NCBI GenBank assembly: GCA_031276725.1
Contig: JAISMM010000012.1
Coordinates: 1 to 64,000, forward strand
Source of the DNA: Clostridiales bacterium
GTDB lineage: Bacteria; Bacillota; Clostridia; Christensenellales; Pumilibacteraceae
Direction of reading: 5' to 3'
Length of the DNA stretch: 64,000 nt
Shown here: positions 1 through 64,000 of the stretch, one piece after another
How positions within the stretch are numbered: the first letter of the stretch is position 1
Layout of the letters: each line of letters begins with the position of its first letter
Notes under the pieces: generated by a model
What the model was told of the DNA's origin: nothing
The model's input: only the letters and a program-made list of their open reading frames with translations
Databases searched by the model: none
Made by a program: the position numbers and the translations under genes

Positions 1-566
1 CACGCGGATTGCGACGGTCGGACAACCACCCCGGCGCTAACGCGCCACGAACCGAGCAGTCAAACGGCGTAGCCGTTTGTAGGGCGTGCGAGCTTGCGAG
101 CTAAGCCCGTCATTACGGCGAGGCACTCCACATAGGGGAATTTTGGGGATATGCCGAGTGCGGCGGACGGACAACCACCCCGTCGCTAACGCGCCACCCC
201 TCCCCAGAGGGGAATTCAAGGGATATGTCGAATGCGGCGGACGGACAACCACCCCGGCACCTACGGTGCCACCCCTCCACAGAGGGGAATTTTGGGGATA
301 TGCCGAGTGCGGCGGGCGGACAACCACCCCGGCACCTACGGTGCCACCCCTCCGCAGAGGGGAATTTTAGGGATATGCCGAGTGCGGCGGACGGGCAACC
401 ACCCCGGCACCTACGGTGCCACCCCTCCACAGAGGGGAATTCAAGGGATATGTCGAATGCGACCGACAAACTGTTGAGAAAAAATTGCCCGCCCGCCGCT
501 ATCGGCACGGCGCTTGAATTCCCCTCTATGGAGGGGTGGCGGCGAACGCCGACGGGGTGGTTTAAT
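1..566. repeat. Hairpin-rich repeat block, 75-bp tandem units plus dispersed arms
   Basis: This stretch holds no credible gene. From about 166 to 470 a 74-75 bp unit is repeated four times; CAACCACCCC starts at 172, 246, 321 and 396. Three units carry the palindrome GGCACC-TAC-GGTGCC, and all carry a CCCCTC/GAGGGG stem, so each unit folds into two adjacent hairpins. Positions 51-141 (hairpins CAAACGGC/GCCGTTTG and GCGAGCTTGCGAGC) recur nearly unchanged at 39648-39740. Positions 516-562 match one arm of the element at 57998-58180. Open frames across the block exist on both strands, but their proline- and glycine-rich translations only reflect the repeat. Confidence 0.85.
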
Positions 567-726
567 TACTCGCTTTAACCGCTTGAAAAAAAGTTTGCTT
601 TGATATACAGTTTTTTTATTCTGATATTAACTAATAGTTTAACCGCTTAAATGTAGTTTTTAGCCGCTAAAATCTAAAACGAAAGCGGCTCGTAGGCGGC
701 GTATAAATTAATGCCCAACGTTACGA
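567..726. other. AT-rich intergenic DNA, no gene seen
   Basis: AT-rich stretch between the repeat block and the 3' end of the lipoprotein gene. It contains one small hairpin (AGCCGCT ... AGCGGCT, about 661-690) without a following T-run on either strand, so it is not called as a terminator. Confidence 0.5.
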
Positions 727-3492
727 CTAAATCATCGTATCCTCGTGCTCTTCGATTGCATACTTAACATACAAATTGATGTCCGGCGTTAAACTATCGG
801 CGCCGTTAAACTCGGTTGTGCAATCAAAATCGGTGTAAATAACGGCTCGGTAACCGATTTGAGCCGCGCCGTCCGCCTCGGCTTGAATATCGTCGAACGG
901 CAACAAGCCGTTTCCGTCGGCGATGAACCTACTAACCGCGCCGTCGGGGTAAAACAGAACGGCGGTGAACAGAGTCGTCCATTCGAGGAGCGGCGGCGGA
1001 TAATTAATCGCGCTAACGCCGTCGTATGTGTATATGCACACATATTCCTCGTCGTAGTACGATACGCTTTGAGCTATCAAGCCGTTTTCCTCGGTAAACT
1101 CGTGCGTAGAGCCGTATTCGTCCGTAACCGTATAAACGTTGCCCGTTTTTTGCACGCTTTCGGGGTTGTGAGTCGGCCCGTAGAATATCTCTTTTGCCTC
1201 AAATAAAGCCGTAAGATCTTCTATACGCGGGTTGTAGGTCTTTATCGCCGTCGTAGTGTCGCCGCCCGTCATCAACGTGTACTCGTAATTGCCGACGCGC
1301 CATTGCTCCGTCGACACGCCGTCGACGGTTATACGCATATAGTACTCTATCGGCATTGCTCCCGAAAAACTTATACTGCCAACCATTCCGCTATCTGCGG
1401 CGTGCATTCCCGTAACCCTTTGCGAGCTGCGGACGCACAGCGAACGGAATTGATCCGTATCGTCGTCGGGGTCGCCCCAGCAAGCGTATAGGTCCAAACC
1501 CGACGAATAATCGTCGGTAAAGTGATTAAAAACCATTAGCTTTGAAAAATCGTTCGTGTCGTCCGTCGCCCAGCCCATAAAAACCTTGCCGGAGTACCGC
1601 GGAATCACATCGCATACAATTTCCGCCGAAAGATTAGCTCTATAAAGGATCCTCCTCATTTCATCCGTGCCGTCATTAAAGTGGAATCTGACATCGACAA
1701 GCTCCCCGCCGTCCTGCGGAGCGTAAAACGCGTAAATAACGGTGTCGGCGTTAACCGGCTTATCAAAATCGTAGCTGACGAACGTCAACGGGTTCGTACT
1801 CCAACCTATGAAATCGCTGCCGTATCTTTCGGGCGCGACCTTCGGCTCGGCGGGCGCTTTACCGCCCGGCACCGCCTGCGGCTCAAAATTGTCGTTATAT
1901 TCGCCCGCGTCGAGGTTAAACGTTACCGTGTAAGAAGTCGGTTGCGTCGGCTCGCCCTCGATAAATTTTATGTAGAGCGTAATATCGTCGGTCAAGGGCA
2001 GGTCGGCGGCGACAATATCGGTAAGCGCGGAATCGGCGTAAATTTCGGCGGTATAGCCGTTTTGATATTTGTGGGCGCCGGAATCCGCGACGCTTTGAAG
2101 GTTAGATATACTTAGCGTATCCGTGTCGGGGTCGGCATAAACCGTTCCACGGTCGCCGTTGGGGTATGCCAACGTCGCCCCGAAGGTGCGGTCCCACTCA
2201 ATATCGGGAATGGGGTGAACGGCGTTCGAGCCGTCGTAAGTAATCGTAATCCGGGCGCCGTCATAAACCATAACTCTGTCGTCCTCGCCGGTAGATCGAA
2301 CGTCCACGACGGTTCCGTCGATCAGCGTAATTTTGCCGTCCGTTACCGTAAAGTCGTAACGAACCGTAATAGTGGTCAAATCGGATATGTCTTGCTCAAC
2401 TTCCGCCGTATAGCCGCCGTCCGTCCTTTCGGGATTCTGAACGGCGAGCATCATCGTAAGCAATTGACCCTTAACCGTATCGTCAAGACTGAATTTGGCG
2501 CGGGGAACGGGATGAACCCTTTTGGTCTTTGTTGTAAGCTCGCCGTCGAGCGTCGTATGCACATATTCGCAGCCGTCGGAGGTTAGCCACGCTTGCGTCC
2601 AAAACTCGCCGCCCGGCTCTGCGCCGCCCTCCCCCGGTTCGCTTGCGACGCCCGCGCTCTCGCCGGAATCGTTCGCGTCGGGCTGCGGATTCACCGGCAT
2701 TGCGGAAGGAATCTTTTGGTAAAACGCCGCCGCCGCGCCGTTTTTATAGTCCGCCGCCATAACGATCGACGTATCGTCGTCGACAAACGACTCTACATAA
2801 ATGCCCGTCATAAGCGGCGCGCTCGTAACGGCCGCCGAGCGGAACGAGTCCGCGGCGTTACCGGCGTCGCCCCAAACGGCATAAAGCGTCGTATCGGTTA
2901 AAAAATTAGCCGTGAACAGCACGCCGCTAAAACCGGCGGCGGGACTTGCCGCCCAGCCGAGAAAAACCTTGCCGTCCTTTTGCGGAACCGCGCCGTAAAA
3001 AATCATCGAGTTGCCCGCTCTGTACCGCTGTGCCGACGGCGCACCGGCGCCGCCGTTCGCGTCAAACGAAACGTCGATCAAGTCCCCGCCCTTGTTCGCC
3101 CAATACGCGTAAACCGTCGTATCGGCGGTTATCGGCGCGTCAAAGTCGAACGCGGCGAGCGCGAGCGGCGTTACGCTCCAACCCGCAAAGTCGCTCCCGT
3201 ACCTGACCGGGTCGGCGGAGGGCTTTGCCGCCTTTGCTCCCTCCCCGACCGTCTGCGGCGCAAGCGCGCCGCCGCCGCCGTCAAGGTCGAACGTTACCGT
3301 ATAAGTAACCTTCGTTTCACCGCCGCCGCCGTCTTGGGTGCCGTCCGTATCGCCGCCGTTTTGTTCCCCGCCGGGATCGTTGCCGGGAACGACGCCGCCG
3401 TTCGTCTTCAAATCACCGCAGCCGACGGCCCCGAACGCGAACACAATCGCCGCCAAAAGCGCGACCGCAATTCTGATAAACCTGCCTTTCAT
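727..3492 (-). CDS. Surface lipoprotein with InlB B-type repeats
   Basis: 921 residues. The N-terminus is a lipoprotein signal (hydrophobic residues 8-23, lipobox GAVGC, Cys25), followed by a Gly/Asp/Gln-rich linker. Several InlB-B (Listeria-Bacteroides, Flg_new) repeats follow, recognised by YTVTFDLDGG..., ...YGSDFAGW... and ...TTVYAYW. The protein is internally duplicated: residues about 60-515 and 520-915 each contain two InlB-type repeats, a longer unknown module beginning FRS, and a closing module with EW...F.A.L.YP.G. InlB-type repeats are known from cell-surface proteins and probably act in adhesion; the role here is inferred. Start is ATG with a strong AGGAGG at 3500-3505. Its long leader contains a terminator-like hairpin and a G9 tract. 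Confidence 0.85.
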   Translation of the reverse strand: MKGRFIRIAVALLAAIVFAFGAVGCGDLKTNGGVVPGNDPGGEQNGGDTDGTQDGGGGETKVTYTVTFDLDGGGGALAPQTVGEGAKAAKPSADPVRYGSDFAGWSVTPLALAAFDFDAPITADTTVYAYWANKGGDLIDVSFDANGGAGAPSAQRYRAGNSMIFYGAVPQKDGKVFLGWAASPAAGFSGVLFTANFLTDTTLYAVWGDAGNAADSFRSAAVTSAPLMTGIYVESFVDDDTSIVMAADYKNGAAAAFYQKIPSAMPVNPQPDANDSGESAGVASEPGEGGAEPGGEFWTQAWLTSDGCEYVHTTLDGELTTKTKRVHPVPRAKFSLDDTVKGQLLTMMLAVQNPERTDGGYTAEVEQDISDLTTITVRYDFTVTDGKITLIDGTVVDVRSTGEDDRVMVYDGARITITYDGSNAVHPIPDIEWDRTFGATLAYPNGDRGTVYADPDTDTLSISNLQSVADSGAHKYQNGYTAEIYADSALTDIVAADLPLTDDITLYIKFIEGEPTQPTSYTVTFNLDAGEYNDNFEPQAVPGGKAPAEPKVAPERYGSDFIGWSTNPLTFVSYDFDKPVNADTVIYAFYAPQDGGELVDVRFHFNDGTDEMRRILYRANLSAEIVCDVIPRYSGKVFMGWATDDTNDFSKLMVFNHFTDDYSSGLDLYACWGDPDDDTDQFRSLCVRSSQRVTGMHAADSGMVGSISFSGAMPIEYYMRITVDGVSTEQWRVGNYEYTLMTGGDTTTAIKTYNPRIEDLTALFEAKEIFYGPTHNPESVQKTGNVYTVTDEYGSTHEFTEENGLIAQSVSYYDEEYVCIYTYDGVSAINYPPPLLEWTTLFTAVLFYPDGAVSRFIADGNGLLPFDDIQAEADGAAQIGYRAVIYTDFDCTTEFNGADSLTPDINLYVKYAIEEHEDTMI

Positions 3493-3589
3493 AAATATGT
3501 CCTCCTTGAATTTATAAAATTTTTACACAAAAAAACGTACGGCAAAACGGGCTTACGAAAGCCCGGTCGAGCGGACTCTCGTAAACCCG

Positions 3590-3628
3590 AAAATAAAAAA
3601 GCCGAACGACAAAAAATTATCGTTCGAC
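3590..3628 (-). terminator. Rho-independent terminator or attenuator hairpin
   Basis: On the minus strand a 9-bp stem (arms 3620-3628 and 3601-3609, one G-U pair, loop about 10 nt) is followed by TTTTTTATTTT. It can end transcription from rplQ. It also lies downstream of the promoter at 3734-3762, so it would act as an attenuator for the lipoprotein gene. Confidence 0.75.
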
Positions 3629-3671
3629 TTATGCGCAAACTACGGGTAAAAGAGGATACTCCTAAATGTAT

Positions 3672-3680
3672 CCCCCCCCC
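3672..3680 (-). repeat. G9 homopolymer in lipoprotein leader
   Basis: Nine consecutive G on the minus strand (C9 on plus), between the promoter at 3734-3762 and the terminator-like hairpin at 3590-3628. Such tracts are prone to slipped-strand length change. Confidence 0.8.
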
Positions 3681-3733
3681 TGCGTAACTTTGAGTTCATT
3701 CATTTGCGTTTTTGCCACTTTGACCATACGTTT

Positions 3734-3762
3734 ATTGTACACCGTTTTTGGCAATTTGGCAA
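3734..3762 (-). promoter_or_regulatory. Sigma-A type promoter for the InlB-repeat lipoprotein
   Basis: TTGCCA (3762-3757), a 17-nt spacer, then TACAAT (3739-3734) on the minus strand. The predicted transcript starts near 3727 and has a leader of about 235 nt before the ATG at 3492. Confidence 0.7.
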
Positions 3763-3828
3763 GCGTTTTTACACACTTTTTTTATTTTTTTGATTTTGCC
3801 GGTCGGGGCGGAGAGGAATTATTGATTA

Positions 3829-4374
3829 TTAAACCAACTCGATTAGGGCTTTTTCGGCGGCGTCGCCGCGGCGAAAACCCATTTTGAGGACGCGGGTGTA
3901 ACCGCCGCCCGTGCCTACGTCGGCGGCGCGGCGGGCGTAGCGGGGGGCGTACTCGTTGAAGATTTTTTCGATAAGCGGGTGGCGGATATGCTCGGTGCGG
4001 CCCCGGAAGGCGGCGGCGGTCTCCTTTTGCTTACGCTGTTCTTGGACGTCGTAGACGGTAGCCATAATGCGGCGGCGCGCCGCCAGCTTTTTGGGCCCGT
4101 CGTTGACGATTTCGACCTTGACCTCGCGTTCCGTTTCGGTAACGACGCCTTTCTTGTCCTTGACTTTTTCGTGCTTGATGCGCGTTTCGACCTTTTTTAC
4201 GGTGTCGGTGTACGACTTGACCGCCATAGTCAAAAGCTTGTCGGCCAAACGGCTGACTTCCTTAGCGCGGTCGAAAGTGGTTTCTATTTTGCCGTTCCAC
4301 AAAAGGGCGGTAACCTGATTCCTAAGTAACGCCTTTCTTTGGTCGGTGGGTTTTCCTAATTTACGTTGATTCAT
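3829..4374 (-). CDS. rplQ: 50S ribosomal protein L17, with insertion
   Basis: Large-subunit protein L17, last gene of the alpha operon. Residues 1-55 (MNQRKLGKPTDQRKALLRNQ...) and the C-terminal part (GGGYTRVLKMGFRRGDAAEKALIELV) are typical. At 181 residues it is well above the usual 115-130. The excess is a charged insertion at about residues 58-125, rich in Lys, Glu and Val, where shorter homologues run straight on. The gene lies 210 nt downstream of rpoA, an unusually wide gap occupied by an inverted-repeat element. It is followed by a terminator at 3590-3628. Confidence 0.95.
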   Translation of the reverse strand: MNQRKLGKPTDQRKALLRNQVTALLWNGKIETTFDRAKEVSRLADKLLTMAVKSYTDTVKKVETRIKHEKVKDKKGVVTETEREVKVEIVNDGPKKLAARRRIMATVYDVQEQRKQKETAAAFRGRTEHIRHPLIEKIFNEYAPRYARRAADVGTGGGYTRVLKMGFRRGDAAEKALIELV

Positions 4375-4414
4375 ACAGTGTGTAGCTCCTTGAATAATTT
4401 TTGCGAAAAGTCAT

Positions 4415-4577
4415 ATAAACTTCGCTATGCGGCGCCAACCTTGCGCTTGTCTCCGGTTACGTATCCGAAATACGCGCCCGTCGAAAATGCTCGGTTGCCT
4501 TGCCTAGCTCGTTTCTCTGACTTTTAATAAAGGCTCTCGGCAATTTTAAGTCATAAACATCGCATAGCGACGTTTAT
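4415..4577. repeat. Inverted-repeat element between rpoA and rplQ
   Basis: Two 17-nt arms (4415-4431 and 4561-4577) are inverted copies with 16 of 17 matches. They enclose about 130 nt of non-coding sequence. The whole sits between two cotranscribed genes, so the mRNA could form a long-range stem. It may be a small inserted element; no target-site duplication was established. Confidence 0.6.
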
Positions 4578-4584
4578 ACGGCTT

Positions 4585-5538
4585 TTAGTCCTCGGATTTT
4601 TTAAGGTCAAACCCATAACTCTGCAACTTATGAATAACCTCGTCGAGGGATTTGCGGCCGAGGTTGCGGACTTTAAGCATATCGTCCTCGCTGCGCTTGG
4701 TAAGATCCTCGACGGTGTGAATTCCGGCGCGCTTTAAGCAATTGTAGCTGCGGACGGACAGATCCATATCCTCGATATTCATTTCGAGAACCTTTTGCTG
4801 TTTGTCTTCCTCGCGCGACACCAAAATGTCCATACCCGAGATTATGTCGGACAGATTTACGAACAGGCGGATATGATCCTCGATAGACTTTGCGGCGAGG
4901 CTCAAAACGTCCTTCGCCGACAGACTGCCGTCGGTTTTAAGGTCGATAGTCAGCTTGTCGAAGTCGATATTTTGACCTACGCGCGTGCTTTCGACGCTGT
5001 AACTGGCGCTCTTGACGGGCGTAAAAATCGAATCGATAGCGATAAAGCCGATGGGCTGTGCGTCGTCCTTGTTCTTTTCGGCGACGACGTAGCCGCGGCC
5101 GCGCCCCACCCAAAGATTCATAACGAGCTTGCCGCCCTCGTCGAGCGTGCAAATGTACATATCGGGATTAAGAACCTCGACCTCGGGGTCGATTCCTATA
5201 TCGCCCGCCGTTACGACTCCGGGCGTGGTGCGCTCGATTTTAAGCACCTTTTTGAGGGACTTGTCGCTGTAATTGGCTTTAAGATTCAGCCCTTTTAGGT
5301 TAAGAATGATTTCGGCGACGTCCTCTTTGACGCCCTTAACGGTCGAAAACTCGTGGCTTACGCCGTCGATTTTGATGCCCGTAACCGCCGTTCCCGGGAG
5401 CGCGGACAAAAGCACGCGCCTAAGAGCGTTGCCGAGCGTGTGGCCGTAGCCGCGTTCGAGCGGTTCGGCTATGAACTTGCATTCGCGCAAATCCGCGCTT
5501 TCTTCCAACGTAATCCGAGGCTTTTCTATTTCCATCAT
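4585..5538 (-). CDS. rpoA: DNA-directed RNA polymerase subunit alpha
   Basis: Alpha subunit of RNA polymerase, 317 residues, the normal length. The N-terminal assembly domain (about 1-230) contains LERGYGHTLGNALRRVLLSALPG. The C-terminal domain (about 250-310) has the helix-hairpin-helix sequence LSVRSYNCLKRAGI and RNLGRKSLDEV, used for UP-element and activator contact. The gene starts ATGATGGAAATA, 15 nt after rpsD, as in other Firmicutes alpha operons. Confidence 0.98.
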   Translation of the reverse strand: MMEIEKPRITLEESADLRECKFIAEPLERGYGHTLGNALRRVLLSALPGTAVTGIKIDGVSHEFSTVKGVKEDVAEIILNLKGLNLKANYSDKSLKKVLKIERTTPGVVTAGDIGIDPEVEVLNPDMYICTLDEGGKLVMNLWVGRGRGYVVAEKNKDDAQPIGFIAIDSIFTPVKSASYSVESTRVGQNIDFDKLTIDLKTDGSLSAKDVLSLAAKSIEDHIRLFVNLSDIISGMDILVSREEDKQQKVLEMNIEDMDLSVRSYNCLKRAGIHTVEDLTKRSEDDMLKVRNLGRKSLDEVIHKLQSYGFDLKKSED

Positions 5539-5553
5539 ATTAAAATGTTCTCC

Positions 5554-6174
5554 TTACTTGGAATAAAGCTCTATAATAAGCTGTTCGTTAATATTGAGGT
5601 CGATGTCGGCGCGTTCGGGGTTGTCAACGACCTTGCCCACAAAGGTTTCGGTGTCGAACTCGACCCACTTGGGCATAACTATGCGCGCGCCTTTGAGCTC
5701 CTTAAAAAGCTCGTTGTCCTTCTTATTGTCCTTGACGGCGATGACGTCGCCCTTCTTGACGGAGTAGGACGGAATGTCCACGCGGCGGCCGTTGACCGTT
5801 ATGTGGCCGTGGTTGACGATCTGCCGGCTTTGGGCGCGGCTAGAACCTATGCCCATACGGTAAACCACGTTATCGAGCCGCTTTTCGAGCAAGAAAAGCA
5901 TATTTTCGCCGGTAACGCCCTTTATGCGCTCGGCCTCGTCGTAGTAGCCCTTGAACTGCTTTTCGAGCAGGCCGTAGGCGCGCTTGACCTTTTGCTTTTC
6001 GCGCTGTTGAACGCTGTACTCGCTGGGCTTGCGTCTGCCCGTGCCGTGCTGGCCGGGCGCGACGGGACGCCGTTCCATAGCGCACTTTTTAGTGGTGCAA
6101 CGTTCGCCCTTCAAAAATAGCTTGGCCCCCTCGCGGCGGCACTGCCTGCAATCTGCGCTTGTATATTTTGCCAT
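5554..6174 (-). CDS. rpsD: 30S ribosomal protein S4
   Basis: Primary 16S rRNA-binding protein S4, 206 residues. The N-terminal segment has four cysteines (CRQC at 9-12, then C...C at about 28 and 34), the zinc-binding form. An S4 RNA-binding domain occupies about residues 96-160 (RLDNVVYRMG..., SRQIVNHGHITVNGR). The gene lies 23 nt after rpsK in the alpha operon, where S4 is commonly the autoregulator. Confidence 0.97.
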   Translation of the reverse strand: MAKYTSADCRQCRREGAKLFLKGERCTTKKCAMERRPVAPGQHGTGRRKPSEYSVQQREKQKVKRAYGLLEKQFKGYYDEAERIKGVTGENMLFLLEKRLDNVVYRMGIGSSRAQSRQIVNHGHITVNGRRVDIPSYSVKKGDVIAVKDNKKDNELFKELKGARIVMPKWVEFDTETFVGKVVDNPERADIDLNINEQLIIELYSK

Positions 6175-6197
6175 AATCCGTTATTCCTTTAACTCCT

Positions 6198-6590
6198 TTA
6201 TACGCGCCGTCTTTTAGGCGGACGGCAGCCGTTGTGCGGTACGGGCGAAACGTCGGTAATCGACAGAACCGTAAGCCCCGCGACCTCTAACGCTCTTACT
6301 GCCGACTCGCGCCCCGAGCCCGGCCCCTTTACGAACACGTCCACGGTTTTGACGCCGTGTTCCTTTGCCGATAACGCCGCCTTTTCGCTGGCCTGCTGCG
6401 CCGCGAACGGCGTAGACTTTCGGCTGCCCCTAAAACCCAACGCGCCCGCGCTGCACGCCGATACGGCGTTGCCCTGCTCGTCGGTTACGGTTATCATAGT
6501 GTTGTTGAACGACGCCTGAATGTGAACCTGACCTCTGTCGACGTTCTTAGTTACGCGGCTCTTGCGCGCCGCCGTTTTTTTAACTGCCAT
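6198..6590 (-). CDS. rpsK: 30S ribosomal protein S11
   Basis: S11, platform protein of the small subunit, 130 residues. Typical features are a basic N-terminus, [15 protein letters not shown], and the C-terminal [18 protein letters not shown]. It sits 15 nt after rpsM in the rpsM-rpsK-rpsD-rpoA-rplQ order. Confidence 0.98.
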
Positions 6591-6605
6591 TTTACGCTGT
6601 CCTCC

Positions 6606-6983
6606 CTACTTCTTTTTGGCCTTGGCGCGTCCTACGGTGCGCTTGGGCCCCTTGCGCGTGCGCGCGTTCTGCTTGGTGCTTTGACCCCTTACGGGAAGCC
6701 CTTTGCGGTGGCGTACGCCCCGGTAACAACCGATTTCCATTAAACGCTTAATATTGAGCGCGACCTCGCGGTGAAGATCGCCCTCGGTTTGAACCGACTT
6801 TTCGACGTAAACGCGAAGCCGCGCGACCTCGTCCTCGGTTAAATCCTTAACGCGGGTGTTCGGGTCGACGTTAGTCGCCGCCAGAATCTTGTTCGCCAGC
6901 GGTCTGCCTATGCCGTATATATATGTGAGTCCGATTTCGACCCGTTTTTCTCTCGGTAAATCAATACCGGCTATACGTGCCAT
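6606..6983 (-). CDS. rpsM: 30S ribosomal protein S13
   Basis: S13, head protein of the small subunit, 125 residues. It begins [21 protein letters not shown] and has the basic tail with [18 protein letters not shown] 262-nt gap separates it from rpmJ upstream, much wider than other gaps in this operon, and a repeat element fills half of it. Confidence 0.98.
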
Positions 6984-7121
6984 TTGTTTTCTCCTTAATT
7001 TTGTTAAAAATATTTTTTATATGGACGCGCGCGTCGGGGCTTTGGAATGTAAGCCGCCGGTATTCGCGGCGCGGATATTTTTTGTTTTTGTACGGTCTGA
7101 GCCGGCTAAAACCGCCCGGGA

Positions 7122-7246
7122 GCGGGCAAAGAGGGAGGGCGCGGCGGACGCGGGAGGCAACAGTCGCCGCAAAGCCGCCAAACGGCTTGCCGTTTACGGG
7201 GCCGCCCGCCGGAGCGCGACCCGCACGGGCGGCGCTATTTGCCCGC
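7122..7246. mobile_element. MITE-like element, terminal inverted repeats, between rpmJ and rpsM
   Basis: Begins GCGGGCAAAGAGGG (7122) and ends with the inverted match ...CTATTTGCCCGC (7246). It contains internal hairpins such as AAACGGCTTGCCGTTT (about 7179-7194). It has the same arm design as the elements at 17725, 26790, 30595 and 33692. Its last base overlaps the rpmJ stop codon (7246-7248). No coding capacity. Confidence 0.7.
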
Positions 7247-7362
7247 TAGCCTTGACGCTGTTTGTGGTTTGCGTACTTCGAGCATATTATCATAACCTTG
7301 CCGTGGCGCTTAATGACCTTGCATTTATCGCACATCGGCTTTACGGACGTTCGTACTTTCAT
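7246..7362 (-). CDS. rpmJ: 50S ribosomal protein L36
   Basis: Small gene of 38 codons. The product begins [20 protein letters not shown] and ends [11 protein letters not shown]. It is the zinc-binding C+ form with CxxC (11-14), Cys27 and His33. ATG lies 12 nt after infA, with an AAGGAG ribosome-binding site. The TAG stop overlaps the end of the repeat element at 7122-7246. Confidence 0.97.
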
Positions 7363-7374
7363 TGTTGTTACTCC

Positions 7375-7596
7375 TTAAAATTTGTTTCGGTAGGTTATTC
7401 GGCCCTTGGTTATATCGTAGGGCGACATTTCGAGCTTGACGGTGTCGCCGACCAATATCTTAATGTAGTGCATTCGTATCTTGCCCGAAATGGTGCAAGT
7501 AACGATATGTCCGTTGGCTAGCTTGACCTTGAACATAGCGTTTCGTAAACATTCGACGACGGTTCCTTCCGCTTCGATATTGTCGTCCTTCGGCAT
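7375..7596 (-). CDS. infA: Translation initiation factor IF-1
   Basis: 73-residue S1-like OB-fold protein that binds the ribosomal A site during initiation. Recognisable segments are [41 protein letters not shown] and [21 protein letters not shown]. It starts 3 nt after the KOW-domain gene, the usual position before rpmJ-rpsM. Confidence 0.98.
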
Positions 7597-7599
7597 ACC

Positions 7600-7863
7600 C
7601 TACCTCCCGTGTTTTTTGAGCGTCTTTTTGACGTCGGCGTCTTTCAATTTTAGCGTTTGCATAGCTTGTTCGTCGTACTCCTTTTGCAGAAACCTTAAAT
7701 GAGAAATTCTTTTTAGCTTAGGATTGTCAATCTTTCTGTACTCGCCGTCGCACACGAGCGCGAATCCGTCCGACACGTTCGCCACGACCAGGTAAATTCT
7801 GCCCGTGTCGTGCCCTTTAAGACTTACCGCCGCGTCGCCCGCGGATAACGTGTTTTTGTTCAT
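7600..7863 (-). CDS. KOW domain RNA-binding protein (L14e-like)
   Basis: 87 residues. The first 60 residues form a KOW/SH3-like fold (AGDAAVSLKGHDTGRIYLVV...), the type found in archaeal and eukaryotic L14e and in small Firmicutes proteins encoded between map and infA. The C-terminal part is basic. Position and fold suggest a ribosome-associated or translation-linked RNA-binding protein. The exact role is unknown. Confidence 0.85.
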   Translation of the reverse strand: MNKNTLSAGDAAVSLKGHDTGRIYLVVANVSDGFALVCDGEYRKIDNPKLKRISHLRFLQKEYDEQAMQTLKLKDADVKKTLKKHGR

Positions 7864-7983
7864 ACGTCCGACTATTATACCACAACGAATTTATTTTGTA
7901 AACCGTTTTAACGGTATGTTGAACAAAATGTCGGATTAAAACCGCGTCGGGATTAAAAATGACGGTGTTCGGTCGGAATCCGA

Positions 7984-8109
7984 GGCGGCAAAGAGGGGTG
8001 CGGCAGGCGCGGGCAACAGTCGCCGAACCGCCGAGGGCGCGTACTTTACGGGTATGTAACCGAGGCGGGAGGCGAGCGTAGCCCCTATCGACGCCCGCGT
8101 CCGCCGCCC
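7984..8109. mobile_element. MITE-like element flush with the map stop codon
   Basis: Left arm GGCGGCAAAGAGGGG at 7984; right end CGTCCGCCGCCC up to 8109, directly before the map stop codon (8110-8112). The core at about 8038-8062 (GCGCGTACTTTACGGGTATG) is shared with the element at 30595-30725 and, shortened, with the one at 17725-17854. The arms are more diverged than in other copies. Confidence 0.6.
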
Positions 8110-8856
8110 TCATAAGGTCAAAATTTCGGCGCCGGAATGGGTTATAAGTACGGTATTCTCGTAATGCGCGCTGTCGGAGCCGTCCTTTGTGCGGCACGTC
8201 CAGCCGTCGGGGTCTATGACCACCGCGAAGCCGCCCGCGTTAATCATAGGCTCGATCGCCAAGCAGTAGCCGGCCTTTATGAGCGGGCCTTGACCCGGGG
8301 CGCCGAAGTTCGGTATTGTCGGCTCCTCGTGCAACGACCGCCCTATGCCGTGGCCGACCATAGCCCGAACGACCGAAAAGCCGCGCGCCTCGACGCAACG
8401 TTGAACGGCGTTCGAAATGTCGCCGATGCGCCTGCCCGGGCGGGCGAACCTTAGCCCCTCGAAAAAGCTTTCCTCGGCGGCGTCGACGAGCCGTTTCCGC
8501 GCCGGGCTTACGTTGCCCACGGGGTAGGTGCGCGCCGCGTCGGAGTGAAAGCCGTCCTTTACCGCGCCTAAATCGACCGAAACTATGTCGCCCTCTTTTA
8601 GAATGGCGGACGGCGACGGAATCCCGTGTACGACCGTATCGTTGACCGATATGCAGGCGGCGGCGGGAAAGCCGTTGTAGTTTTTGAAGTTGGGCTTTGC
8701 GCCCGCGTTCAATATATATTCCTCGGCGGCGGCGTTAATTTCGGCGGTGGAAACACCCGGCCTAATCAGCGGCTCGATGTGCTTTAACACGCCCGCCGCG
8801 ATTTTGCAAACGCCGCGCATTTTAAGAATATCGCTTTCGGATTTTACGGGTATCAT
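8110..8856 (-). CDS. map: Methionine aminopeptidase, type I
   Basis: Removes the N-terminal methionine from nascent proteins. 248 residues. The metal ligands are visible: Asp in VSVDLGAV, Asp in HSDAARTYPVG, His in MVGHGIGRSLHEEPTIPN, and Glu in AIEPMIN. Lacking the N-terminal SH3-binding extension, it is type Ia. It directly abuts adk (no gap), within the usual secY-adk-map-infA block. Confidence 0.97.
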   Translation of the reverse strand: MIPVKSESDILKMRGVCKIAAGVLKHIEPLIRPGVSTAEINAAAEEYILNAGAKPNFKNYNGFPAAACISVNDTVVHGIPSPSAILKEGDIVSVDLGAVKDGFHSDAARTYPVGNVSPARKRLVDAAEESFFEGLRFARPGRRIGDISNAVQRCVEARGFSVVRAMVGHGIGRSLHEEPTIPNFGAPGQGPLIKAGYCLAIEPMINAGGFAVVIDPDGWTCRTKDGSDSAHYENTVLITHSGAEILTL

Positions 8857-9477
8857 CTAAACGCCCAACGCCCCGTAAATTTGCGCCGTAACCGCGTCGA
8901 TAGGCTTCATTCCGTCGACCGTCTTTAACACGCCCTTAGCCGCGTAATAGGCTATGAGCGGCTCGGTTTGGGCGGTATAGACGTTAAGGCGCGATTCGAC
9001 CGTTTGGGGGTTGTCGTCGTCGCGGCGGATAATTTTGCCGCCGCACTTGGCGCACTCGGTTTTAGAGTAGGTGTCTACGTGGTAGCTTTCGCCGCACGCG
9101 CCGCACACGCGCCGCCCGGTAAGGCGCTCGATCAGCTTGGTAAGGTCGGCGTCGAGGTTTATCACCGCGTCGATTTTAGCGATTTTGTCGAGCGCCCCGG
9201 CTTGGGCGATCGTGCGCGGAAAGCCGTCCAAAAGCCAGCCCTTTTTGCAGTCGTCCTCCGCTAAGCGCAGCCTTACGATTTCGACGGTTACCTCGTCGGG
9301 AACGAGTTCGCCCTTGTCGATATACGCCTTGGCTTTTAGCCCCACGGGAGTGCCCTCTTTAAGATTCTTGCGGAAAATATCGCCCGTCGATATGTGCGGA
9401 ATATTCAATTTTGCGGCGAGCCTTACCGCCTGCGTGCCCTTGCCCGCGCCGGGAGCGCCCAATAATATTAAATTCAT
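8857..9477 (-). CDS. adk: Adenylate kinase, zinc-lid form
   Basis: Interconverts ATP plus AMP and 2 ADP. P-loop GAPGAGKGTQA at residues 7-17, and the NMP-binding helix with HISTGDIFR. The lid (about 126-155) contains CGACGESYH...CAKCGG, a four-cysteine zinc site typical of Gram-positive enzymes. 206 residues, near normal length. The stop of secY and the start of adk overlap (TAATG), indicating translational coupling. Confidence 0.97.
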   Translation of the reverse strand: MNLILLGAPGAGKGTQAVRLAAKLNIPHISTGDIFRKNLKEGTPVGLKAKAYIDKGELVPDEVTVEIVRLRLAEDDCKKGWLLDGFPRTIAQAGALDKIAKIDAVINLDADLTKLIERLTGRRVCGACGESYHVDTYSKTECAKCGGKIIRRDDDNPQTVESRLNVYTAQTEPLIAYYAAKGVLKTVDGMKPIDAVTAQIYGALGV

Positions 9478-10799
9478 TACTTCAAAAATCCTTTATACTG
9501 CTTCATCATAAGCTGGCTTTGCAGCTGCTTGTCGAATTCGAGGGCGACCGACACCACTATGAGCATTCCCGTCGCCGAGAACGCGTTGACGAGCGACGCC
9601 TGCCCCGAGAACACAAAGTTGAAGATTATCGCGGGGACTATGGCGATGAACGCCAAAAATACCGCGCCGAAAAACGTGAGTCTTTTAGAGATTCGCGACA
9701 GGTATTCGCTTGTGGGCTTGCCGGGGCGTATGCCGGGGATAAAGCCGCCGTACTGCTGAATGTTGCGGGCGACCTCCTCGGGGTTAAACTGAATTTGGGC
9801 GTAGAAAAACGAAAAGAGCAGAATAAGTATGCCCACGGCGACGCTGTAAACGGGAGTACCCACACCCATCCACTTCATCCACCACGCGTAGAAGGCGTTG
9901 TCGGTGTTCAAAAAGAGCGAGAACAGCAGCTGCGGGAAGGTTATGATCGCGTTGGCGAAGATTATGGGCAAAACGCCGCTGGCGTTGACCTTGATGGGTA
10001 TGTGCGTGTTTTGACCGCCGTACTGCTTGCGGCCCTTGATCTGCTTGGCGTACTGAATGGGGACGCGCCGTTCGGCTAAGTCTATAAAGACTATGAACGT
10101 GAATATGATTACGACGAGGAGCAAAAACGCTATAAGCTGAAATATCGGCTCGTTAGTCGCGCTACCGGGGATTTGACCGATAACGGCGATTAGCCCCGTA
10201 CCGGCGCTGGACAGTATGCCGACGAATATCAAGAGCGATATACCGTTGCCCACGCCGACCTCGGTTATACGCTCGCCGAGCCACATAGTGAACATAGAAC
10301 CGCCGATAAGTATCACCGCGACCATCATAGCCACCGCCCACAGCTTGGTGTTGGCGCCGAAAATGTCGGCGCTTATGCCGTCGCCGTTGACCCAGCTGAC
10401 GACTATACCCGCGGCTTGCGCGATAGCGAGTATAAGCGTGGTAACGCGCGTTACGCGGTTAATCTTTTTGCGCCCCTCCTCGCCCTGCTTGGACCATTCC
10501 TCCAACTTGGGAATGGCGACGGTTAAAAGCTGAATGATAATCGAGGCGTTGATGTAGGGCGAAACGCCGATAGCGAGTATCGCGCCCTGAGCGAGCGCGC
10601 CGCCCGTAATCGCCGACAAGAGGCTTAGGAGCGTATTCGCCGCCGAGCCCTCCGGATTAACCACGTCGTAAACCGACGGATTTATGCCCGGAATCGGCAA
10701 CCAACACCCCAGACGGTAGATAAGCAAAAGTCCGAGCGTAATAAAAATCTTTTTGCGCACGTCCGGATTTTTGAATGCGTTTATCAGCGTTTGAAACAT
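9477..10799 (-). CDS. secY: Protein translocase subunit SecY
   Basis: Channel subunit of the SecYEG translocon, 440 residues, about ten transmembrane helices. Typical segments are YRLGCWLPIPGINP, TVAIPKLEEWSKQGEEGRKK, WLGERITEVGVGNGISLLIF and GIRPGKPTSEYLS. It overlaps rplO by one base (TAATG) and adk likewise, so the three are translationally coupled. Confidence 0.98.
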   Translation of the reverse strand: MFQTLINAFKNPDVRKKIFITLGLLLIYRLGCWLPIPGINPSVYDVVNPEGSAANTLLSLLSAITGGALAQGAILAIGVSPYINASIIIQLLTVAIPKLEEWSKQGEEGRKKINRVTRVTTLILAIAQAAGIVVSWVNGDGISADIFGANTKLWAVAMMVAVILIGGSMFTMWLGERITEVGVGNGISLLIFVGILSSAGTGLIAVIGQIPGSATNEPIFQLIAFLLLVVIIFTFIVFIDLAERRVPIQYAKQIKGRKQYGGQNTHIPIKVNASGVLPIIFANAIITFPQLLFSLFLNTDNAFYAWWMKWMGVGTPVYSVAVGILILLFSFFYAQIQFNPEEVARNIQQYGGFIPGIRPGKPTSEYLSRISKRLTFFGAVFLAFIAIVPAIIFNFVFSGQASLVNAFSATGMLIVVSVALEFDKQLQSQLMMKQYKGFLK

Positions 10800-11242
10800 T
10801 ATACTACCTCTGTGCCGCCGCCCGCGCCCTTAATTTTCTCCTCGGCCGCCGCCGAGAATTTTGCCGCTTGAACCGTTAATTTTTTGGCGAGATTGCCGCC
10901 GCCCAAAACCTTTACGCCGTAAGGCTCGACCTTAGAAAGGACGCCCTTGGCTAAAAGCGTTTCGGCGTTCACGACGGCGCCGTCCTCGAATACGTCGAGG
11001 TCGGAAAGATTGACGACGGAATAGACTTTTTTCCACGCGTTGTCAAAACCGCGCTTGGGGATTCGGCGCGTCATAGACATTTGACCGCCCTCGAACCCTA
11101 CGCGCACGCCGCCGCCCGAGCGCGCCCACTGACCCTTATGGCCCTTGCCGCACGTTTTGCCCAAGCCCGAGCCGATACCGCGCCCTAAGCGCCGAACCGT
11201 CTTTTTGGAATTCGCCGCCGGTTGAATCGTATGCATTTTCAT
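10799..11242 (-). CDS. rplO: 50S ribosomal protein L15
   Basis: L15, 147 residues. It has the glycine-rich basic N-terminus ([22 protein letters not shown]) and [18 protein letters not shown] normal late-assembly large-subunit protein encoded just before secY. Confidence 0.98.
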
Positions 11243-11254
11243 AATAAAATCTCC

Positions 11255-11461
11255 TTATACCGACTCTTCGACGGCGACAAGATGCTTGACTACGAAAATC
11301 ATTCCGCGCACCGCGTCGTTGTCGGGCCGAACGACGCTCGAACGGATTTTTTTGAGTCCGAGCGCCTGAACCGTCTTTTTTTGCTTGTCAAGACAGCCGA
11401 TCGTGCTTTTAATAAGCGTAATCTTTAACAGCTTGCCGTTTGTTTTTTTTGCGTTTGCCAT
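11255..11461 (-). CDS. rpmD: 50S ribosomal protein L30
   Basis: L30, 68 residues from the ATG at 11461. Core [25 protein letters not shown] is typical; the C-terminal tail is slightly longer than usual. An in-frame GTG at 11470 would add three residues. The ATG is preferred because GAGGTGA lies about 6 nt before it and overlaps the GTG. Confidence 0.95.
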
Positions 11462-11472
11462 TCCTGTCACCT

Positions 11473-11979
11473 CTAATTCAAGATTTCGTCGACGGTCTTG
11501 CCCCTTAGCGCCGCCACCTGCTCGGGACTGCGCAGCGCGTAAAGCCCCGCCACCGCCGCTTTGACCACGTTTACGGCGTTGCGCGAGCCGTAGCCCTTAG
11601 CCGTAATATTTTTGATGCCCGCAAGCTCCACCACGGCGCGGACGCTGCCGCCCGCTATAACGCCGGTACCCTCGGGGGCCGGCATCATATAAACCTTGGA
11701 CGTTCCGAACTCGCCTATCGTGCCGTGCGGAATCGTATGCTCGCTTAAAGCTATTTTTTCCATATTCTTGCGGGCGAGCAGCTCCGCCTTTTTGATAGCC
11801 TCGGGAACCTCCGCCGCCTTGCCCATACCGTAGCCGACCGAGCCGTTGCCGTCGCCGACGACGACGAGCGCGGCAAAGCGCATATTGCGGCCGCCCTTGA
11901 CGACCTTAGTTACGCGGTTAATTTTGACGAGCTTGCTTTTGATACCGTCGTCGGGCTTCATTTCTTCACGTTTAGCCAT
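11473..11979 (-). CDS. rpsE: 30S ribosomal protein S5
   Basis: S5, 168 residues. The double-stranded-RNA-binding fold carries [20 protein letters not shown] and [15 protein letters not shown]. The C-terminal domain carries [17 protein letters not shown]. The open frame extends 18 codons upstream into rplR. The start at 11979 is preferred because GAGAGG precedes it and the family begins at this point. Confidence 0.97.
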
Positions 11980-11995
11980 AAAATCCTCTCTTCTC

Positions 11996-12373
11996 CTAGA
12001 ATTTGAGTCCCGCTTGACGGGCGCCGTCGGCAAGAGCCTTTACTCTGCCCGTATAAAGATAGCCGCCGCGATCGAAAACCGCGTCCTTAATCTTTAATTT
12101 AGCCGCTTTTTTGGCAAGCTCCGCGCCTACCGCCGCCGCCGTTTCCGTCTTTGTTTTGCCGGAAAAATCGGCGTCCTTCGCTACGCTCGAACTCGAAACG
12201 AGCGTCCTTCCCGCCTCGTCGTCGATAAGCTGGGCATAGATGTGGGCGTTACTGCGGTACACGTTCAAACGCGGACGCGCCGCCGTTCCGGCGAGCTTGA
12301 ATATGACCCTCTTGTCGCGCATACGTCTGTGGCGTACGCGGCGGGCCTCGTTTTTGTTTTCTCTTTTTATCAT
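11996..12373 (-). CDS. rplR: 50S ribosomal protein L18
   Basis: L18, 125 residues, 5S rRNA-binding. Recognised by [39 protein letters not shown] and C-terminal [26 protein letters not shown]. Spaced 16 nt before rpsE in the spc cluster. Confidence 0.98.
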
Positions 12374-12383
12374 AACACGTCTC

Positions 12384-12926
12384 CTACTTGCCCGCCGTCT
12401 TGCCCTCTTTCTTCACAAGAACCTCGTCCGAATAATGGAGTCCGTAATTGTGATAAGGCTCTACGGGGCGTTTGCTTTTGATAGTCGCGGCCGTTTGACC
12501 GACGAGCTCCTTATCGATGCCCGACACCGTAACGGTGGTGGGATCGGGGCACGCGAGGGTAATGCCCTCGGGCGCCGTATAGTTGACCGGGTGCGAATAG
12601 CCGATATTCATAACCAGCTTGTCGCCGTTCATAGCCGCCTTGTAGCCGACTCCCATAATTATAAGCGACTTGGTGAAAGGGGTTACTACGCCCGTTACCA
12701 TATTGTTGATAAGCTGACGGTAAAGCCCGTGCTTAGACTTTGTATCCTTACTTTCGCTTTTGCGTTCTACGCTTATAAAACCGCCGTCCGCTTTAACCTC
12801 TATGTTGCGGTCGGCTATATCGCGGCAAAGCGTGCCCTTGGGGCCCTTTACCGTAACGGTTCCCGGTTTTAGCTCGACCGTAACGCCCGCGGGAACCGCG
12901 ATGCGCATTTTACCTATTCTGGACAT
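12384..12926 (-). CDS. rplF: 50S ribosomal protein L6
   Basis: L6, 180 residues. It contains [12 protein letters not shown] and [23 protein letters not shown] in its two related alpha/beta domains. Start [14 protein letters not shown] at 12926 is supported by GGAGGG just upstream and removes an apparent 11-nt overlap with rpsH that the longer frame would create. Confidence 0.97.
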
Positions 12927-12936
12927 ACTATCCCTC

Positions 12937-13335
12937 CTACCAAACATAGGCGAGCACTTCGCCGCCTATTCCGTTTTTACGCGCGTTTTTGTCGGTCATA
13001 ACGCCCTTGGACGTCGAAATTATAGCCGTCCCCAAGCCCCCCAAAACCTTGGGCAAATCCTCGCAGCCGCAGTACACGCGCAAGCCCGGCTTAGAAATGC
13101 GTTTGAGGTTGGTTATTACGCGCGCGTTTTTGGCGCCGTATTTAAGCGTTATCAAAATGTCGGCGCGGCCGCTGTCCTCGACCGTTTCGGCGGAGCGGAC
13201 GTAGCCCTCCTCGACGAGTATGTCGGCGATCGCCTTCTTGATTTTAGAAAGCGGCACAAGCACGGTTTCGTGGCGCGCGGTGAGGGCGTTTCGTATTCTT
13301 GTCAATAAATCCGCGATGGGATCGGTTACTACCAT
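12937..13335 (-). CDS. rpsH: 30S ribosomal protein S8
   Basis: S8, 132 residues, central-domain 16S rRNA binder and usual translational regulator of the spc cluster. Typical pieces are [20 protein letters not shown] and the C-terminal [33 protein letters not shown]. Confidence 0.98.
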
Positions 13336-13348
13336 TTTTTTATCCTCC

Positions 13349-13534
13349 TTACCAGCTCGACTTTTTTACGCCGGGAATCTCGCCCCGATAGGCAAGCTCC
13401 CGAAAGCAAATCCTGCAAACGCCGAACTTTTTAAGCACGGCGTGCGGACGGCCGCATAAGCTGCAACGCGTGTAGGCGCGCGTAGAATACTTGGCGGGTC
13501 GCTGCTGTTTGTTGATCATAGCTTTTTTTGCCAT
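13349..13534 (-). CDS. rpsZ: 30S ribosomal protein S14, zinc type
   Basis: Short 61-residue S14 with four zinc ligands, CSLC and CRIC (residues about 24-27 and 40-43). This is the C+ form common in Firmicutes (RpsZ/RpsN1), distinct from the longer zinc-free paralogue. Confidence 0.97.
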
Positions 13535-13546
13535 TTTGTTAATCTC

Positions 13547-14485
13547 CTAATTCTTAAAGGGCAGGCCGAATTTTGTTAAAAGAGCCTTTGCCTCGTCGTC
13601 GGACTTTGCCGTCGTAACTATGCAAATGTCGAAACCCCGAACCTTTTCGACGTGCTCGTAGCTGATTTCGGGGAACACGATTTGTTCCTTGATTCCCATC
13701 GCGTAGTTGCCGCGCCCGTCGAACGATTTGGGCGATATTCCGCGAAAGTCGCGAACGCGCGGGAGCGCCACCGCTATCACCTTGTCGAGGAACTCGTACA
13801 TTCTGTCGCCGCGTAGCGTCGCCTTGATTCCGATGGGCTGGTTTTCGCGCAGCTTGAAATTCGCGACGGACTTTTTGGCCTTGACTATGACGGCCTTTTG
13901 ACCGCAAATGGCCTCCAACTCGTTTTGGGCGATCTGAATGCTTTTGGAGTTGTCCTTAATATCCCCCAAGCGCATATTGACGACTATTTTGTCGACCTTT
14001 GGCGCTTGGTAGACGTTTTTGTATCCGCGCTCCTTCATAAGGGCGGGAACAATCTCGTCGAGGTAACGCTTCTTTAAGCGGTTGCGCAGGGGGTTGCCCT
14101 CGTTTTTGAAATTTTGCGCTTCCTTTTTAGCCGTAGGCTTTACCGCCTTTTCAGCCTTTTCAGCCTTTGCGGCGGCGGGCTTTTCGACCTTTTCCGCTTT
14201 TGCGGCGGCGGGCTTTTCAACCTTTCCCGTCTTTACGGCGGCGGGCTTTTCGACCTTTTCGACCTTTGCGGCGGCGGGCTTTTCGACCTTATCCGCTTTT
14301 GCGGCGGCGGGCTTTTCAGCCTTTTCCGCTTTTACGGCGGCGGGCTTATCCGCCTTTTCCGCCTTTACGGCGGCGGGCTTTTCAGCCTTTTCCGCTTTTG
14401 CGGCGGCGGGCTTTTTGGCGGGAGCCTTTTCGATTTTATCGGCGGCGGCTTTTTCGCTTGCCGCGGGCGTTTTTTTCTCTGCCAT
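13547..14485 (-). CDS. rplE: 50S ribosomal protein L5 with a long Lys/Ala-rich N-terminal tail
   Basis: The C-terminal about 180 residues, from [22 protein letters not shown] on, are an ordinary L5 (5S rRNA binding; [20 protein letters not shown] and [19 protein letters not shown]). In front lies an about 130-residue low-complexity tail built from repeats of the pattern KAEK(A/V)EKPAA(A/V). That brings the protein to 312 residues where about 180 is normal. The tail resembles histone H1-like sequence and is probably disordered and RNA-binding. The start at 14485 has a close ribosome-binding site (AAAGGA), 11 nt after rplX, and no better start is seen nearer the L5 core. Confidence 0.93.
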
Positions 14486-14496
14486 AATTCTATCCT

Positions 14497-14961
14497 TTAT
14501 AGTACGTCTTTTTCAAGTTTTTTGACCGACTTCTTGACCGTCTTTTTGACCGTCTTCTCTTCCGTCGCGGCGGCGTCGTCGTCCTTCTTTACCTCGTCCT
14601 TTTTGGACGGCTTTTTGGCGGGCTTCTTTTCGGCTTTTTGCTTAACGTCGAGCGACGCGCCGCACTTTTTGCAAACGCGGATCTTTTTGTCGCCGTTAAC
14701 GGCGTGGGCCACGCGCGTGGTCTTGTTGCAGGCGGGGCAAACTATTTGAACGTTGCTGGCGTCGATCGTGCCGGGCATCTTCTGCTTGCCGCCCTGACTT
14801 TGCGCCGAGCGGGGCTTGATGTGCTTTACGATTATGTTGCAGCCCTCGACCGTAACGCGGTTGGCGTCGGGGTCTACCCCGATAATCTTTCCGGTTTTAC
14901 CGCGGCTTTTACCCGCCAAAATCTTTACGTTGTCGCCTTTTTTTACGAATAAGCTGTTCAT
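14497..14961 (-). CDS. rplX: 50S ribosomal protein L24, extended, with zinc-ribbon cysteines
   Basis: L24 assembly initiator. KOW motif at the N-terminus ([21 protein letters not shown]), then [21 protein letters not shown] and [10 protein letters not shown], giving a CxxC...CxxC zinc ribbon. After residue about 107 there is a 47-residue tail rich in Lys, Asp and Val ([15 protein letters not shown]...). Total 154 residues against the usual 100-110. The stop of rplN overlaps its start (TAATG). Confidence 0.95.
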
Positions 14962-15329
14962 TACATAACCTCCGGCGCGAGCGAAATAATTTTCATATAG
15001 TCTTTTTCGCGTAATTCGCGCGCGATGGGCCCGAATATGCGGGTGCCGCGCGGCTGTTTGTTGTTGTCGATAATGACGGCGGCGTTGTCGTCGAAACGGA
15101 TATGCGAGCCGTCGGGACGCCCGATGCCCTTGTGCGTGCGGACGATGACGGCCTTAACGACGTCGCCCTTTTTGACGGCGCCGCCGGGGGTCGCGCTCTT
15201 GACCGACGCTATAATAACGTCGCCTATGTTGCCGCTGCGCCTAAACGAGCCGCCCAACACGCGTATGCACATAATCTCCTTTGCGCCGCTGTTGTCGGCT
15301 GCTTTGAGATACGATTGTGGTTGTATCAT
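14961..15329 (-). CDS. rplN: 50S ribosomal protein L14
   Basis: L14, exactly 122 residues as expected. Begins [20 protein letters not shown] and contains [20 protein letters not shown] and [14 protein letters not shown]. Its stop codon overlaps the rplX start by one base. Confidence 0.98.
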
Positions 15330-15342
15330 AATGCTTTTCTCC

Positions 15343-15606
15343 TTACTTCGCCTTTTCGACTACGCGGACGAGCCGCCAACACTTATCGCGCGAAATATGC
15401 CTCGTTTCGGCGATTTCTACCTTGTCGCCGATTCCGCACTCGTTGTTTTCGTCGTGCGCCTTTAACCTTTTAGTCTTGTTGATCGTCTTTTTATAAAGCG
15501 GGTGCTTCGTCTTAGACTTGATTTCTACGACGATAGTCTTGTCCATCTTGTCGGATACTACCGTACCCTCGCGGACCTTGCGGTGGTTGCGTGAAACTTC
15601 TTCCAT
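15343..15606 (-). CDS. rpsQ: 30S ribosomal protein S17
   Basis: S17, 87 residues, OB fold. Typical [37 protein letters not shown] and [17 protein letters not shown]. Positioned between rpmC and rplN as usual. Confidence 0.98.
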
Positions 15607-15618
15607 ACTACTTACTCC

Positions 15619-15819
15619 TTACGCCTTTTTGGCGAGGTCGCGCTCGCGCAGAACCGTCTTGACCCGCGCGATATCCTTTTTGCAAGCGACCATCTGCATA
15701 GGGTTGCTTAACTGACCCGTCGTGTGCGAAAAACGCAGATTAAAAAGCTCCTTCTTTAAGTCTTCCAGCTTTAAGACAAGCTCGTCGGACTTCATTTCGT
15801 GAATTTCCTTAGCTCTCAT
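15619..15819 (-). CDS. rpmC: 50S ribosomal protein L29
   Basis: L29, 66 residues, two-helix protein near the exit tunnel. [20 protein letters not shown] and [20 protein letters not shown] are characteristic. Its ATG overlaps the rplP stop (ATGA, 4 nt). Confidence 0.98.
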
Positions 15820-16304
15820 TCGGCTTTGACCTCCTCTTTCTTATCGGCGGAAACCCCGGGCGAAGCCTCCGGCGCGTCCGCGTCCGCGCTCAAAAGGTCT
15901 TCCTTTTTGGCGAACTTGCACCTTACCGGCAACTTGTGGGCGGCAAGGCGCAAAGCCTCGCGCGCGACGTCCTCGGCGACTCCCGCCATCTCGAACAGCA
16001 CCCTGCCCGGCTTAATGACGGCCACCCAAAACTCGGGGCTGCCCTTGCCGGAGCCCATACGCGTTTCGGCGGGCTTTTTGGTAACGGGCTTGTGCGGAAA
16101 AATATCTATCCACACCTGACCGCCGCGCTTTATATAACGCGTCATCGCCACGCGGGCGGCCTCGATTTGGTTCGAGGTTATCCAGCCGCACTCCAACGCG
16201 ACGAGTCCGTATTCGCCGTAAGCGACGACGTTGCCTTTTGTCGCCTTGCCCTTCATACGACCGCGCTGAACGCGCCGTCTTTTTACTCTTTTAGGCATTA
16301 ACAT
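15816..16304 (-). CDS. rplP: 50S ribosomal protein L16, with acidic C-terminal tail
   Basis: L16, core residues 1-138 normal ([54 protein letters not shown]). A tail of about 24 residues ([20 protein letters not shown]...) makes the protein 162 residues instead of about 140-145. Start MLMPKR at 16304 is chosen because GGGAG lies 9 nt before it. The second ATG at 16298 is possible and matches the usual family start. Confidence 0.96.
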
Positions 16305-16309
16305 AATTT

Positions 16310-16969
16310 CTACTCCCGCGCCCCCTCGTCCTTAGACTTGTGAAGAATTTCGCCCTTATAGACCCACACCTTAACGCCGATTGCGCCGAACGTGGTATGA
16401 GCCGTGGCAATGCCGTAATCTATATCGGCGCGGAGCGTTTGCAGAGGAATCGACCCCTCGTGATAATGCTCGCTCCTTGCGATTTCCGCCCCGTCGAGCC
16501 GCCCGGCCACCATTATTTTGACGCCCTTGGCCCCGCTGCGCATAACCCTGCCCATAGACTGCTTCATAGTGCGGCGGAACGAGCTGCGCTTTTCGAGCTG
16601 TGCGGCGACGTTTTCGGCGACCAGAGTCGCGTCCATATCGGGATACTTGATTTCCATAATATTAAGGTGCAGCTGACGGCCGCCCGCGAGCTTAGCCAGC
16701 TCCTTTTTGAGCGACTCCACGCCCGCGCCCTTTTGACCTATAATCATACCCGGCTTAGACGTAAAAATATTTACGATGACCTTTTCCTGCGCCCGCTCGA
16801 TGGTAACGCGCGAAACGCCGAAGGTATAATACTTGTCCTTGATAAATTTGCGGATTTTAGCGTCCTCTAATAAAAGCCTCGCAAAATCCTTTTTGCCCGC
16901 GTACCACGCCGCGTCCCAGCCCTTTATGAGGCCTACCCTCATTCCGTGCGGATTAACCTTTTGACCCAT
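16310..16969 (-). CDS. rpsC: 30S ribosomal protein S3
   Basis: S3, 219 residues. N-terminal [25 protein letters not shown] domain with [21 protein letters not shown], and the C-terminal half containing [26 protein letters not shown]. It contributes to mRNA entry at the small subunit. Confidence 0.98.
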
Positions 16970-16971
16970 AC

Positions 16972-17376
16972 TTACTCGGCCTCCTTTGCCGCGTCGAGAA
17001 TAACGGTGATATGGCTTGTGCGCTTGTTGATCCGGTAGCCGCGTCCCTTAGAAACCGGCTGCATACGCTTTAACGTGGGGCCGCCGTCGGCGAATATTTC
17101 GGCTATCAAAAGATCGGCGCGCGAAAGTCCCGCGTTGTGCTCGGCGTTCGCCGTGGCCGACCTTATGAGCTTGGACACTACCTCGCTCGCCCCTTTGGGG
17201 GTCGCGTCGAGGAGCGCCAACGCCTCGTTGACGGATTTGCCGCGAACGGTATCGAGAACGACCCGCACCTTGTAGGGCGAGATTCTTATGTGCCGCGCGT
17301 GCGCGCAAGGACGCTTGTCGCGGTTTTCCTTGCGCCTTTCGATTCTTTCTTTTTTTGTTCTGATTTTTTCAGCCAT
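16972..17376 (-). CDS. rplV: 50S ribosomal protein L22
   Basis: L22, 134 residues; its beta-hairpin lines the exit tunnel. Core from [21 protein letters not shown] to C-terminal [18 protein letters not shown] basic N-terminal extension of about 25 residues ([20 protein letters not shown]...) precedes the usual start. Only 2 nt separate it from rpsC. Confidence 0.97.
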
Positions 17377-17388
17377 TATCTGTAACTC

Positions 17389-17667
17389 CTATTTGGCGGC
17401 CGTTTTTTTCTCGCCGGCGTGGCCGCGGAACGTGCGCGTGGGCGCGAACTCGCCCAGCTTATGCCCGACCATTTCCTCGGTGCAATAGACCGGAACGTGC
17501 TTGCGTCCGTCGTGAACCGCTATCGTGCTGCCCACAAACTCGGGGAAAATCGTAGAACAACGCGACCACGTTTTTATAACGCGCTTATCGGTCGTTTCGC
17601 TCTGGGCTTTGACCCTCTTAAAAAGTCTTTCCTCGACGTAAGGCCCTTTTTTTACACTTCTGCTCAT
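17389..17667 (-). CDS. rpsS: 30S ribosomal protein S19
   Basis: S19, 92 residues, head of the small subunit. [19 protein letters not shown] and [14 protein letters not shown] are typical. A 184-nt gap, mostly repeat element, separates it from rplB upstream. Confidence 0.98.
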
Positions 17668-17724
17668 TTCTTAACGTTTAACTCCTAAATAATGCTTGTT
17701 TGTTTTGTCGGTCGTTTTATACGG

Positions 17725-17854
17725 CGGGCAAGGAACGGCGTTCGGACGGACAACGGTTGACTCGCCGACGGCGGGCGCGTACTTCCGCGTACGTAACCCG
17801 GGTCGGCAAGTCGGGCGCAGTCCGCTCGGGCGCCGCTATATTGCCCGTCCGCTA
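17725..17854. mobile_element. MITE-like element between rplB and rpsS
   Basis: Left arm GCGGGCAAGGAACGGCGTTC at 17725; right arm (17831-17854) reads TAGCGGACGGGCAATATAGC on the minus strand. The core GCGCGTACTTCCGCGTACGT is related to the cores of the elements at 7984 and 30595. The right arm includes the rplB stop codon TAG (17852-17854). Confidence 0.7.
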
Positions 17855-18676
17855 GTTAATACGCTTAACGATAAACTTCCCGGTATTCTTTCGCTTCTTT
17901 CGGGTTTTAAGTCCCAAAGCGGGCTGTCCCCAAGGCGAAACGGGGCCGGGCTTGCCGATGGGCGATTTGCCCTCGCCGCCGCCGTGCGGATGGTCGCAGG
18001 GGTTCATAACTACGCCGCGCACCGTGGGTTTAACGCCCATATGCCGTTTGCGCCCCGCCTTGCCTAGCGAAACCAACTCGTGGTCGAGGTTGCCCACCTG
18101 ACCCACCGTCGCCCTGCACGAAAGCGGTATTAGGCGCATTTCGCCCGAGGGAAGGCGCAGGGTCGCGTACTTGCCCTCCTTTGCCATAAGCTGAGCCGCC
18201 GCGCCCGCCGACTTTGCGATTTGACCGCCGCGCCCCGGCTGCATTTCGATATTGTGAACCATAGTTCCCACCGGAATCGCGTTGAGCGTAAGCGAGTTGC
18301 CCGCCTTGATATCGGACTCGTCGCCGCTTTGCACGGCGTCGCCCACGTTAAGCCCCACGGGAGCCAATATATAGCGTTTTTCGCCGTCGGCGTAGTTGAG
18401 AAGCGCGATGTAGGCCGTGCGGTTGGGGTCGTACTCGATAGACGCAACGCGCGCGGGAACGTCCTTGTTGCGCTTAAAATCGACCGCGCGGTACTTTATA
18501 CGGTTGCCGCCGCCGATGTGGCGGACGGTTATGCGCCCCGTGTTGTTGCGCCCGCCCTTGCGGTTAATCGACGTTACGAGCGACCTTTGGGGCTTTACGC
18601 CCGTAAGCTCGTCGAACGACGAAACCGTCTTAAAGCGGGTTCCCGGCGTAAGCGGTTTGAATCTTTTTATTGCCAT
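17852..18676 (-). CDS. rplB: 50S ribosomal protein L2
   Basis: L2, 274 residues, peptidyl-transferase-adjacent rRNA binder. [20 protein letters not shown], and C-terminal [21 protein letters not shown] with the conserved His. The TAG stop is part of the right arm of a repeat element. Confidence 0.98.
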
Positions 18677-18700
18677 AGCTTTTCTTTCCTTAATCCTTCA

Positions 18701-18994
18701 TTATAGCATATTCTCGAATTCCGGTATAGCCTTGCTTGCGGGGGTCAATTGAACGTACGCCTTTTTGTACTTTGACGTGTAGCCGTCGGTTTTGCCCTGG
18801 CGCTTGTACTTGCCGCGCACGTTGACCGTGTTGACTTTTTGCACCTTTACGCCCTCGAAAATCTGTTCCACCGCCATCTTAATCTGCGTCTTGTCGGCGC
18901 GGAAGTCCACGACGAACACGTATTTTTTCGACGGGATTCCCGCGTAGCTCTTTTCCGATAAAATCGGTTTTCTGATTATGTCGTAAGCGTTCAT
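18701..18994 (-). CDS. rplW: 50S ribosomal protein L23
   Basis: L23, 97 residues from [16 protein letters not shown]. It forms the docking site for trigger factor and SRP at the tunnel exit. A longer frame reaches back to 19045, but the start at 18994 overlaps the rplD stop by one base (TAATG) and matches the family start. Confidence 0.97.
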   Translation of the reverse strand: MNAYDIIRKPILSEKSYAGIPSKKYVFVVDFRADKTQIKMAVEQIFEGVKVQKVNTVNVRGKYKRQGKTDGYTSKYKKAYVQLTPASKAIPEFENML

Positions 18995-19680
18995 TACTTG
19001 TACGCCTCCTCGATTTTTTTGATTGCCGCGACCGTCGCCACGCACTTGTCGCTCGCGACCAAATCGTACACGCTTATAAGTCCCGCGGGGATCGTGCGCA
19101 CGTAGGGAATATTCCCCGCCGCTCTTACGATATTTTCGTCCGATTCGGTGACGATTAAAAGAATTTTAGGCGCGGCCTTAGACTCCTTAACGACCTTTTC
19201 GCCCTTTTCGTCAAGCTCGGTATGCGTCTTTATGTGCAGCTTAAACGCCTTCATAATAACGTCCATCTCGCGCGTCTTGACCTCGTTCAGCTTTATCTCG
19301 TCGATGAGTAAAAGCTCGTCGAGGGCGACCTTCGCGCTAAGCGCGCTTACGAGCGCGGCGCGGCGCGCCTTCTTGTTGACCTTTTGCGAAAAATCGCGGG
19401 GCTTGGGGGCGAATACCACGCCGCCCTTGTTCCACTGCGGAGCGCGGATCGAGCCCTGTCGGGCGCGGCCCGTTCCCTTTTGGCGCCACGGCTTGATGCC
19501 GCCGCCGCGAACCTCGGTGCGCGTCAACGCGCTTTTCGTTCCCTGACGCGCGTTGTTAAGCTGCGCCACGACCGCCTGATGAATAAGAGGCTCGTTATAT
19601 TCGGCGCTGAAAACCGAATCGTCCAGCTTGACCGATCCGCTTTTTTCGCCCGTTTGCTTGTATACCTTAACGCTTGGCAT
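18994..19680 (-). CDS. rplD: 50S ribosomal protein L4
   Basis: L4, 228 residues. The extended loop [25 protein letters not shown] is conserved. A short insertion around residues 150-165 ([14 protein letters not shown]) makes it slightly longer than usual. L4 autoregulates the S10 operon in some bacteria; whether it does so here is not visible. Confidence 0.97.
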
Positions 19681-19701
19681 TGTTATTTAACTCCCTCCGC
19701 T

Positions 19702-20334
19702 CTACTTTGATTTAACGGCCGTCTTGACCGTTAAAAGTCCGCCCTTAGGCCCCGGAACCGCGCCGCGCACGAGTAAAACGTTGCGCTCGGTGTCCACTCT
19801 TACTATTTTAAGGTTCTGAATCGTTACGCCGTCGTGGCCGAACCTGCCCGGCATATGCATGCCCTTTACGACCTTAGCCGAGTTAATCTCGCCCAAGGAA
19901 CCGTGCGAACGGTGAACGGGGCCCGTTCCGTGCGTCATTTTAAGCCTGCGCTGATTCCAACGCTTGATAACGCCGCTGAACCCGTGGCCCTTAGAAACGC
20001 CCGAAACGTCCACGACGTCGCCGTTTGCGAAAATGTCGCACTTGATGTCCGAGCCGACCGCGAACTTTTCGCAGTCGTTAAGCCGCAGCTCGCGCAGCAC
20101 GCGCTTGGGGGCGGCGTTCGCCTTTTTGAACGCGCCCGCCTCCGGCTTGTTCAGCTTGTCCTCGCGAATCTCCTCGAAAGCCACCTGCAACGCGCAGTAG
20201 CCGTCGCGCTCGACGGTTTTTTTGCGCACGACGGTCATCGGCCCCGCCGCTATAACGGTAACCGGTATCATTAATCCTGTTTCGTCGAAAATTTGGGTCA
20301 TTCCCAATTTGCGGCCGAATATTGCCTTTTCCAT
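19702..20334 (-). CDS. rplC: 50S ribosomal protein L3
   Basis: L3, 210 residues. Contains KAIFGRKLGMTQIFDETG, VDVSGVSKGHGFSGVIKRWN and GRFGHDGVTIQNLKIVRVD, all typical. Second gene of the S10 cluster, 33 nt after rpsJ. Confidence 0.98.
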   Translation of the reverse strand: MEKAIFGRKLGMTQIFDETGLMIPVTVIAAGPMTVVRKKTVERDGYCALQVAFEEIREDKLNKPEAGAFKKANAAPKRVLRELRLNDCEKFAVGSDIKCDIFANGDVVDVSGVSKGHGFSGVIKRWNQRRLKMTHGTGPVHRSHGSLGEINSAKVVKGMHMPGRFGHDGVTIQNLKIVRVDTERNVLLVRGAVPGPKGGLLTVKTAVKSK

Positions 20335-20367
20335 TGCTCCTATGCTCCTTTTTGCCCGCCGCGTCCC

Positions 20368-20676
<309 letters not shown>

Positions 20677-20848
20677 TTTTAATCCTCCGGTTCAAAAACC
20701 CCGGAATTCCGGAATTTCTTTTTTTGCAACCCGCTCGTGTGTGCCGCGTAAGACCGAATAATTTAAGGAACCCGCGTTCCTTTAATATTTGCCTTAATCC
20801 TTGCCCTTTTGCGGCGCAAAACAATCCGTTTTTGCGGACAGCCTGTTT
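20677..20848 (-). promoter_or_regulatory. S10 operon leader with two hairpins
   Basis: Leader of about 165 nt between the predicted start (near 20842) and rpsJ. On the minus strand it holds AGGAAC-GCGG-GTTCCT and, close to the gene, the palindrome CCGGAATTCCGG followed by a short T-run. The second could act as an attenuator in the manner of other S10 leaders. No experiment-grade motif was recognised. Confidence 0.45.
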
Positions 20849-20878
20849 ATTATACCAAAGAGAACGGCATAATGTCAA
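20849..20878 (-). promoter_or_regulatory. Strong sigma-A promoter of the ribosomal superoperon
   Basis: TTGACA (20878-20873), 18-nt spacer, TATAAT (20854-20849) on the minus strand: two perfect consensus hexamers. Confidence 0.88.
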
Positions 20879-20974
20879 GTGAATAAATCAACTTATTTTC
20901 AATTTTTCGATAAAATTTTTACGCGGCTTTCGTATACTTTTCACCCGATTTCGTCTGATTTTCACAAATTCGGC

Positions 20975-21003
20975 TTGACAATATCGTCATTTTGTTCTAC
21001 AAT
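20975..21003 (+). promoter_or_regulatory. Sigma-A promoter of the DegV gene
   Basis: TTGACA (20975-20980), 17-nt spacer, TACAAT (20998-21003). Divergent from the S10 promoter. Confidence 0.85.
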
Positions 21004-21056
21004 TCTTTATATGGCTACGATGTAGTCGCAAAAATCGTTAAAAGGAAGGTACAAAA

Positions 21057-21908
21057 ATGAGTAAAATAGCTATAAGTACGGACAGCATTTCGGATTTGGG
21101 GCCGGAGCTTTTGCAAAAATATAATTTGCCCGTGTTCCCGCTTATGATTAATTTGGGCGACGTCAGCAAGCCCGATTACGACGGTATGCCGCCGGAAATC
21201 TATTCGTACGTCGAAAAATCCGGCAAAACTCCCAAAACGGCGGCGCGGGGCGAAACCGAATACGCCGAATTCTTTGCGGAGCATAAGCCCGCCGGCGGCG
21301 AATTGATTCACTTTACCATATCGAAGGAGCTGTCCGCCTCGTACGAAAACGCCCGCGCCGCGGCGGAATCCGTCGGCGGCGTCTACGTCGTAGATACGCG
21401 CTCGCTCTCGACGGGCTCGGGCCTTTTGGTGCTCTACGCCTGCGAGCTTGCCGAAAAGGGTCTTTCGGCGGCGGAAATCTACGAAAAAACGACGGCGCGG
21501 ACGGCGGCCGTTCAAGCCTCGTTCGTTGTCGATAACCTGACGTACCTGCACAAGGGCGGCAGGTGCGGCGGCGTCGCCCTGTTCGTATCCAACATTCTTA
21601 ACATCCGACCGATGATTATGCTCAAAGACGGCAAAATGACCGTCGGCAAAAAATATATGTCGCGGTTCGATAAAGCCGTCGACAGATACGTCGAGGACAT
21701 CCTTAACGCCTACACGACTCCCGACCTTACCCGCGCCTTTATCACCTACACCACCCTACCCGACGGCATTCTCGACCGCGTTAAAAGCCTAATCCTTGCC
21801 CGCTACCCCTTCGCCGAAATCCACGCTACCGTCGCCGGCGGCACCATCACCAGCCACTGCGGCAAAAACACCCTCGGCGTCCTCTACTTCAACGACGGCG
21901 GCAAATAG
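21057..21908 (+). CDS. DegV family fatty-acid-binding protein
   Basis: 283 residues. DegV proteins bind fatty acids and can present them to a fatty acid kinase (FakB role). Typical features are IAISTDSISDLGPELLQKYN, the FTISKELSASYENA loop, SLSTGSGLLVLYACEL, and LTYLHKGGRCGGVALFVSNILNIRP. Ribosome-binding site AAAGGAAGG 7 nt before ATG. No fakA is in the window. The stop codon TAG lies in GGCAAATAG, resembling the arm of the nearby repeat family. Confidence 0.9.
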   Translation: MSKIAISTDSISDLGPELLQKYNLPVFPLMINLGDVSKPDYDGMPPEIYSYVEKSGKTPKTAARGETEYAEFFAEHKPAGGELIHFTISKELSASYENARAAAESVGGVYVVDTRSLSTGSGLLVLYACELAEKGLSAAEIYEKTTARTAAVQASFVVDNLTYLHKGGRCGGVALFVSNILNIRPMIMLKDGKMTVGKKYMSRFDKAVDRYVEDILNAYTTPDLTRAFITYTTLPDGILDRVKSLILARYPFAEIHATVAGGTITSHCGKNTLGVLYFNDGGK

Positions 21909-22302
21909 GAGCGGCAAACAAGGGACGTTGACAGCGGCCCGGGGACTCGCCTCGCCGCAATCGGCGCATACATTGAATTCCCCTCTTTGCCGCTATCCCG
22001 GCGCGACCTCGAAATTCCCCTCCGGGGCTTGTCCGCCGCAATCGGCGCATACATTGAATTCCCCTCTTTGCCGCTCTCCCGGCGCGTACTCGAAATTCCC
22101 CTCCGGGGAGGGGTGGCAACGGAGTTGACGGGGTGGTTGATTGTCCGCGCACAACGGTTTATATGTGCCGCCGACTAAGACCCTTACCACCCCGTCGGCA
22201 TTCGCCGCACCCCTCCCCGGAGGGGAATTTTTTGTTTGTCCGCGCTAAAAAACGCCCCGTTCGCAAAATAAAACGCGGCGGCTGTTGAGTAATTTTTTTG
22301 TC
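21909..22302. repeat. Repeat block: 81-bp direct duplication and an inverted-repeat element
   Basis: No gene seen. An 81-bp unit starting GCCGCAATCGGCGC occurs at 21954 and again at 22035, nearly identical. Positions 22094-22229 form an inverted-repeat element: the left arm starts AATTCCCCTCCGGGGAGGGG, and the right arm starts ACCACCCCGTCGGC and ends GGAGGGGAATT. It belongs to the family seen at 57998-58458. Confidence 0.75.
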
Positions 22303-22986
22303 CTAGTTTTTGAAGTGTACCTTGACGGAGTCGGCGGCGGGGTCGTAGCTTGCTAAAATGACGGTTTTGAGGGCGTCTTTGCCGTTAAAACCGAGCTTGT
22401 CTAAAAGCCAGCGCTCGTCCTTGTCGATTTCGGCAAGACCGGAATAGGAAACCGCGCCGTCGGTAACGAGATAGTTCGGAAGGGACGGCGGCGTTACGGC
22501 TACGGGGAGATCCTTAGTTACGGTGGGACGCTCCTCGCCCGTCGGCATAATGCTGAGATTGCCGTCGGTTTCAAACACGGCGTACTCGATTTGCTCGACG
22601 TCGAAATAACCGGATTGGCGGCACAGCGACAAAAAGTCGTTCATATCGAGACCGCTCTTTTTAAGGTTTTCAAAATTGAGCTTGCCGTTATACATAAGCA
22701 CGAGCGGCTTGCCCTTGAAAAGGCGTTTCATAAAAGGGCCCTTGCGCCCGATGTAGTTTATGGCTATGTCGAGCAAAAAGAACACCGCCATAGCGATTAT
22801 AAAATAGTAAAACGGCGTGGAATCGTCGAACGTCATTTCCGCCGCGATCGAGCCTATCGATATTCCGATAACGTAGTCGACAAAATCAAGCTGCGCGATC
22901 TGCTTTTTGCCGAGTAGCTTGGCCAAAACGAACAAAACGGCGAACGACAACGCCGATACCCAAAGTACTCCGATAACTCCGTCCAT
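22303..22986 (-). CDS. DUF421 (YetF-like) membrane protein
   Basis: 227 residues. Three N-terminal transmembrane helices (about 3-22, 33-52 and 58-78, with DFVDYVIGISIGSIAAEM) are followed by a cytoplasmic YetF domain containing FKGKPLVLMYNGKLNFENLKKSGLDMNDFLSLCR. Function is unknown; related proteins are frequent in spore-formers. The ATG at 22986 has GAGGTGG just upstream; an in-frame TTG at 23001 would overlap that site. Confidence 0.85.
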   Translation of the reverse strand: MDGVIGVLWVSALSFAVLFVLAKLLGKKQIAQLDFVDYVIGISIGSIAAEMTFDDSTPFYYFIIAMAVFFLLDIAINYIGRKGPFMKRLFKGKPLVLMYNGKLNFENLKKSGLDMNDFLSLCRQSGYFDVEQIEYAVFETDGNLSIMPTGEERPTVTKDLPVAVTPPSLPNYLVTDGAVSYSGLAEIDKDERWLLDKLGFNGKDALKTVILASYDPAADSVKVHFKN

Positions 22987-23039
22987 AGAACCACCTCGCA
23001 AGTAGCTTTTCCCAAACGTTAAACTTGTATACGTTCGAT

Positions 23040-23290
23040 TTTTCCGAATTTGCGTTTGGGCGGAAAAAGCAACCGAATTTATGAGGTTGCATCGCTTGCG
23101 GCAACCTTGATTTTTAGACGATTATTAAGACCATAAAACAAAAACGACGCTTTATGTTTTTTGCCCTTATTAAGTCCGCCCAAATCGGGTCAAGCAAGCG
23201 CAAAAAAACTTCGTTTTTTGCAAGCGTAGCGCCGATTTGCGTTTGGGCGGAAAAAGCAACCGAATTTATGAGATTGCCCCGCTTGCGGCG
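23040..23290. repeat. Repeat pair flanking a hairpin-rich segment
   Basis: About 50 bp starting near GCGTTTGGGCGGAAAAAGCA occurs twice in direct orientation (about 23048-23100 and 23239-23288). Between them lie hairpins, including AAAAAACTTCGTTTTTT (about 23200-23218). Much of the middle recurs at about 45620-45752. The second copy encodes the last residues and stop codon of the TrpA-like gene. Confidence 0.65.
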
Positions 23291-24003
23291 GCTTTAAACA
23301 ACGCGATTGTGGATTTTAGCGCGGGAATATCGTCGTGGAGCTTTAAGATTACGGAGCCGATAAACACTCCGTCGGCGCCGGAGGCGGCGGCGGAGGCGAC
23401 GTCTTGCGGGGTCGCGACGCCCACGCCGCAGTAGATTTTGCGGCCGTCCGCGATTTGGCGGACGCGGGCGACGCACTTATCGAGCGACTCGAAGCCCGGC
23501 TTGATTTTGCCGGACGCGGGCTTTGCCTGCAAGTAAATAAAGCCGTTGCTTTCCTTGGCGGCGGCAAGCTCGGCGGGGTCTAGGTGATACTGCACGTAAC
23601 AGCTTATTTTGAGTCCCGCGGCGATAAGGCGGTTCTTGATTTGCCCGTCTTTAAGCCCGACGAATATAAGGTCGCGCATATCGTTCGCGAGGCAAAAATC
23701 TATAATCTTTTGAACGCCGATTTTTATAACGGTGCTTTCGTAGGCGAGCAGAATAAAGCGCGCGGACGGCAGCGCTTTTTTCATAGCGGCGATTCCGCTA
23801 AGATATTTATCGTAATCGGAACAGTTTTCAAGCGCTTTTCGCATTCGGGACGCTATAAAATCACTCTCTAAATACGGGTCGGCGGCGGGCAAATCGCATT
23901 CGATTACGTCGCACCCCGCCTCGACGTAGGCTTTGGCAACCTCGAAACTCCTTTCGAGCGTGGGATACCCGTACGACAGGTAGCAAATTAATTTTAACGG
24001 CAT
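23266..24003 (-). CDS. TrpA-like TIM-barrel lyase, orphan
   Basis: 245 residues, similar to tryptophan synthase alpha. YLSYGYPTLERSFEVAKAYVEAGCDVIECDLP matches the barrel entry, with the catalytic-Glu position (Glu49 of E. coli TrpA) kept. The Asp60 position appears as Glu in DPYLESD. C-terminal GVGVATPQDVASAAASGADGVFIGS is the phosphate-binding region. No trpB or other trp gene is present. It is the last gene of the nucleoside operon, so a role in cleaving a phosphorylated pentose by a retro-aldol step is a reasonable guess. A true tryptophan role is unlikely. Confidence 0.75.
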   Translation of the reverse strand: MPLKLICYLSYGYPTLERSFEVAKAYVEAGCDVIECDLPAADPYLESDFIASRMRKALENCSDYDKYLSGIAAMKKALPSARFILLAYESTVIKIGVQKIIDFCLANDMRDLIFVGLKDGQIKNRLIAAGLKISCYVQYHLDPAELAAAKESNGFIYLQAKPASGKIKPGFESLDKCVARVRQIADGRKIYCGVGVATPQDVASAAASGADGVFIGSVILKLHDDIPALKSTIALFKAAASGAIS

Positions 24004-24013
24004 TTAATTCTCC

Positions 24014-25165
24014 TTACATATTTCCGTAGTATATTGTCTTTAACAGCCTTACAAGTTCGCCCGCGTCGGGAATAACCGGCGACGTTTTTGTGCAGCCGTC
24101 TTTAAGAGCGAGCGCGGCGGCCTTATCGATTTCCGCCAAATAGGCGGCCTCGTTGGGGATAACGTCGGACAGCCTTTCGGGAATGCCGACGCTTTTATTC
24201 AGCTTGCGTACCGCCGCCGCAAAATCGGCCTCGCCGAGCGATTCGGCGAGCGAGCGGTAAGCCTCGTAGGCGCATTCGTCGGCGGAGTTGAATTCGGCGA
24301 CGTAGGGCAAAATCACGGCGTCCAACAGCCCGTGCGAAAGCCCGAACATACCCCCAAGGGCGTGCGCCATAGAATGGACGATCCCCAGTGAAACGTTTGT
24401 GAACGCAAGCCCTGCCGCCATAGACGCGTTGAGCATTTTTTCGCGGTAGAACATACTGCGGCCGTCGTTATAAGCCTTTGGCAAAAACTCGAAAATGTCG
24501 CGGGCGGCGCGGCGGGCAAGAGCGTCCGACACGTAGTTTGCCCGAACCGAAACGAGCGCCTCGGCCGCGTGGGTAAGAGCGTCCATTCCCGTTTCCGCCG
24601 TTATGTTGGGCGGCATGGTGAGCGTTACCGCCGGGTCGCAGATGGCCAGGTCGGGCATCATCTCGAAGTTGCCGATCCCGACCTTGAAGCCGTAGTCGTC
24701 GGTTATGACGATCGAGCGGCTGACCTCGCTGGCGGTTCCCGCCGTGGACGGTATGCATACGCAGCGCGCCTTTTGACGCAGAACGGGGAAGCGGTTGGGG
24801 GGCAGAAGATCCGCAAGACCCGTCAAATCCGGCCGCTCGTAAAACACCCACATGGCCTTTGCCGCGTCCATAACCGAGCCGCCGCCGAGGGCGACTATCC
24901 ATTCGGGGGAAATTTGCGCCATTTCGAGCGCGCCGCGCCTTACCGTCGCGAACGAGGGGTCGGACTCGACGCCGCTAATGTGGCCGACGTCCTTAAAGCC
25001 CGCCTCCCTTAAATAGCCCGTAACCGCGTCTAAAATGCCGCTTTTTTGCATAGAACCGCCCCCCGTTACTATCACGGCGCGGCGGCCGCGAAGGTTTTTG
25101 AGGTACGCGAGGGTTCCCGCCCCGAATAACAGCTGGTCGCCCGCAAGTTTCATAGGTCGCATCAT
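24014..25165 (-). CDS. Iron-containing alcohol dehydrogenase
   Basis: 383 residues, group III Fe-ADH fold. NAD-binding GGGSVMDAAKAM at about 96-107, PSTAGTASEVSRS, and metal ligands in GMDALTHAAEA (Asp, His) and HSMAHALGGMFGLSHG (two His). Members reduce short aldehydes or oxidise alcohols and polyols with NAD(P). In this operon, reduction of a two-carbon aldehyde from pentose cleavage is proposed; the substrate cannot be read from sequence. It lies 10 nt before the TrpA-like gene. Confidence 0.88.
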   Translation of the reverse strand: MMRPMKLAGDQLLFGAGTLAYLKNLRGRRAVIVTGGGSMQKSGILDAVTGYLREAGFKDVGHISGVESDPSFATVRRGALEMAQISPEWIVALGGGSVMDAAKAMWVFYERPDLTGLADLLPPNRFPVLRQKARCVCIPSTAGTASEVSRSIVITDDYGFKVGIGNFEMMPDLAICDPAVTLTMPPNITAETGMDALTHAAEALVSVRANYVSDALARRAARDIFEFLPKAYNDGRSMFYREKMLNASMAAGLAFTNVSLGIVHSMAHALGGMFGLSHGLLDAVILPYVAEFNSADECAYEAYRSLAESLGEADFAAAVRKLNKSVGIPERLSDVIPNEAAYLAEIDKAAALALKDGCTKTSPVIPDAGELVRLLKTIYYGNM

Positions 25166-25186
25166 ATTGTAAAGTCCTCCTGTTTT

Positions 25187-25984
25187 TTATTTTTTTATTT
25201 GTTGAATTAACTCTTTTGCAAGTTTTAACGACACCGGGTTATTAATATCGCCGTCCTCTTTAAGCCCCGAGCCGATAATAGCGCCGTCGCCGACTTTTAG
25301 CTGTTCGGCGATATTGCTTTTGTTGACGCCGCTCCCGATTATGACGGGAATTTTGACGGCGTTTTTGACGCGGCTCACGGTTTCGAGCGGGGTTTGCGCC
25401 CCTATGCGCGTACCCGTAACTATAACCGCGTCCGCCCCGCATTCGCAGGCGGCGCGGGCGCTGTCCTCGACCGTAACGCGGGATAGCAGCATATGGGTGT
25501 GCTTTACGTGAATATCGGCGAACACCTTGACGCTTTGCGCCCCGATTTTTTGACGGAACTGCATACACTCGCGCGCGCAGGGCGTAATCGCGCCGCCGTA
25601 AAAGACGACCGTATCGACAAAGACGGGTATCCGCACGAACGCGCCGCCGATAAGACGCGCTATCGACAGCGACGCCTTGCAATCGTTAAACGCCGCGTCG
25701 ATCCCCACCGGGAGTCTTACCGCGTTTTTGACGGCGGCGGCTATAATAGAAAGTCCGCAAAGCTGTTCGGTATCTAAAAGCGCGGCAAAGGGGGCGTCGC
25801 CCATATTTTCGACGCAAACGGCGTCGCAGCCGGCCTTTTCGAGCGTGAGCGCGTCCGCCGCCGCCCTTGCGACGACCGCGTCGAAGTCGCCGCAAAAGCC
25901 GGGAGTACCTAAAAGCGGGGCGCAGTGAACCATACCTATAATAAAGCCCTTGCCGGCACCGAAAATATTATTGTCCGCGCCCAT
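25187..25984 (-). CDS. BtpA/SgcQ family TIM-barrel protein
   Basis: 265 residues. IGMVHCAPLLGTPGF, CDAVCVENMGDAPF, GIDAAFNDCKASL and AQSVKVFADIHVKHTHM are characteristic of the BtpA family, named for a cyanobacterial photosystem I biogenesis factor; SgcQ of E. coli lies in a sugar-PTS cluster. No enzymatic activity is firmly assigned. The C-terminal half (VIIGSGVNKSNIAEQL...DGAIIGSGLKEDG) looks like a phosphate-binding barrel end, suggesting a sugar-phosphate enzyme. The start overlaps the phosphorylase gene by 17 nt. Confidence 0.8.
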   Translation of the reverse strand: MGADNNIFGAGKGFIIGMVHCAPLLGTPGFCGDFDAVVARAAADALTLEKAGCDAVCVENMGDAPFAALLDTEQLCGLSIIAAAVKNAVRLPVGIDAAFNDCKASLSIARLIGGAFVRIPVFVDTVVFYGGAITPCARECMQFRQKIGAQSVKVFADIHVKHTHMLLSRVTVEDSARAACECGADAVIVTGTRIGAQTPLETVSRVKNAVKIPVIIGSGVNKSNIAEQLKVGDGAIIGSGLKEDGDINNPVSLKLAKELIQQIKK

Positions 25985-26738
25985 CTTCGCACGCCTCCTT
26001 GTGATATTCGGCTACGCCGTTCAAAACGATTTCGGCCAAGTCCCGCTCGGCCCTTGCGCGTTCGTCGCCTTTTAGAAAATCTTTAAGATTTTCGAGCACG
26101 GTCGTCATAGCGACTACGCACGTTTTTACGCCCATAAGCGAACCGAGGGTGAGTATTAAACTGCTCTCCATATCGACGCCGACGACGTTTAAGCGCCGTA
26201 AGTCCGCGAACGTCGAAAGTATGTCGGTTCCGCGTTCCTTAGAAAAACGCGACTCGCGCATACGGCTGTAAAAGCCGTCGAGCGACGCTATTATTCCGTT
26301 GTCGACCCCGCGCGAAAACCTTGCGCACACCCTTGAAAATACGCTCAAAAGTCCGTAGTCGGCGACGGCGGGGTACGAGGGCGGCGCGTAGGTTTCGCCC
26401 GTCCTTTCGCCGCGAACGGCGCCGCGCGGAATAAGCAGCTTGCCCAAAAGGTCGTCTTTAAGTCCCATAATTGTGCCGAGGCGCACCGCGACCTTCATAC
26501 CGCACTCGTACATTTCCTCTAACGCTATCGCCGCGCTCGGAGCGCCTATACCCGTGCTTGACACCGTTACCGGAACGCCGCGATAAAAGCCCGTAACCGT
26601 GTTGAATTCGCGGTTGAACGCTATCTTTTTTGCGTCGCTCAAAAATTCCGCTATCATATTTACGCGCTGCGGATCGCCCGAAAATATCACGTAGGGCGAT
26701 ATGTCGCCCTCCCCGGCTTGTAAGTATAGTGTTTTCAT
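25968..26738 (-). CDS. Nucleoside phosphorylase (PNP/UDP family)
   Basis: 256 residues. Splits nucleosides with phosphate into base and (deoxy)ribose-1-phosphate. VIFSGDPQRVNMIAEFL (phosphate site), YRGVPVTVSSTGIGAPSAAIALEE, VRLGTIMGL, and LNVVGVDMESSLILTLGSLMG, whose MES motif binds ribose. Closest in style to uridine phosphorylase or trimeric/hexameric PNP-I; base preference cannot be told. Its stop overlaps the BtpA-like start. Confidence 0.88.
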   Translation of the reverse strand: MKTLYLQAGEGDISPYVIFSGDPQRVNMIAEFLSDAKKIAFNREFNTVTGFYRGVPVTVSSTGIGAPSAAIALEEMYECGMKVAVRLGTIMGLKDDLLGKLLIPRGAVRGERTGETYAPPSYPAVADYGLLSVFSRVCARFSRGVDNGIIASLDGFYSRMRESRFSKERGTDILSTFADLRRLNVVGVDMESSLILTLGSLMGVKTCVVAMTTVLENLKDFLKGDERARAERDLAEIVLNGVAEYHKEACEDGRGQ

Positions 26739-26789
26739 ATTGTTACCTCCGATTTTTATTTTTTTGCGATATTGATACGATAAGAATAA

Positions 26790-26911
26790 GCGGACAAAGA
26801 GGGGCGTTCAGACCGGCGACGGGCGACGGGGTATCGAATGAGCGTACGTTGACGTACCCGATTGAGATACGCCGCAGCGCGCAGCCGTTATCGACGCCCC
26901 TATTCGCCCGC
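26790..26911. mobile_element. MITE-like element; right arm encodes the PfkB stop
   Basis: Clean terminal inverted repeats: GCGGACAAAGAGGGGCGTTC (26790-26809) and, on the minus strand, GCGGGCGAATAGGGGCGTC (26911-26893). The core CGAATGAGCGTACGTTGACG is shared with the element at 33692-33887. The arm's TAG (26902-26900) is the stop of the PfkB gene. Confidence 0.8.
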
Positions 26912-27856
26912 GCCGCCGAAACATTTCCGTAGGCGGTTTTCCAATGCTTGCACATCGGGAATATTGGTCAACGCGCCCGTAGACTCTATGACGAACGAGG
27001 CGAGAGTCGAGCCGTAACGGCAGCATTCTTCGGCGCCTTTGCCGCCCAGATAGCCGTACAAAAAGCCCGCTATATAGGCGTCGCCCGAGCCGGTGGTGTC
27101 GGCCACATTGCGCGGGGGAACTACGCAAACGTCGCCGCGCTCCGTCCTATCGCCGCGCCGCCAAAAGTAGCGGCTGCCGTTTTTGCCGAACGTCGTCACT
27201 ATGATTTTGGCGCGGCCGCGCTCCGATAAATCCGAAATGTCTTTTAGCCCGAACTTTTTTTGAATAAATCCGCGCTCGCAGTCGTTCGTAAAGACGACCT
27301 CGGAATTCGTTAAAAGCTCCCACAAAAAGTCGGACGGGAAGGCGTCGGAATCGCATTTCATACCGAACACGACGGGAATCGTGCGGGCGCGGCATTCGTT
27401 ATAAAAGTGAAGGTTGTCCTTGTAACCGCCGACCGTTATCACGCCGAGCCTGACGCCGTCAAAAATATCTCCGCTTAGCGGCGCGAAATATTTTTCGTCG
27501 GTCGCGCCGGGGTAAAAAACCGTAACGTGGTCGTTGTCGCCGTCCAAAATCAGATAGCAGTTGCTTGTGGCGTCGCCGTCCGTCCGCGTTACCGCCCCCG
27601 CGTAGACCCCCGCGCCCTCTAAAAACGCCTTAAAGCCGCTCGATTCGTAGTCGCGCCCCACGCGCACGACGGGCCCGGCGCCGACTCCCAGCTTTGCGAG
27701 GGCGCAGGCGATATTGACCGAACAGCCGCCGTAATAGACGGCCGCGTTGTCGGCGTTTGTAACGATCGCGGTATGACCGGGACGCGCGTGCGATTTTACG
27801 CGGATAATTCTGTCGAGGCTCGGGTAGCCGCTTATAAGAATTTGCGGTTTAATCAT
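26900..27856 (-). CDS. PfkB family carbohydrate/nucleoside kinase
   Basis: 318 residues. N-terminal ISGYPSLDRIIRVK, substrate loop GGCSVNIACALAKLGV, and C-terminal signature DTTGSGDAYIAGFLYGYLGG with the catalytic Asp (PfkB pattern DTxGxGD). The family includes ribokinase, adenosine/nucleoside kinases and archaeal ribose-1-phosphate kinase. Beside a phosphorylase, ribose-1-phosphate is one plausible substrate, a nucleoside another. It overlaps the isochorismatase gene by 4 nt. Its last codons and stop are supplied by a repeat arm. Confidence 0.87.
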   Translation of the reverse strand: MIKPQILISGYPSLDRIIRVKSHARPGHTAIVTNADNAAVYYGGCSVNIACALAKLGVGAGPVVRVGRDYESSGFKAFLEGAGVYAGAVTRTDGDATSNCYLILDGDNDHVTVFYPGATDEKYFAPLSGDIFDGVRLGVITVGGYKDNLHFYNECRARTIPVVFGMKCDSDAFPSDFLWELLTNSEVVFTNDCERGFIQKKFGLKDISDLSERGRAKIIVTTFGKNGSRYFWRRGDRTERGDVCVVPPRNVADTTGSGDAYIAGFLYGYLGGKGAEECCRYGSTLASFVIESTGALTNIPDVQALENRLRKCFGGAGE

Positions 27857-28422
27857 AATTCGCCGCTCCTTATAAGCTCCGACAGCTCGCCGCCGCTTAT
27901 TACCCTTCCGTAGTATTTTGCTATGTCGTTAAGATAAACGTTGTTGACCGTTTCGTCGTTCGTGGCGACGCATTCGCGGACCACGTAGACGTTGTAGCCG
28001 TAATTGAACGCGTCGTTTACCGTGGCGCGGATACAGCAGTTGGTTTTGGCGCCGACTATAACGGCGTTTTCGATTCCGTTCTCCCTTAAAATCAGGTCTA
28101 AATCCGTCCCGAAAAACGCGCTGTAACGCCGCTTTTGCACTATATAATCGCCCGCAGGGTCGGGCGCAAGAACCCCGCAAATCTCCTCGCCGCCGCTGCC
28201 CTCTATGCAATTGGGGCGCACCTTAGCAAGCATTTTGTCGGGTTTAGCCTTACGGTGGCGGTGTTGAATAAAGACTATAAGCGCACCGCTTGCCCTTAAC
28301 TCGTCCTTAACGGAGGCTATGCGCGGCAGAATCGCGCCCGTTTGCGGGTAGTAGACGCGGCCCGCGGGGTCGGCGAAATCGAACAGCATATCGACTATTA
28401 TAAGCGCGGTTTTTTTACTCAT
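27853..28422 (-). CDS. Isochorismatase-like cysteine hydrolase
   Basis: 189 residues. The Asp-Lys-Cys triad is visible: ALIIVDMLFDF (Asp), VQKRRYSAF (Lys) and VGAKTNCCIRATVNDAFNYGYNV (Cys). PNCIEGSGGEEI matches the loop HC..GT.G.E of nicotinamidase and carbamoylsarcosine-type amidases. Members hydrolyse amides, nicotinamide or isochorismate. Here it could act on a base such as nicotinamide released by the phosphorylase, but that is inference. It overlaps the permease gene by 8 nt. Confidence 0.82.
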   Translation of the reverse strand: MSKKTALIIVDMLFDFADPAGRVYYPQTGAILPRIASVKDELRASGALIVFIQHRHRKAKPDKMLAKVRPNCIEGSGGEEICGVLAPDPAGDYIVQKRRYSAFFGTDLDLILRENGIENAVIVGAKTNCCIRATVNDAFNYGYNVYVVRECVATNDETVNNVYLNDIAKYYGRVISGGELSELIRSGEL

Positions 28423-29317
28423 TATAAAACCCCCTCAAAGAATTCCCCTTGTTTTTCAGGACGGACGCGACTGTCAAAAGTACGACTATCATAACGTACG
28501 GAACGGCGGTTAAGAGCCTTGCGGCGGCGGCCGACGTCAGCTGCAAATACATTGCGGCGGCGTTTGAAAACCCGAACAGTACGGCGTAGAGGGCGGCCTT
28601 TAAGGGGTAGCCGCGCCCGCAATAAATCGCCGCGATAGCGATGAAGCCGCGCCCGAACGTCATATTGACGGCATAGACGCCGCCGAAGCAGTCCACCGCC
28701 AGGCTCACCCCCGCAAGCCCGCAGGCGGCCGCCCCGATAAGGACGGCGGCGTAACGGACGCGGTTTATGTTTATGCCCACGGCGCGCGCCGCCTCGGGAT
28801 TTTCGCCCGCGACGCGGATATAAACGCCCGTTTTGGTTTTGAACATTAAAACGCCCGCCGCAAAAATCAGCGCGTAGGAAAGATACGTTAATAGCGTGTG
28901 ATTGGCGAACGCGCCCAAAAACGGAACCGACGCCGCGCCCGAAAAGAGGCGCACCGACGTGAGCGAAAAGTCGGCGGCGACGAGCTTGGCGATCCCCATA
29001 CGCCGTAAAATCAGGGCGGTGAACCCGGACGCGAAAAGGTTTAGGGCAAGCCCGATTATAATGACGTTCCCCTTGCGGCTCACCCCGAAAACCGAGAACA
29101 CGACGCCCAAGAAAAGCGAGACGCCGACCGCCAAAGCAACGGCGGCGAGGTAACTGCCCGTAAGATAAACGGTGAGCGCGGCGACGAACGCCGCCGTAAG
29201 CATCATACCTTCCAGCGCGATATTAAGGACGTTCGCCTTGTAGGCGAAAATGCCGCCGAGCGTGCATAAAAGAATCGGCGAGGAAAACAGCACGGTGTTA
29301 TAAAGTATGTTGTTCAT
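28415..29317 (-). CDS. Nucleoside ABC transporter permease (second subunit)
   Basis: 300 residues, eight or more hydrophobic helices, BPD_transp_2 family. GIFAYKANVLNIALEGMMLTAAF near the N-terminus and VAGENPEAARAVGININRVRY in the central cytoplasmic loop are hallmarks of the NupQ/BmpE-type permease. Overlaps the first permease gene by 20 nt, so translation is coupled. Confidence 0.9.
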   Translation of the reverse strand: MNNILYNTVLFSSPILLCTLGGIFAYKANVLNIALEGMMLTAAFVAALTVYLTGSYLAAVALAVGVSLFLGVVFSVFGVSRKGNVIIIGLALNLFASGFTALILRRMGIAKLVAADFSLTSVRLFSGAASVPFLGAFANHTLLTYLSYALIFAAGVLMFKTKTGVYIRVAGENPEAARAVGININRVRYAAVLIGAAACGLAGVSLAVDCFGGVYAVNMTFGRGFIAIAAIYCGRGYPLKAALYAVLFGFSNAAAMYLQLTSAAAARLLTAVPYVMIVVLLTVASVLKNKGNSLRGFYNE

Positions 29318-30431
29318 CGGTTCGTTCTCCTTTTTTTCTCTTAAAAATTCCTTTGATTTTGCCGAAAATACGCCCCGCGCCCTCGCGGAATTTAACGTTT
29401 TTAGACAGGTACGAAACCGACAAAAACAGTATTATGAGCGCCTGAATAACAAAAATAATCTCGTTGGGAATTTTGGTAAACAGGGCGGCCTGCGATACGC
29501 CCACCTTTAACGCTCCGTAAAAAACCGCCGCTATAAGTATGCCGAAAACCGAATGCGAGCCTAAAAGCGAAACGAGCATCCCGTCCCACCCCAAGCCCGG
29601 CGAGCCGGAAAAGTCGAGCGTGTAGCGGTATTTTTCGCCGAGCATCCACCCCGCTCCCGCAAGCCCCGCGAGCGCGCCGCTAAGGAGCATAACCGCTATG
29701 ATTTTTTTGCGGACGTTCATCCCCGCCGCCTCGGCGAACTCCGGGTTTTTGCCTATCGCGGTAATCTCGTAGCCGAGCCGCGATTTTTTGAACACGACCG
29801 CCATAACGGCGAACGCGGCGAGCGCGATTAAAAAGAACGCCGTCAAATTAGTGCCGAACAGCCGCCCGAACGCCGCCGAACCCGCTATCATATCGGTCGA
29901 AACGTAGCCCGCCGACGGATCGCGGAAAACGCCCTCCGCCAAAAACGCCAGAATTTCGACGGCGGCGTAGTTGAGCATAAGCGTAACGACCATTTCGTTC
30001 ACCTTAAAGTACGCCTTTAAGAGCGCGGGCACAAGCGCGAAAAGCGCGCCCGAAAATACGGCCGCCGTAAGGCAGAGCGGAATGTGGACGGCGGCGGGAA
30101 CGCCGCGCATACTTGCCCCTATTATGCCCGCGACGAAGCCCCCCAAAAGCATTTGCCCCTCGACGCCCATATTGAACACGTTCGCCTTGAACGTTACGCC
30201 GATCGCAAGCCCCGTCAAAATAAGCGGCGCCGCCACGTGCAGAACGCGCATAAAGCCGTCGGGAGTAAACAGAGCGCGGCCGAGCATCGTCGCGTAAACC
30301 GAGAACGGATTCTCGCGCGCGGCGGCTATTATCAGCGCCCCGCCGACAAACGCCAGCAGCACCGGTATAAGCGCGTTGCAAAAAGCCGCAACCCCGCTCT
30401 TAATATTTTTTACCGTTTTTTCTTTCAGCAT
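29298..30431 (-). CDS. Nucleoside ABC transporter permease (first subunit)
   Basis: 377 residues, BPD_transp_2 family, NupP-like. VTFKANVFNMGVEGQMLLGGF and the loop AIGKNPEFAEAAGMNVRKKI are diagnostic. A basic C-terminal tail follows the last helix. Works with the partner permease and the double ATPase to import nucleosides through the membrane. Confidence 0.9.
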   Translation of the reverse strand: MLKEKTVKNIKSGVAAFCNALIPVLLAFVGGALIIAAARENPFSVYATMLGRALFTPDGFMRVLHVAAPLILTGLAIGVTFKANVFNMGVEGQMLLGGFVAGIIGASMRGVPAAVHIPLCLTAAVFSGALFALVPALLKAYFKVNEMVVTLMLNYAAVEILAFLAEGVFRDPSAGYVSTDMIAGSAAFGRLFGTNLTAFFLIALAAFAVMAVVFKKSRLGYEITAIGKNPEFAEAAGMNVRKKIIAVMLLSGALAGLAGAGWMLGEKYRYTLDFSGSPGLGWDGMLVSLLGSHSVFGILIAAVFYGALKVGVSQAALFTKIPNEIIFVIQALIILFLSVSYLSKNVKFREGAGRIFGKIKGIFKRKKGERTDEQHTL

Positions 30432-30594
30432 AGTTTTACTCCTTTAAAACCTCCTTACAAGTTTAGCCGACTTAAAGCCGCCGCACTCGTTAGGAGTTTT
30501 CCGCAGAGGGAATTTTCGGCGGCAAGCCGACGGAACGGCATATCGACAGCCGCCGGTTTGCCGTTTGCAGAGTGTCGGCAACCGCGCGTTCGCC

Positions 30595-30725
30595 GGGCGG
30601 CAAAGAGAGGCGTGACAGGCGCGGGCAACGGTCGCCGAACCGCCGGCGGCGCGTACTTTATAGGTACGTAACCGGGGCGGTTTCGGCAAACCCTAGGCCG
30701 CTATCAACGCCCCTATCCGCCGCCC
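30595..30725. mobile_element. MITE-like element overlapping the end of the ATPase gene
   Basis: Arms GGGCGGCAAAGAGAGGCGTG (30595) and, on minus, GGGCGGCGGATAGGGGCGTT (30725-30706). The core GCGCGTACTTTATAGGTACG is shared with the element at 7984. The TAG in the right arm (30715-30713) ends the ABC ATPase gene, giving its GGG C-terminus. Upstream, 30432-30594 holds no gene, only further repeat fragments (30461-30484 resembles 34821-34846). Confidence 0.75.
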
Positions 30726-32314
30726 GGCATAACACCGGCCATCATAAGCCCGAGCGTCTCCCCGTCCGCCCCGCGCGGCGCCTCGCCGACGACGGCGCCC
30801 TTGTACATAACGATAACGCGGTCGGACAGATTCATAATTTCGGAAAGCTCGCTCGAAACGAGCAAGACCGCCTTGCCCGCGTCTTTAAGCTCCAACAGCT
30901 TTTTGTGAATGAATTCGATAGAGCCGACGTCGACGCCGCGTGTGGGCTGGCTGGCTATCAGTACGTCGGGGTTAGACGACAATTCGCGGGCGACTATCAG
31001 CTTTTGCGCGTTGCCGCCCGACAGCTGCGACACGTCGCCGTCGGGGTCGCAAAGGCGCACGTCGAAGTTTTTGACAAGGCCGTCGCGCCGCCGTATAACG
31101 GCTTTTTTTGACAGCAGTCCGAAGCGCGAAATTTGCCTGTCCCGATGGTAGCCCGCGATCGCGTTTTGGGCTACGGTCATATCGCGGCATAGCCCCTGAC
31201 CGTAGCGGTCCTCGGGAATAACGGCGATTTTATTTTCGCGCACGGCTTTTGGCCAGGCGTCCGTAATGTCCGCGCCGCCCTTCAAAACGGTTCCGCCCGC
31301 GACCGTCATAAGTCCGGTAAGCGCCTTTACAAGCTCGCTTTGACCGTTGCCCTCCACGCCCGCCACACCCAAAATCTCGCCCGCGCGGATATTAAAACTA
31401 ACGCCGTCCACGGCTTTCCGACCGTCGGGGGCTACGACCGAAAGATTCTTGACCTCGTAAACGACGCCGCCCGCAACCGGCGCCCCGCCCGTTTTAGGGC
31501 GTTCTATGTCGCGGCCGACCATCATACGCGCCAGCTTTTTTTCGTCGGTGTCAAAGGTTTTCGCCTCGCCGACGACCGCGCCGCCGCGAATGACGGTAAC
31601 GGAATCGGACGCGTCCATAACCTCGCGCAGCTTGTGCGTGATTACGATGACGGTCTTGCCGCCGCGCCGTAACTCTTTGAGGCTGCTTATGAGTTCGTCG
31701 GCCTCGCGCGGCGTTAAAACCCCCGTCGGCTCGTCCAAAATAAGGATTTGCACGTCGCGGTAAAGCATTTTAAGGATTTCGACGCGCTGTTTTTCGCCTA
31801 TCGACAGATTTTTTACGAGCGCGGCGGCGTCAAGCCCGAGGTTGTATTTTTGTATAGTCCGCTCGACGGCGGCTTTTTGGGCGGCGGCGTCGATTAACGG
31901 CAGCGGCAGCCTCCGCGCGGCGAATTTGTCATTTAAGGCGGGCCTTTTGCGGACGAACGGCAAAAGGCAAAGCGGTTTAAGCGGCGCGAAGGCGCGCCGG
32001 ATTTCGGAGCCCAAAACGACGTTTTCAAACACGGTAAGATTCGGCGACAGCTTAAAATGCTGATGCACCATACCTATGCCGCGCTTTATCGCGTCGGACG
32101 GGCTCGCGAACCTTACCGGCTCGCCGTCCACCAAAATTTCGCCGGACGAGGGCTGCAAAAGTCCGTACAGCATATTCATAAGCGTGCTTTTACCCGCGCC
32201 GTTTTCGCCCACGACCGCCTTAATTTCGCCGCGCTCCACCCTTATGTCGATTTCGTTATTCGCGGTAAAATCCCCGAATTTTTTTGTAAGCTTACGCGTT
32301 TCAATCGCCGTCAT
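30713..32314 (-). CDS. Nucleoside ABC transporter, double ATP-binding subunit
   Basis: 533 residues, two ABC domains. Domain 1: Walker A VVGENGAGKSTLMNM (about 34-48), signature LSIGEKQRVEILK, Walker B ILILDEPTGVL. Domain 2 lacks a canonical Walker A (VAGVEGNGQSELVKAL) but has LSGGNAQKLIVARE, as usual for NupO/YufO and RbsA-type proteins. An insertion at about residues 115-145 is unusual. Powers the importer with the two permeases and the BMP lipoprotein. Its stop lies in a repeat arm. Confidence 0.93.
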   Translation of the reverse strand: MTAIETRKLTKKFGDFTANNEIDIRVERGEIKAVVGENGAGKSTLMNMLYGLLQPSSGEILVDGEPVRFASPSDAIKRGIGMVHQHFKLSPNLTVFENVVLGSEIRRAFAPLKPLCLLPFVRKRPALNDKFAARRLPLPLIDAAAQKAAVERTIQKYNLGLDAAALVKNLSIGEKQRVEILKMLYRDVQILILDEPTGVLTPREADELISSLKELRRGGKTVIVITHKLREVMDASDSVTVIRGGAVVGEAKTFDTDEKKLARMMVGRDIERPKTGGAPVAGGVVYEVKNLSVVAPDGRKAVDGVSFNIRAGEILGVAGVEGNGQSELVKALTGLMTVAGGTVLKGGADITDAWPKAVRENKIAVIPEDRYGQGLCRDMTVAQNAIAGYHRDRQISRFGLLSKKAVIRRRDGLVKNFDVRLCDPDGDVSQLSGGNAQKLIVARELSSNPDVLIASQPTRGVDVGSIEFIHKKLLELKDAGKAVLLVSSELSEIMNLSDRVIVMYKGAVVGEAPRGADGETLGLMMAGVMPGGG

Positions 32315-32402
32315 AATTTTTCTCCCGCGCTCGTTTTATCATTTGTCGTCCTCCTTTTTATGCGCCCTTTTTTCTATTAAACGCACTCGTGCTTATAAAC
32401 GC

Positions 32403-33608
32403 TCATTTGCTTATTCGGTTTACGTTCGGTATCAGCTCCGCCTGCCGCGCCTCGAAGCCCGCGTAGCCGTTCCTTTGGCAGTCGTAAACCTTAATCGTGC
32501 CGTCGGCGATTTTGGCGGCTATATCGGCGACCTTATCCTTAATTTGCGCCCATTTTGCAAGCCCCGACTGCTTGACCGCCGCGCCCGCCGCCGCCAAATC
32601 CGTAATCCCCGTCGCGCCGGACGCCAAGTCGTAGTACGCCAAATTCGCGAACCGCCCGAGCGTACCGTCGCGGTACGCCTCCGTGATGCCCTTTACCGGA
32701 ACGTCGGTATTTTTGAGTACGGACGTCAAAACGTAGCCGGGTCTGTCGCCGTCCTTATTCGCGTCCACCTCGATGCCGAATCTTTTGGAGTCGCTCGCCT
32801 TTGTGGTAACGCCCGCGCCCACGTTGCCCGCGCAGGCGAATACTATGTTGCCGCCCTTGTCGTAAACGCCCTTGGCGAACGTTTGACCCGCCTGCATATC
32901 CACGAAGCCCGCGCTGTTATTCTCGTAGTAATCGTACCTTACGCCCGCCCCCAGCTCCAAGTCCGCGACGGCGCGGCTTATGCCCGACATATAGCCCGCG
33001 CTGAAAACGTAAATGCCGTCGGACGCGGTGCCGCCTATAAAGCCTATCGAGCGGTTGCCGCTCAAATTAAGGCTGTGCGTCGCCGAATCGAAAAGCGCGG
33101 CGGCGTTTTCGTTGACGAGCACCGACAGATACCCCGCAAGATACGACGCCTCGTGAACGTTAAACAGCACGGATATAACGTTTTTGTGAATGACGCTCCC
33201 GTCGCCGTTTCGGTTGGGATCGGCGTTAAAAACTACGAACGTGGTGCCGGGGTAGCGCTTTGCGAGCGGCTCTTGACCGCCCACGCCCTTAATAAGCGCG
33301 TCGAAGTCGTATTCTAACGAGAATATCAGCTTTGCGCCGGCGGCCGCCATCTGCTCTATCGCCTTGCCCGCCGTCAAATCCGAGCCGATTTCGACGACCT
33401 TAGTTTTGTAGCCGTACTTGTCCGCCATACTTTTAAGACCGTTAACGGCCGTTTGATTGTAGCCGTTGTCGTTAGAACCCGCCGCCGCGCATATGAGCGC
33501 GATTTCGATTCCGCCGCCTTTGGCGGTGCAGCCGCCGAACGCGAACACGCCCGCCGCCGCGATAACGGCGGTCAGCGCCGCCGCGATTTTTGTAAAAAGT
33601 CCCTTCAT
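32403..33608 (-). CDS. BMP family nucleoside-binding lipoprotein
   Basis: 401 residues. Lipoprotein signal with lipobox FGGC (Cys27). BMP domain: ICAAAGSNDNGYNQTAVNGLKSM, SLEYDFDALIKGVG, NVHEASYLAGYLSVLV, SIGFIGGTASDGIYVFSAGYMSG and FACAGNVGAGV. Extracytoplasmic receptor of the importer (NupN/BmpA type). ATG preceded by AAGGAGAT. The 440-nt gap upstream contains a repeat element. Confidence 0.93.
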   Translation of the reverse strand: MKGLFTKIAAALTAVIAAAGVFAFGGCTAKGGGIEIALICAAAGSNDNGYNQTAVNGLKSMADKYGYKTKVVEIGSDLTAGKAIEQMAAAGAKLIFSLEYDFDALIKGVGGQEPLAKRYPGTTFVVFNADPNRNGDGSVIHKNVISVLFNVHEASYLAGYLSVLVNENAAALFDSATHSLNLSGNRSIGFIGGTASDGIYVFSAGYMSGISRAVADLELGAGVRYDYYENNSAGFVDMQAGQTFAKGVYDKGGNIVFACAGNVGAGVTTKASDSKRFGIEVDANKDGDRPGYVLTSVLKNTDVPVKGITEAYRDGTLGRFANLAYYDLASGATGITDLAAAGAAVKQSGLAKWAQIKDKVADIAAKIADGTIKVYDCQRNGYAGFEARQAELIPNVNRISK

Positions 33609-34048
33609 AATTGTTATCTCCTTTTGTAAATTTTTTTGAATTTGTTGTCAAGATTATTTTTTGCCGCTGTTTGCCGCTCCGTTTTCCGCCGGGAGCGGCA
33701 AGGAGTGGTGTTCAGACGGGCAACAGGCGGCGCCGAGCCGACAAACGGCTTGCCGTTTGCAGGGTGAGCACCCGCCGGAGCGGAACCCGTCAACGAGGCG
33801 AGGCTTGCCGAATGAGTGTACATCGACGTACTCGATTGAGGCAAAACGCCGATCGTAGCCCGTATCAACGCCGCTATTTGCCGCTCCGATCCCCGGTATA
33901 AATTCTATCCCGTTTAAAGGCGCCGTATTCAATTCTACATCGTATGTTTCCTCCTACTTTTGCGATTGTTATGTCGTATTGTCGTCATTACCACTTGATT
34001 TACAGCGTTGCCGCGGATCGCCCGTTCGGACGGCGCGTTGCGGGCGGT
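33609..34048. other. Intergenic region with repeat element and orphan Shine-Dalgarno
   Basis: Between the regulator and the BMP gene. Positions 33692-33887 are a MITE-like element. On the minus strand, AGGAGGAAACATACG (33957-33943) is followed directly by ATG-TAG (33942-33937), a start codon next to a stop. No riboswitch or clear second promoter was recognised. Confidence 0.5.
33692..33887. mobile_element. MITE-like element, 196 bp
   Basis: Arms GGAGCGGCAAGGAGTGGTGT (33692) and inverted match ending TATTTGCCGCTCC (33887). Internal modules include the hairpin AAACGGCTTGCCGTTT and the palindromic core around 33808-33842, shared with the element at 26790. Confidence 0.75.
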
Positions 34049-34795
34049 TTAGCCCTTACGCTGTTGCCCGACCTGCTCTATAAAGAACTTAAACTTGTCG
34101 GTGCGGTACGCGGACTCGAACGTTTCGACCGGGATTTCGGCGCCGCCGCGAATCCTGCCGTAGGTTACCGCGCGGAACATAATTATGGGAGCGCCGTCGT
34201 CCATCTCTAAATACCGCGCCGCGCCGCCCTTGACCGAAACGGCTTCGAGCGTGCGCGTGGACTTTGTAAGCTCGACGCAGTACTCCTTTTTGAGCGTTTC
34301 GTAAAGACTCGCCGCCTCAAAGTTAAACCGCTCGATACCCTTTATGTACTTGTACGGCAGGTACGTGGTGGTGTAGTTGATCGGCACGCCGTCGGCGTAG
34401 TAGACGCGTTCGAGCCTAAAAACCGGCTCGTCGGGACTAAGGCGCAAAAGCCTCCCCTCGCGCGTGTCCGGCACGCCGACCGACGCCGATATAATCCTCC
34501 GCGAGGGCTTCATACCGTAGCGGACTATATCGTCGGTGCAGCTAGAAAGCGAATACAAATCGTGTGCGATTCCGCCGTCGAGGACGAACGTCCCCTTGCC
34601 CTGAACGCGGTACAAATACCCCTCGCGGACAAGCTCGTCGATAGCCTTCCGCACGGTGATACGCGAAAAGTTGAACTTGTCGACCATCTCGCGCTCGCTC
34701 ATAATCGGCTCGTTCGGCGCGGGCTTCGCGGCGTCTATCATATCGATAATCGCCTTTTTTAGCACGTAGTACTTAGGTACAGGTACGTCTTGCAT
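34049..34795 (-). CDS. GntR/HutC family transcriptional regulator
   Basis: 248 residues. N-terminal winged helix: PIMSEREMVDKFNFSRITVRKAIDELVREGYLYRVQGKGTFV (about 28-72). C-terminal UTRA ligand domain with RRIISASV, RVYYADGVPINYTTTYLP and FRAVTYGR. First gene of the nucleoside operon, so it most likely represses it and responds to a nucleoside, sugar phosphate or base. Promoter at 34950-34978; no clear palindromic operator was found. Confidence 0.9.
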   Translation of the reverse strand: MQDVPVPKYYVLKKAIIDMIDAAKPAPNEPIMSEREMVDKFNFSRITVRKAIDELVREGYLYRVQGKGTFVLDGGIAHDLYSLSSCTDDIVRYGMKPSRRIISASVGVPDTREGRLLRLSPDEPVFRLERVYYADGVPINYTTTYLPYKYIKGIERFNFEAASLYETLKKEYCVELTKSTRTLEAVSVKGGAARYLEMDDGAPIIMFRAVTYGRIRGGAEIPVETFESAYRTDKFKFFIEQVGQQRKG

Positions 34796-34949
34796 ACTCC
34801 TCCCTCTTGAAAAACTCCGAACAAGTTTAGCCGTCTTTAAGCCGCGCCGCCTTTGCCGTAAACAAAGGCAACCCTATTGCCGCCGCCTCAAAGCCGCGCC
34901 GCTTGCCCGTAGCTCCCCGCCGTAACCCCAACAGGTTATGACCACTTAT

Positions 34950-34978
34950 ACTTTACCACACCTTCCGCCGTTTGTCAA
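34950..34978 (-). promoter_or_regulatory. Sigma-A promoter of the nucleoside operon
   Basis: TTGACA (34978-34973), 17-nt spacer, TAAAGT (34955-34950) on the minus strand. It sits about 155 nt before the regulator gene, in the divergent gap with spoIIID. The leader 34796-34940 has no recognised motif. Confidence 0.75.
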
Positions 34979-35081
34979 TAGGTTTTTAAAAAAAACTTGA
35001 AAAAATTTTTACTCTTCCCGCCGATTCCCAAAAATGTTTTTGCGTTTGCCCTCTTGACCGCCCTATGTGTCGAAAATTGTC

Positions 35082-35108
35082 ATAATCGGGTTAACGGAAT
35101 CATAAGCT
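35082..35108 (+). promoter_or_regulatory. Sigma-E-like promoter of spoIIID
   Basis: GTCATAAT at 35079-35086, then CATAAGCT at 35101-35108: ATA, 16 nt, CATAnnnT. This fits the mother-cell sigma-E pattern of Bacillus, and spoIIID is a classic sigma-E gene. Confidence 0.65.
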
Positions 35109-35138
35109 ATACAACTACGGTTCCGGCGAGGTATGACA

Positions 35139-35387
35139 ATGAAACAACACATCGTATTACGCGCGTTAAAGCTTTCGGACTATATTTTGGAAACGCGGGC
35201 GACCGTCCGCGACGCCTCGAAAATATTCAACGTGAGCAAAAGCACCGTACATAAGGACGTTTCCGAAAGACTGAAAGCGATAGACCGCGAAAAGTATCTG
35301 CAAGTAAAAAAGGTTTTGGACTTTAATCTGTCCGAGCGCCACATTCGCGGCGGCAACGCCACAAAGGAAAAGTACCGAAAAGGTTAA
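35139..35387 (+). CDS. spoIIID: Sporulation transcription factor SpoIIID
   Basis: Mother-cell DNA-binding regulator active after sigma-E. 82 residues from the ATG at 35139 (an ATG at 35133 adds two; GAGG at 35128-35131 fits the later one). Helix-turn-helix TRATVRDASKIFNVSKSTVHKDVSERL (about 20-46) and the conserved RHIRGGNATKEKY tail identify it. Strong evidence that the organism forms endospores. Confidence 0.95.
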   Translation: MKQHIVLRALKLSDYILETRATVRDASKIFNVSKSTVHKDVSERLKAIDREKYLQVKKVLDFNLSERHIRGGNATKEKYRKG

Positions 35388-35500
35388 AATCCGAAAGCGT
35401 TAAACAGGTTAAAACAAAAGCGCCTAAAAGGTCAAATATCAAAAACGGAAGCACCGGAAAAGCCGAAAACAAAAGCGCGGAAAAATACAGAAAATAAAAA

Positions 35501-35532
35501 AACGGCCGTTCCGCCGAACGGTCGTTTTTTTT
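35501..35532 (+). terminator. Bidirectional terminator after spoIIID
   Basis: Stem arms 35501-35511 and 35516-35526 (one mismatch, 4-nt loop), then eight T. An A-run on the left side gives T-rich sequence on the other strand, so it can also serve the convergent gene at 35605-35970. Confidence 0.85.
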
Positions 35533-35604
35533 GCGGAACAAAGTCGAGCGTTTTGGGCGCAAAAATCGGATTTTGTGCCTATTCGTTTTTATGACGGGCG
35601 CGGA

Positions 35605-35970
35605 TTAAAACCTTTCGACCGAAACGTCGGTCAAGTAAAAGACGGCGAAACCGCGGTCGGACGGCGACTTGTAGTGATTAAGCAAAACGGGGCAGGCGTC
35701 GAGCATAGCGCGGCGCGAGGACTCGCGGCCGTCGACGACCGCCTTGCCGTCAACGCGAATCCATTCGCCGCTAGGCTTGCACGCGACAATTTGAACGAGC
35801 GGGTTTGCGACAAGCTCGCGGTAGACCGACTTTGTGTCCGCCGTCGAAAAGTACAGCCTGCCGTCGATTTCGGCGACCGCCCCGAACGGACGGCAATGCG
35901 GCGCTTTGTCGGCGGTGCAAAAATAAAATATCCCCGCCTCCTGCAAAAACTTCTTGATTCCGTTTAACAT
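35605..35970 (-). CDS. Pyridoxamine 5'-phosphate oxidase-like FMN-binding protein
   Basis: 121 residues, split-barrel fold. FYFCTADKAPHCRPFGAVAEIDGRLYFSTA and ANPLVQIVACKPSGEWIRVDGKAV match small flavin- or heme-binding proteins of this family. True PdxH enzymes are larger. It may be a flavin-dependent reductase of unknown substrate. Confidence 0.8.
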   Translation of the reverse strand: MLNGIKKFLQEAGIFYFCTADKAPHCRPFGAVAEIDGRLYFSTADTKSVYRELVANPLVQIVACKPSGEWIRVDGKAVVDGRESSRRAMLDACPVLLNHYKSPSDRGFAVFYLTDVSVERF

Positions 35971-36011
35971 AATTAACTCCTTAAATTTATTTTTTATATC
36001 GTCCCGGCAGG

Positions 36012-36248
36012 CTAACTAAAAGTCTTAGGGTCGGTGTAGCCGGGCTTTATAAGGACGTTGGGTTTGTCCTTGACGAATTCGTTGTAAACGCCCTCCCATT
36101 CGGAAAAGCCGTACTCCTCGACGGAGACCGAAATGTACTTGTTCGGCTTGCCGAGAGTCTTGTTGACGACGGCGGCGATTTGCTCGGCCGCGTCTTGCAG
36201 CTGCTTTTTGCCGGGGCCGGAAATTGTTTTAATCACTATATGTGGCAT
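36012..36248 (-). CDS. 4-oxalocrotonate tautomerase-like protein
   Basis: 78 residues from the ATG at 36248 (AAGGAG upstream). Pro2 becomes the catalytic N-terminal proline after Met removal (MPHIVIKTISG). LQDAAEQIAAVVNKTLGKPNKYISVSVEEY is typical of the family. Substrate unknown. Confidence 0.88.
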   Translation of the reverse strand: MPHIVIKTISGPGKKQLQDAAEQIAAVVNKTLGKPNKYISVSVEEYGFSEWEGVYNEFVKDKPNVLIKPGYTDPKTFS

Positions 36249-36307
36249 AATTTTATTCTCCTTAACCGTTGATTTTACGCGGTTTTTTACGGGCGGCAAA
36301 TAGGGAT

Positions 36308-37270
36308 TTAGCCGTTCAAAAATTCCAAAATTCTGTCCTCTATACCCGGCAAGCCCTCGTGCCTGTGGTTGGTGTACAGAACAATATCCTTTCGGGACGT
36401 TATTTTGTTGTAGGCGGCAAACTGCGACGAGGGCGGGCAAATGTTGTCCATAAGTCCGGTCGCCCACAGAACATCCGCCGAGATACGCGGCGCAAGATGC
36501 TGTATGTCGATATAACCGAGCTTTTCCCACACCTTGTCTTGCAGCGCGGGCAGAGGCGCGAACTTGCGGATATAATCGGTAACGTCGCCGTAGGCGTCGA
36601 CGGCGAGGTCCATCTCCCAAATCCGTTTGTAATCGGACAAAAACGGATGCATACAAGCCGCCTTTTTAACGTCGGAACCGTTGAGCGCGGCGCAGGCGAC
36701 CGTTAGAGCGCCGCCCTGCGAGCCGCCGAAGGCGTAAATTCTGTCCGCGTCGGCGTTCGGCAGCCGCTTGGCAATTTTGACAAGCTGAACCGTATCCAAA
36801 AAGACGTTGCGGAAGTAAAGATTCGCGGGGTCGGGGTCGTCGAGTCCGCGCACAATAAGTCCCGACTGCGTGGTGCCGCGCACGGGATTATAGTCCTCGC
36901 TAAGCCCCGCCTGTCCCCGGCAATCCATCGCCAAAACGATAAAGCCCTGCGAGGCGTACGACAGCGTGCTAAAAAATTCGCGGCTGCACCCGCCGTAGCC
37001 GTGAAAAAGCAAAACGACGGGAAGTTTTTTGTCGGATACAAGCGGCGCGGTATACTTTGCGTATATCGTTGAATTTTTGACCGACCTAAAAAACAGATCG
37101 TTAAAAACGTAATTCTTAACGTTAATATCCTTTTTGACCGTCCGCGTTTGCGGGTCGAGCGCGGCGACCTCTTTAAGTCCGTCCCGCCAAAACCGCTCGA
37201 AGTCGGCGGGCTTGGGATTTGAACCCTTGTACGCGAACAATTGCTCCGCGGGCATATCTAACATCGGCAT
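36308..37270 (-). CDS. Acetylxylan esterase / cephalosporin-C deacetylase family hydrolase
   Basis: 320 residues, alpha/beta hydrolase. Nucleophile motif GGSQGGAL (Ser at about 185), Asp in WATGLMDNICPPS, His in YTNHRHEGLP. The N-terminal PAEQLFAYKGSNPKPADFERFW is typical of the AXE1 family. Likely removes acetyl groups from plant oligosaccharides in the cytoplasm, as no signal peptide is seen. Confidence 0.9.
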   Translation of the reverse strand: MPMLDMPAEQLFAYKGSNPKPADFERFWRDGLKEVAALDPQTRTVKKDINVKNYVFNDLFFRSVKNSTIYAKYTAPLVSDKKLPVVLLFHGYGGCSREFFSTLSYASQGFIVLAMDCRGQAGLSEDYNPVRGTTQSGLIVRGLDDPDPANLYFRNVFLDTVQLVKIAKRLPNADADRIYAFGGSQGGALTVACAALNGSDVKKAACMHPFLSDYKRIWEMDLAVDAYGDVTDYIRKFAPLPALQDKVWEKLGYIDIQHLAPRISADVLWATGLMDNICPPSSQFAAYNKITSRKDIVLYTNHRHEGLPGIEDRILEFLNG

Positions 37271-37312
37271 AATGTTTATTTATTCTCCTTGCGTATGTAT
37301 GTTCTTTATAGT

Positions 37313-38275
37313 CTACTCGTAAAGTCTTGATACCGACAAATCCTCGAATATCGACTCTATCGCGGCGGCGAAAATGGGCGCGACGGTGATTTCCTCGATT
37401 TTGGAAATCTTTTTCGATTGAGGCAGTTCTATCGTGTCGAGCACGAAAATCTTTTCGAGCGGCGACCGTTCGAGCCGTTCTACGGCGGGGCCGGACAGCA
37501 CCGCGTGCGTACAGCAGGCGTAGACCTTTTTTGCGCCGCCGACCTCGATGAGCGCCTTGGCGCCCTGCGTGATAGTGCCGGCGGTGTCGATCATATCGTC
37601 CACCACCAAGCACACCTTGTCCTTAACGTCGCCTACAATGTTCATAACCTCCATAACGTTGGCCTTGGGGCGGCGTTTGTCCACAATGGCGAGCGAGGCG
37701 TTCATTCGCTGAGCCATTTGGCGCGCCCGCGCGACCGAGCCGACGTCCGGCGACACTATTATAAGGTCGTCGCGGTTCTTTACAAAGTCGAGCTTGTCGA
37801 GCTTTCTGAACAGCACCGGAATCCCGAAAAGGTGGTCGACCGGAATATCGAAAAAGCCTTGAAGCTGCGGCGCGTGCAAGTCCATAGTAAGCACCCTGTC
37901 GGCCCCCGCGCTCGTGATTAGATCGGCGACGAGCTTGGCGGTAATCGGGTCGCGGGCGCGCGCCTTGCGATCTTGCCGGGCGTAGCCGAAGTAGGGAACG
38001 ACGGCGGTTATGCGGCCCGCCGACGCGCGGCGCAACGCGTCGATCATAACGAGTAACTCCATAAGGTGGTCGTTTACCGGGTACGACGTCGACTGAATGA
38101 CGAATACGTCGCAGCCGCGCACGGTTTCGTCGATATTGACGCTGCACTCGCCGTCGGAAAACCGCCCGACTCCGGCGTCGGAAAGCGTTATTTTGAGCTT
38201 GTCCGCAATCGCCTTCGCCAGCGTCTTGCACGCGTTGCCCGCGAACAGCTTAATTCGGTTGCCGTGTGTTATCAT
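37313..38275 (-). CDS. prs: Ribose-phosphate pyrophosphokinase
   Basis: Makes PRPP from ribose-5-phosphate and ATP. 320 residues. VIQSTSYPVNDHLMELLVMIDAL, YFGYARQDRKARARDPITAKLVA, DLHAPQLQGFFDIPVDHLFG and the PRPP loop VVDDMIDTAGTITQGA are conserved. It follows the GlmU-like gene by 67 nt, the common glmU-prs pairing. Half of a repeat arm lies between them. Confidence 0.97.
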   Translation of the reverse strand: MITHGNRIKLFAGNACKTLAKAIADKLKITLSDAGVGRFSDGECSVNIDETVRGCDVFVIQSTSYPVNDHLMELLVMIDALRRASAGRITAVVPYFGYARQDRKARARDPITAKLVADLITSAGADRVLTMDLHAPQLQGFFDIPVDHLFGIPVLFRKLDKLDFVKNRDDLIIVSPDVGSVARARQMAQRMNASLAIVDKRRPKANVMEVMNIVGDVKDKVCLVVDDMIDTAGTITQGAKALIEVGGAKKVYACCTHAVLSGPAVERLERSPLEKIFVLDTIELPQSKKISKIEEITVAPIFAAAIESIFEDLSVSRLYE

Positions 38276-38324
38276 TAGGTTACCTCTCTAAAATTATTTA
38301 TTTCGTAAAAATTCGCCGCGCTTA

Positions 38325-38357
38325 CGGCCGCCGTCAACGCCCCTATTCGCCGCCGCC
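38325..38357. repeat. Half arm of the MITE-like family
   Basis: GTCAACGCCCCTATTCGCC at about 38333-38351 matches the right arm of the elements at 26790 and 30595. Its TAG (minus, 38345-38343) is the stop of the GlmU-like gene. No left arm is recognisable. Confidence 0.6.
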
Positions 38358-39449
38358 GCCGTCGCGGAATTTATTGTTATCCCAATCCGTCTTAACCACC
38401 TGACGGGCGCGGGCTATCGCCAAGGCGTTTTTATCGACGCTCTCGGTTATGGTGGAGCCGGCCGCGATAAAAGCGCCGTCCGCGAGCGTTACGGGCGCTA
38501 TAATGTTGCTGTTGCTGCCGATAAAGACGCGGTTGCCGACCTTGGCCTTGTGCTTGTCGCGGCCGTCGTAGTTGGCGAACACGACGCCGCACCCGACGTT
38601 GCAAGCCTCCCCCAACTCCGCGTCGCCTATGTACGTCAAATGGCTGACCTTGCAGCCCCTGCCCAAAACGCTCTTTTTAATTTCGACAAAGTCGCCGATT
38701 CTGCAATCGGGGCCGATAACGCTTTCGGGACGGATGTACGCGAACGGCCCCACGGAGGTATTCCGCCCGATAAAACTTCTTGTCATTTGCGACGAATTAA
38801 TCACGGCGCCGCTCTCGATTATGCAGGTGTCGATCATATTGCCGCTAAGTATTTTAGCGCCGTCCTTAATATAGGTCTTACCCCTTATAATGTTGTTCGG
38901 GCCTATAACGACGCCCTTGCCGATAACCGCGTCGCACCCGATAAACGCCGACGCCATATCCTCGATATGCACGCCGCGCTCCATATGATATTCCAAAATG
39001 CGGTTGCGCAGTATGTCGCTTATGAGCGCGACCTGCTTGAACGAAAACGCCGTTACAAAGTCCTCGGCGTCGAAGTAACGCGTTTCGGCGCTGTAAATCT
39101 TTTCGGCGTTCATCAAGAATTGAGTCGAGCACACAAAGCCGCGCGTCAGCCTCAACACGTTCTTGCCCGTGCTTTTAAGCTCGGCGACGGCGGCGAACAC
39201 CGTCTTTTTTGTAATGAGCGGCGTGTCCGAAAACAGTATCACCGTAACGGGATAATCCGGGTTTAGGTACGCCCGCGCTTGATCCGGCAACGGCTCGCGG
39301 TCGTTGTACGGCGCGACCGCGTAAGGACTTTCGCCGAACGACAGCGCGACCCACGAGAGCATCGACTTACCCAAAATCTCTATGTCGGCAGTCTCGCCCA
39401 TAGTCGGCGCCGCCACCCTGAAAATTATACCGAAAAACTTTTCGTCCAT
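38343..39449 (-). CDS. GlmU-like protein with intact acetyltransferase and degenerate uridylyltransferase domain
   Basis: 368 residues from the ATG at 39449; GlmU is about 450. The C-terminal left-handed beta helix is well conserved: DFVEIKKSVLGRGCKVSHLTYIGDAELGE with the catalytic His, then FANYDGRDKHK and VFIGSNSNIIAPVTL. The N-terminal domain lacks the glycine-rich nucleotide loop (LAAGxGTRM) and most of the pyrophosphorylase core, keeping only VILFSDTPLI. It probably makes N-acetylglucosamine-1-phosphate but not UDP-GlcNAc. The promoter ends 9 nt before the ATG and no Shine-Dalgarno is seen. The stop TAG lies in a repeat-arm sequence. Confidence 0.85.
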   Translation of the reverse strand: MDEKFFGIIFRVAAPTMGETADIEILGKSMLSWVALSFGESPYAVAPYNDREPLPDQARAYLNPDYPVTVILFSDTPLITKKTVFAAVAELKSTGKNVLRLTRGFVCSTQFLMNAEKIYSAETRYFDAEDFVTAFSFKQVALISDILRNRILEYHMERGVHIEDMASAFIGCDAVIGKGVVIGPNNIIRGKTYIKDGAKILSGNMIDTCIIESGAVINSSQMTRSFIGRNTSVGPFAYIRPESVIGPDCRIGDFVEIKKSVLGRGCKVSHLTYIGDAELGEACNVGCGVVFANYDGRDKHKAKVGNRVFIGSNSNIIAPVTLADGAFIAAGSTITESVDKNALAIARARQVVKTDWDNNKFRDGGGGE

Positions 39450-39458
39450 ATCGTATTT

Positions 39459-39487
39459 ATTATACCCGCTTTCAGCCGTTATGTCAA
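39459..39487 (-). promoter_or_regulatory. Consensus sigma-A promoter of the GlmU-like gene
   Basis: TTGACA (39487-39482), 17-nt spacer, TATAAT (39464-39459) on minus. Transcription should begin near 39452, only about 3 nt before the ATG at 39449. Confidence 0.85.
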
Positions 39488-39493
39488 ACAAAA

Positions 39494-39532
39494 CGCACCG
39501 ACAAAAATCAAACAATACGCACCGACAAAAAT
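39494..39532. repeat. Short tandem duplication upstream of the promoter
   Basis: ACGCACCGACAAAAATC occurs twice in direct orientation just upstream of the -35 box of the GlmU-like gene. Confidence 0.7.
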
Positions 39533-39572
39533 CCCCGCTCCCCCGCTTTTTTAAGCGTTTAAAATTCGGCAA

Positions 39573-39919
39573 TTAACCCGCCCCCTCCGAAGGAAATTTT
39601 TTAACGGTTAATTTTGAAAATTTAACCGCCCCGGCGGCATTCGCGGCACGAACCGAGCCTGCAAACGGCGAAGCCGTTTGCAGGGCGTGCGAGCTTGCGA
39701 GCTAAGCCCGACCACACGGGCGAGGCATTCCATAGAAGGGAATTTTAGCGGAATGACGGGCGGTCAAAAGAGCTTTTCGCCGACACGGATAAAAAATCGG
39801 GCAAAGAACCGTCAGGGCGGCAAAAACGGGTTTTCGCCGAAGCGACGTGTATATTTAATACACGAGCAAGGCAAAGTTCCGTTTTTGGCGCTATCAACGG
39901 GATTTTTCACCGTCCGGTC
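39573..39919. repeat. Repeat-filled gap before lysC end
   Basis: No gene seen. 39648-39740 is a near copy of 51-141 (hairpins CAAACGGC/GCCGTTTG and GCGAGCTTGCGAGC). 39770-39918 carries the hairpin CGTGTAT...ATACACG and outer parts GGCAAAAACGGG and CCGTTTTTGGCGCTATCAACGGG that are partly inverted. Confidence 0.6.
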
Positions 39920-41245
39920 TTAGAAGAAGGCGCGGTAAAGGGACTTAACGGCGTTTTCGTAATCTCCGTTTTCGACGGCGACGATAAGGTTGAGCTCGCT
40001 GCTGCCCTGGTCGATCATACGGATATTGATTCCGGCGGCGGAGAGGGCGGCAAAGACGCGGGCGGCGGTTCCGCGTTTGCGGCTCATACCGTGGCCCACG
40101 ACGGCGATAAGGGCGAGGCCCTCTACCGTTTCGACGTTATCGGCGCCGCACTCCGAGCGGATTTCGGCGGCGGCGAGGCGCAAGACTTCGGGGTCGATGT
40201 CGGCGCCGTCGACCACGGGCGAGAGGGTGTCGATGCCGCTGGGCATATGCTCGACCGAGATATTGCGGCGCTCCAAAACCGACAGGACGCGGCGGGCGAA
40301 CCCGAGCTCGTTATTCATAAGCGACTTTTCGATATGAATCGCGGCAAAGTCCTTGCGGCCGGCGATTCCCGTTATAACGGAATCGGGGCGGCCGAATTCG
40401 CCCGAGAGAAATTTTTTTGTGGGAACGATGAGGGTGCCCTCCGCGCCGGGATTGAACGTGTTGCGTATCCTTATGGGAATATCGCTTTTGCGCACGGGGA
40501 AAATGCAGTCCGAATGCAGGACGTTGGCGCCCATATACGACAGCTCGCGAAGCTCCTTGTAGGTGAGCATCGGAATCAATTTAGCGTCGTTGACGATGCG
40601 CGGATCGCAGACCAAAAAGCCGTCGACGTCGGTCCAATTTTCGTAGACCTCCGCCCTTACCGCGCGCGCGATAATCGACCCGGTAACGTCGGAGCCGCCG
40701 CGCGTGAACGTCTTAACCGCGCCGTCGGGCTTTACGCCGTAAAAGCCGGGAATGACCGCGCCGTCGCTCTTTGCAAGAATTTTAGCGGCGGCGGCGTTGG
40801 TGAGCTCGTCGCAAAAATTGCCACGGGCGTCGAATTTGATAAGGTCGGCCGCGTCGATAAATTCGCGGTCAAGGTAAGCCGCGACCAAGACGGCGCAAAG
40901 ATATTCGCCGCGCGACGCCGCGTAATCCTTGCCCGCGCCCGCGTCGATTTCGCGCTTGATTCGTTCAAGCCGTCCGCTTATGTCGAGGCGCAGGTTAAGC
41001 CCCGCGATTATGTCGTTAAAGCGCTTTTCGACGGCGGCGAACGACTTGCCGCAAGCGCCCGTCTTTAACTTTTCGTTATAGCAGGCGTAGAGTAAATCGG
41101 TTACCTTGACGTCGGCCGGGTCGCGCTTGCCCGGCGCGGATACGACGACGAATTTGTTGTCGGGGTCGGCGGCCGCTATGTCGGCGGCGCGCTTAACGGC
41201 GTCGGCGTTCGCCATAGACGTTCCGCCGAATTTAAGAACTTTCAT
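39920..41245 (-). CDS. lysC: Aspartate kinase
   Basis: First step of the aspartate pathway (lysine, threonine, methionine, diaminopimelate). 441 residues. N-terminal KVLKFGGTSMANADAV (ATP/aspartate site), TRGGSDVTGSIIARAV, NWTDVDGFLVCDPRIV, ELSYMGANVLHSD. Two C-terminal ACT domains (from about 305: AAIHIEKSLMNNELGFARRVLSVLERRNISVEHM) give feedback control. Probably cotranscribed with the DUF1015 gene, 25 nt upstream. Confidence 0.95.
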   Translation of the reverse strand: MKVLKFGGTSMANADAVKRAADIAAADPDNKFVVVSAPGKRDPADVKVTDLLYACYNEKLKTGACGKSFAAVEKRFNDIIAGLNLRLDISGRLERIKREIDAGAGKDYAASRGEYLCAVLVAAYLDREFIDAADLIKFDARGNFCDELTNAAAAKILAKSDGAVIPGFYGVKPDGAVKTFTRGGSDVTGSIIARAVRAEVYENWTDVDGFLVCDPRIVNDAKLIPMLTYKELRELSYMGANVLHSDCIFPVRKSDIPIRIRNTFNPGAEGTLIVPTKKFLSGEFGRPDSVITGIAGRKDFAAIHIEKSLMNNELGFARRVLSVLERRNISVEHMPSGIDTLSPVVDGADIDPEVLRLAAAEIRSECGADNVETVEGLALIAVVGHGMSRKRGTAARVFAALSAAGINIRMIDQGSSELNLIVAVENGDYENAVKSLYRAFF

Positions 41246-41270
41246 TTGATTTTCCTCGCTTGTAAATTTT

Positions 41271-42476
41271 TCACTTGATTTTTCTAGCCTCCAAATAGTA
41301 TCTTTTGTCGGCCGCGCCGCCCATCGAAAACGTCTTTTTGGGCAACGCGCCCGCCGTCGCGATATAGGGGAAAAGCCCGTCCTTGCTCATAGCTTTAAGC
41401 GCGATTCCGGCGGCGTCGGGTCTTGCGCAGACGGCCCTTAATTCGTCGCCGCCGTGAATGTAATCGACTTTGCCGCCCTCGCTTTTTGTGTAGCCGTCCA
41501 AAAATTCCGTAAGAACCGCTACGGCGCGTATAGCGTCGGCTGGCAAGCTAACGCGCCTTTCGGCGTTCCCGCTAACGAACGTATACGACTCCGCCGCGCC
41601 GCCGAATTTAAGCGACGAAAGAGCGCCGTACAGCCTTTGCGGATCGACGCCGAACACCGCGCGGTGGATAGGCTCGAACATCAGTCCGCCGTCGTAAATA
41701 TTGACGATTTCGCACAGGGCGTAGCGGGCGGGCGACGACGTGTCCCCCGCCGCCTTTACGCGCTCCCAATGCGCCTTTGCCGCCGCCAGCGAATGATTGC
41801 CGTCGCCTGCGGCCGACAAAAACGGCGAGCCGTAACGCCTTACGGATTCGGCTTCGAGCTTACCGAGCGCCGCCGCGATTTCCGACGTATCCGCGATTAG
41901 ACCGCCTTTTATACGGCCGCCGCCGCGGGATAATTCAAAATCGTAGAGAAGCGGCGGCCCTTTATCGACATACGGCTCTATAACCGTGCGGTCGGGATCG
42001 TCGATAAGCAGCATTATATGCGGAATCTCGACGAGGCAATTTTTGCGGATTTCGGCGCGGGGCGGAATGCGCTCCGCGACCGTCCCCTCGCTGGCCCGAA
42101 CGGGGGTTTTTGCGTTCGCCGTATAGCCGTAGGCGTCCAAATCGACGCACGCGACGACGCCGTATCTTTTGCCGCCGCCGCTAAGAGTGCGCTCGACGAA
42201 CACCATACCGGAATACGACGCAAAAACGCCGTCGGCTAAATACTTATCCGCCGCCGCGTTTATAGCCGCCGCCTGCCGTTCTATTGCCGCGGTATCCAAA
42301 AAGCATTCGGGCAATACGAGCCTTAACGCGCTCGGGGCGCCGCCGACGTAATCCGACAGCTCCGTCCAAAAGGCGGGGTCGGAGGTGTGCTGATCACAGG
42401 CGACGACCGCCCACTTATTCAAATCGATATTTTTACGGGGCAGCAGAAAGTCCGCGCCGACGAAAGTACTTTGCAT
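41271..42476 (-). CDS. DUF1015 family protein
   Basis: 401 residues. NKWAVVACDQHTSDPAFWTEL at the N-terminus and AAGDGNHSLAAAKAHWERVK in the middle are family signatures. DUF1015 members are cytoplasmic, often near D-3-phosphoglycerate dehydrogenase or amino-acid genes; function is not settled. Ten nt separate it from the CdaR-like gene upstream. Confidence 0.85.
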   Translation of the reverse strand: MQSTFVGADFLLPRKNIDLNKWAVVACDQHTSDPAFWTELSDYVGGAPSALRLVLPECFLDTAAIERQAAAINAAADKYLADGVFASYSGMVFVERTLSGGGKRYGVVACVDLDAYGYTANAKTPVRASEGTVAERIPPRAEIRKNCLVEIPHIMLLIDDPDRTVIEPYVDKGPPLLYDFELSRGGGRIKGGLIADTSEIAAALGKLEAESVRRYGSPFLSAAGDGNHSLAAAKAHWERVKAAGDTSSPARYALCEIVNIYDGGLMFEPIHRAVFGVDPQRLYGALSSLKFGGAAESYTFVSGNAERRVSLPADAIRAVAVLTEFLDGYTKSEGGKVDYIHGGDELRAVCARPDAAGIALKAMSKDGLFPYIATAGALPKKTFSMGGAADKRYYLEARKIK

Positions 42477-42485
42477 AAAAATCTA

Positions 42486-42872
42486 TCAGCCCAGCCCCGT
42501 CGAAAGAATCCACAGCGCCGCCGCCAAAACGAGCGCGGCCGCCTTGTACCAAAAATTGCGGACAAAAACCGCGCGTAAAATCCGCCCGAGCCGCGAACCG
42601 GCGTACACGGGAAGCTCTTGCGGCTCGCTCGGCACATACGCGCCCGTAGCGGGATACGCGCCGGTTTTAGGGTAACCGTCGTCCTTAACCGCCGTCTTGG
42701 GGTAAGCGCCCGTCTTGGGGTAGCCGTCGTCCTTGACCGTCGTTTTGGGGTAGCCGCCGGTTTTAGGGTAGCCGTCGTCGCGGGGGTTCGTCTGCGGATA
42801 CTCGCCGCTCTTAGGGTAACCGCCCGTCTTGGGGTAACCGTCGGGCGCGGGGAATTTATTGTCGTTATTCAC
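42486..42872 (-). CDS. CdaR-like mini-protein: YPKTG repeats plus single C-terminal membrane anchor
   Basis: 128 residues. Residues 10-80 are about seven repeats of the type (D)DGYPKTG(A/G)YPKT. Residues about 100-128 (VRNFWYKAAALVLAAALWIL) look like the first transmembrane helix of YbbR/CdaR proteins, but the chain then stops and no YbbR domains follow. It occupies exactly the cdaR position: it overlaps the 3' end of cdaA by 4 nt (ATGA). No function is known. It could be a remnant or a replacement for the CdaA regulator. Confidence 0.75.
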   Translation of the reverse strand: MNNDNKFPAPDGYPKTGGYPKSGEYPQTNPRDDGYPKTGGYPKTTVKDDGYPKTGAYPKTAVKDDGYPKTGAYPATGAYVPSEPQELPVYAGSRLGRILRAVFVRNFWYKAAALVLAAALWILSTGLG

Positions 42873-43726
42873 GCTTTGCTCCTCCTGCTTCGCTTTTTCT
42901 TCGCCCGGGAGCGGGCTTTTAGTCCGTAAACCTGTTCGAGTAAATCCGTCAGCATCGACGAGTCGTAGTAACGGATAATCTCGCCGTTCGACGCGGTGGA
43001 AATAACGCCCGTTTCCTCCGACACTATGACCGAAACGACGTTGTAATTTTCGGTTATGCCGATCGCGGCGCGGTGGCGAGTGCCCAGCTCGCGGTCGATG
43101 TCGATATTCTGCGACAGCGGCAAAAAGCAGCCCGCCGCCAAAATCTTGTTGCCGCGAATGAACACCGCCCCGTCGTGAAGGGGGGCGCGGGTATTAAAAA
43201 GGCACTCCAAAAGCGCGCTCGAAAGGTGCGAATTCAATTCCGTTCCGCTGTCTAAAATGTGGGTCGGAACGGCGTCGGGCGCGACGACTATAAGCGCGCC
43301 GACGTTCTTTTTTGCCATATTCTGAACGGCGTGGACGATCTCGGCGACCGCCTCGGAAAGTTCCTCGTCGGAGCAGTCGTACGACGTCGAAAAATTCTCG
43401 CGCGCGTCCTTGGGACTCGCCATTCGGTACACGGCGCGGCGGAGCTCCTGCGGGAACATTATTAGCGCGGCGACCACCACTATGACGACGGAGTATTCAA
43501 AAATGCGGCTGAGATAGTTGAGCCCCAAAAGCGGCGAGGACAGTACGGGCGCCAAAAGCAAAAACACGGCGACGTACTTTATTAGCCTTGCGGCGTTGTT
43601 CCGCTTTAAGAACGTGAACAAAAGGTAGAGCAAAACGGCCGTCAACAGCACGTCGAAAACGGTCGCGGTCAAATTTTCCGTCAACGCGGTTTTGATATTT
43701 TTTGCGAATTGTTCGGGCAGCGGCAC
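42869..43726 (-). CDS. cdaA: Diadenylate cyclase CdaA
   Basis: Makes c-di-AMP from two ATP at the membrane. 285 residues. Three N-terminal hydrophobic helices (about 20-105), then the DAC domain with both catalytic motifs DGA (LHDGAVFIRG) and RHR (LGTRHRAAIG). A basic tail (ARSRAKKKRSRRSKA) ends the protein. Start is GTG at 43726, with GGAGG 9 nt upstream. A hairpin abuts that site. Confidence 0.95.
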   Translation of the reverse strand: MPLPEQFAKNIKTALTENLTATVFDVLLTAVLLYLLFTFLKRNNAARLIKYVAVFLLLAPVLSSPLLGLNYLSRIFEYSVVIVVVAALIMFPQELRRAVYRMASPKDARENFSTSYDCSDEELSEAVAEIVHAVQNMAKKNVGALIVVAPDAVPTHILDSGTELNSHLSSALLECLFNTRAPLHDGAVFIRGNKILAAGCFLPLSQNIDIDRELGTRHRAAIGITENYNVVSVIVSEETGVISTASNGEIIRYYDSSMLTDLLEQVYGLKARSRAKKKRSRRSKA

Positions 43727-43731
43727 TCGTT

Positions 43732-43769
43732 AAGTCCTCCGGTAGGGACGCGTTTAATCGTCCGCTACC
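43732..43769 (-). promoter_or_regulatory. Leader hairpin next to the cdaA ribosome-binding site
   Basis: The minus-strand leader folds GGTAG-C-GGACG against CGTCC-CTACC, a 10-bp stem with one bulge. GGAGG follows immediately. It may modulate cdaA translation; purely structural evidence. Confidence 0.45.
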
Positions 43770-43772
43770 GAT

Positions 43773-43801
43773 ATTATACATTGAACTCGAAAATTTATCA
43801 A
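43773..43801 (-). promoter_or_regulatory. Sigma-A promoter of the cdaA operon
   Basis: TTGATA (43801-43796), 17-nt spacer, TATAAT (43778-43773) on minus. Confidence 0.85.
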
Positions 43802-43862
43802 TGCTTTTTGAGGTGTTTTTAACAAATTCTAATAAAAGTCTTATCTTTTTTTTGAAAATTGC

Positions 43863-43891
43863 TTGCATATTCTTGAAATATAGTCTATAAT
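43863..43891 (+). promoter_or_regulatory. Sigma-A promoter of the Pro/Gly-rich membrane protein
   Basis: TTGCAT (43863-43868), 17-nt spacer, TATAAT (43886-43891). Divergent from the cdaA promoter. Confidence 0.75.
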
Positions 43892-43929
43892 TTATATGAA
43901 TATTATGTGAATAGGCTTTTTAGCGACGC

Positions 43930-44035
43930 ATACTAGTATTATTCCGTCCCGCCGATACTATCCCGACACCGCCCATCACCGATATTATTCCGACCACCGA
44001 TATTATTCCGTATTATTCCGTTCCCCGACACCGCC
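43930..44035. repeat. Degenerate tandem repeat in leader
   Basis: ACCGATATTATTCCG and close variants recur four to five times in the leader of the gene at 44068. Confidence 0.6.
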
Positions 44036-44067
44036 CAACCGACTACGCGAGAGGATGCAAAAAGTTT

Positions 44068-44730
44068 ATGAGCAAAAAAAACAAAAACAACAATAACGCC
44101 GCGACGGGATTCCCGCCGGCGGGCCCTATGCCGGGCGTACCGAACGCGGGAGGCTTTCCTCCCACGGGACCGGGCGGCGCTTTCCCGCCTACGAATCCGG
44201 GGGGCGCGTTTCCTCCTGCGGGTCAGGGCGGAGTAATTCCTCCCATGGGTCAGAGCGGAGCCGTTCCCCCCGCGGGAGCCGCTCCCCCTACCGCGCCGCG
44301 TCAATCTAAGGGCGGCAAGGTTAAGGGCGGCACGGATAAGCGCAAAAGGCCGGGCCTACCCTATTCGGGCGCCCAGCCGAATTTGTCGAGCCTTTCACCC
44401 GACCAAATGAATCAAATGCAGTTGGAGGAGGCCATCAAGGAAAGCTCCAACCCCGCCATGAAACTCAAAAGACTAAAAAGCCCTCTCTCGTTTAAGAGCT
44501 GTCTTTTGAACATTCTGTTGCTCGCGGTTTTGACCATAATCGTCGCGTTCGTGTTCGTCTGGATATTTAAGGTCGACCGCTTTAACCCGATATACATCGC
44601 CGCCGATATGCTGAACGACTTCGGCATAACCAAATTCTTTGTCGATCTGGGAAAGCGCATCGCAAACCTCTTCTCCGGCAAGGGCTGGACGCTCGACGTA
44701 ATCAAAATGCTGATAAATTTTATTCGGTAA
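44068..44730 (+). CDS. Pro/Gly-rich membrane protein, unrecognised
   Basis: 220 residues. Residues 12-75 are a run of (G)GxFPPxGPGG-type repeats, residues 78-100 are very basic (KGGKVKGGTDKRKR), and a single strong transmembrane helix lies at about 148-170 (LLNILLLAVLTIIVAFVFVW). An about 50-residue C-terminal part follows. The layout suggests a disordered cytoplasmic N-terminal arm on a membrane anchor. No homologue recognised. Confidence 0.65.
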   Translation: MSKKNKNNNNAATGFPPAGPMPGVPNAGGFPPTGPGGAFPPTNPGGAFPPAGQGGVIPPMGQSGAVPPAGAAPPTAPRQSKGGKVKGGTDKRKRPGLPYSGAQPNLSSLSPDQMNQMQLEEAIKESSNPAMKLKRLKSPLSFKSCLLNILLLAVLTIIVAFVFVWIFKVDRFNPIYIAADMLNDFGITKFFVDLGKRIANLFSGKGWTLDVIKMLINFIR

Positions 44731-44772
44731 AATTCCTCCGTAAAATTTCTTCCGAAATATGCAAATATTGAA

Positions 44773-44801
44773 TTGACATTCGGCGAATAACGATGTATAA
44801 C
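44773..44801 (+). promoter_or_regulatory. Sigma-A promoter
   Basis: TTGACA (44773-44778), 17-nt spacer, TATAAC (44796-44801), shortly before the gene at 44823. Confidence 0.8.
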
Positions 44802-44822
44802 ATACGCGTGAGGTAAATTCGG

Positions 44823-45461
44823 ATGGATTACATTAAATTCGCGAAAAAATATTTCGACAAAGCCGCCAAGGGTCGGGCAAGCGCCGGGCGCGACGGCAAG
44901 TACGACAAAATGCTTAAAAGAAGCCTTGAATTGCGCGCTCTGCGTTCGCGCTCGATGCGCAAGATCGGCATAACCGCCGAGGACGCCGAGGCGGGGCCTT
45001 TTTGCTTTGAGGGCTACTGCTACGACAACGAGCAGGTGCGCCAGGCCGTCGGTAAGGACGGCAAACTGCGCAGCGAGCGTTACCAAAGCACGTGGCTGTA
45101 TTTTGCCAAAAAGCATATCTACGTTTATACATACGTGTTTTCGACTACGAACACCGCCGTCGTCGAGGACACGCGCGAGCTTTTGTACAACAACATAAGC
45201 GACTTTACGACGCACTCGGAATCGGTTCAACTCGTTACCAAAAAGGGCAAGAACGAATCGACGCAAAAACAGTTCTTCTCGTTCGAGCAGCCCTCCGGCA
45301 AATTCGTTTGCTGGACGCAAGGCCCTATGGACGACAGCGTTCTGCAAATCCGCCGCAAGATTTTGGAAAAGCAGAACGAAAAGAAAGAGACCGACTCCAC
45401 CCTGACTATGCGCGTACGGACTACCGAACCGCAATGCCCTTTTTGCAAGGAACAAAATTAA
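44823..45461 (+). CDS. Hypothetical protein with C-terminal CxxC
   Basis: 212 residues, soluble, not recognised. The first 60 residues are basic and helical (KYFDKAAKGRASAGRDGKYDKM). The middle is beta-rich (STWLYFAKKHIYVYTYVFSTTNTAVVEDTRELLY). The end has CPFCKEQN, a possible half zinc site. Its own promoter and clean start support a real gene. Confidence 0.65.
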   Translation: MDYIKFAKKYFDKAAKGRASAGRDGKYDKMLKRSLELRALRSRSMRKIGITAEDAEAGPFCFEGYCYDNEQVRQAVGKDGKLRSERYQSTWLYFAKKHIYVYTYVFSTTNTAVVEDTRELLYNNISDFTTHSESVQLVTKKGKNESTQKQFFSFEQPSGKFVCWTQGPMDDSVLQIRRKILEKQNEKKETDSTLTMRVRTTEPQCPFCKEQN

Positions 45462-45785
45462 AACGCTGAAAAGGTCGTCGATAGCGGACAAACAGAGGAT
45501 ATTAATTATATTAATTAATCCGTAAATTCCCCTCTACGGAGGGGCGGCGCGTTAGCGGCGGGGCGGTTAAATTAATTGGCAACGGCCGATTAATTCGCGC
45601 GGCTTATGCGGACAAATTAAGAATAAAATAAAGACCAAAAAACAAAAACGGCGTTTTTTGTTTTTTGCCTTATCAAAGTCCGCCAAAATCGGGTCGGGCA
45701 AGCGCGAAAAACAAAGTTTTTTGCAAGCGCAGCGCCGATTTGCGCGTGGGCGGCAAGGGGCGATAGGCGCGGGGCGCGTATCGCC
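45462..45785. repeat. Repeat fragments
   Basis: No gene seen. 45520-45571 is one arm of the 57998-type element (GAATTCCCCTCTACGGAGGG...GCGGCGGGGCGG). 45620-45752 is a diverged copy of the hairpin-rich segment at 23125-23245. Confidence 0.6.
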
Positions 45786-45792
45786 GCGCAAC

Positions 45793-45823
45793 AAAAAACC
45801 CGCCGGTTGAGAGCGGGTTTTTT
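45793..45823 (-). terminator. Perfect 11-bp terminator, usable in both directions
   Basis: AAAAAACCCGC (45793-45803) and its exact inverse (45813-45823), loop 9 nt. On minus it follows the zinc-ribbon gene at 45867-46040. Confidence 0.85.
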
Positions 45824-45866
45824 CGGTCGTTGTCAAGTTTGGGTGGATAAGACTTGTAAAAAAGTC

Positions 45867-46040
45867 TTAGTAACCGCGGTTGTAGTTGCTGTTTCCGCGA
45901 TCCTTTTTGCGCGCCTTGCGGCACTCGGGACAGCGTGCGGGTTCGTTAGTGAAACCTTTCTCCTGATAGAACGCTTGCTCGCCCTCGGTGAAAACAAATT
46001 CCTTAGCGCAATCCTTGCAAATCAGAACTTTATCTGCCAT
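45867..46040 (-). CDS. Small zinc-ribbon protein (zf-trcl type)
   Basis: 57 residues. CKDC (about 9-12), KEFVFTEGEQAFYQEKGFTNEPARC and CPEC: two CxxC pairs of the probable zinc-binding zf-trcl domain. A basic, Asn- and Tyr-rich tail ends it. Frequent in Clostridia; function unknown. Own promoter at 46136-46164 and terminator at 45793-45823 make it a one-gene unit. Confidence 0.88.
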   Translation of the reverse strand: MADKVLICKDCAKEFVFTEGEQAFYQEKGFTNEPARCPECRKARKKDRGNSNYNRGY

Positions 46041-46135
46041 TTTAGGTAATAACCTCCTTTTAAGATTTTGGGTCGGGTAGTGAGGTTCAACCTAAAATAA
46101 CGGAATGAAACATCAGAACTTTTTCCACTGTTACT

Positions 46136-46164
46136 ATTATAACCGATTCTAAAAATAATGTCAA
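46136..46164 (-). promoter_or_regulatory. Consensus sigma-A promoter of the zinc-ribbon gene
   Basis: TTGACA (46164-46159), 17-nt spacer, TATAAT (46141-46136). The -35 box overlaps the 3' end of the upstream glycosidase gene. Confidence 0.88.
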
Positions 46165-48410
46165 CCGATTTGAAGCACGAATTTATTTTTTCCTTTGGCG
46201 AGTTTTACGGGCTTTTCCTTGCCGTTTTCGCCCAAAACGAGCGTAACGGCCAAGTCCGTTTTGTTGACGACGGACGCGTCGACGCGGTTGTTCCGCCCCC
46301 GGTACGAGCCGCTTATGCCGCCGCCCTTGCAACAGGCTGTAAACTCGACGTCGCTAAACCCCGAAAAAGACGGCTCGACCCCGACGGCGGCGCCGTCGGT
46401 AAAGCGCAGGCCCGCGAAGTAGCGGAACAGATTTTTGACGGCCGCGCCCGAGTACGACGAGCACATAGCCCCCGAGGGGCAGAATATGCCGCCCGACTCC
46501 GAAGGCAGCGAAACGCCCGTTCCGAAGTCCTCGAACAGCGCGGGGCAGTCGGCGTTGACGAGCGGGGCGAACCTTGTGAGCATTCTTAAAACGGCGTCGG
46601 AGTCCGCCCGCAGCATACAGAGCGCCTCGATAACGTAATTTTCCCACAGCGGCGAGCAATTCATACAGAGGCGGAAGCCGCGTATAAGCTCGGCGGAGTG
46701 TTCCGGCGCGGCGAGTCCCGCGATTACCGCCCACGCGTTGGCGCGCTCGTCGAAGCGGCCGTCGGACGAATACCCCGACCCCGGCTTGTAAAAGGCGTCG
46801 GCAAAGTTATTTTTTATGGATTCGGCGACGGCGTCGGTAAAGCCCGAATATTCGCTTACGCCGCACTTGTCGGCGGCGTAGCGCAAAAACCGCAGAGCGG
46901 AATAGTAAAGGCAGTTTTCGAGCAATTTTGCGTCGACGTTCGCGCCCGCGTCGAAAGAACCGCCCTCTTGTTCGACGCGCGGCTCGATAAGTCCGTCCGC
47001 GCCGAGGCACCAATTTTGCAAATAAGCCGCCGCAGGCCCGATAAAGCGGCGCAGCATATCGGCGTCGCCCGCGCGGTGGTAGCACGCGGCGAAAATTCCG
47101 CGCTCGCTGAGGGCGAGAAGATTCATAGCCGCGTCCTCGAATTTGCCGCCGCCGGGGATGCCCGAATAAAAAGCGCCGTCCTCGAAAAACGTCAGGCAGT
47201 CCTCGGCGCACTTAATAAACAGCGCGAAGCCCGAGTCGGTCATCGTGTACGAGGCAAGCTCGGCGGCGCCGGAAAGTCCGCCTATGCGGGTGGCGCGCTC
47301 GCGCTCGGGAGTGTTCCAAACGACGCCGCGCATACACACGGCAAGGCTGTCGACCGCCTTTTGCGTGAGCCGCGAAAGCGTTTTTATGCCGCAGTCGAAG
47401 CCAAAGGCGTTGTCGCGCATATGCTCGGACTCGAAGTCGTACGACGTTTCGATATACGATATTCCGCTAATTTTGACGCCCTGCGGAGCTTTTATTATGA
47501 ATTTTGTCCCCGCCAAAAACACGGGCGACGAAAAAGTTTGCTTGCCCTCGCTGCACACGTATTCCAAGCGGCGGTTAAAGTAGGAGCGCGGCCGCGTCGC
47601 GCCCGATTCGAGACACTCGTACCTGTCGGTGCAAACGCCTATAACGGCGAGTCCCGCGGGCGACGTTATGTCTAAAACCGGCGCCGCCAGGCAGTACTTG
47701 CCGAGCTCCGCCGTGTAGGTTATGTTGCCCGATTCGTCCGGCGCGCTCTTTGTAAGCCGCCCCGTCCTCTGCTCGTCCGAAAACTTAAAGAGGGGGATCG
47801 GACGCTTTATAAGCCCGCCCCACGGCGAGTCGCCGTACGAGCCGCAGACGACGGACGGAACGAATATTCCCGCCCCGTAGGCGGCGCCGTAAACGCCGGC
47901 GATCTGACCTTCCTTGGTGTAGTCGTAGCGTAAAGGCCGCTCGGCGTTCGGCGCGGGTTCCTTGCCGTCGTCGAGCGGCGAAAACGCGTCGGTGCGGTAG
48001 CACAAAAAGTCGGGGTCGGAATGAATCCCGAGCTCGCCGCACTCGAACAACAGCCCCGCCGCGCCCGCGTCGAGCGAGTCGGTGCCGTCGCGGCCGTCGT
48101 AGCGGCACAAAAGCGCGAACGCGTTTTCGCCCTTTACAAGAAATTCGGCAAGGTCGAGTTCGTCGTAGTAGCCGCAACCGCGCTTGCTTTCGCGCCCCAA
48201 GCCCCCGCAAAACACGGCTAACCTGCCGTTGACGTAAAGATTGTAGCCGCTTTCGGCGGCGATACGCGCGACCGCGCTTTTGGGCGGCTTTTCAAGAGTA
48301 AATTTGCGCCTAAAATACACCCAATCGTTTTGGCGCGAGTTATCCTCCGCCCATATCCACTTTGCGGCCGAAAAAATTTCCGTATTTTCTATGATTGTTT
48401 GCGATGACAT
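46161..48410 (-). CDS. GH78-like (alpha-L-rhamnosidase family) protein, altered active site
   Basis: 749 residues, no signal peptide. An N-terminal beta-sandwich (WIWAEDNSRQNDWVYFRRKFTL, YNLYVNGRLAV) leads to a six-hairpin (alpha/alpha)6 domain at about 350-660. The GH78 signature D-C-P-x-R-E-x-x-G-W is present only as NTPERERATRIGG: the Glu is kept, but the flanking acids are changed. It may be a divergent rhamnosidase, a different six-hairpin glycosidase, or inactive. Confidence 0.7.
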   Translation of the reverse strand: MSSQTIIENTEIFSAAKWIWAEDNSRQNDWVYFRRKFTLEKPPKSAVARIAAESGYNLYVNGRLAVFCGGLGRESKRGCGYYDELDLAEFLVKGENAFALLCRYDGRDGTDSLDAGAAGLLFECGELGIHSDPDFLCYRTDAFSPLDDGKEPAPNAERPLRYDYTKEGQIAGVYGAAYGAGIFVPSVVCGSYGDSPWGGLIKRPIPLFKFSDEQRTGRLTKSAPDESGNITYTAELGKYCLAAPVLDITSPAGLAVIGVCTDRYECLESGATRPRSYFNRRLEYVCSEGKQTFSSPVFLAGTKFIIKAPQGVKISGISYIETSYDFESEHMRDNAFGFDCGIKTLSRLTQKAVDSLAVCMRGVVWNTPERERATRIGGLSGAAELASYTMTDSGFALFIKCAEDCLTFFEDGAFYSGIPGGGKFEDAAMNLLALSERGIFAACYHRAGDADMLRRFIGPAAAYLQNWCLGADGLIEPRVEQEGGSFDAGANVDAKLLENCLYYSALRFLRYAADKCGVSEYSGFTDAVAESIKNNFADAFYKPGSGYSSDGRFDERANAWAVIAGLAAPEHSAELIRGFRLCMNCSPLWENYVIEALCMLRADSDAVLRMLTRFAPLVNADCPALFEDFGTGVSLPSESGGIFCPSGAMCSSYSGAAVKNLFRYFAGLRFTDGAAVGVEPSFSGFSDVEFTACCKGGGISGSYRGRNNRVDASVVNKTDLAVTLVLGENGKEKPVKLAKGKNKFVLQIG

Positions 48411-48434
48411 ACTTTCCTCCGATAATTATGCCCC

Positions 48435-49925
48435 TTACTTTTTAGGTTTATCCTTCTGTCCCGTTTTTGCCTCGTCGCTCTGCGCGGGCTTAACCTTTTC
48501 GGGAGTAACGGCGGCGGGAACGGGAGCGTCGTCAACCTTGCCCAAGTATTCGGGCAATTGCATACCGACCATCTTGTACATATCGTTAAGCGGCGGCACC
48601 GATTTTAGCATACCGGAAATAAAGTTCGCCGTACCCGTGCCGTCCTTGCCGGCGGCGCCCAAGGAGTCCCAAACCGTAACCTTGTCGATTTTGATATTCT
48701 TTATAGCCTCGACCTGAACGCGGATAAGATCCTCTAACTTGTCGGTCATCATCAGCTTGACCGCCTCGTTCGAGCCGCCGCTCGCCTGAATGATTTTTTG
48801 GAAGCCCTGCGCCTGCTTTTCGAGTACCGCGAAAATACCTTCGGCCTCGGCAATCTTTTGCATCTTAACGGCGTCCGCGTCGCCCCTCGCCTTGCGGCGC
48901 ACGACCTCGGCCTCGGCCTCCGCCTGCAACTCTAAACGCCTTTTTTCGATTTCGGCCTTGACGATTACGTCGGCCTCCAACGTGCTTTTTTCGCGCTCGG
49001 CCCTCGCCAATTCCGCTTGCTGCTCCGCTATATAGCCCGCCTTGTTGGCGTTCGCCTCGGCGATTTGCTCGGCGATGGACGCCTCTTTTTCCGCCTCCGC
49101 CTCGATTTGGCGGCGCTTGGCGTTCGACTGGCTGATCCTCGCCTGCGAGGCGTTCTCGCCCTCGACGGCGGTGGAGTTCGCGTTCGCGACCTCGACGCGC
49201 TGATCCCTTACCGCCAAAGCCTCGCCGATAGAGCCGTCCCTCGTCTTTTCGGCGACGGAGCGTCGGGCGTCGTTTATCGCCTTGGCGGCCGCCTCCTTAC
49301 CCAAAGCGTCGATATAGCCCGACTCGTCCGATATGTCGGTAACGTTGACGTTGATAAGGCGCAAGCCGATTTTTTTAAGCTCGCCCTCGACGTTGCGCGA
49401 AACGGCCTCCAAAAACTTGTCGCGGTCGGAGTTAATCTCCTCGATATCCATAAGGGCGACGACAAGACGAAGCTGACCCAAAACGATTTCCTTGGCTAAA
49501 TCTTGAACCTCGTTGGGTCTTAGTCCGCGCAAACGCTCGGCGGCGTTTTGCATAACGCCGTGTTCGGTCGAAATTCCGACCGTAAAGCGCGATGGAACGT
49601 CGATGCGGATATTCTGCTTTGACAGCGTGTTTTTAAGGTCGACGCTCACGCCCATAGGGGTAAGGTCGAGAAAGCTGTACGACTGAAAGTACGGCCACAC
49701 GAACGACGCGCCGCCGTGAACGCACTTTGCCGAACGCGCGGTGCCGTCCTTGTTGGCGCCGATTTTACCGTAGATAAGCATAATCTTATCCGGCGGACAC
49801 TTTTTGAAACGGCTTAGAATCGACACCAACAGCGCGAACGTAAGAACCGTTACGCCGATGATTATACCGATTATGCCGCCGACCGACCCCGACGCCGCTA
49901 TTAAATTGACCGTGAAATTTGCCAT
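48435..49925 (-). CDS. floT: Flotillin-like SPFH membrane scaffold
   Basis: 496 residues. Membrane-associated N-terminus (about 15-40, GGIIGIIIGVTVLTFALLVSIL), then the SPFH domain (KKCPPDKIMLIYG, LDLTPMGVSVDL, DVPSRFTVGI). A long Ala/Glu-rich coiled coil follows (about 225-380), and the C-terminus ends with a Pro/Lys tail. Flotillins organise membrane microdomains in Firmicutes. Encoded with an NfeD gene and next to its own decayed copy. Confidence 0.93.
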   Translation of the reverse strand: MANFTVNLIAASGSVGGIIGIIIGVTVLTFALLVSILSRFKKCPPDKIMLIYGKIGANKDGTARSAKCVHGGASFVWPYFQSYSFLDLTPMGVSVDLKNTLSKQNIRIDVPSRFTVGISTEHGVMQNAAERLRGLRPNEVQDLAKEIVLGQLRLVVALMDIEEINSDRDKFLEAVSRNVEGELKKIGLRLINVNVTDISDESGYIDALGKEAAAKAINDARRSVAEKTRDGSIGEALAVRDQRVEVANANSTAVEGENASQARISQSNAKRRQIEAEAEKEASIAEQIAEANANKAGYIAEQQAELARAEREKSTLEADVIVKAEIEKRRLELQAEAEAEVVRRKARGDADAVKMQKIAEAEGIFAVLEKQAQGFQKIIQASGGSNEAVKLMMTDKLEDLIRVQVEAIKNIKIDKVTVWDSLGAAGKDGTGTANFISGMLKSVPPLNDMYKMVGMQLPEYLGKVDDAPVPAAVTPEKVKPAQSDEAKTGQKDKPKK

Positions 49926-49940
49926 TTTTTTATTCTCCTT

Positions 49941-50690
49941 TTATTGTTGAATTTTATCTATCGAATCGCTTTCGCGTAATTTTTCCGTTAAACCGTTTTC
50001 GCGTAATTTTTCCGCCGCCTCGCGCGCCTCGACCGCGCGTCTTGCTTCCTCAGATCGCCTCGGCGGCAAATGCGTGAGCGCGCCGCTCCGATATGCCCGC
50101 CTCGTCCGTAAAATCGGTAATGTTGACGTTGATAAGACGCAAACCGAGCTTTTTAAGCCCGCTCCCGATATTTTGCGAAACGTCGTCCAAAAACCGCTCG
50201 CGGTTAAGATCGATTTTTTCGACCGTCCACAGCGCAACGACAAGACGCAGCTGACCCAAAATGATTTCCTCGGCTAAATCTTGAACCTCGCTATGTCTTA
50301 GCCCCATTAGGCATTCGACGGCGGTTTCCATAATGCCGGGTTCCGTCGAAATTCCGACCGCGAACCACGACGGAAGACCGACGCGGACGTTCCGTTTTGT
50401 ACGCAGTCCTTCGGCGTCTAACTTTATCATCATAGGCGTAATGTCCATAAGGGCGTAGGATTCAAAGAACGGCCGCACGAACACCTTGCGGTTGTACAGG
50501 CACTTGACGGGACGCCGCGCGTCCGACCTGTTGTAGACGGCGATAATTTTATCGGGCGGACACTTCTTGAAACGGCTCAAAATAAAGACCGTCAAAACCG
50601 CGACGCCGATAAACGCCCCCGCGCCCGCGCCGATTATAGCGTCGGTCGCGCTAAGCGCCGCTATTAAATTGTTTGCGTAAATTTTCGTTT
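49941..50690 (-). pseudogene. Decayed second flotillin gene
   Basis: On minus, 50595-50050 encodes a close copy of flotillin residues about 35-215 (RFKKCPPDKIIAVYN, VGLPSWFAVGISTEPG, EVQDLAEEIILGQLRLVVAL). It ends at TGA 50052-50050. The next piece (SEEARRAVEAREAAEKL) continues in another frame to 49941. The expected N-terminus is readable upstream of 50595 (NNLIAALSATDAIIGAG), but its start codon has been lost. The coiled coil is missing. It arose by tandem duplication and lies between nfeD and the intact gene. Confidence 0.85.
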
Positions 50691-51305
50691 TTACGCGCCT
50701 TTTTGCGGCTCGACTATCAACATTCCGTCGTTTACCATTCCCGTTATCTTGACGATAGAGCCGGTTTTAAGGGCGGTATCGGCGTCGGTAACGGCGTCGT
50801 ATTCCACAAGGCGTTCCTGAACCAGCACGTTGACCTTGCCGGGGCCCTCGCGGAGGGCGGGTACGGTAAGATAGACCTCGCCCGTTTTGCCGACGGCGTT
50901 TTTGGTTTCGACGTTGCCGGACGACTGCAATTTTTCGAGCGACTTAATCATATACGCGACGGCGAACGCCGCGCCCGCTCCCGCGAGTATTCCCAAAATT
51001 ACGGCCGCCCAAACGGCGTTTTCGAACGGGAACAGCAGAGTGTACGCCACCCAAGACCCTATGCAAAAGAACGCCAAAACGGAACGCACCGACAAAATGC
51101 GCAGTCCGAACACGGTGAAGCCCGCGCCCTCGTCATTAAAAATGTCGCCGTCGCCCGCGTCTAAGCCGTCCGCGTCGAAAGTCGCGTCGCCCCCTAATCC
51201 GATTAGCAGCATAATAATTTGAATCACCATCAAAAGCGTAGTCGACGACGCTATTACGAATAAAATTTGTTGCAGCGTCGTGAGTCCGTTCCACCAAACC
51301 GCCAT
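50691..51305 (-). CDS. NfeD-like membrane protein
   Basis: 204 residues. About four transmembrane helices: one near the N-terminus, then three around residues 75-130 (LRILSVRSVLAFFCIGSWVAY...). The C-terminal OB-like domain (VGKTGEVYLTVPALREGPGKVNVLV) marks a short NfeD without protease part. It pairs with flotillin in many Firmicutes operons. Confidence 0.88.
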   Translation of the reverse strand: MAVWWNGLTTLQQILFVIASSTTLLMVIQIIMLLIGLGGDATFDADGLDAGDGDIFNDEGAGFTVFGLRILSVRSVLAFFCIGSWVAYTLLFPFENAVWAAVILGILAGAGAAFAVAYMIKSLEKLQSSGNVETKNAVGKTGEVYLTVPALREGPGKVNVLVQERLVEYDAVTDADTALKTGSIVKITGMVNDGMLIVEPQKGA

Positions 51306-51529
51306 TATATGAATCCCTCCTTGATATGTATATGGTCATAGTATATCATATAAATACCGAAAATGAAAGTGTTTTAAGCGTTTTAACGGTATTTTAACGA
51401 TATTCTAATGAATGCCGGGTTGTGAAGCGGTGTTTTTATATAGATTTAATATGTTCCCCGCGTATAAATAGCCGCCGCGCAACCCATACTACTATTGCGG
51501 AACAAATCCGCAAAGGAGGGTACACGCTT

Positions 51530-51646
51530 ATGGCTAACACCGGCAAAACCCGCGCGAAGACGGCGGCGACAAAGTCGTGCGCAAGCGCGAAAGCCAACAC
51601 CGGCAAGTCGCAGAGCAAGGTCAAGGGCACAAAATCGTGCCAATAA
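51530..51646 (+). CDS. 38-residue basic peptide made of a duplicated cysteine motif
   Basis: Starts ATG at 51530 with GGAGGG 8 nt before. The chain is two tandem copies of a 16-residue unit: ANTGKTRAKTAATKSC and ANTGKSQSKVKGTKSC, joined by ASAK and ending in Gln. Each unit ends in Cys. A perfect terminator follows. No family recognised; it could be a small DNA- or RNA-binding protein or a peptide precursor. A longer frame from 51422 lacks a comparable ribosome-binding site. Confidence 0.7.
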   Translation: MANTGKTRAKTAATKSCASAKANTGKSQSKVKGTKSCQ

Positions 51647-51663
51647 CCACCCTGCACCCACAA

Positions 51664-51703
51664 GCAAGGAACGGTTCTCAAAAAATCGAGAACCGTTCCT
51701 TGC
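51664..51703 (+). terminator. Perfect 16-bp terminator hairpin
   Basis: Arms 51664-51679 and 51688-51703, 8-nt loop, followed by TTTATT. It closes the 38-residue gene and lies 9 nt from the convergent tex stop, so it probably serves both. Confidence 0.88.
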
Positions 51704-51712
51704 TTTATTCAA

Positions 51713-54058
51713 TCATTTCCCGCCGTTTCTAAATTTATTCTGCAACGCCCTCAGCTTTTCCTCCAAGCTCAATTCGGGAGCGGGGTCGCGGCGGTCGGCA
51801 AAGCTATTCGCCGCTTGCGGCCGGGGACGGTTCGCGTCGCGGCGGTCTTGATTCGCGCCCTGCGGCCGGCTTTGATTCGGCGCGGCGGCGGGGCCGGGCT
51901 TGCGTTCGCTTTTCATCGACAGATTAATGCGCATCTTGGCGGGGTCGACGCCGATGACGCGCACGCGGACGACCTCGCCCACCTTCAACGCGTCGGACGG
52001 GTGCTTGACAAAATTGTCCGAAATCTCCGAAACGTGGACAAGCCCGTCGTGGTGGACGCCGATATCGACGAACGCGCCGAAGTCTATGACGTTGCGCACC
52101 GTTCCGGTAAGCTCCATACCGACCTTTAAGTCCTTAATGTCCATAAGGTCGGCGCGCAGGACGGGCGGGGGCAGGGCGTCGCGTATATCGCGGCCGGGGC
52201 GCAAAATCTCCTCGGCGATGTCGGCGAGCGTCGGCTCGCCCACGCCGAGCTCCTCCGCCACGTTTTTGAGTCCGCGCTCGGCGAGCCGCGACTTTATGTC
52301 GGCGATTTTGCCCTTTTTAACGTCGTCCCCGGTGTAACCGAATTTTTCTAAAAGCTTCTCCGCCGCTCCGTAAGACTCGGGATGAACCGACGTGTTGTCG
52401 AGTACGTTTTCGCCGTCGGGGATGCGCAAAAAGCCCGCGCACTGCTCGAACGCCTTCGCCCCGAGCTTAGACACCTCTAAAAGCTGTTTGCGGCTCTTGA
52501 ATGGCCGGGCCTTGCGGTACTCGACGATATTTTTTGCGACGGACGAATTTAGCCCCGACACATACGCGAGCAGGCTGTAACTCGCCGTGTTAAGGTCTAC
52601 GCCCACGCTGTTGACGCACGTCTCTACGACGCCGCCCAAAACCTCGGACAGCCTTTTTTGCGGCATATCGTGTTGATACTGCCCGACTCCTATCGACTTG
52701 ACGTCTATCTTTATAAGCTCCGCGAGCGGGTCTTGCAGCCGCCGCGCTATCGAGATCGCGCTCCTTGCGGTCAAGTCTAAATCGGGAAACTCCTCCGCGC
52801 CGAGTTTTGACGCGCTGTAAACCGACGCTCCCGCCTCGTTGACGACGGCGTAACTCACCGGGCGACCGAGCTCCTTTATAAGCTCCGCGACAAAAATTTC
52901 GGACTCCTTGCTCGCGGTGCCGTTGCCGATCGAAATAACGTCGACGTTGTGGTCGGCGATAAGTTTTTTTAGCGCGCGCTTGGCGTCGTCCACCCTGCTT
53001 TGCGGCGGCGTGGGGTAAACGACGGTCGTCGCAAGCACGTTGCCGCTTTGGTCGATGACGGCGATTTTACAGCCCGTACGGTAGGCGGGGTCGAGTCCCA
53101 AAATCACCTTGCCTTTTAGCGGCGGCTGCAATAGGAGCGGTTTAAGGTTGACCTCGAACATTTTGATCGCCTGCTCCGAGGCCGTTTCAAACAGCTCGCC
53201 CCTCACCTCGCGCTCGACGGACGGGAATATAAGACGCGAATAGCCGTCGGCGATAACCTCGTCCATAACGGCGTTAAACGCGCTGTCTTTTTTGAACGCC
53301 GCCGCGATAATCCCAAGCGCCGACGCCTCGTCGGCTTTGAGGGCGGCTTTAAGACACCCCTCCTTTTCGCCCCGGTTGATGGCCAAAATACGGTGCGACG
53401 GAATCGTCTTTACGCGCTCCGAAAATTCCGCGTACATTTCGTAAACGTTCTTTTTTTCGCCGTCCTCGCACTTGGGGTCGGGCTTACACTCGATAGTCCC
53501 CTCGTCGAACAGAAAGCGGCGAAGCGATTTCCTGATCGCCGCGTCGTCCGAAATCCGCTCGGCTATGATATCCTTAGCGCCCGCGAGCGCGTCCGCCGCC
53601 GTTTCGACGCCCTTTTCGGGGTCGGTATACGGCGCGCACAATTCGTCAAAATCGCACTCTTTAAGCTGCTGCGCCATAATAATATCGGCGAGCGGTTCGA
53701 GTCCTCTTTCGATAGCGACCGACGCGCGCGTCTTCTTTTTTTGCTTGTAGGGGCGGTAAATGTCCTCGACCTCGGTAAGAGTTTTAGCCTCGTCGAGCGC
53801 TTTTTCAAGCTCCGCCGTCCACTTGCCCTGCTCCTCGATAGAGTTTTTAACCTCGCTTTTTCGCTCCGACAAATTATTAAGATACGCCAACCTGTCCGCG
53901 AATTCGCGCAAAACCTGATCGTCGCACTCGCCGTGCATCTCCTTGCGGTAACGCGCTATAAACGGTATGGTGTTGCCCTCGTTAATAAGATCCACCACGT
54001 TCGACGCGTATTCGGGCTTTAACGAAAACTCCTCCGCAAGCCGAGCTTTAATATCCAT
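51713..54058 (-). CDS. tex: Tex family transcription accessory protein
   Basis: 781 residues. N-terminal helical region (FIARYRKEMHGECDDQVLREF), YqgF-like nuclease fold (LGLDPAYRTGCKIAVIDQ), helix-hairpin-helix part (VGVDLNTASYSLLAYVSGLN, KNIVEYRKARPFKSRKQLL) and C-terminal S1 domain (GMELTGTVRNVIDFGAFVDIGVHHDGLVHVSEIS). The tail is rich in Arg, Asn and Gln. Binds nucleic acid and influences transcription. Single gene with promoter at 54134-54162. Confidence 0.95.
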   Translation of the reverse strand: MDIKARLAEEFSLKPEYASNVVDLINEGNTIPFIARYRKEMHGECDDQVLREFADRLAYLNNLSERKSEVKNSIEEQGKWTAELEKALDEAKTLTEVEDIYRPYKQKKKTRASVAIERGLEPLADIIMAQQLKECDFDELCAPYTDPEKGVETAADALAGAKDIIAERISDDAAIRKSLRRFLFDEGTIECKPDPKCEDGEKKNVYEMYAEFSERVKTIPSHRILAINRGEKEGCLKAALKADEASALGIIAAAFKKDSAFNAVMDEVIADGYSRLIFPSVEREVRGELFETASEQAIKMFEVNLKPLLLQPPLKGKVILGLDPAYRTGCKIAVIDQSGNVLATTVVYPTPPQSRVDDAKRALKKLIADHNVDVISIGNGTASKESEIFVAELIKELGRPVSYAVVNEAGASVYSASKLGAEEFPDLDLTARSAISIARRLQDPLAELIKIDVKSIGVGQYQHDMPQKRLSEVLGGVVETCVNSVGVDLNTASYSLLAYVSGLNSSVAKNIVEYRKARPFKSRKQLLEVSKLGAKAFEQCAGFLRIPDGENVLDNTSVHPESYGAAEKLLEKFGYTGDDVKKGKIADIKSRLAERGLKNVAEELGVGEPTLADIAEEILRPGRDIRDALPPPVLRADLMDIKDLKVGMELTGTVRNVIDFGAFVDIGVHHDGLVHVSEISDNFVKHPSDALKVGEVVRVRVIGVDPAKMRINLSMKSERKPGPAAAPNQSRPQGANQDRRDANRPRPQAANSFADRRDPAPELSLEEKLRALQNKFRNGGK

Positions 54059-54133
54059 ATTGCACCTCCGGTAAAAACTCTGAAAAAGCCGCGCGCCTTT
54101 TCAATGACTATCGGCAAAAAGCCGACGAACTAT

Positions 54134-54162
54134 ATTGTACCAAATCGCGCCGCAAAAAGCAA
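54134..54162 (-). promoter_or_regulatory. Sigma-A promoter of tex
   Basis: TTGCTT (54162-54157), 17-nt spacer, TACAAT (54139-54134) on minus. Confidence 0.75.
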
Positions 54163-54198
54163 CTCAATAAGCCCGTCTTGCAAGAAATATTTTCGCCC

Positions 54199-54616
54199 GC
54201 AACGAAAATCCGTCAAACGCCGCAACGAAAATCCGTCAAACGCCGCAACGAAAATCCGTCAAACGCCGCAACAAAAATCCGTCAAACACCGCAACGAAAA
54301 TCCGTCAAACGCCGCAACAAAAATACGTCAAACACCGCAACAAAAATACGTCAAACACCGCAACAAAAATACGTCAAACACCGCAACGAAAATCCGTCAA
54401 ACACCGCAACAAAAATCCGTCAAACGCCGCAACGAAAATCCGTCAAACACCGCAACAAAAATACGTCAAACACCGCAACAAAAATCCGTCAAACACCGCA
54501 ACAAAAATCCGTCAAACACCGCAACAAAAATCAGTCAAACACCGCAACAAAAATCCGTCAAACACCGCAACAAAAATCAGTCAAACACCGCAACAAAAAT
54601 CCGTCAAACACCGCAA
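54199..54616. repeat. 23-bp tandem repeat array, 18 units without indels
   Basis: GTCAAAC starts at 54212 and then every 23 nt exactly up to 54603. The unit is close to GTCAAACRCCGCAACRAAAAT plus two bases, with a few recurring base variants (ACG/CCG/CAG before TC). There are no spacers, so it is not CRISPR. Frames across it are open on plus, but the period is not a multiple of three and their Lys/Asn-rich products are repeat artefacts. The array ends 6 nt before the -35 box of the DUF4143 gene. Confidence 0.95.
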
Positions 54617-54621
54617 TGCGC

Positions 54622-54649
54622 TTGACATTCGTCGAAATATATGTATAAT
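54622..54649 (+). promoter_or_regulatory. Sigma-A promoter of the DUF4143 ATPase
   Basis: TTGACA (54622-54627), 16-nt spacer, TATAAT (54644-54649). Confidence 0.88.
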
Positions 54650-54683
54650 TATAAGTGAACCCGAACCTAAAAGGAGGTTTTTT

Positions 54684-55955
54684 ATGACCGCGGAAAAAAA
54701 TTACTTGCCACGGTTCGCCGACGGAATCCTTAAAGAAATGCTGCAAACCTTTAAGGCGGTTTTTATCGCGGGGCCCAAATGGTGCGGCAAAACCTCGACC
54801 GCAAGACGGCAGGCAAAAAGCACGCTCTATATGCAAGACCCCGACACCGTTAAAACGAATCTGCAAACCGCCGACACCAAGCCGTCGCTGTTGCTGCAAG
54901 GGGCGAAGCCGCGCCTGCTCGACGAATGGCAGGCGGCGCCCGTGCTGTGGGACGCCGTCCGTTTTGCCGCCGACAAAAGCGCTAAGCGCGGCCAATATAT
55001 ATTGACGGGGTCGGCGGTAGTCAAGGACGGCGCGACTATGCACACCGGCACCGGCCGCATCGCCCGAATGGTTATGCGCCCTATGTCGCTGTTCGAGTCG
55101 AAGGAATCGAACGGCGGCGTTTCGCTTAAAGCTCTGTTCGGGGCCCCCCGCGACGTCGAGGGCGTTTCGGAGCTTAGCATAGAACGGCTCGCGTTCGTAA
55201 CCGCGCGCGGCGGCTGGCCCGACGCGGTAACGCTTAAAGGCGAGCGGGCGTTAAGACAGGTTTACGACTACGTCGAGGCCACGATCAACTCCGACATATC
55301 AAAAATCGACGACGTCCGGCGCGACCCCGTGCGCGTCCGCGCTCTTATGCGGAGCATTTCGCGGAACGTGTCGACGCAAGCGACGCTCGCCACTATCCGC
55401 AGCGATTTGAGCGGCGGCGATGAATATTTGTCCGAAAACACCGTTTTGAACTATATAAACGCGCTCTCAAAGCTCTATGTCGTCGAGGATTTGCCCGCGT
55501 GGAACCCCTCCGTGCGTTCAAAAACCGCCGTGCGCACCTCGCCCACGCGCCACTTTGTCGACCCGTCCGTCGCCGCCGCCGTCCTGCGCATAAGCCCCGA
55601 CGGACTCTTAAAGGACTTTAACACCTTCGGGCTGTTGTTCGAATCGCTCTGCGTGCGCGACATAAGAATCTACGCCGAAACGCTCGACGGCGAGGTGTTC
55701 CATTACCGCGACAGATACGGACTCGAAGCCGACGCGGTAATTCAATTAAAGGACGGACGTTGGGGCGCGGTCGAGGTCAAAATGGGCGCGTCCGAGGTTG
55801 AAAAGGGCGCCGCCAATTTGCTGAAACTCAAAAACACGGTCAATACCGACAAGATGAACGAGCCGTCGTTCCTTATGATTTTGACGGCGGGAAGCTACGC
55901 CTACCGCCGCCCCGACGGCGTGTATATTGTGCCGCTCGGCTGTTTAACCGCGTAA
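54684..55955 (+). CDS. AAA_14/DUF4143 ATPase
   Basis: 423 residues. Walker A GPKWCGKTSTARR (about 31-43), Walker B region PRLLDEWQ, arginine-rich GTGRIARMVMRPMSLFES, then the DUF4143 C-terminal domain with LYVVEDLPAWNPSVRSK and GLLFESLCVRDIRIYAE...YGLEADAVI, a nuclease-like fold. Such stand-alone ATPases are common and mobile in gut Firmicutes; function is unknown. Ribosome-binding site AAAGGAGG. Sits right after the 23-bp array. Confidence 0.92.
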   Translation: MTAEKNYLPRFADGILKEMLQTFKAVFIAGPKWCGKTSTARRQAKSTLYMQDPDTVKTNLQTADTKPSLLLQGAKPRLLDEWQAAPVLWDAVRFAADKSAKRGQYILTGSAVVKDGATMHTGTGRIARMVMRPMSLFESKESNGGVSLKALFGAPRDVEGVSELSIERLAFVTARGGWPDAVTLKGERALRQVYDYVEATINSDISKIDDVRRDPVRVRALMRSISRNVSTQATLATIRSDLSGGDEYLSENTVLNYINALSKLYVVEDLPAWNPSVRSKTAVRTSPTRHFVDPSVAAAVLRISPDGLLKDFNTFGLLFESLCVRDIRIYAETLDGEVFHYRDRYGLEADAVIQLKDGRWGAVEVKMGASEVEKGAANLLKLKNTVNTDKMNEPSFLMILTAGSYAYRRPDGVYIVPLGCLTA

Positions 55956-55970
55956 CACGCCGTTTCTATC

Positions 55971-55997
55971 ATACTTTGACCCGCCCGGGCATAAAAT
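55971..55997 (+). promoter_or_regulatory. Sigma-E-like promoter of yabP
   Basis: TCATACT around 55969-55975 and CATAAAAT at 55990-55997: ATA, 16 nt, CATAnnnT, the same geometry as the spoIIID promoter. The yabP ATG begins 6 nt after the -10 element. Confidence 0.65.
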
Positions 55998-56002
55998 AGC
56001 GT

Positions 56003-56269
56003 ATGGAAAAGACCGTCGAAAAGAAGCCGCATTCGATAACGCTGGACAACCGCTCGCGGGCGCACCTTACGGGCATAACTAAGGTCGTGGCGTCGTCCGA
56101 ACGCGCTCTGACGCTCGAAACGGGCGCGGGCGGGCTGACGTTTTACGGCAGCGGCTTAAAGATAAACAAGTTCGACGCCGATTCGGGCGCGATGACGTTC
56201 GAGGGCGCGGTGGATAAGCTGGAATACTCCGGCGTAAAAATACCGCTCCTTAAAAAGCTGTTCAAATGA
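56003..56269 (+). CDS. yabP: Sporulation protein YabP
   Basis: 88 residues. HSITLDNRSRAHLTGITKVVASSERALTLETGAGGLTFYGSGLKI is the YabP/YqfC family core. YabP is needed for spore development, under mother-cell control in Bacillus. No Shine-Dalgarno is seen and the predicted transcript would start at or next to the ATG. It overlaps yabQ by 4 nt (ATGA). Confidence 0.92.
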   Translation: MEKTVEKKPHSITLDNRSRAHLTGITKVVASSERALTLETGAGGLTFYGSGLKINKFDADSGAMTFEGAVDKLEYSGVKIPLLKKLFK

Positions 56270-56523
56270 TCCTTCAACCCCTGTTGTTCTTTTTGTCGGC
56301 CGCCGCGTTGGGGGGATTTTTGCGCGTCCCCTACTTTTTGCAGCGCGCGCTCGCCAAAAAAACCGCGCTCCCGCCCGTAACTATAATACTCGACTTTTTG
56401 TGGTGCCTTTTAGCGTTTGGCTCGCTGTTCCTGTTCACCTTTTTTGTAACGGGCGGCGAATTCCGCTTATTCATTATCTGCGGAATTTTAGCGGGATTTT
56501 TTACCGTATCTATTTGGCTGTGA
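56266..56523 (+). CDS. yabQ: Sporulation membrane protein YabQ-like
   Basis: 85 residues with three hydrophobic helices (about 4-22, 38-58, 64-84). QPLLFFLSAAALGGFLRVPYF and DFLWCLLAFGSLFLF fit YabQ, a membrane protein of spore cortex formation normally encoded just after yabP. It is short but within the range of clostridial members. Confidence 0.82.
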   Translation: MILQPLLFFLSAAALGGFLRVPYFLQRALAKKTALPPVTIILDFLWCLLAFGSLFLFTFFVTGGEFRLFIICGILAGFFTVSIWL

Positions 56524-56530
56524 ACGGTTT

Positions 56531-57553
56531 TTAATACGCCTCCGCAAGCTCGGCGGCGGTATACTTTGCGTTCCCGCCTTTACGCGTCAAAATAGCTTTT
56601 TCGGACGCTCTTTCGGGCGTCAAAACGGCGGGTATAAGTCCCTTGATAGGTATCATCGCCTTAACGTCCGCAAGCGCAACGGCGTCGCCGAAAGCGAGCG
56701 CGTAGCGGCCCGACCCGGCGGGTTGCGTTACTATGTATTGACCCGCCAAAATTTTTACGTTTCTGTTCGACGACCAAAGCGCGTAAGCCGCTTCGGCGTC
56801 GTTTCGGTTTTCGATATACGCGTATTCCAGAACCGCTTTCGACGCGGTGTCCGCGATATACACGCCGTACGTGCTGTCCGAATATACGCTTACCCTATCC
56901 AAAACGGCGGCGGCCTTTTGCGCGATAAACAACGCGCCGTCGCCGCCCGCGCCCACCGGCGCAAGGTTTGTAACGCCGTTTTTGTTTAGGTCGACAATCT
57001 TCAAATTATGAATATCGACGGTAACGTTTTCGCCCACGATTTGAACCGCGCCGTAAATTTCGTTGCCGTTGCCTAAAATCGTAACGCTTCTTTCAATGGA
57101 AAGCGGTTCGCTTAAAACAATGTCGCTCTCGATTGAAATCATATCGAGGCTCGAATAATGAACCGCGACTATAAGCTCCTGATAGTCGTCGACGCGGTAT
57201 ATAAGGTTATCGTACACGGGCGCGTCGCCCGTGTCGCCTTTCTCGCCTTGTGCGCCCGGCGCTCCGGCGTCGCCCTTCGGGCCTTGCGCGCCCGACTCTC
57301 CGGTATCGCCCTTCGGGCCTTGTGCGCCGGACTCTCCGGTATCGCCTTTGTCGCCCTTATCGCCCTTTAACGAGGCAAGCCACTCGTCGAGAGTTCCGTC
57401 AAAACCGTTATCGACGGCAAGCTCGTAAGCCGACTTTCCGTCCGCGCCCGACGTAGACAAAGCGTCCTCGCACCCGGAAAAAGCGAACACCGCCGACAGA
57501 CAAATCGCCATCCACAGTACGACCGACGTTTTTTGCAAACCTTTCTTGAACAT
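56531..57553 (-). CDS. Collagen-like lipoprotein with beta-helix domain
   Basis: 340 residues from the ATG at 57553 (AAGGAGGAT upstream); a longer frame upstream reads through repeats and lacks support. Lipobox FSGC (Cys28). GKSAYELAVDNGFDGTLDEWLASLKG precedes 16 uninterrupted Gly-X-Y triplets (about 64-111, GDKGDKGDTGESGAQGPKG...), a pattern common in bacterial collagen-like proteins. The rest (about 125-300) looks like a right-handed parallel beta helix. Surface-exposed; role unknown. A G9 tract lies in its promoter. Confidence 0.88.
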   Translation of the reverse strand: MFKKGLQKTSVVLWMAICLSAVFAFSGCEDALSTSGADGKSAYELAVDNGFDGTLDEWLASLKGDKGDKGDTGESGAQGPKGDTGESGAQGPKGDAGAPGAQGEKGDTGDAPVYDNLIYRVDDYQELIVAVHYSSLDMISIESDIVLSEPLSIERSVTILGNGNEIYGAVQIVGENVTVDIHNLKIVDLNKNGVTNLAPVGAGGDGALFIAQKAAAVLDRVSVYSDSTYGVYIADTASKAVLEYAYIENRNDAEAAYALWSSNRNVKILAGQYIVTQPAGSGRYALAFGDAVALADVKAMIPIKGLIPAVLTPERASEKAILTRKGGNAKYTAAELAEAY

Positions 57554-57602
57554 TGTTGATCCTCCTTGCTCGGTTGTTAACCGATATAATTTTAATAAGC
57601 TA

Positions 57603-57630
57603 ATTCTACCCCCCCCCGCCGTTTTGTCAA
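57603..57630 (-). promoter_or_regulatory. Promoter of the collagen-like lipoprotein with G9 in the spacer
   Basis: TTGACA (57630-57625), 16-nt spacer, TAGAAT (57608-57603) on minus. The spacer contains nine consecutive G (57617-57609). Slippage by one G would give the optimal 17-nt spacing. Confidence 0.8.
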
Positions 57631-57704
57631 GCGTTTTGACCTGCTTTTTGGAAAATTGTTGAAATTTTTTTGTAAATTTTTTGCATACTTTTCGTAAATT
57701 TTTC

Positions 57705-57775
57705 TGCCGCCACTCGTACCGCCGCTCGTACCGCCGCCCATACCGCCGCTCATACCGCCGCTCGTAATTTTTTCC
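57705..57775. repeat. 12-bp degenerate tandem repeat
   Basis: TACCGCCGCTCG and variants recur about five to six times upstream of the collagen-like gene's promoter. Confidence 0.7.
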
Positions 57776-57996
57776 GCTACTTGTAATTATTTTGACGCTA
57801 CTCATAAGTTTTTACCGCCGCGCACATTTTTTTGCGACTGCGTTTCCCCGATTTTTTCATCTTTTGCTTTTGATTTTCTTTTTACCGCCGAGCAAAAAAG
57901 CGAACAAACATAGTATTTAAGGCGTAACAAAAAAAGACGCGATATTCGCGTCCTTTTTTTGAATACACATTTTTTAAGCGGTTATCGTTTATAGCC
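57776..57996. other. AT-rich intergenic DNA
   Basis: AT-rich stretch between the 12-bp repeats and the inverted-repeat elements. No gene seen. Confidence 0.4.
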
Positions 57997-57997
57997 G

Positions 57998-58180
57998 AAC
58001 CACCCCGTCGGCGTTCGCCGCCACCCCTCCATAGAGGGGAATTCAAGAAACACGCCGAGAGTGGCAGGCGGGCTGTTAAAAAAAAGATTATTAAACGGCA
58101 AAAGCTATTAACAACCGCGCTCGGTATATCCCCCAAATTCCCCTCTATGGAGGGGTGCCGCGTTAGCGGCGGGGTGGTTC
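57998..58180. mobile_element. MITE-like inverted-repeat element, copy 1
   Basis: Left arm ACCACCCCGTCGGCGTTCGC continuing to ...ATAGAGGGGAATTC. The right arm starts AATTCCCCTCTATGGAGGGG and ends GGCGGGGTGGTTC, an imperfect inverse of about 45 bp. The centre is non-coding. It is the reference copy for arms found at 516-562, 22094-22229 and 45520-45571. Confidence 0.75.
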
Positions 58181-58275
58181 AACTATTTGGCGTGGTTCGT
58201 CTATTTGGTAATGAGCGCTTAAAAATTATTTTGCTCAAAAAACAACTTTTTTTAAACTGTCAATCTTAATAATTG

Positions 58276-58458
58276 AACCACCCCGTCGGCGTTCGCCGCC
58301 ACCCCTCCATAGAGGGGAATTCAAGAAACACGCCGAGAGTGGCAGGCGGGCTGTTAAAAAAAAGATTATTAAACGGCAAAAGCTACTAACAGCCGCGCTC
58401 GGTATATCCCCCAAATTCCCCTCTATGGAGGGGTGCCGCGTTAGCGGCGGGGTGGTTC
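58276..58458. mobile_element. MITE-like inverted-repeat element, copy 2
   Basis: Almost identical to copy 1, 278 bp further on. The sequence after each copy (AATTATTTTGCTCAAAAAA ... CTGTCAATCTTAA) is also repeated, so a composite unit of 260-280 bp was amplified. Confidence 0.75.
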
Positions 58459-58535
58459 GTCCATTGGGTAATGAGTGCTTAAAAATTATTTTGCTCAAAA
58501 AAACAGCTTTTTTGAACTGTCAATCTTAACAATTG

Positions 58536-58640
58536 AACCACCCCGTCGGCGTTCGCCGCCACCCCTCCATAGAGGGGAATTCAAGAGACACGCCGAGAGT
58601 GGCAGGCGGGCTGTTAAAAAAAGATTATTAAACGGCAAAA
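58536..58640. mobile_element. Truncated third copy of the element
   Basis: Left arm and about half the centre match copies 1 and 2; homology stops near 58640, before the right arm. Confidence 0.7.
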
Positions 58641-58707
58641 GGTCTACCCTGTGTTTACGGCAAAAAGACGCGTCTTAAACCCGCCTAAACTTGCAAAGAG
58701 TTTTCTA

Positions 58708-59256
58708 CTAGTAATTTGTTTTTTTCTGCTCGAAGTACGCTCCCGGATGCTCGCAAACGGGGCAAACGGCGGGGGCGGCGGCACCGTAATGGAGATGACC
58801 GCAGTTGCGGCAATACCAAACGACGGCCTCGGACTTTTTGAACACGGAGCCGTTATTGAGGTTGTCGAGGAGTTTTAGATAGCGTTCCTCGTGCGATTTT
58901 TCGATAGCGCCGACCGCCTTAAAAAGCCGCGCGACCTCGGCAAAGCCTTCGGCTTCGGCGTCCTTAGCAAAGCGGGCATACATATCCGTCCACTCGAAAT
59001 TCTCGCCCGCCGCGCCGTCTTTTAGATTGGTCGCGGTGTCGGCCACGCCGTCGTGAAGCAGCTTGATCCAAATTTTGGCGTGCTCCTTTTCGTTAAGCGC
59101 GGTTTCGGCAAAAAACTCGCCGATCTGCTCGTAGCCGTCCTTTTTCGCCTTGCTCGAATAGTAGTCGTACTTGTTGCGCGCCATACTCTCGCCCGCGAAC
59201 GCCTCCATAAGATTCGCCTCGGTCTTTGTTCCCTTCAACGGTTTTGTCAGTTTCAT
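58708..59256 (-). CDS. rbr: Rubrerythrin
   Basis: Peroxide-reducing diiron protein of anaerobes. 182 residues. N-terminal ferritin-like domain with the Glu/His ligands ([58 protein letters not shown]). C-terminal rubredoxin-like domain with two CxxC pairs, YCRNCGHLH and [20 protein letters not shown] precedes the ATG. Confidence 0.96.
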
Positions 59257-59379
59257 TTTTATATCTCCTTTTAATTTGTTGTTGAATTTTTAGTCAAAAT
59301 TATTTGCCCGCTGTCCGGCGCGGTCGCGGCATGCGTTCAGACGGACGACGGTCGGACAATCAACCGCCCCGCCCCGCTT

Positions 59380-59475
59380 GTCCGGAGTTTTCCCCCGAGG
59401 GGAATTTTTTGATTTGGCGCAAAGCGGGCAAAGAGGGACGTTCGGGCGGGCGGCACGCGCCCCGCGCCCTATTCC
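59380..59475. repeat. Fragments of dispersed repeat arms
   Basis: CCCCGAGGGGAATTTT near 59393 belongs to the 57998-type family. GCGGGCAAAGAGGGACGTTC (59426) matches the left arm of the 26790-type family. The ROK gene's TAG (59471-59469) sits at the far end. Confidence 0.5.
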
Positions 59476-60404
59476 ATCACTAAACACGCCGCCCCTATAA
59501 CCCCCGCGTCGCCGCCGAGACGGGCCGTGATTATATCGGTGGCGAGCGATTCGCTACCGCCGAAGCGGTGCTTTGCCACGTATTCGCGCACGGGATTCAA
59601 CAGCGCGTCGCCCTGAGCGCACACGCCGCCGCCCAAGATTATCGCCTGCGAGCGGAATATGTTGATAATGTTTATAATGCCCTCCGCAAGGCTTTTGGCG
59701 TATGCCGCGACGACGCGCTTGGCGGCTTCGTCGCCCCTCTTTGCTGCGGCGAAGCTGGTTCTGCCGTCGACCTTGTTGAGGTCGTTACCGCACTCCTCCC
59801 ACATAAGGCTGTTCTTTGCGATCTGCATAGCCGACAGAGTGTCGCGCACAAGCGCGGTGGCGGACGCGTAAGCCTCTAAACAGCCGCGCCTGCCGCAGCC
59901 GCACGGCTCGCCGTCCTCGCGGATGACCATATGACCGATCTCCGCGCCCATCGAACGGTAGCCCTCGAACAGCCTGCCGCCCGCGACTATGCCGCTGCCC
60001 ACGCCCGTGCCGAGCGTCAGCATAACGACGTCGCTGTAATCGCGCCCCGCGCCGAATTTGGCCTCGCCGAGCGCCGCGACGTTGGCGTCGTTGCCGACCT
60101 TTACGGTCTTACCGAGAGCGCCCGATATGTATTTGGCGAGCGGAACGTCCTTCCAAAAAAGGTTGGGCGAATACTCGACGACGCCGTTCGCGCTGTCGAT
60201 AGCCCCGGGACTGCCCACGCCGACGGCGGCGTAACCGGCGCCCGCCGTAAGCCGGTTTATCTGCGCGACGATGTCGTCCATAACCCTTTCCCACTTCCTT
60301 GTCGCCAAGGTGGGGACGCTGGACTTTTTGACGATTCCGCCGTTTTCGTCGACGAGCCCCGCCTTGATAAACGTGCCGCCGATGTCGATTCCCACATAAT
60401 TCAT
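59469..60404 (-). CDS. ROK family sugar kinase (glucokinase-like)
   Basis: 311 residues. ATP site DIGGTFIKAGLVDENG, catalytic Asp in VKVGNDANVAALGEAKFG, ROK zinc motif CGCGRRGCLEAYAS (about 175-188), and second phosphate loop INIFRSQAIILGGGV. Probably phosphorylates glucose or a related hexose; a repressor role is unlikely because no helix-turn-helix domain is present. Confidence 0.92.
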   Translation of the reverse strand: MNYVGIDIGGTFIKAGLVDENGGIVKKSSVPTLATRKWERVMDDIVAQINRLTAGAGYAAVGVGSPGAIDSANGVVEYSPNLFWKDVPLAKYISGALGKTVKVGNDANVAALGEAKFGAGRDYSDVVMLTLGTGVGSGIVAGGRLFEGYRSMGAEIGHMVIREDGEPCGCGRRGCLEAYASATALVRDTLSAMQIAKNSLMWEECGNDLNKVDGRTSFAAAKRGDEAAKRVVAAYAKSLAEGIINIINIFRSQAIILGGGVCAQGDALLNPVREYVAKHRFGGSESLATDIITARLGGDAGVIGAACLVME

Positions 60405-60488
60405 AGGTCTACTCTCCCGTTAAAAAATTTTGCCGCGCCGCCGGCTCCGCGCGGTGAACGCGCCGACGGAATTTGCGCTAAGCGCCCG

Positions 60489-62207
60489 CTATTTGATCGT
60501 GATTTTGTTGAGCGACTCCGAAAGCCTTGAACGCTCCTCGTCGCTTTTGGATTGAAGATAATCGTTAAAAAGGGCGGCCGCGCCGCTGACGGCTCTTCTT
60601 TGGGCGACCGCAACGACCGTCCTTGCGGCCGAAACCGTTCCGACCGTTCTGACCGACGCGGACGCGGACTCTTGCGACGCCCTTACCGACGCGGCCTTGA
60701 CGGACGCCGATTTTTGCGAGGCCGCCTTGACGGACGCGGACGCGGATTTTGCCGTCGCGGACGTTCTTTTTGACGACGACTTTTTTGTCGTCGAGGATTT
60801 TACCGTTACCGACGACTTTTTTGTATAGGTTCTTTTTTTTGCCGTCGAGGTCTTTTTCGACGAGGCCGACGACGTTTGCAAAGCCGCCTTTGCCGCCGTC
60901 ATAGCGGCGTTCGCCCGCAGGATGACCGAGCGCACGGCGGGCGGCATATCGGCGGACGGCGGCGCCGCGGCCGTTACGATACGCGGCTTTTGCGTCGCGT
61001 CGGCGCGGCGGCGGATAAAGCCGTCTAAAAACGACTCGTCGGCGCCGTTCCGCGGCGGTCTTTCGGCGTACCCGTGCGCCGTTCGTTCCGTAACGGTATC
61101 CGTTCGCGAGGCGTACGACGCCTCCCGCCTTACGGCGCTTTCCGCTTGCGCTGAGAACAATACGGATTCGTTATCGATATTATCCGCTTGCGCGGAAAAC
61201 GACGCCGCCCTCTTTATGCTACTTTCCGCTTGCGCGGAAAACGACGCCGATTCGTTATCGGCCGCCGCCATACCGGACTTTGCGGAGCCCGCAAAAGCTC
61301 CGTCGGTTTCGGCAAAACTAAAATCGTCGCGCCCGCCGACCGCGTTTTCGACGCCGTCCGTCGGGGTATTAGCCGCCGCCGCGTCAAAACCTGCCGCCCC
61401 TATGCCGCCGCCGACCGCCTCGACAATGTCGAAATGCTCGGGGCGCACGCCGCCGTCGGCCGCGTCGGCAAAATCCAGATCGTCCGTCCAGGCGTTGTCG
61501 GCGACGGGCTCGGCAAAATCGAGATCCTCCGTCCACATATCCTCGGCGATCGGGCCCGCTATATCGATGCCGCCGCCGTAAACGGCCTTACGGGCCGCTT
61601 CCTCGATTCCGTCCAGCTTGCCGTCCAAATTTTCCTCGTCCAAATCGGCGGTAAAGGTGTCGAGCGAGTAGCCGTCCCGAGCCTCGGGCGCGTCGGTGTA
61701 CATACGCCTTGCGCGCCCCAAGGAGTCGAACCTGCCCGGACGCGCTTCCCTCGCCGCGCCGCCGGCTTTCTTGACCGTTCTTACCGGCCTTATTACGGCG
61801 AACGCAAGAGCGGTTCCGCCCGCGAACGCCGTCGCGAAAATTCCTCCCGCCCCGCGGCAGTATTCTATGACCGGCATAAGGGAGGGAATTTTGAACGCCG
61901 CCCCGAACAACTCCACCGCCGCCGCGTCGCCGTCCGCCTTTACGGACGCGTAGCTTTGCGGAAACGCGTTGAACACGATAAGCAGCGACATAACGGTAAG
62001 CGCCGCCAAAACCGCAAAGTCCGCAACCGCCAAAAGAACGCCGCCCGCGCCTCTTCGGAACGGCCCGCGCAAAATATACGCAAAACCGAGCGCCGCGAAC
62101 GCCGCCCCAAAAAAAGCCGCCGCCGCAAAATACGCAAGCGCGGCCCCTTCCGTTCCGTAATCGGGCAGACCGAACCCGCCCGCGATTATATCAATCCCGC
62201 CGTACAC
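60489..62207 (-). CDS. Membrane protein with repeated acidic middle and histone-like basic tail
   Basis: 572 residues from the GTG at 62207; a frame from GTG 62222 would overlap the -10 box. Three or four transmembrane helices in the first 150 residues. A long acidic region contains tandem motifs of the type AEDMWTEDLDFAEP and SFSAQAES. Residues about 445-530 are Lys/Ser/Thr/Ala-rich (KKTSTAKKRTYTKKSS, SATAKSASASVKAAS), like histone H1-type tails. No family recognised; it may tether nucleic acid or another polyanion to the membrane. Confidence 0.65.
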   Translation of the reverse strand: MYGGIDIIAGGFGLPDYGTEGAALAYFAAAAFFGAAFAALGFAYILRGPFRRGAGGVLLAVADFAVLAALTVMSLLIVFNAFPQSYASVKADGDAAAVELFGAAFKIPSLMPVIEYCRGAGGIFATAFAGGTALAFAVIRPVRTVKKAGGAAREARPGRFDSLGRARRMYTDAPEARDGYSLDTFTADLDEENLDGKLDGIEEAARKAVYGGGIDIAGPIAEDMWTEDLDFAEPVADNAWTDDLDFADAADGGVRPEHFDIVEAVGGGIGAAGFDAAAANTPTDGVENAVGGRDDFSFAETDGAFAGSAKSGMAAADNESASFSAQAESSIKRAASFSAQADNIDNESVLFSAQAESAVRREASYASRTDTVTERTAHGYAERPPRNGADESFLDGFIRRRADATQKPRIVTAAAPPSADMPPAVRSVILRANAAMTAAKAALQTSSASSKKTSTAKKRTYTKKSSVTVKSSTTKKSSSKRTSATAKSASASVKAASQKSASVKAASVRASQESASASVRTVGTVSAARTVVAVAQRRAVSGAAALFNDYLQSKSDEERSRLSESLNKITIK

Positions 62208-62213
62208 GTTCCT

Positions 62214-62243
62214 ATTATACACCTTGTTTGCCGCTTATGTCAA
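62214..62243 (-). promoter_or_regulatory. Consensus sigma-A promoter adjoining a GTG start
   Basis: TTGACA (62243-62238), 18-nt spacer, TATAAT (62219-62214) on minus. The likely start point coincides with GTG at 62207. Confidence 0.85.
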
Positions 62244-62387
62244 GCTAAATAATTAAATATATGATATATCGAAAGATTTCGGGACGCCGACAAAAAACGG
62301 CAAAAAGGATTTCGGAGCGCGCACAAAAATATCGCAAAAAAGAGGCGGCGACGGCCGAATTTGACCGAATTGTTGCGGGCGGCGGTT

Positions 62388-62858
62388 TTATGCGCGCAGG
62401 ACGCAGCCGCAATAGCGGCAAACCTTGTCGGTCGGGCTGTGGGGAGCGCCGCAGGATGGGCATTTGTACTTGCTTACTTCGGTCGAAAGAAGCTCGTCGG
62501 TTTGCATATTGTACTTGAATTTAACAAGATACCCCGCGCTTATTAAAGACCGTATATCGCGCCTTACGGTACCCTTCGACTTGCCGACCGATTTTGCGAT
62601 TTCGGCGACGGAGCTTAGATTGTTGTTCTTTATGACGTTCAAAAGATTGCGTCTGCCGCACAGGAGCGCGAAGAAAACCCAACCGTAGAACGACCCCAAA
62701 AAGCCGACGCCGATAAAGGCGCCGCCCAGGGCGGTGAGCGCCGTAATGCCGAGCGACAGCCCCACGGACAGAAAGACGATTCCCGCGATAAGCATCAGCG
62801 TTACGCCCAGCATAATCCGCAAATACACCTTGATAGTTTTGTCGATATTTTTTTCCAT
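62388..62858 (-). CDS. Membrane protein with winged-helix and zinc ribbon
   Basis: 156 residues from the ATG at 62858 (AAAGGAG upstream). Two hydrophobic helices (about 12-60), a helix-turn-helix of DeoR/winged type (NLSSVAEIAKSVGKSKGTVRRDIRSLISAGYLV, about 77-110), then a C-terminal zinc ribbon CPSCGAPHSPTDKVCRYCG. May be a membrane-bound regulator. Forms an operon with the zinc-ribbon gene upstream. Confidence 0.78.
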   Translation of the reverse strand: MEKNIDKTIKVYLRIMLGVTLMLIAGIVFLSVGLSLGITALTALGGAFIGVGFLGSFYGWVFFALLCGRRNLLNVIKNNNLSSVAEIAKSVGKSKGTVRRDIRSLISAGYLVKFKYNMQTDELLSTEVSKYKCPSCGAPHSPTDKVCRYCGCVLRA

Positions 62859-62889
62859 TATGTGTCTGCTCCTTTTGAAATTGAATTCG

Positions 62890-62925
62890 GCGGGCGGCAA
62901 AGAGTAGCGTTCGGGCGGGCTAACC
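62890..62925. repeat. Left-arm fragment of the MITE-like family
   Basis: GGGCGGCAAAGAGTAGCGTTC matches the 30595-type left arm. The stop of the upstream gene lies in its trailing part (62922-62920). Confidence 0.5.
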
Positions 62926-63369
62926 GTCGCGTTTTCCGTCGCGGCGGCCGCGCTTGTCGGGCTTGTCGTCGGGATCGATAGTCTCGATCTCCTCGACCTC
63001 GACAAAATCGCGGTCGAACACGTCGACGGGAAAATCGTCCTCGGCCTCGCCGTTAAAGGCGTCGAGCTCCCCGAACGGATCGCCCGAAAAAAAGCCGCCC
63101 AAAATGTCGCTTACAAGCTCCGATATGCCGCCGAACAGCGTACCGTTAAAGAGTCCGCCGCCAAAAATATCCCCCACGCCCTTGCGCGGGCGGCCCATAT
63201 GTATTTCGTCGCGGCCGATTTCCTTGACCTCGATATCCCCGTCGGACGCGCGTTCCTTATCGCCGCCGTCCGGCTCCGCTCTGACCGCAAGCGCCTTGAC
63301 CGCGTAACCGCATCTTAGACATTTCGTTTTTCCCGGCGCAATTTCCTCGCCGCAAACGGGACATCTCAT
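62920..63369 (-). CDS. Zinc-ribbon protein with acidic C-terminus
   Basis: 149 residues. Begins MRCPVCGEEIAPGKTKCLRCGY, a zinc ribbon. The middle is Gly/Phe-rich (GDIFGGGLFNGTLFGG), then an acidic stretch and a short basic tail (DKRGRRDGKRDG). Not recognised beyond the ribbon. Likely works with the zinc-ribbon membrane protein encoded 61 nt downstream. Confidence 0.7.
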   Translation of the reverse strand: MRCPVCGEEIAPGKTKCLRCGYAVKALAVRAEPDGGDKERASDGDIEVKEIGRDEIHMGRPRKGVGDIFGGGLFNGTLFGGISELVSDILGGFFSGDPFGELDAFNGEAEDDFPVDVFDRDFVEVEEIETIDPDDKPDKRGRRDGKRDG

Positions 63370-63418
63370 TTACGAAAAACCCTCCGCTAAAAAACTCTTA
63401 ACGAGCTTTCTACGATGA

Positions 63419-63447
63419 ATAATAGCATATTATTTTATGATTGTCAA
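63419..63447 (-). promoter_or_regulatory. Sigma-A promoter of the zinc-ribbon operon
   Basis: TTGACA (63447-63442), 17-nt spacer, TATTAT (63424-63419) on minus. Confidence 0.85.
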
Positions 63448-63498
63448 GAAAAACGTATGAATAGGATAAATAAAGGAGCGGATAAATCGGTAAGGTTA

Positions 63499-64000
63499 TT
63501 AATTATCCGGCGTACTCCACATATACGACAGCCAATATACGCGCGCAAGAAGCCAAGTCCTTACAAAGACGGCGCGAGCAATATAATCGTTCGCGGCGGC
63601 GGCGGCGGAATCGAATTCGCCCGGACGCCAACGCAGATTGTCGCGCGCGGCGGCGGCGGCGTACGACGACAATACCGCGTCGGACAATTCCGTTTCTATA
63701 ACCTCCGCGATAGATTTTGCGACGGCCGTCCAACGCGTTTTTACCGCCGCGACAAAGCCGTCGGTTTGCATCAGCGCGATAAACAACTCGTTTGCGGTAT
63801 AGTCGGAATATTCCGTAACCGAGTCCGCTACATAAAGACCCTCCGGCGACGAATCGCCGCGCGACGCTCCGACTGTAAAATCAAAGTCCCAAGGCGGCCC
63901 GGCGTACAATTTGCCGCCCGGCTTTTTGTACAAAAAGAACGAACTCCAACCGCTGTCGGTATTCTTGAACAGCTCGTGCAGAATATACATATCTACAAAC
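63499..64000 (-). CDS. CotH kinase family protein, C-terminal part only
   Basis: The frame runs off the window edge, so only about 166 C-terminal residues are seen. FVDMYILHELFKNTDSGWSSFFLYKKPGGKLYAGPPWDFDFTVG is the conserved end of the CotH kinase-like domain, with the metal-binding WDFD. CotH phosphorylates spore coat proteins in Bacillus; extracellular relatives are common in Clostridia. The remaining C-terminus is helical with an Ala-rich segment. Confidence 0.88.
   Translation of the reverse strand, partial: FVDMYILHELFKNTDSGWSSFFLYKKPGGKLYAGPPWDFDFTVGASRGDSSPEGLYVADSVTEYSDYTANELFIALMQTDGFVAAVKTRWTAVAKSIAEVIETELSDAVLSSYAAAAARDNLRWRPGEFDSAAAAANDYIARAVFVRTWLLARVYWLSYMWSTPDN

Follow-up and report, generated by a model that had tools for sequence, protein, structure and literature searches.

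A G tract in a short leader reading frame as a candidate phase-variable attenuator of lipoprotein genes in a Pumilibacteraceae genome

In the window, that is, the whole stretch of 64,000 nucleotides that was analysed, the leader in front of an InlB-repeat lipoprotein gene comprises a promoter, a short open reading frame (ORF) with a G9 tract inside it and an intrinsic terminator; the module formed by these elements is repeated in the genome, the frame geometry of the ORF changes with the length of the tract, and the predicted terminator fold is independent of that length. On this basis, we tentatively interpret the leader as a phase-variable attenuator, although the full mechanism, including slippage, leaderless translation and antitermination by the ribosome, is in our estimate plausible but somewhat short of probable. 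Transcripts would start at or beside the AUG of the short leader ORF, which would be translated from this leaderless AUG, and the tract would gain or lose G residues by slipped-strand replication. With nine G residues, the ribosome would stop 31 nt ahead of the first terminator, the terminator would form, and the lipoprotein would be mostly off. With one G more or fewer, the frame would end within 9 nt of the terminator or would enter or pass it, and a ribosome holding the terminator stem open would turn the gene on.

The elements of the leader, its lipoprotein gene and the promoter at 57603-57630 lie on the reverse strand of the window. A consensus scan placed the promoter TTGCCA-17-TACAAT (10 of 12 matches) at 3734-3762, which was the sole match of the scan in 3400-3900 (shuffle mean, 0.4). 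The short leader ORF (3662-3727), with 21 codons that end in GGGYI and are followed by TAG, starts from an ATG 6 nt past the -10 hexamer, and the G9 tract (3672-3680) lies within it, mainly as Gly codons. In the minimum-energy fold, the G tract provides the 5' arm of a hairpin (3648-3679) that carries the stop codon in its loop. This hairpin is followed by the first intrinsic terminator (3599-3630), a 14-pair stem and a T run common to other module copies, and by a second hairpin (3548-3589; 18 bp, then four T) outside the aligned module. From the predicted start near 3727 to the lipoprotein ATG at 3492, the leader measures 235 nt, and a 201-nt leader sequence folded with a z score of -7.25, with none of 200 shuffles as good. 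The 921-residue lipoprotein (727-3492) begins with a lipobox-like N-terminus and carries three Listeria-Bacteroides (InlB-type) repeats. The first-pass annotation, which described a G9 tract in a leader of about 235 nt between a good promoter and an intrinsic terminator, was thus correct on all three elements (3672-3680, 3762-3734 and 3630-3599, respectively); what it overlooked is the short ORF (3727-3662) around the tract and the recurrence of the module elsewhere in the genome.

A similarity search of the same genome (1.88 Mb in 92 contigs), together with a covariance model, delimited the repeated module of promoter, short ORF with G tract and terminator at 3592-3797 in the window. The leader gave strong matches at three other loci (C24, C80 and C30; 80-83% identity) and weaker ones at two more (C59 and C49). 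The covariance model, made from five copies, recovers C24, C80, the window copy, C30 and C59 in this genome, and C49 is a diverged sixth copy beyond those five. The promoter, the ATG, a G8 or G9 tract and the terminator were present ahead of the gene in all six copies, and terminator hairpins were seen in each. Lipoprotein genes stand downstream of five of the six copies: those at the window, C24 and C30 encode InlB-repeat lipoproteins, that at C59 encodes another lipoprotein with a weak fn3 match below the cutoff, and that at C49 encodes yet another with GLUG; the gene at C80 encodes a 173-residue protein without a Pfam match. Across the copies, 39-102 nt separate the T run of the first terminator from the gene start, and therefore the gene seems to depend on read-through; as judged from these sequences, there is little or no room for another promoter between the terminator and the gene.

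Such an arrangement could also be a by-product of gene duplication, in which duplicated lipoprotein genes carry the leader along, the terminator also ends a ribosomal-protein operon, and the tract is inert. This explanation is favoured by the InlB-repeat lipoproteins shared by the window, C30 and C24, by the end of rplQ at 3829, directly upstream of the leader, and by the abundance of G runs in the genome; the upstream gene is presumably rplQ, the last of a ribosomal-protein run, as judged from sequence and gene order. However, the genes at C80, C59 and C49 do not encode InlB-repeat proteins, and the module is therefore not tied to one gene family; moreover, G8 or G9 was kept in all six copies while the flanks diverged. 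We consequently regard a by-product as unlikely. In a near relative (L173), where rplQ is 87% identical, the 1.5 kb past rplQ lacks any G8 run, and another gene is the longest ORF called in it.

The attenuator reading depends on the short ORF. In all six copies, the ATG stands 6 nt past the -10 hexamer (the positions for C59 and C49 were read by eye from the printed sequences), and each short frame enters the G tract, so that G9 or G8 lies inside the ORF throughout. No Shine-Dalgarno site for the short ORF was found, which counts against the attenuator reading; a leaderless start, from an ATG at the expected start of transcription, is assumed. The ORFs of the window, C24, C80 and C30 have 20-21 residues that end in GGGYI, and their stop codons fall in the loop of the G-tract hairpin. 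In all five aligned copies, the distance from the ATG to a TAC is a multiple of three, despite indels. In the alignment, which was read by hand, nothing indicated that the leader peptide is under selection; most substitutions between the copies change the amino acid, which speaks against a functional peptide.

The frame geometry was expressed as the number of nucleotides from the stop codon to the first base of the first terminator, negative values being inside or past it. In the window, the frame stops 31 nt before the first terminator with the native G9 and 9 nt before it with G8, and with G10 it runs on across both hairpins and ends over the start codon of the lipoprotein. The values for C24 are 9 (G8), 31 (G9, native) and -73 (G10), and those for both C80 and C30 are -2 (G8), 32 (G9, native) and 9 (G10). 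In these four closest copies, G9 thus stops the frame 31-32 nt before the first terminator, and one G more or fewer brings the frame to within 9 nt of the terminator, into it or through it. No register of C80 or C30 runs wholly through the terminator, the stops being at the base of the stem or 9 nt before it. The values for C59 are 32 (G7), -42 (G8, native) and -47 (G9), and those for C49 are 37 (G8), -31 (G9, native) and 42 (G10). From these figures, the four closest copies are in a register that should terminate, and C59 and C49 should be in a read-through register. An early-stop register and a register that ends at or in the terminator are both available in all six copies. When the spacers were shuffled, both kinds of register were still available in 51-75% of the sequences, indicating that this geometry is not rare.

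The predicted folding of the leader did not respond to the tract. The pairing of the 5' arm of the terminator was constant from G6 to G12 in the four leaders tested (1.00 for the window, 0.81 for C24, 0.99 for C80 and 0.85 for C30), and attenuation by tract length through folding only was rejected on this ground. Tract-length-dependent attenuation, which the first-pass annotation had considered possible, accordingly stands as the best candidate reading, whereas a lever that acts via the fold does not; tract length would more likely act on the frame in which the leader ORF is read than on RNA folding.

The folds themselves raise the question of an RNA regulator that binds a ligand or a protein and ends in a terminator, for which the G tract would supply the strong 5' arm of a hairpin and tract length would matter little. 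Five of the six copies fold strongly (z of -2.7 to -4.9), most copies are predicted to form the G-tract hairpin, and a peptide without a sign of selection would also suit such a regulator. On the other hand, C49 keeps G9, the ATG position and the terminator, yet folds no better than its shuffles (z of -0.79); the covariation is slight (covariation term, -0.2; two-sided changes in 5 of 32 pairs); inspection by eye revealed no mutually exclusive antiterminator; and an Rfam search of the window gave no match at the gathering score. These observations make an RNA regulator an improbable account of the leader. The best sub-threshold Rfam match, SR6_antitoxin, scored 35.3 bits against a threshold of 55 and was rejected.

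A DNA search of 101 genomes found no copy of the module in another genome; the matches in ten foreign genomes were bare promoter stretches and one 21-nt match in other sequence. Four of the foreign promoter-stretch matches precede ctsR-like genes. The start of the module (3725-3717) reads GGTCAAA, matching the CtsR half-site, and the promoters of ctsR-like genes among the cross-species matches to the module start carry GGTCAAA-GAA-AGTCAAA. The covariance search of 151 genomes gave a match at E <= 0.5 in 25 of them, this genome included, and no module copy was seen among the 15 judged of the 30 matches outside this genome. An exact pattern had no match in a contig collection, from which records near the window are possibly absent.

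A pattern for the layout, irrespective of sequence similarity, matched only this genome and G022 among 151 genomes, with one match in the reversed control. The G022 locus (L147), which belongs to another genus, has a similar layout without sequence similarity, in the order TTGACA, TATAAT, an ATG after 6 nt, G9 in frame, a terminator and a membrane-protein gene; its native frame reaches a stop inside the terminator, and a different register has one about 50 nt upstream of the terminator. A looser layout pattern was matched in 12 of 396 genomes, as compared with 8 with matches to the reversed control, and because the layout is not enriched over the control in these 396 genomes, that of L147 may be due to chance. 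Among the ten foreign loci beyond G022 that the looser pattern yielded, L299 (G016) has a comparable terminator and no clear -35 hexamer, and the rest were unconvincing.

The second G9 tract of the window (57609-57617) is a different device from the leader tract, as it occupies the spacer of a promoter (TTGACA-16-TAGAAT; 57603-57630) before a lipoprotein gene that starts at 57553. The first-pass annotation had placed the same homopolymer upstream of both surface lipoproteins and had taken this as an argument against chance. Both tracts are present, whereas their architectures are two, the second being a promoter spacer and not a leader. The argument is also weak numerically: G8 matches within the window, counted with overlap, number 4, whereas shuffles average 2.6 and a count of 4 is reached in 25 of 100 of them. 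In Neisseria, porA and opc are switched by poly-G in the promoter spacer. The tract at 57609-57617, a G run between -35 and -10, resembles those switches, and the leader tract at 3672-3680, being outside the promoter, differs from them.

The spacer form is widespread in this order. The pattern TTGACA, at least seven G residues and TANNNT occurred in 53 of 151 genomes, this one included, with about 246 overlapping matches, and the reversed-pattern control gave 3 matches in 3 of the 151. It was found in all four named genomes tested (Pumilibacter intestinalis, P. muris, Anaerocaecibacter muris and the MAG RACS_047), and Pumilibacter and Anaerocaecibacter belong to Pumilibacteraceae. This genome probably belongs there too, since G018, which is listed in its family, shares its match coordinates with A. 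muris. In the two Pumilibacter genomes, 5 of 14 poly-G spacer promoters precede a lipoprotein gene, as judged by eye from the N-termini. In another genome (G008), all six such promoters (L287-L292) are nearly the same and precede members of one paralogous lipoprotein family; their tracts of G8, G9 or G10 set the spacer at 16, 17 or 18, and at least four of these six loci are near contig ends. Other poly-G spacer promoters precede ABC transporter ATPases and further genes. Exact G9 runs occurred in 46 of 61 genomes, at 20 or more in several genera and at none in others.

The G runs of this genome were also counted. Runs of exactly 7, 8, 9 and 10 G number 29, 28, 31 and 2, respectively, which is an unusual spectrum, flat and then collapsing, whereas each base added to a run, up to length 6, lowers the count in the window by a factor of 0.14-0.29. 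The cliff at G10 may arise from assembly error. Runs of G11 and G13 that lie at the ends of contigs (L011, L013 and L043) were omitted as likely assembly artefacts; those at L013 and L043 (11-13 G) have one flank in common, in opposite orientations, which gives them the look of such artefacts. In the window, the intergenic stretch 1-560 holds an imperfect tandem repeat of about 75 bp in four copies (61-100% identity), and words similar to it surround tracts close to the ends of other contigs (L011, L024 and L116).

The location of the runs was assessed for 27 of the 29 G7 runs (two at contig ends were omitted), all 28 G8 runs and all 31 G9 runs. A run lay near or in the start of a lipoprotein gene for 10 of 31 G9, 2 of 28 G8 and 2 of 27 G7 runs, as compared with 4.2% of random window positions. 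The difference between G9 (10/31) and G7 plus G8 (4/55) gave a Fisher p of 0.005, and 0.014 when the leader family was counted once (7/27 vs 3/54). These automatic counts were kept, although the rule overlooked some lipoproteins that are evident by eye (e.g., L029, L030, L034 and L035) and included a doubtful G7 case (L092). The automatic lipoprotein tag of the L040 gene is not believed. For the refuting condition named in the first-pass annotation, that such tracts would be equally common upstream of housekeeping genes, the outcome is thus mixed: G9 is enriched at lipoproteins, whereas it also stands at other genes, including those for an ABC transporter ATPase, a protein that we take from its sequence to be DegV-like, and the C80 protein.

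In three surface-protein genes the frame is lost at a tract of G or C, with a continuing frame that is open in another register: the C59 lipoprotein (L005), an InlB-type lipoprotein (L033, C65) and a BspA-like protein (L015, C14), all named by eye. These genes fit slippage and could include assembly error. Together, the G-run spectrum and the out-of-frame genes point to slippage in this genome. At four loci (L028, L030, L042 and L012), G9 or C9 in the coding sequence just past the lipobox cysteine gives Gly or Pro runs, and such tracts would be another possible on/off site.

A frame-shifting leader of this kind has a precedent in pil1 of Streptococcus gallolyticus. There, GCAGA repeats in the leader ORF shift its frame; the peptide made by default ends 39-49 nt ahead of a premature terminator, and that of out-of-frame variants ends at the terminator or within it, upon which transcription rises (PMC3894217). 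Like pil1 and pil3, the module has a simple repeat in a leader ORF and a premature terminator before a surface-structure gene, with one register that stops well upstream of the terminator and others that stop at or in it (PMC3894217). Unlike them, it has poly-G instead of GCAGA and no ribosome binding site, it is a prediction from sequence, and it stands in several copies before different genes, with lipoproteins rather than pili as products. The logic is that of pil1, with a homopolymer as the repeat.

A G repeat of similar length in the mRNA leader of a surface-related gene is described for tlpB of Helicobacter pylori, where repeat length sets the control by the small RNA RepG, which is strongest at 9-12 G (PMC8295292). 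By analogy, a small RNA with a C/U-rich loop could pair with the G tract, whose length would tune repression, but the tract here lies ahead of a terminator rather than beside the start of the gene, and we find this very doubtful. The repeat of tlpB is read in trans by a small RNA (PMC8295292), and the repeat here lies in an ORF before a terminator. In the Gram-positive gut commensal Bifidobacterium breve, an intragenic G tract switches pilus genes (PMC9187656). The likeness to the attenuator proposed here lies in poly-G slippage, which here would be predicted, and in surface structures; the difference is that the tract of B. breve is in a structural gene (PMC9187656) and that of the module in a leader with a terminator.

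In the open-licence PMC literature, among the entries listed on homopolymer tracts in attenuators or leader peptides and on phase variation by poly-G or other homopolymers in Clostridia, the order or Pumilibacteraceae, none described the present system. Homopolymer-tract phase variation is known mainly from small-genome Gram-negative pathogens. From the present sequence, many candidate G-tract switches are indicated in each genome of a clostridial family, as is an attenuator whose leader ORF takes its frame from the tract; cultured relatives, Pumilibacter muris, P. intestinalis and Anaerocaecibacter muris, carry the promoter form. In the broader picture, which we put forward with greater reserve than the attenuator itself, one Clostridia species would have a portable poly-G attenuator cassette ahead of several unrelated surface genes, and the family to which it belongs, Pumilibacteraceae, may make wide use of poly-G contingency loci, in leaders and coding regions as well as in promoter spacers; each cell would thereby display a random combination of lipoproteins.

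Follow-up and report, generated by a model that had tools for sequence, protein, structure and literature searches.

In the haloarchaeal pentose bisphosphate pathway, a uridine phosphorylase (UP)-family enzyme works alongside an R1P kinase of the PfkB type and a reductase for glycolaldehyde, and the remaining steps use an IF-2B R15P isomerase, a HAD RuBP phosphatase and a FucA-type aldolase (PMC9700705). The clostridial locus described here likewise links genes for a UP-family phosphorylase, a PfkB-type kinase and a candidate aldehyde reductase, but it lacks those last three enzymes and instead carries a BtpA-family barrel, a TrpA-like barrel, an isochorismatase-fold hydrolase and a dedicated ABC importer. 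In the deo pathway (deoA/deoD, deoB, deoC) with its alcohol dehydrogenase, phosphorolysis is followed by formation of an aldehyde and a triose phosphate, a sequence of events that the present locus would share, although a PfkB kinase and two barrels stand in place of deoB and deoC homologues, which are missing from operon and genome alike. The RhaD-FucO pair of L-rhamnose degradation offers a third likeness, in that an aldolase is encoded next to the Fe-type alcohol dehydrogenase that reduces its aldehyde; RhaD, however, belongs to the metal-dependent class II aldolases and shares no ancestry with TrpA.

An eleven-gene unit and its distribution

Within the 64,000-nucleotide stretch analysed (the window), eleven open reading frames, some of them overlapping, lie on the minus strand at 23266-34795. 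Pfam and NCBIfam profiles assign all eleven proteins, and agree with the preliminary description as to the place, strand and gene families of the operon. The first gene encodes a GntR/UTRA-family regulator (34049..34795; PF00392 and PF07702) and occupies the same leading position in 15 loci. The importer genes encode a BMP/PnrA-like substrate-binding lipoprotein (32403..33608; PF02608, E 4e-25), an ABC ATPase with two nucleotide-binding domains (30713..32314; two stretches of PF00005) that is about 50-60% identical to its relatives' copies, and two permeases of the PF02653 (BPD_transp_2) family (29298..30431 and 28415..29317). Genes for the isochorismatase-fold hydrolase, the PfkB kinase, the UP-like phosphorylase, the BtpA protein, the Fe-type alcohol dehydrogenase (FeADH) and the TrpA-like barrel complete the set. 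A promoter-like site, TTGACA-17-TAAAGT, lies upstream of the regulator gene on the same strand (34950..34978) and is suggestive only, such sites being no commoner than in shuffled sequence; no shared palindrome or GTnTAnAC operator was found among the upstream regions of the loci.

A gene-neighbourhood survey identified 19 further cassette loci, distributed among several Clostridia families, one Chloroflexota MAG and one Pseudomonadota MAG. Three of the loci (L012-L014) come from cultured mouse-gut isolates. The genes for the UP-like enzyme, BtpA, FeADH and the TrpA-like protein are adjacent in that order in all 19 assessable loci, so that the downstream trio, which the preliminary description had treated as part of one functional unit, is a regular companion of the transporter and phosphorylase rather than a rare one. 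The full eleven-gene order is kept in 15 loci with differing flanking genes, and because identical gene order recurs in other genomes, the grouping reflects more than chance. A cassette gene is carried by only 1 of 396 genomes of the order and 10 of 391 genomes of the class. The GC content of the operon is not distinct from that of its surroundings, and the case for horizontal spread therefore rests on this patchy distribution and on the differing flanks. The cassette thus travels as a block, patchily spread among genomes.

BMP-type importer genes are present in the intact loci other than the Pseudomonadota locus (L019), which carries instead a NupG-type nucleoside:H+ symporter (Nuc_H_symport, 449 bits). 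This exchange of importers is an independent pointer to a nucleoside substrate, the substrate class originally suggested. We conclude that the cassette is a real eleven-gene unit for the import and breakdown of a nucleoside-like compound in anaerobic bacteria.

A TrpA-derived barrel beside an alcohol dehydrogenase

The protein encoded by the last gene (23266..24003, minus strand) matches a single Pfam family, PF00290 (E 5e-24; 85 bits against a cut-off of 27), and thus lacks a DeoC family match. It falls below the trpA equivalog TIGR00262 (72.9 bits, cut-off 102.35), and in the tree its family forms a clade separate from true TrpAs with support of 100/100. The structure predictions proposed earlier for the two barrels were run; for this one the model (pLDDT 91.5) superimposes on TrpA structures with a Z score of 28.6 and an rmsd of 2.1 over 231 residues. 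The operon contains no trpB, and a true trpBA resides elsewhere in the same genome, on contig C14, with a trpA that scores 287 bits against PF00290. This separate trpBA excludes the idea that the cassette encodes a second tryptophan synthase.

The resemblance to TrpA extends beyond the fold to both catalytic acids and to the phosphate-binding motifs. The equivalent of TrpA E49 (E35) is present in 20 of 20 TrpA-like sequences, all of which have glutamate or aspartate at the D60 position, and the GxG and GS phosphate motifs are retained. Unlike TrpA, however, the family has a shortened loop 4, and the GVTG of catalytic loop 6 is absent from all 20 sequences, a K-P/A stretch taking its place. Lys161 (K161) is likewise invariant in the 20 sequences but occurs in none of seven true TrpAs, which have arginine or serine there, and it sits two residues past strand 6 of the predicted model. 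The catalytic lysine of class I aldolases is found at the end of strand 6, and that of DERA likewise. The TrpA-like protein is, by sequence, distinct from TrpA, and these features suggest that it is probably a sugar-phosphate-cleaving aldolase, a repurposed relative of tryptophan synthase. K161 could alternatively bind a phosphate or carboxylate rather than form a Schiff base. No TrpA-like aldolase of this kind was found in the open-access literature.

The neighbouring FeADH (24014..25165, minus strand), assigned by family profiles and metal ligands, most closely resembles the ADH domain of AdhE, and its expected metal ligands D195, H199, H264 and H278 are invariant in 19 sequences. It is plausible that the enzyme reduces the aldehyde product of the TrpA-like aldolase. 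Of the cleavage chemistry originally envisaged for the barrels, an aldolase role for the TrpA-like protein, with FeADH as aldehyde reductase, is thus the part that stands as plausible. A second FeADH gene, on contig C26 and away from the operon, adjoins a class II aldolase gene whose product is the sole PF00596 protein in the genome; this seems to be a RhaD-FucO-like pair.

Phosphorylase, kinase, hydrolase and BtpA barrel

The UP-like NP-I nucleoside phosphorylase (25968..26738, minus strand; PF01048, PNP_UDP_1) has invariant GDPxR, REF and R86-G88-T89 phosphate residues, and each of the intact loci encodes a phosphorylase whose phosphate site is preserved. It falls below the uridine phosphorylase equivalog (TIGR01718, 162 bits, cut-off 280.3), and the uracil-recognition Q-x-R of UP is not kept, being replaced by RMR, CMH, QMR or MMH. 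At the 5' site, Tyr5 aligns with a histidine of 3qpb. The PfkB-family sugar/nucleoside kinase (26900..27856, minus strand; PF00294) has an invariant catalytic base, D259, and its nearest solved structure is the sugar kinase MJ0406 (2c49). PfkB models for R1P, nucleoside or sugar kinases all remain below cut-off and do not discriminate among these activities; the R1P-kinase model NF053626 gives 59.6 bits against a cut-off of 330.

The isochorismatase-fold, amidohydrolase-like cysteine hydrolase (27853..28422, minus strand; PF00857) retains D11, K97 and C130 in 18 sequences, and its nearest solved structures, 3hb7 and 3eef, belong to proteins with no assigned function. Scores fall below cut-off for nicotinamidase PncA (NF008623, 32.9 bits versus 174), RutB (64.6 versus 377.95) and biuret amidohydrolase (68.3 versus 370). 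This core cassette member, to which the preliminary description assigned no step, occurs in every intact locus, which hints at a non-canonical nucleoside. The hydrolase most likely acts on the released base, which would imply a non-canonical base bearing an amide or ureide. Nicotinamide-riboside salvage was considered and rejected, since the protein is far below the nicotinamidase equivalog and the metal-holding residues of nicotinamidase are not conserved between loci. Riboflavin breakdown by fin genes was also set aside, as its description (PMC12934955) mentions neither BtpA, TrpA nor isochorismatase.

The BtpA/SgcQ-family protein (25187..25984, minus strand; PF03437, 215 bits), a barrel of the ribulose-phosphate-binding type, exceeds the TIGR00259 cut-off (208.5 bits versus 153.4) but lies below the photosystem-I BtpA equivalog (NF045918, 160.8 bits versus 400). 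It belongs to a subfamily of its own, with 29-37% identity to rhizobial, haloarchaeal, Thermus and Pantoea members, and its model (pLDDT 81.6) matches phosphate-binding barrels with Z scores of 19-21. The open-access literature yielded no assigned reaction for the BtpA/SgcQ family or activity for the cassette subfamily, and no paper joining BtpA with nucleosides and PfkB.

A proposed route and its alternatives

From the observed gene set, synteny, families and residues we infer each reaction of a self-contained catabolic route for a nucleoside or nucleoside-like riboside, a reading that in our judgement falls a little short of an even chance. The GntR protein would sense the substrate and the BMP-type ABC importer would take it up. 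The UP-like enzyme would use phosphate to release the base and pentose-1-phosphate, with PfkB phosphorylating the pentose at that stage or, earlier, as part of the nucleoside. The BtpA barrel would then rearrange this phosphorylated sugar, after which a retro-aldol split by the TrpA-derived barrel, drawing on its retained acids, phosphate pocket and new lysine, would yield a triose phosphate and an aldehyde of two carbons. FeADH would reduce the aldehyde to an alcohol and regenerate NAD+, and the isochorismatase-type hydrolase would process the base. No phosphatase is encoded in the cassette, so direct cleavage of a bisphosphate would leave glycolaldehyde phosphate, which is awkward as an end product. 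Tentatively, we also consider it possible that the substrates are specifically non-canonical nucleosides and that the strand-6 lysine has turned a TrpA barrel into a class I sugar-phosphate aldolase, acting with a BtpA isomerase and a base-processing cysteine hydrolase.

Profile searches of the whole source MAG, which is about 93% complete, gave no matches to deoB, to the DeoC/LacD family or to the IF-2B family (PF01008; R15P isomerase/MtnA). The reported lack of deoB and deoC therefore applies to operon and MAG, but its weight as a motive for the cassette is reduced: of the nine other carriers searched, eight contain deoB and eight a DeoC/LacD-family protein, so the cassette is not merely a substitute. 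Absence of an rpi set is true of the operon locally but not of the genome, which encodes RpiB twice, whereas the reported lack of a ribose-1,5-bisphosphate isomerase homologue extends genome-wide.

This last absence leaves a slot for BtpA in a bacterial, non-carboxylating pentose bisphosphate pathway acting on ordinary nucleosides, in which PfkB would convert R1P to R1,5BP, BtpA would form RuBP, an unlinked phosphatase would give Ru1P, the TrpA-like enzyme would yield DHAP and glycolaldehyde, and FeADH would produce ethylene glycol. The logic is that of the haloarchaeal pathway, with its UP-family enzyme, PfkB-type kinase for R1P and glycolaldehyde reductase (PMC9700705). However, the cassette provides neither a RuBP phosphatase nor a FucA-type aldolase, the kinase scores far below the R1P-kinase cut-off, deoB in most carriers makes a detour unnecessary, and the isochorismatase is left without a task. 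Breakdown by way of ribose-1,5-bisphosphate may occur; this version of it strikes us as unlikely, if worth serious consideration.

Alternatively, the TrpA-like barrel might be a DERA analogue acting in deoxyribonucleoside breakdown, splitting deoxyribose phosphate to acetaldehyde and glyceraldehyde-3-phosphate, with the AdhE-like FeADH forming ethanol. Glyceraldehyde-3-phosphate is the triose also released by TrpA, FeADH is closest to the ADH domain of AdhE, K161 is at strand 6 as in DERA, and the genome of the window has neither deoB nor deoC; yet deoB and a DeoC/LacD-family protein occur in the majority of other carriers, and it is difficult to find a step for PfkB and BtpA, which makes this improbable. 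Still more doubtful is a scheme in which the glycosidic nitrogen is kept, PfkB phosphorylates the riboside, BtpA performs a HisA/TrpF-like Amadori step, the TrpA-like enzyme cleaves a ketosamine C-C bond and the isochorismatase finishes the aglycone: both barrels are similar to the phosphate-binding barrels that serve Trp/His synthesis, and at other BtpA loci PfkB is found together with SIS-domain proteins and amide hydrolases, but the phosphorylase with its intact phosphate site would be superfluous. That the two barrels are regulatory or detoxifying passengers with no catalytic sugar steps is very improbable, given their invariant active-site residues and an order conserved in 19-20 loci.

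To return to the catabolic route that we favour, no description of it was found in the open-access literature. If it is correct, a biosynthetic barrel, that of TrpA, would have been reused as a catabolic aldolase, and a subfamily of the widespread BtpA family would gain a function. As a conserved six-enzyme unit that moves as a block, the cassette sets out a pathway open to test in anaerobes of the gut and elsewhere.

Conservation and spread of the cassette

All eleven genes of the cassette, described in the preliminary description as a nucleoside-ribose catabolic operon, lie on the minus strand at window positions 23266-34795 and belong to the families assigned to them: a GntR regulator, a BMP lipoprotein, an ABC ATPase, two permeases, an isochorismatase, a PfkB kinase, a uridine-phosphorylase-like NP-I nucleoside phosphorylase (UP), a BtpA-like barrel, an Fe-type alcohol dehydrogenase (FeADH) and a TrpA-like protein. 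With the TrpA-like protein as query, a search covering one genome for each species returned ten relatives at 54-57% identity and one weak, unrelated match. For nine of these ten the locus reaches upstream of the gene, and each of the nine shows UP, BtpA, FeADH and TrpA-like genes adjoining in that order. Nine further carriers were recovered by profile search among 391 genomes of the class, each with the complete 11-gene order (9/9). Among 395 other genomes of the order to which the window belongs, the search yielded no further copy, and the remaining matches were ordinary TrpAs.

Altogether, 20 loci including the window were collected. The four-gene block is kept in 19 of 19 assessable loci, bearing out the proposed co-occurrence of the two barrels and FeADH with the phosphorylase, and all eleven genes stand in order at 15 (the window, L012, L013, L014, L016, L017 and L061-L069). 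Hosts include a Chloroflexota MAG (L021) and a Pseudomonadota MAG (L019), and flanking genes differ among many loci. That the cassette is one unit is strongly supported, and the conserved gene order, the differing flanks and the lack of a second copy within the order lead us to conclude that it is patchy and travels as a unit. At one locus, in Lachnospiraceae A2 (L020, KE159638.1), an apparent deletion free of Ns at 7281-8016 takes out most of permease 2, the whole isochorismatase and PfkB genes and the start of UP, consistent with decay or misassembly.

Several genomes carry the cassette near ribosomal-protein genes (rpsF-ssb-rpsR flanking L064 and L065; L3/S10 at window 19702-20676), perhaps a preferred landing place, or perhaps a coincidence. 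Separately, the palindrome CAAACGGCNNAGCCGTTTG occurs at window 61-79 and 39662-39680 (chance expectation in the window, 0.02), with a similar sequence within window 33609-34048 and another where L002, a different contig, begins; it probably represents a repeat dispersed in this genome.

Substrate class and associated enzymes

The Pseudomonadota locus lacks an ABC importer; ahead of its PfkB, UP, BtpA, FeADH, TrpA-like and isochorismatase genes it encodes a protein of the Nuc_H_symport family (449 bits). Because two unrelated nucleoside-type transporters thus accompany the same six enzymes, the substrate is very likely nucleoside-like, and the substrate class originally proposed is strongly supported. 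UP retains the NP-I phosphate residues, its uracil-recognition motif varies within the cassette family, and Tyr5 occupies, in 18 of 18 sequences, the place of the 5′-site histidine of uridine phosphorylase; one alignment used E. coli sequences, and an alignment with 3qpb served as the independent check. These altered residues, together with an amidohydrolase-type isochorismatase gene in every intact locus, hint that the substrate may be a non-canonical nucleoside.

The closest solved relative of PfkB is MJ0406, and no profile model separates a ribose-1-phosphate kinase from a nucleoside kinase. FeADH, which retains its metal ligands, is closest to the alcohol dehydrogenase domain of AdhE. On contig C26 of the same genome, a RhaD-resembling class II aldolase adjoins a second FeADH (L050, 280-2274); this pair, probably serving L-rhamnose degradation, follows the same pairing logic as the cassette.

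The two barrel proteins

The TrpA-like protein matches PF00290, yet falls under the trpA equivalog cut-off, and the true trpA of this genome adjoins trpB on contig C14. Its AlphaFold model (pLDDT 91.5) shows the TrpA fold. When 20 family members were compared with six TrpAs of the order and E. coli TrpA, the 20 formed a separate clade on a long branch (100/100 support) in a tree with these seven true TrpAs. The TrpA-like family retains the counterpart of Glu E49, an acidic residue in the position of D60 and the phosphate motifs, but has lost the GVTG loop, has a shorter loop 4 and carries Lys161 (20/20) where true TrpAs have Arg or Ser (7/7). In the model, Lys161 lies two residues past strand 6, the site of the Schiff-base lysine in DERA, KDPG aldolase and FBP aldolase. 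The TrpA reaction is described in PMC11574760 as a retro-aldol split yielding glyceraldehyde-3-phosphate. Given the conserved acids, the phosphate motifs, the position of Lys161 and this native chemistry, the likeliest role of the TrpA-like protein is that of a putative aldolase.

BtpA is modelled as a phosphate-binding barrel whose best structural match is MJ1099 (4rc1, Z 21.0), followed at Z 19-20 by GGGPS, thiamine-phosphate pyrophosphorylase, hexulose-phosphate synthase, NanE and HisF, so that the top matches are almost equal in score; its own invariant K161-H162 lies on a loop modelled with low confidence. On rhizobial plasmids (L023, L025, L026), BtpA recurs in an operon with a sugar ABC transporter, a phosphotriesterase-like protein, a glutamine amidotransferase, PfkB and a Zn-dependent hydrolase. 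Two other BtpA loci, which look like Amadori- or ureide-riboside pathways, encode PfkB, a SIS-domain protein and an amidohydrolase, with a BMP importer (L043, 6969-16233) or with DeoC and AllG (L044, 6437-17316). Since BtpA proteins elsewhere thus stand beside PfkB and amide hydrolases, the family seems to track riboside-type catabolism.

Relation to known pathways

By its logic, the nearest analogue is the non-carboxylating pentose bisphosphate pathway of haloarchaea (PMC9700705), whose isomerase, phosphatase and aldolase families are all absent from the cassette; the authors of that work suggest that ribose-1-phosphate kinases may occur more widely in bacteria. No published description of the cassette was found in the open-access library searched. 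The window lies within contig C64 of a 1.88 Mb genome, about 93% complete, and searches of this whole genome returned 0 matches to deoB, to DeoC/LacD and to the IF-2B family, which includes ribose-1,5-bisphosphate isomerase and MtnA. RpiB has two matches elsewhere in the genome, so the preliminary description of a missing deoB, deoC or rpi set is correct for the locus but does not extend to Rpi genome-wide.

The cassette as a stand-in for the deo route is ruled out by the nine other carriers searched, eight of which encode a full deoB and eight a DeoC/LacD-family protein. It would contribute an extra substrate or redox outlet.
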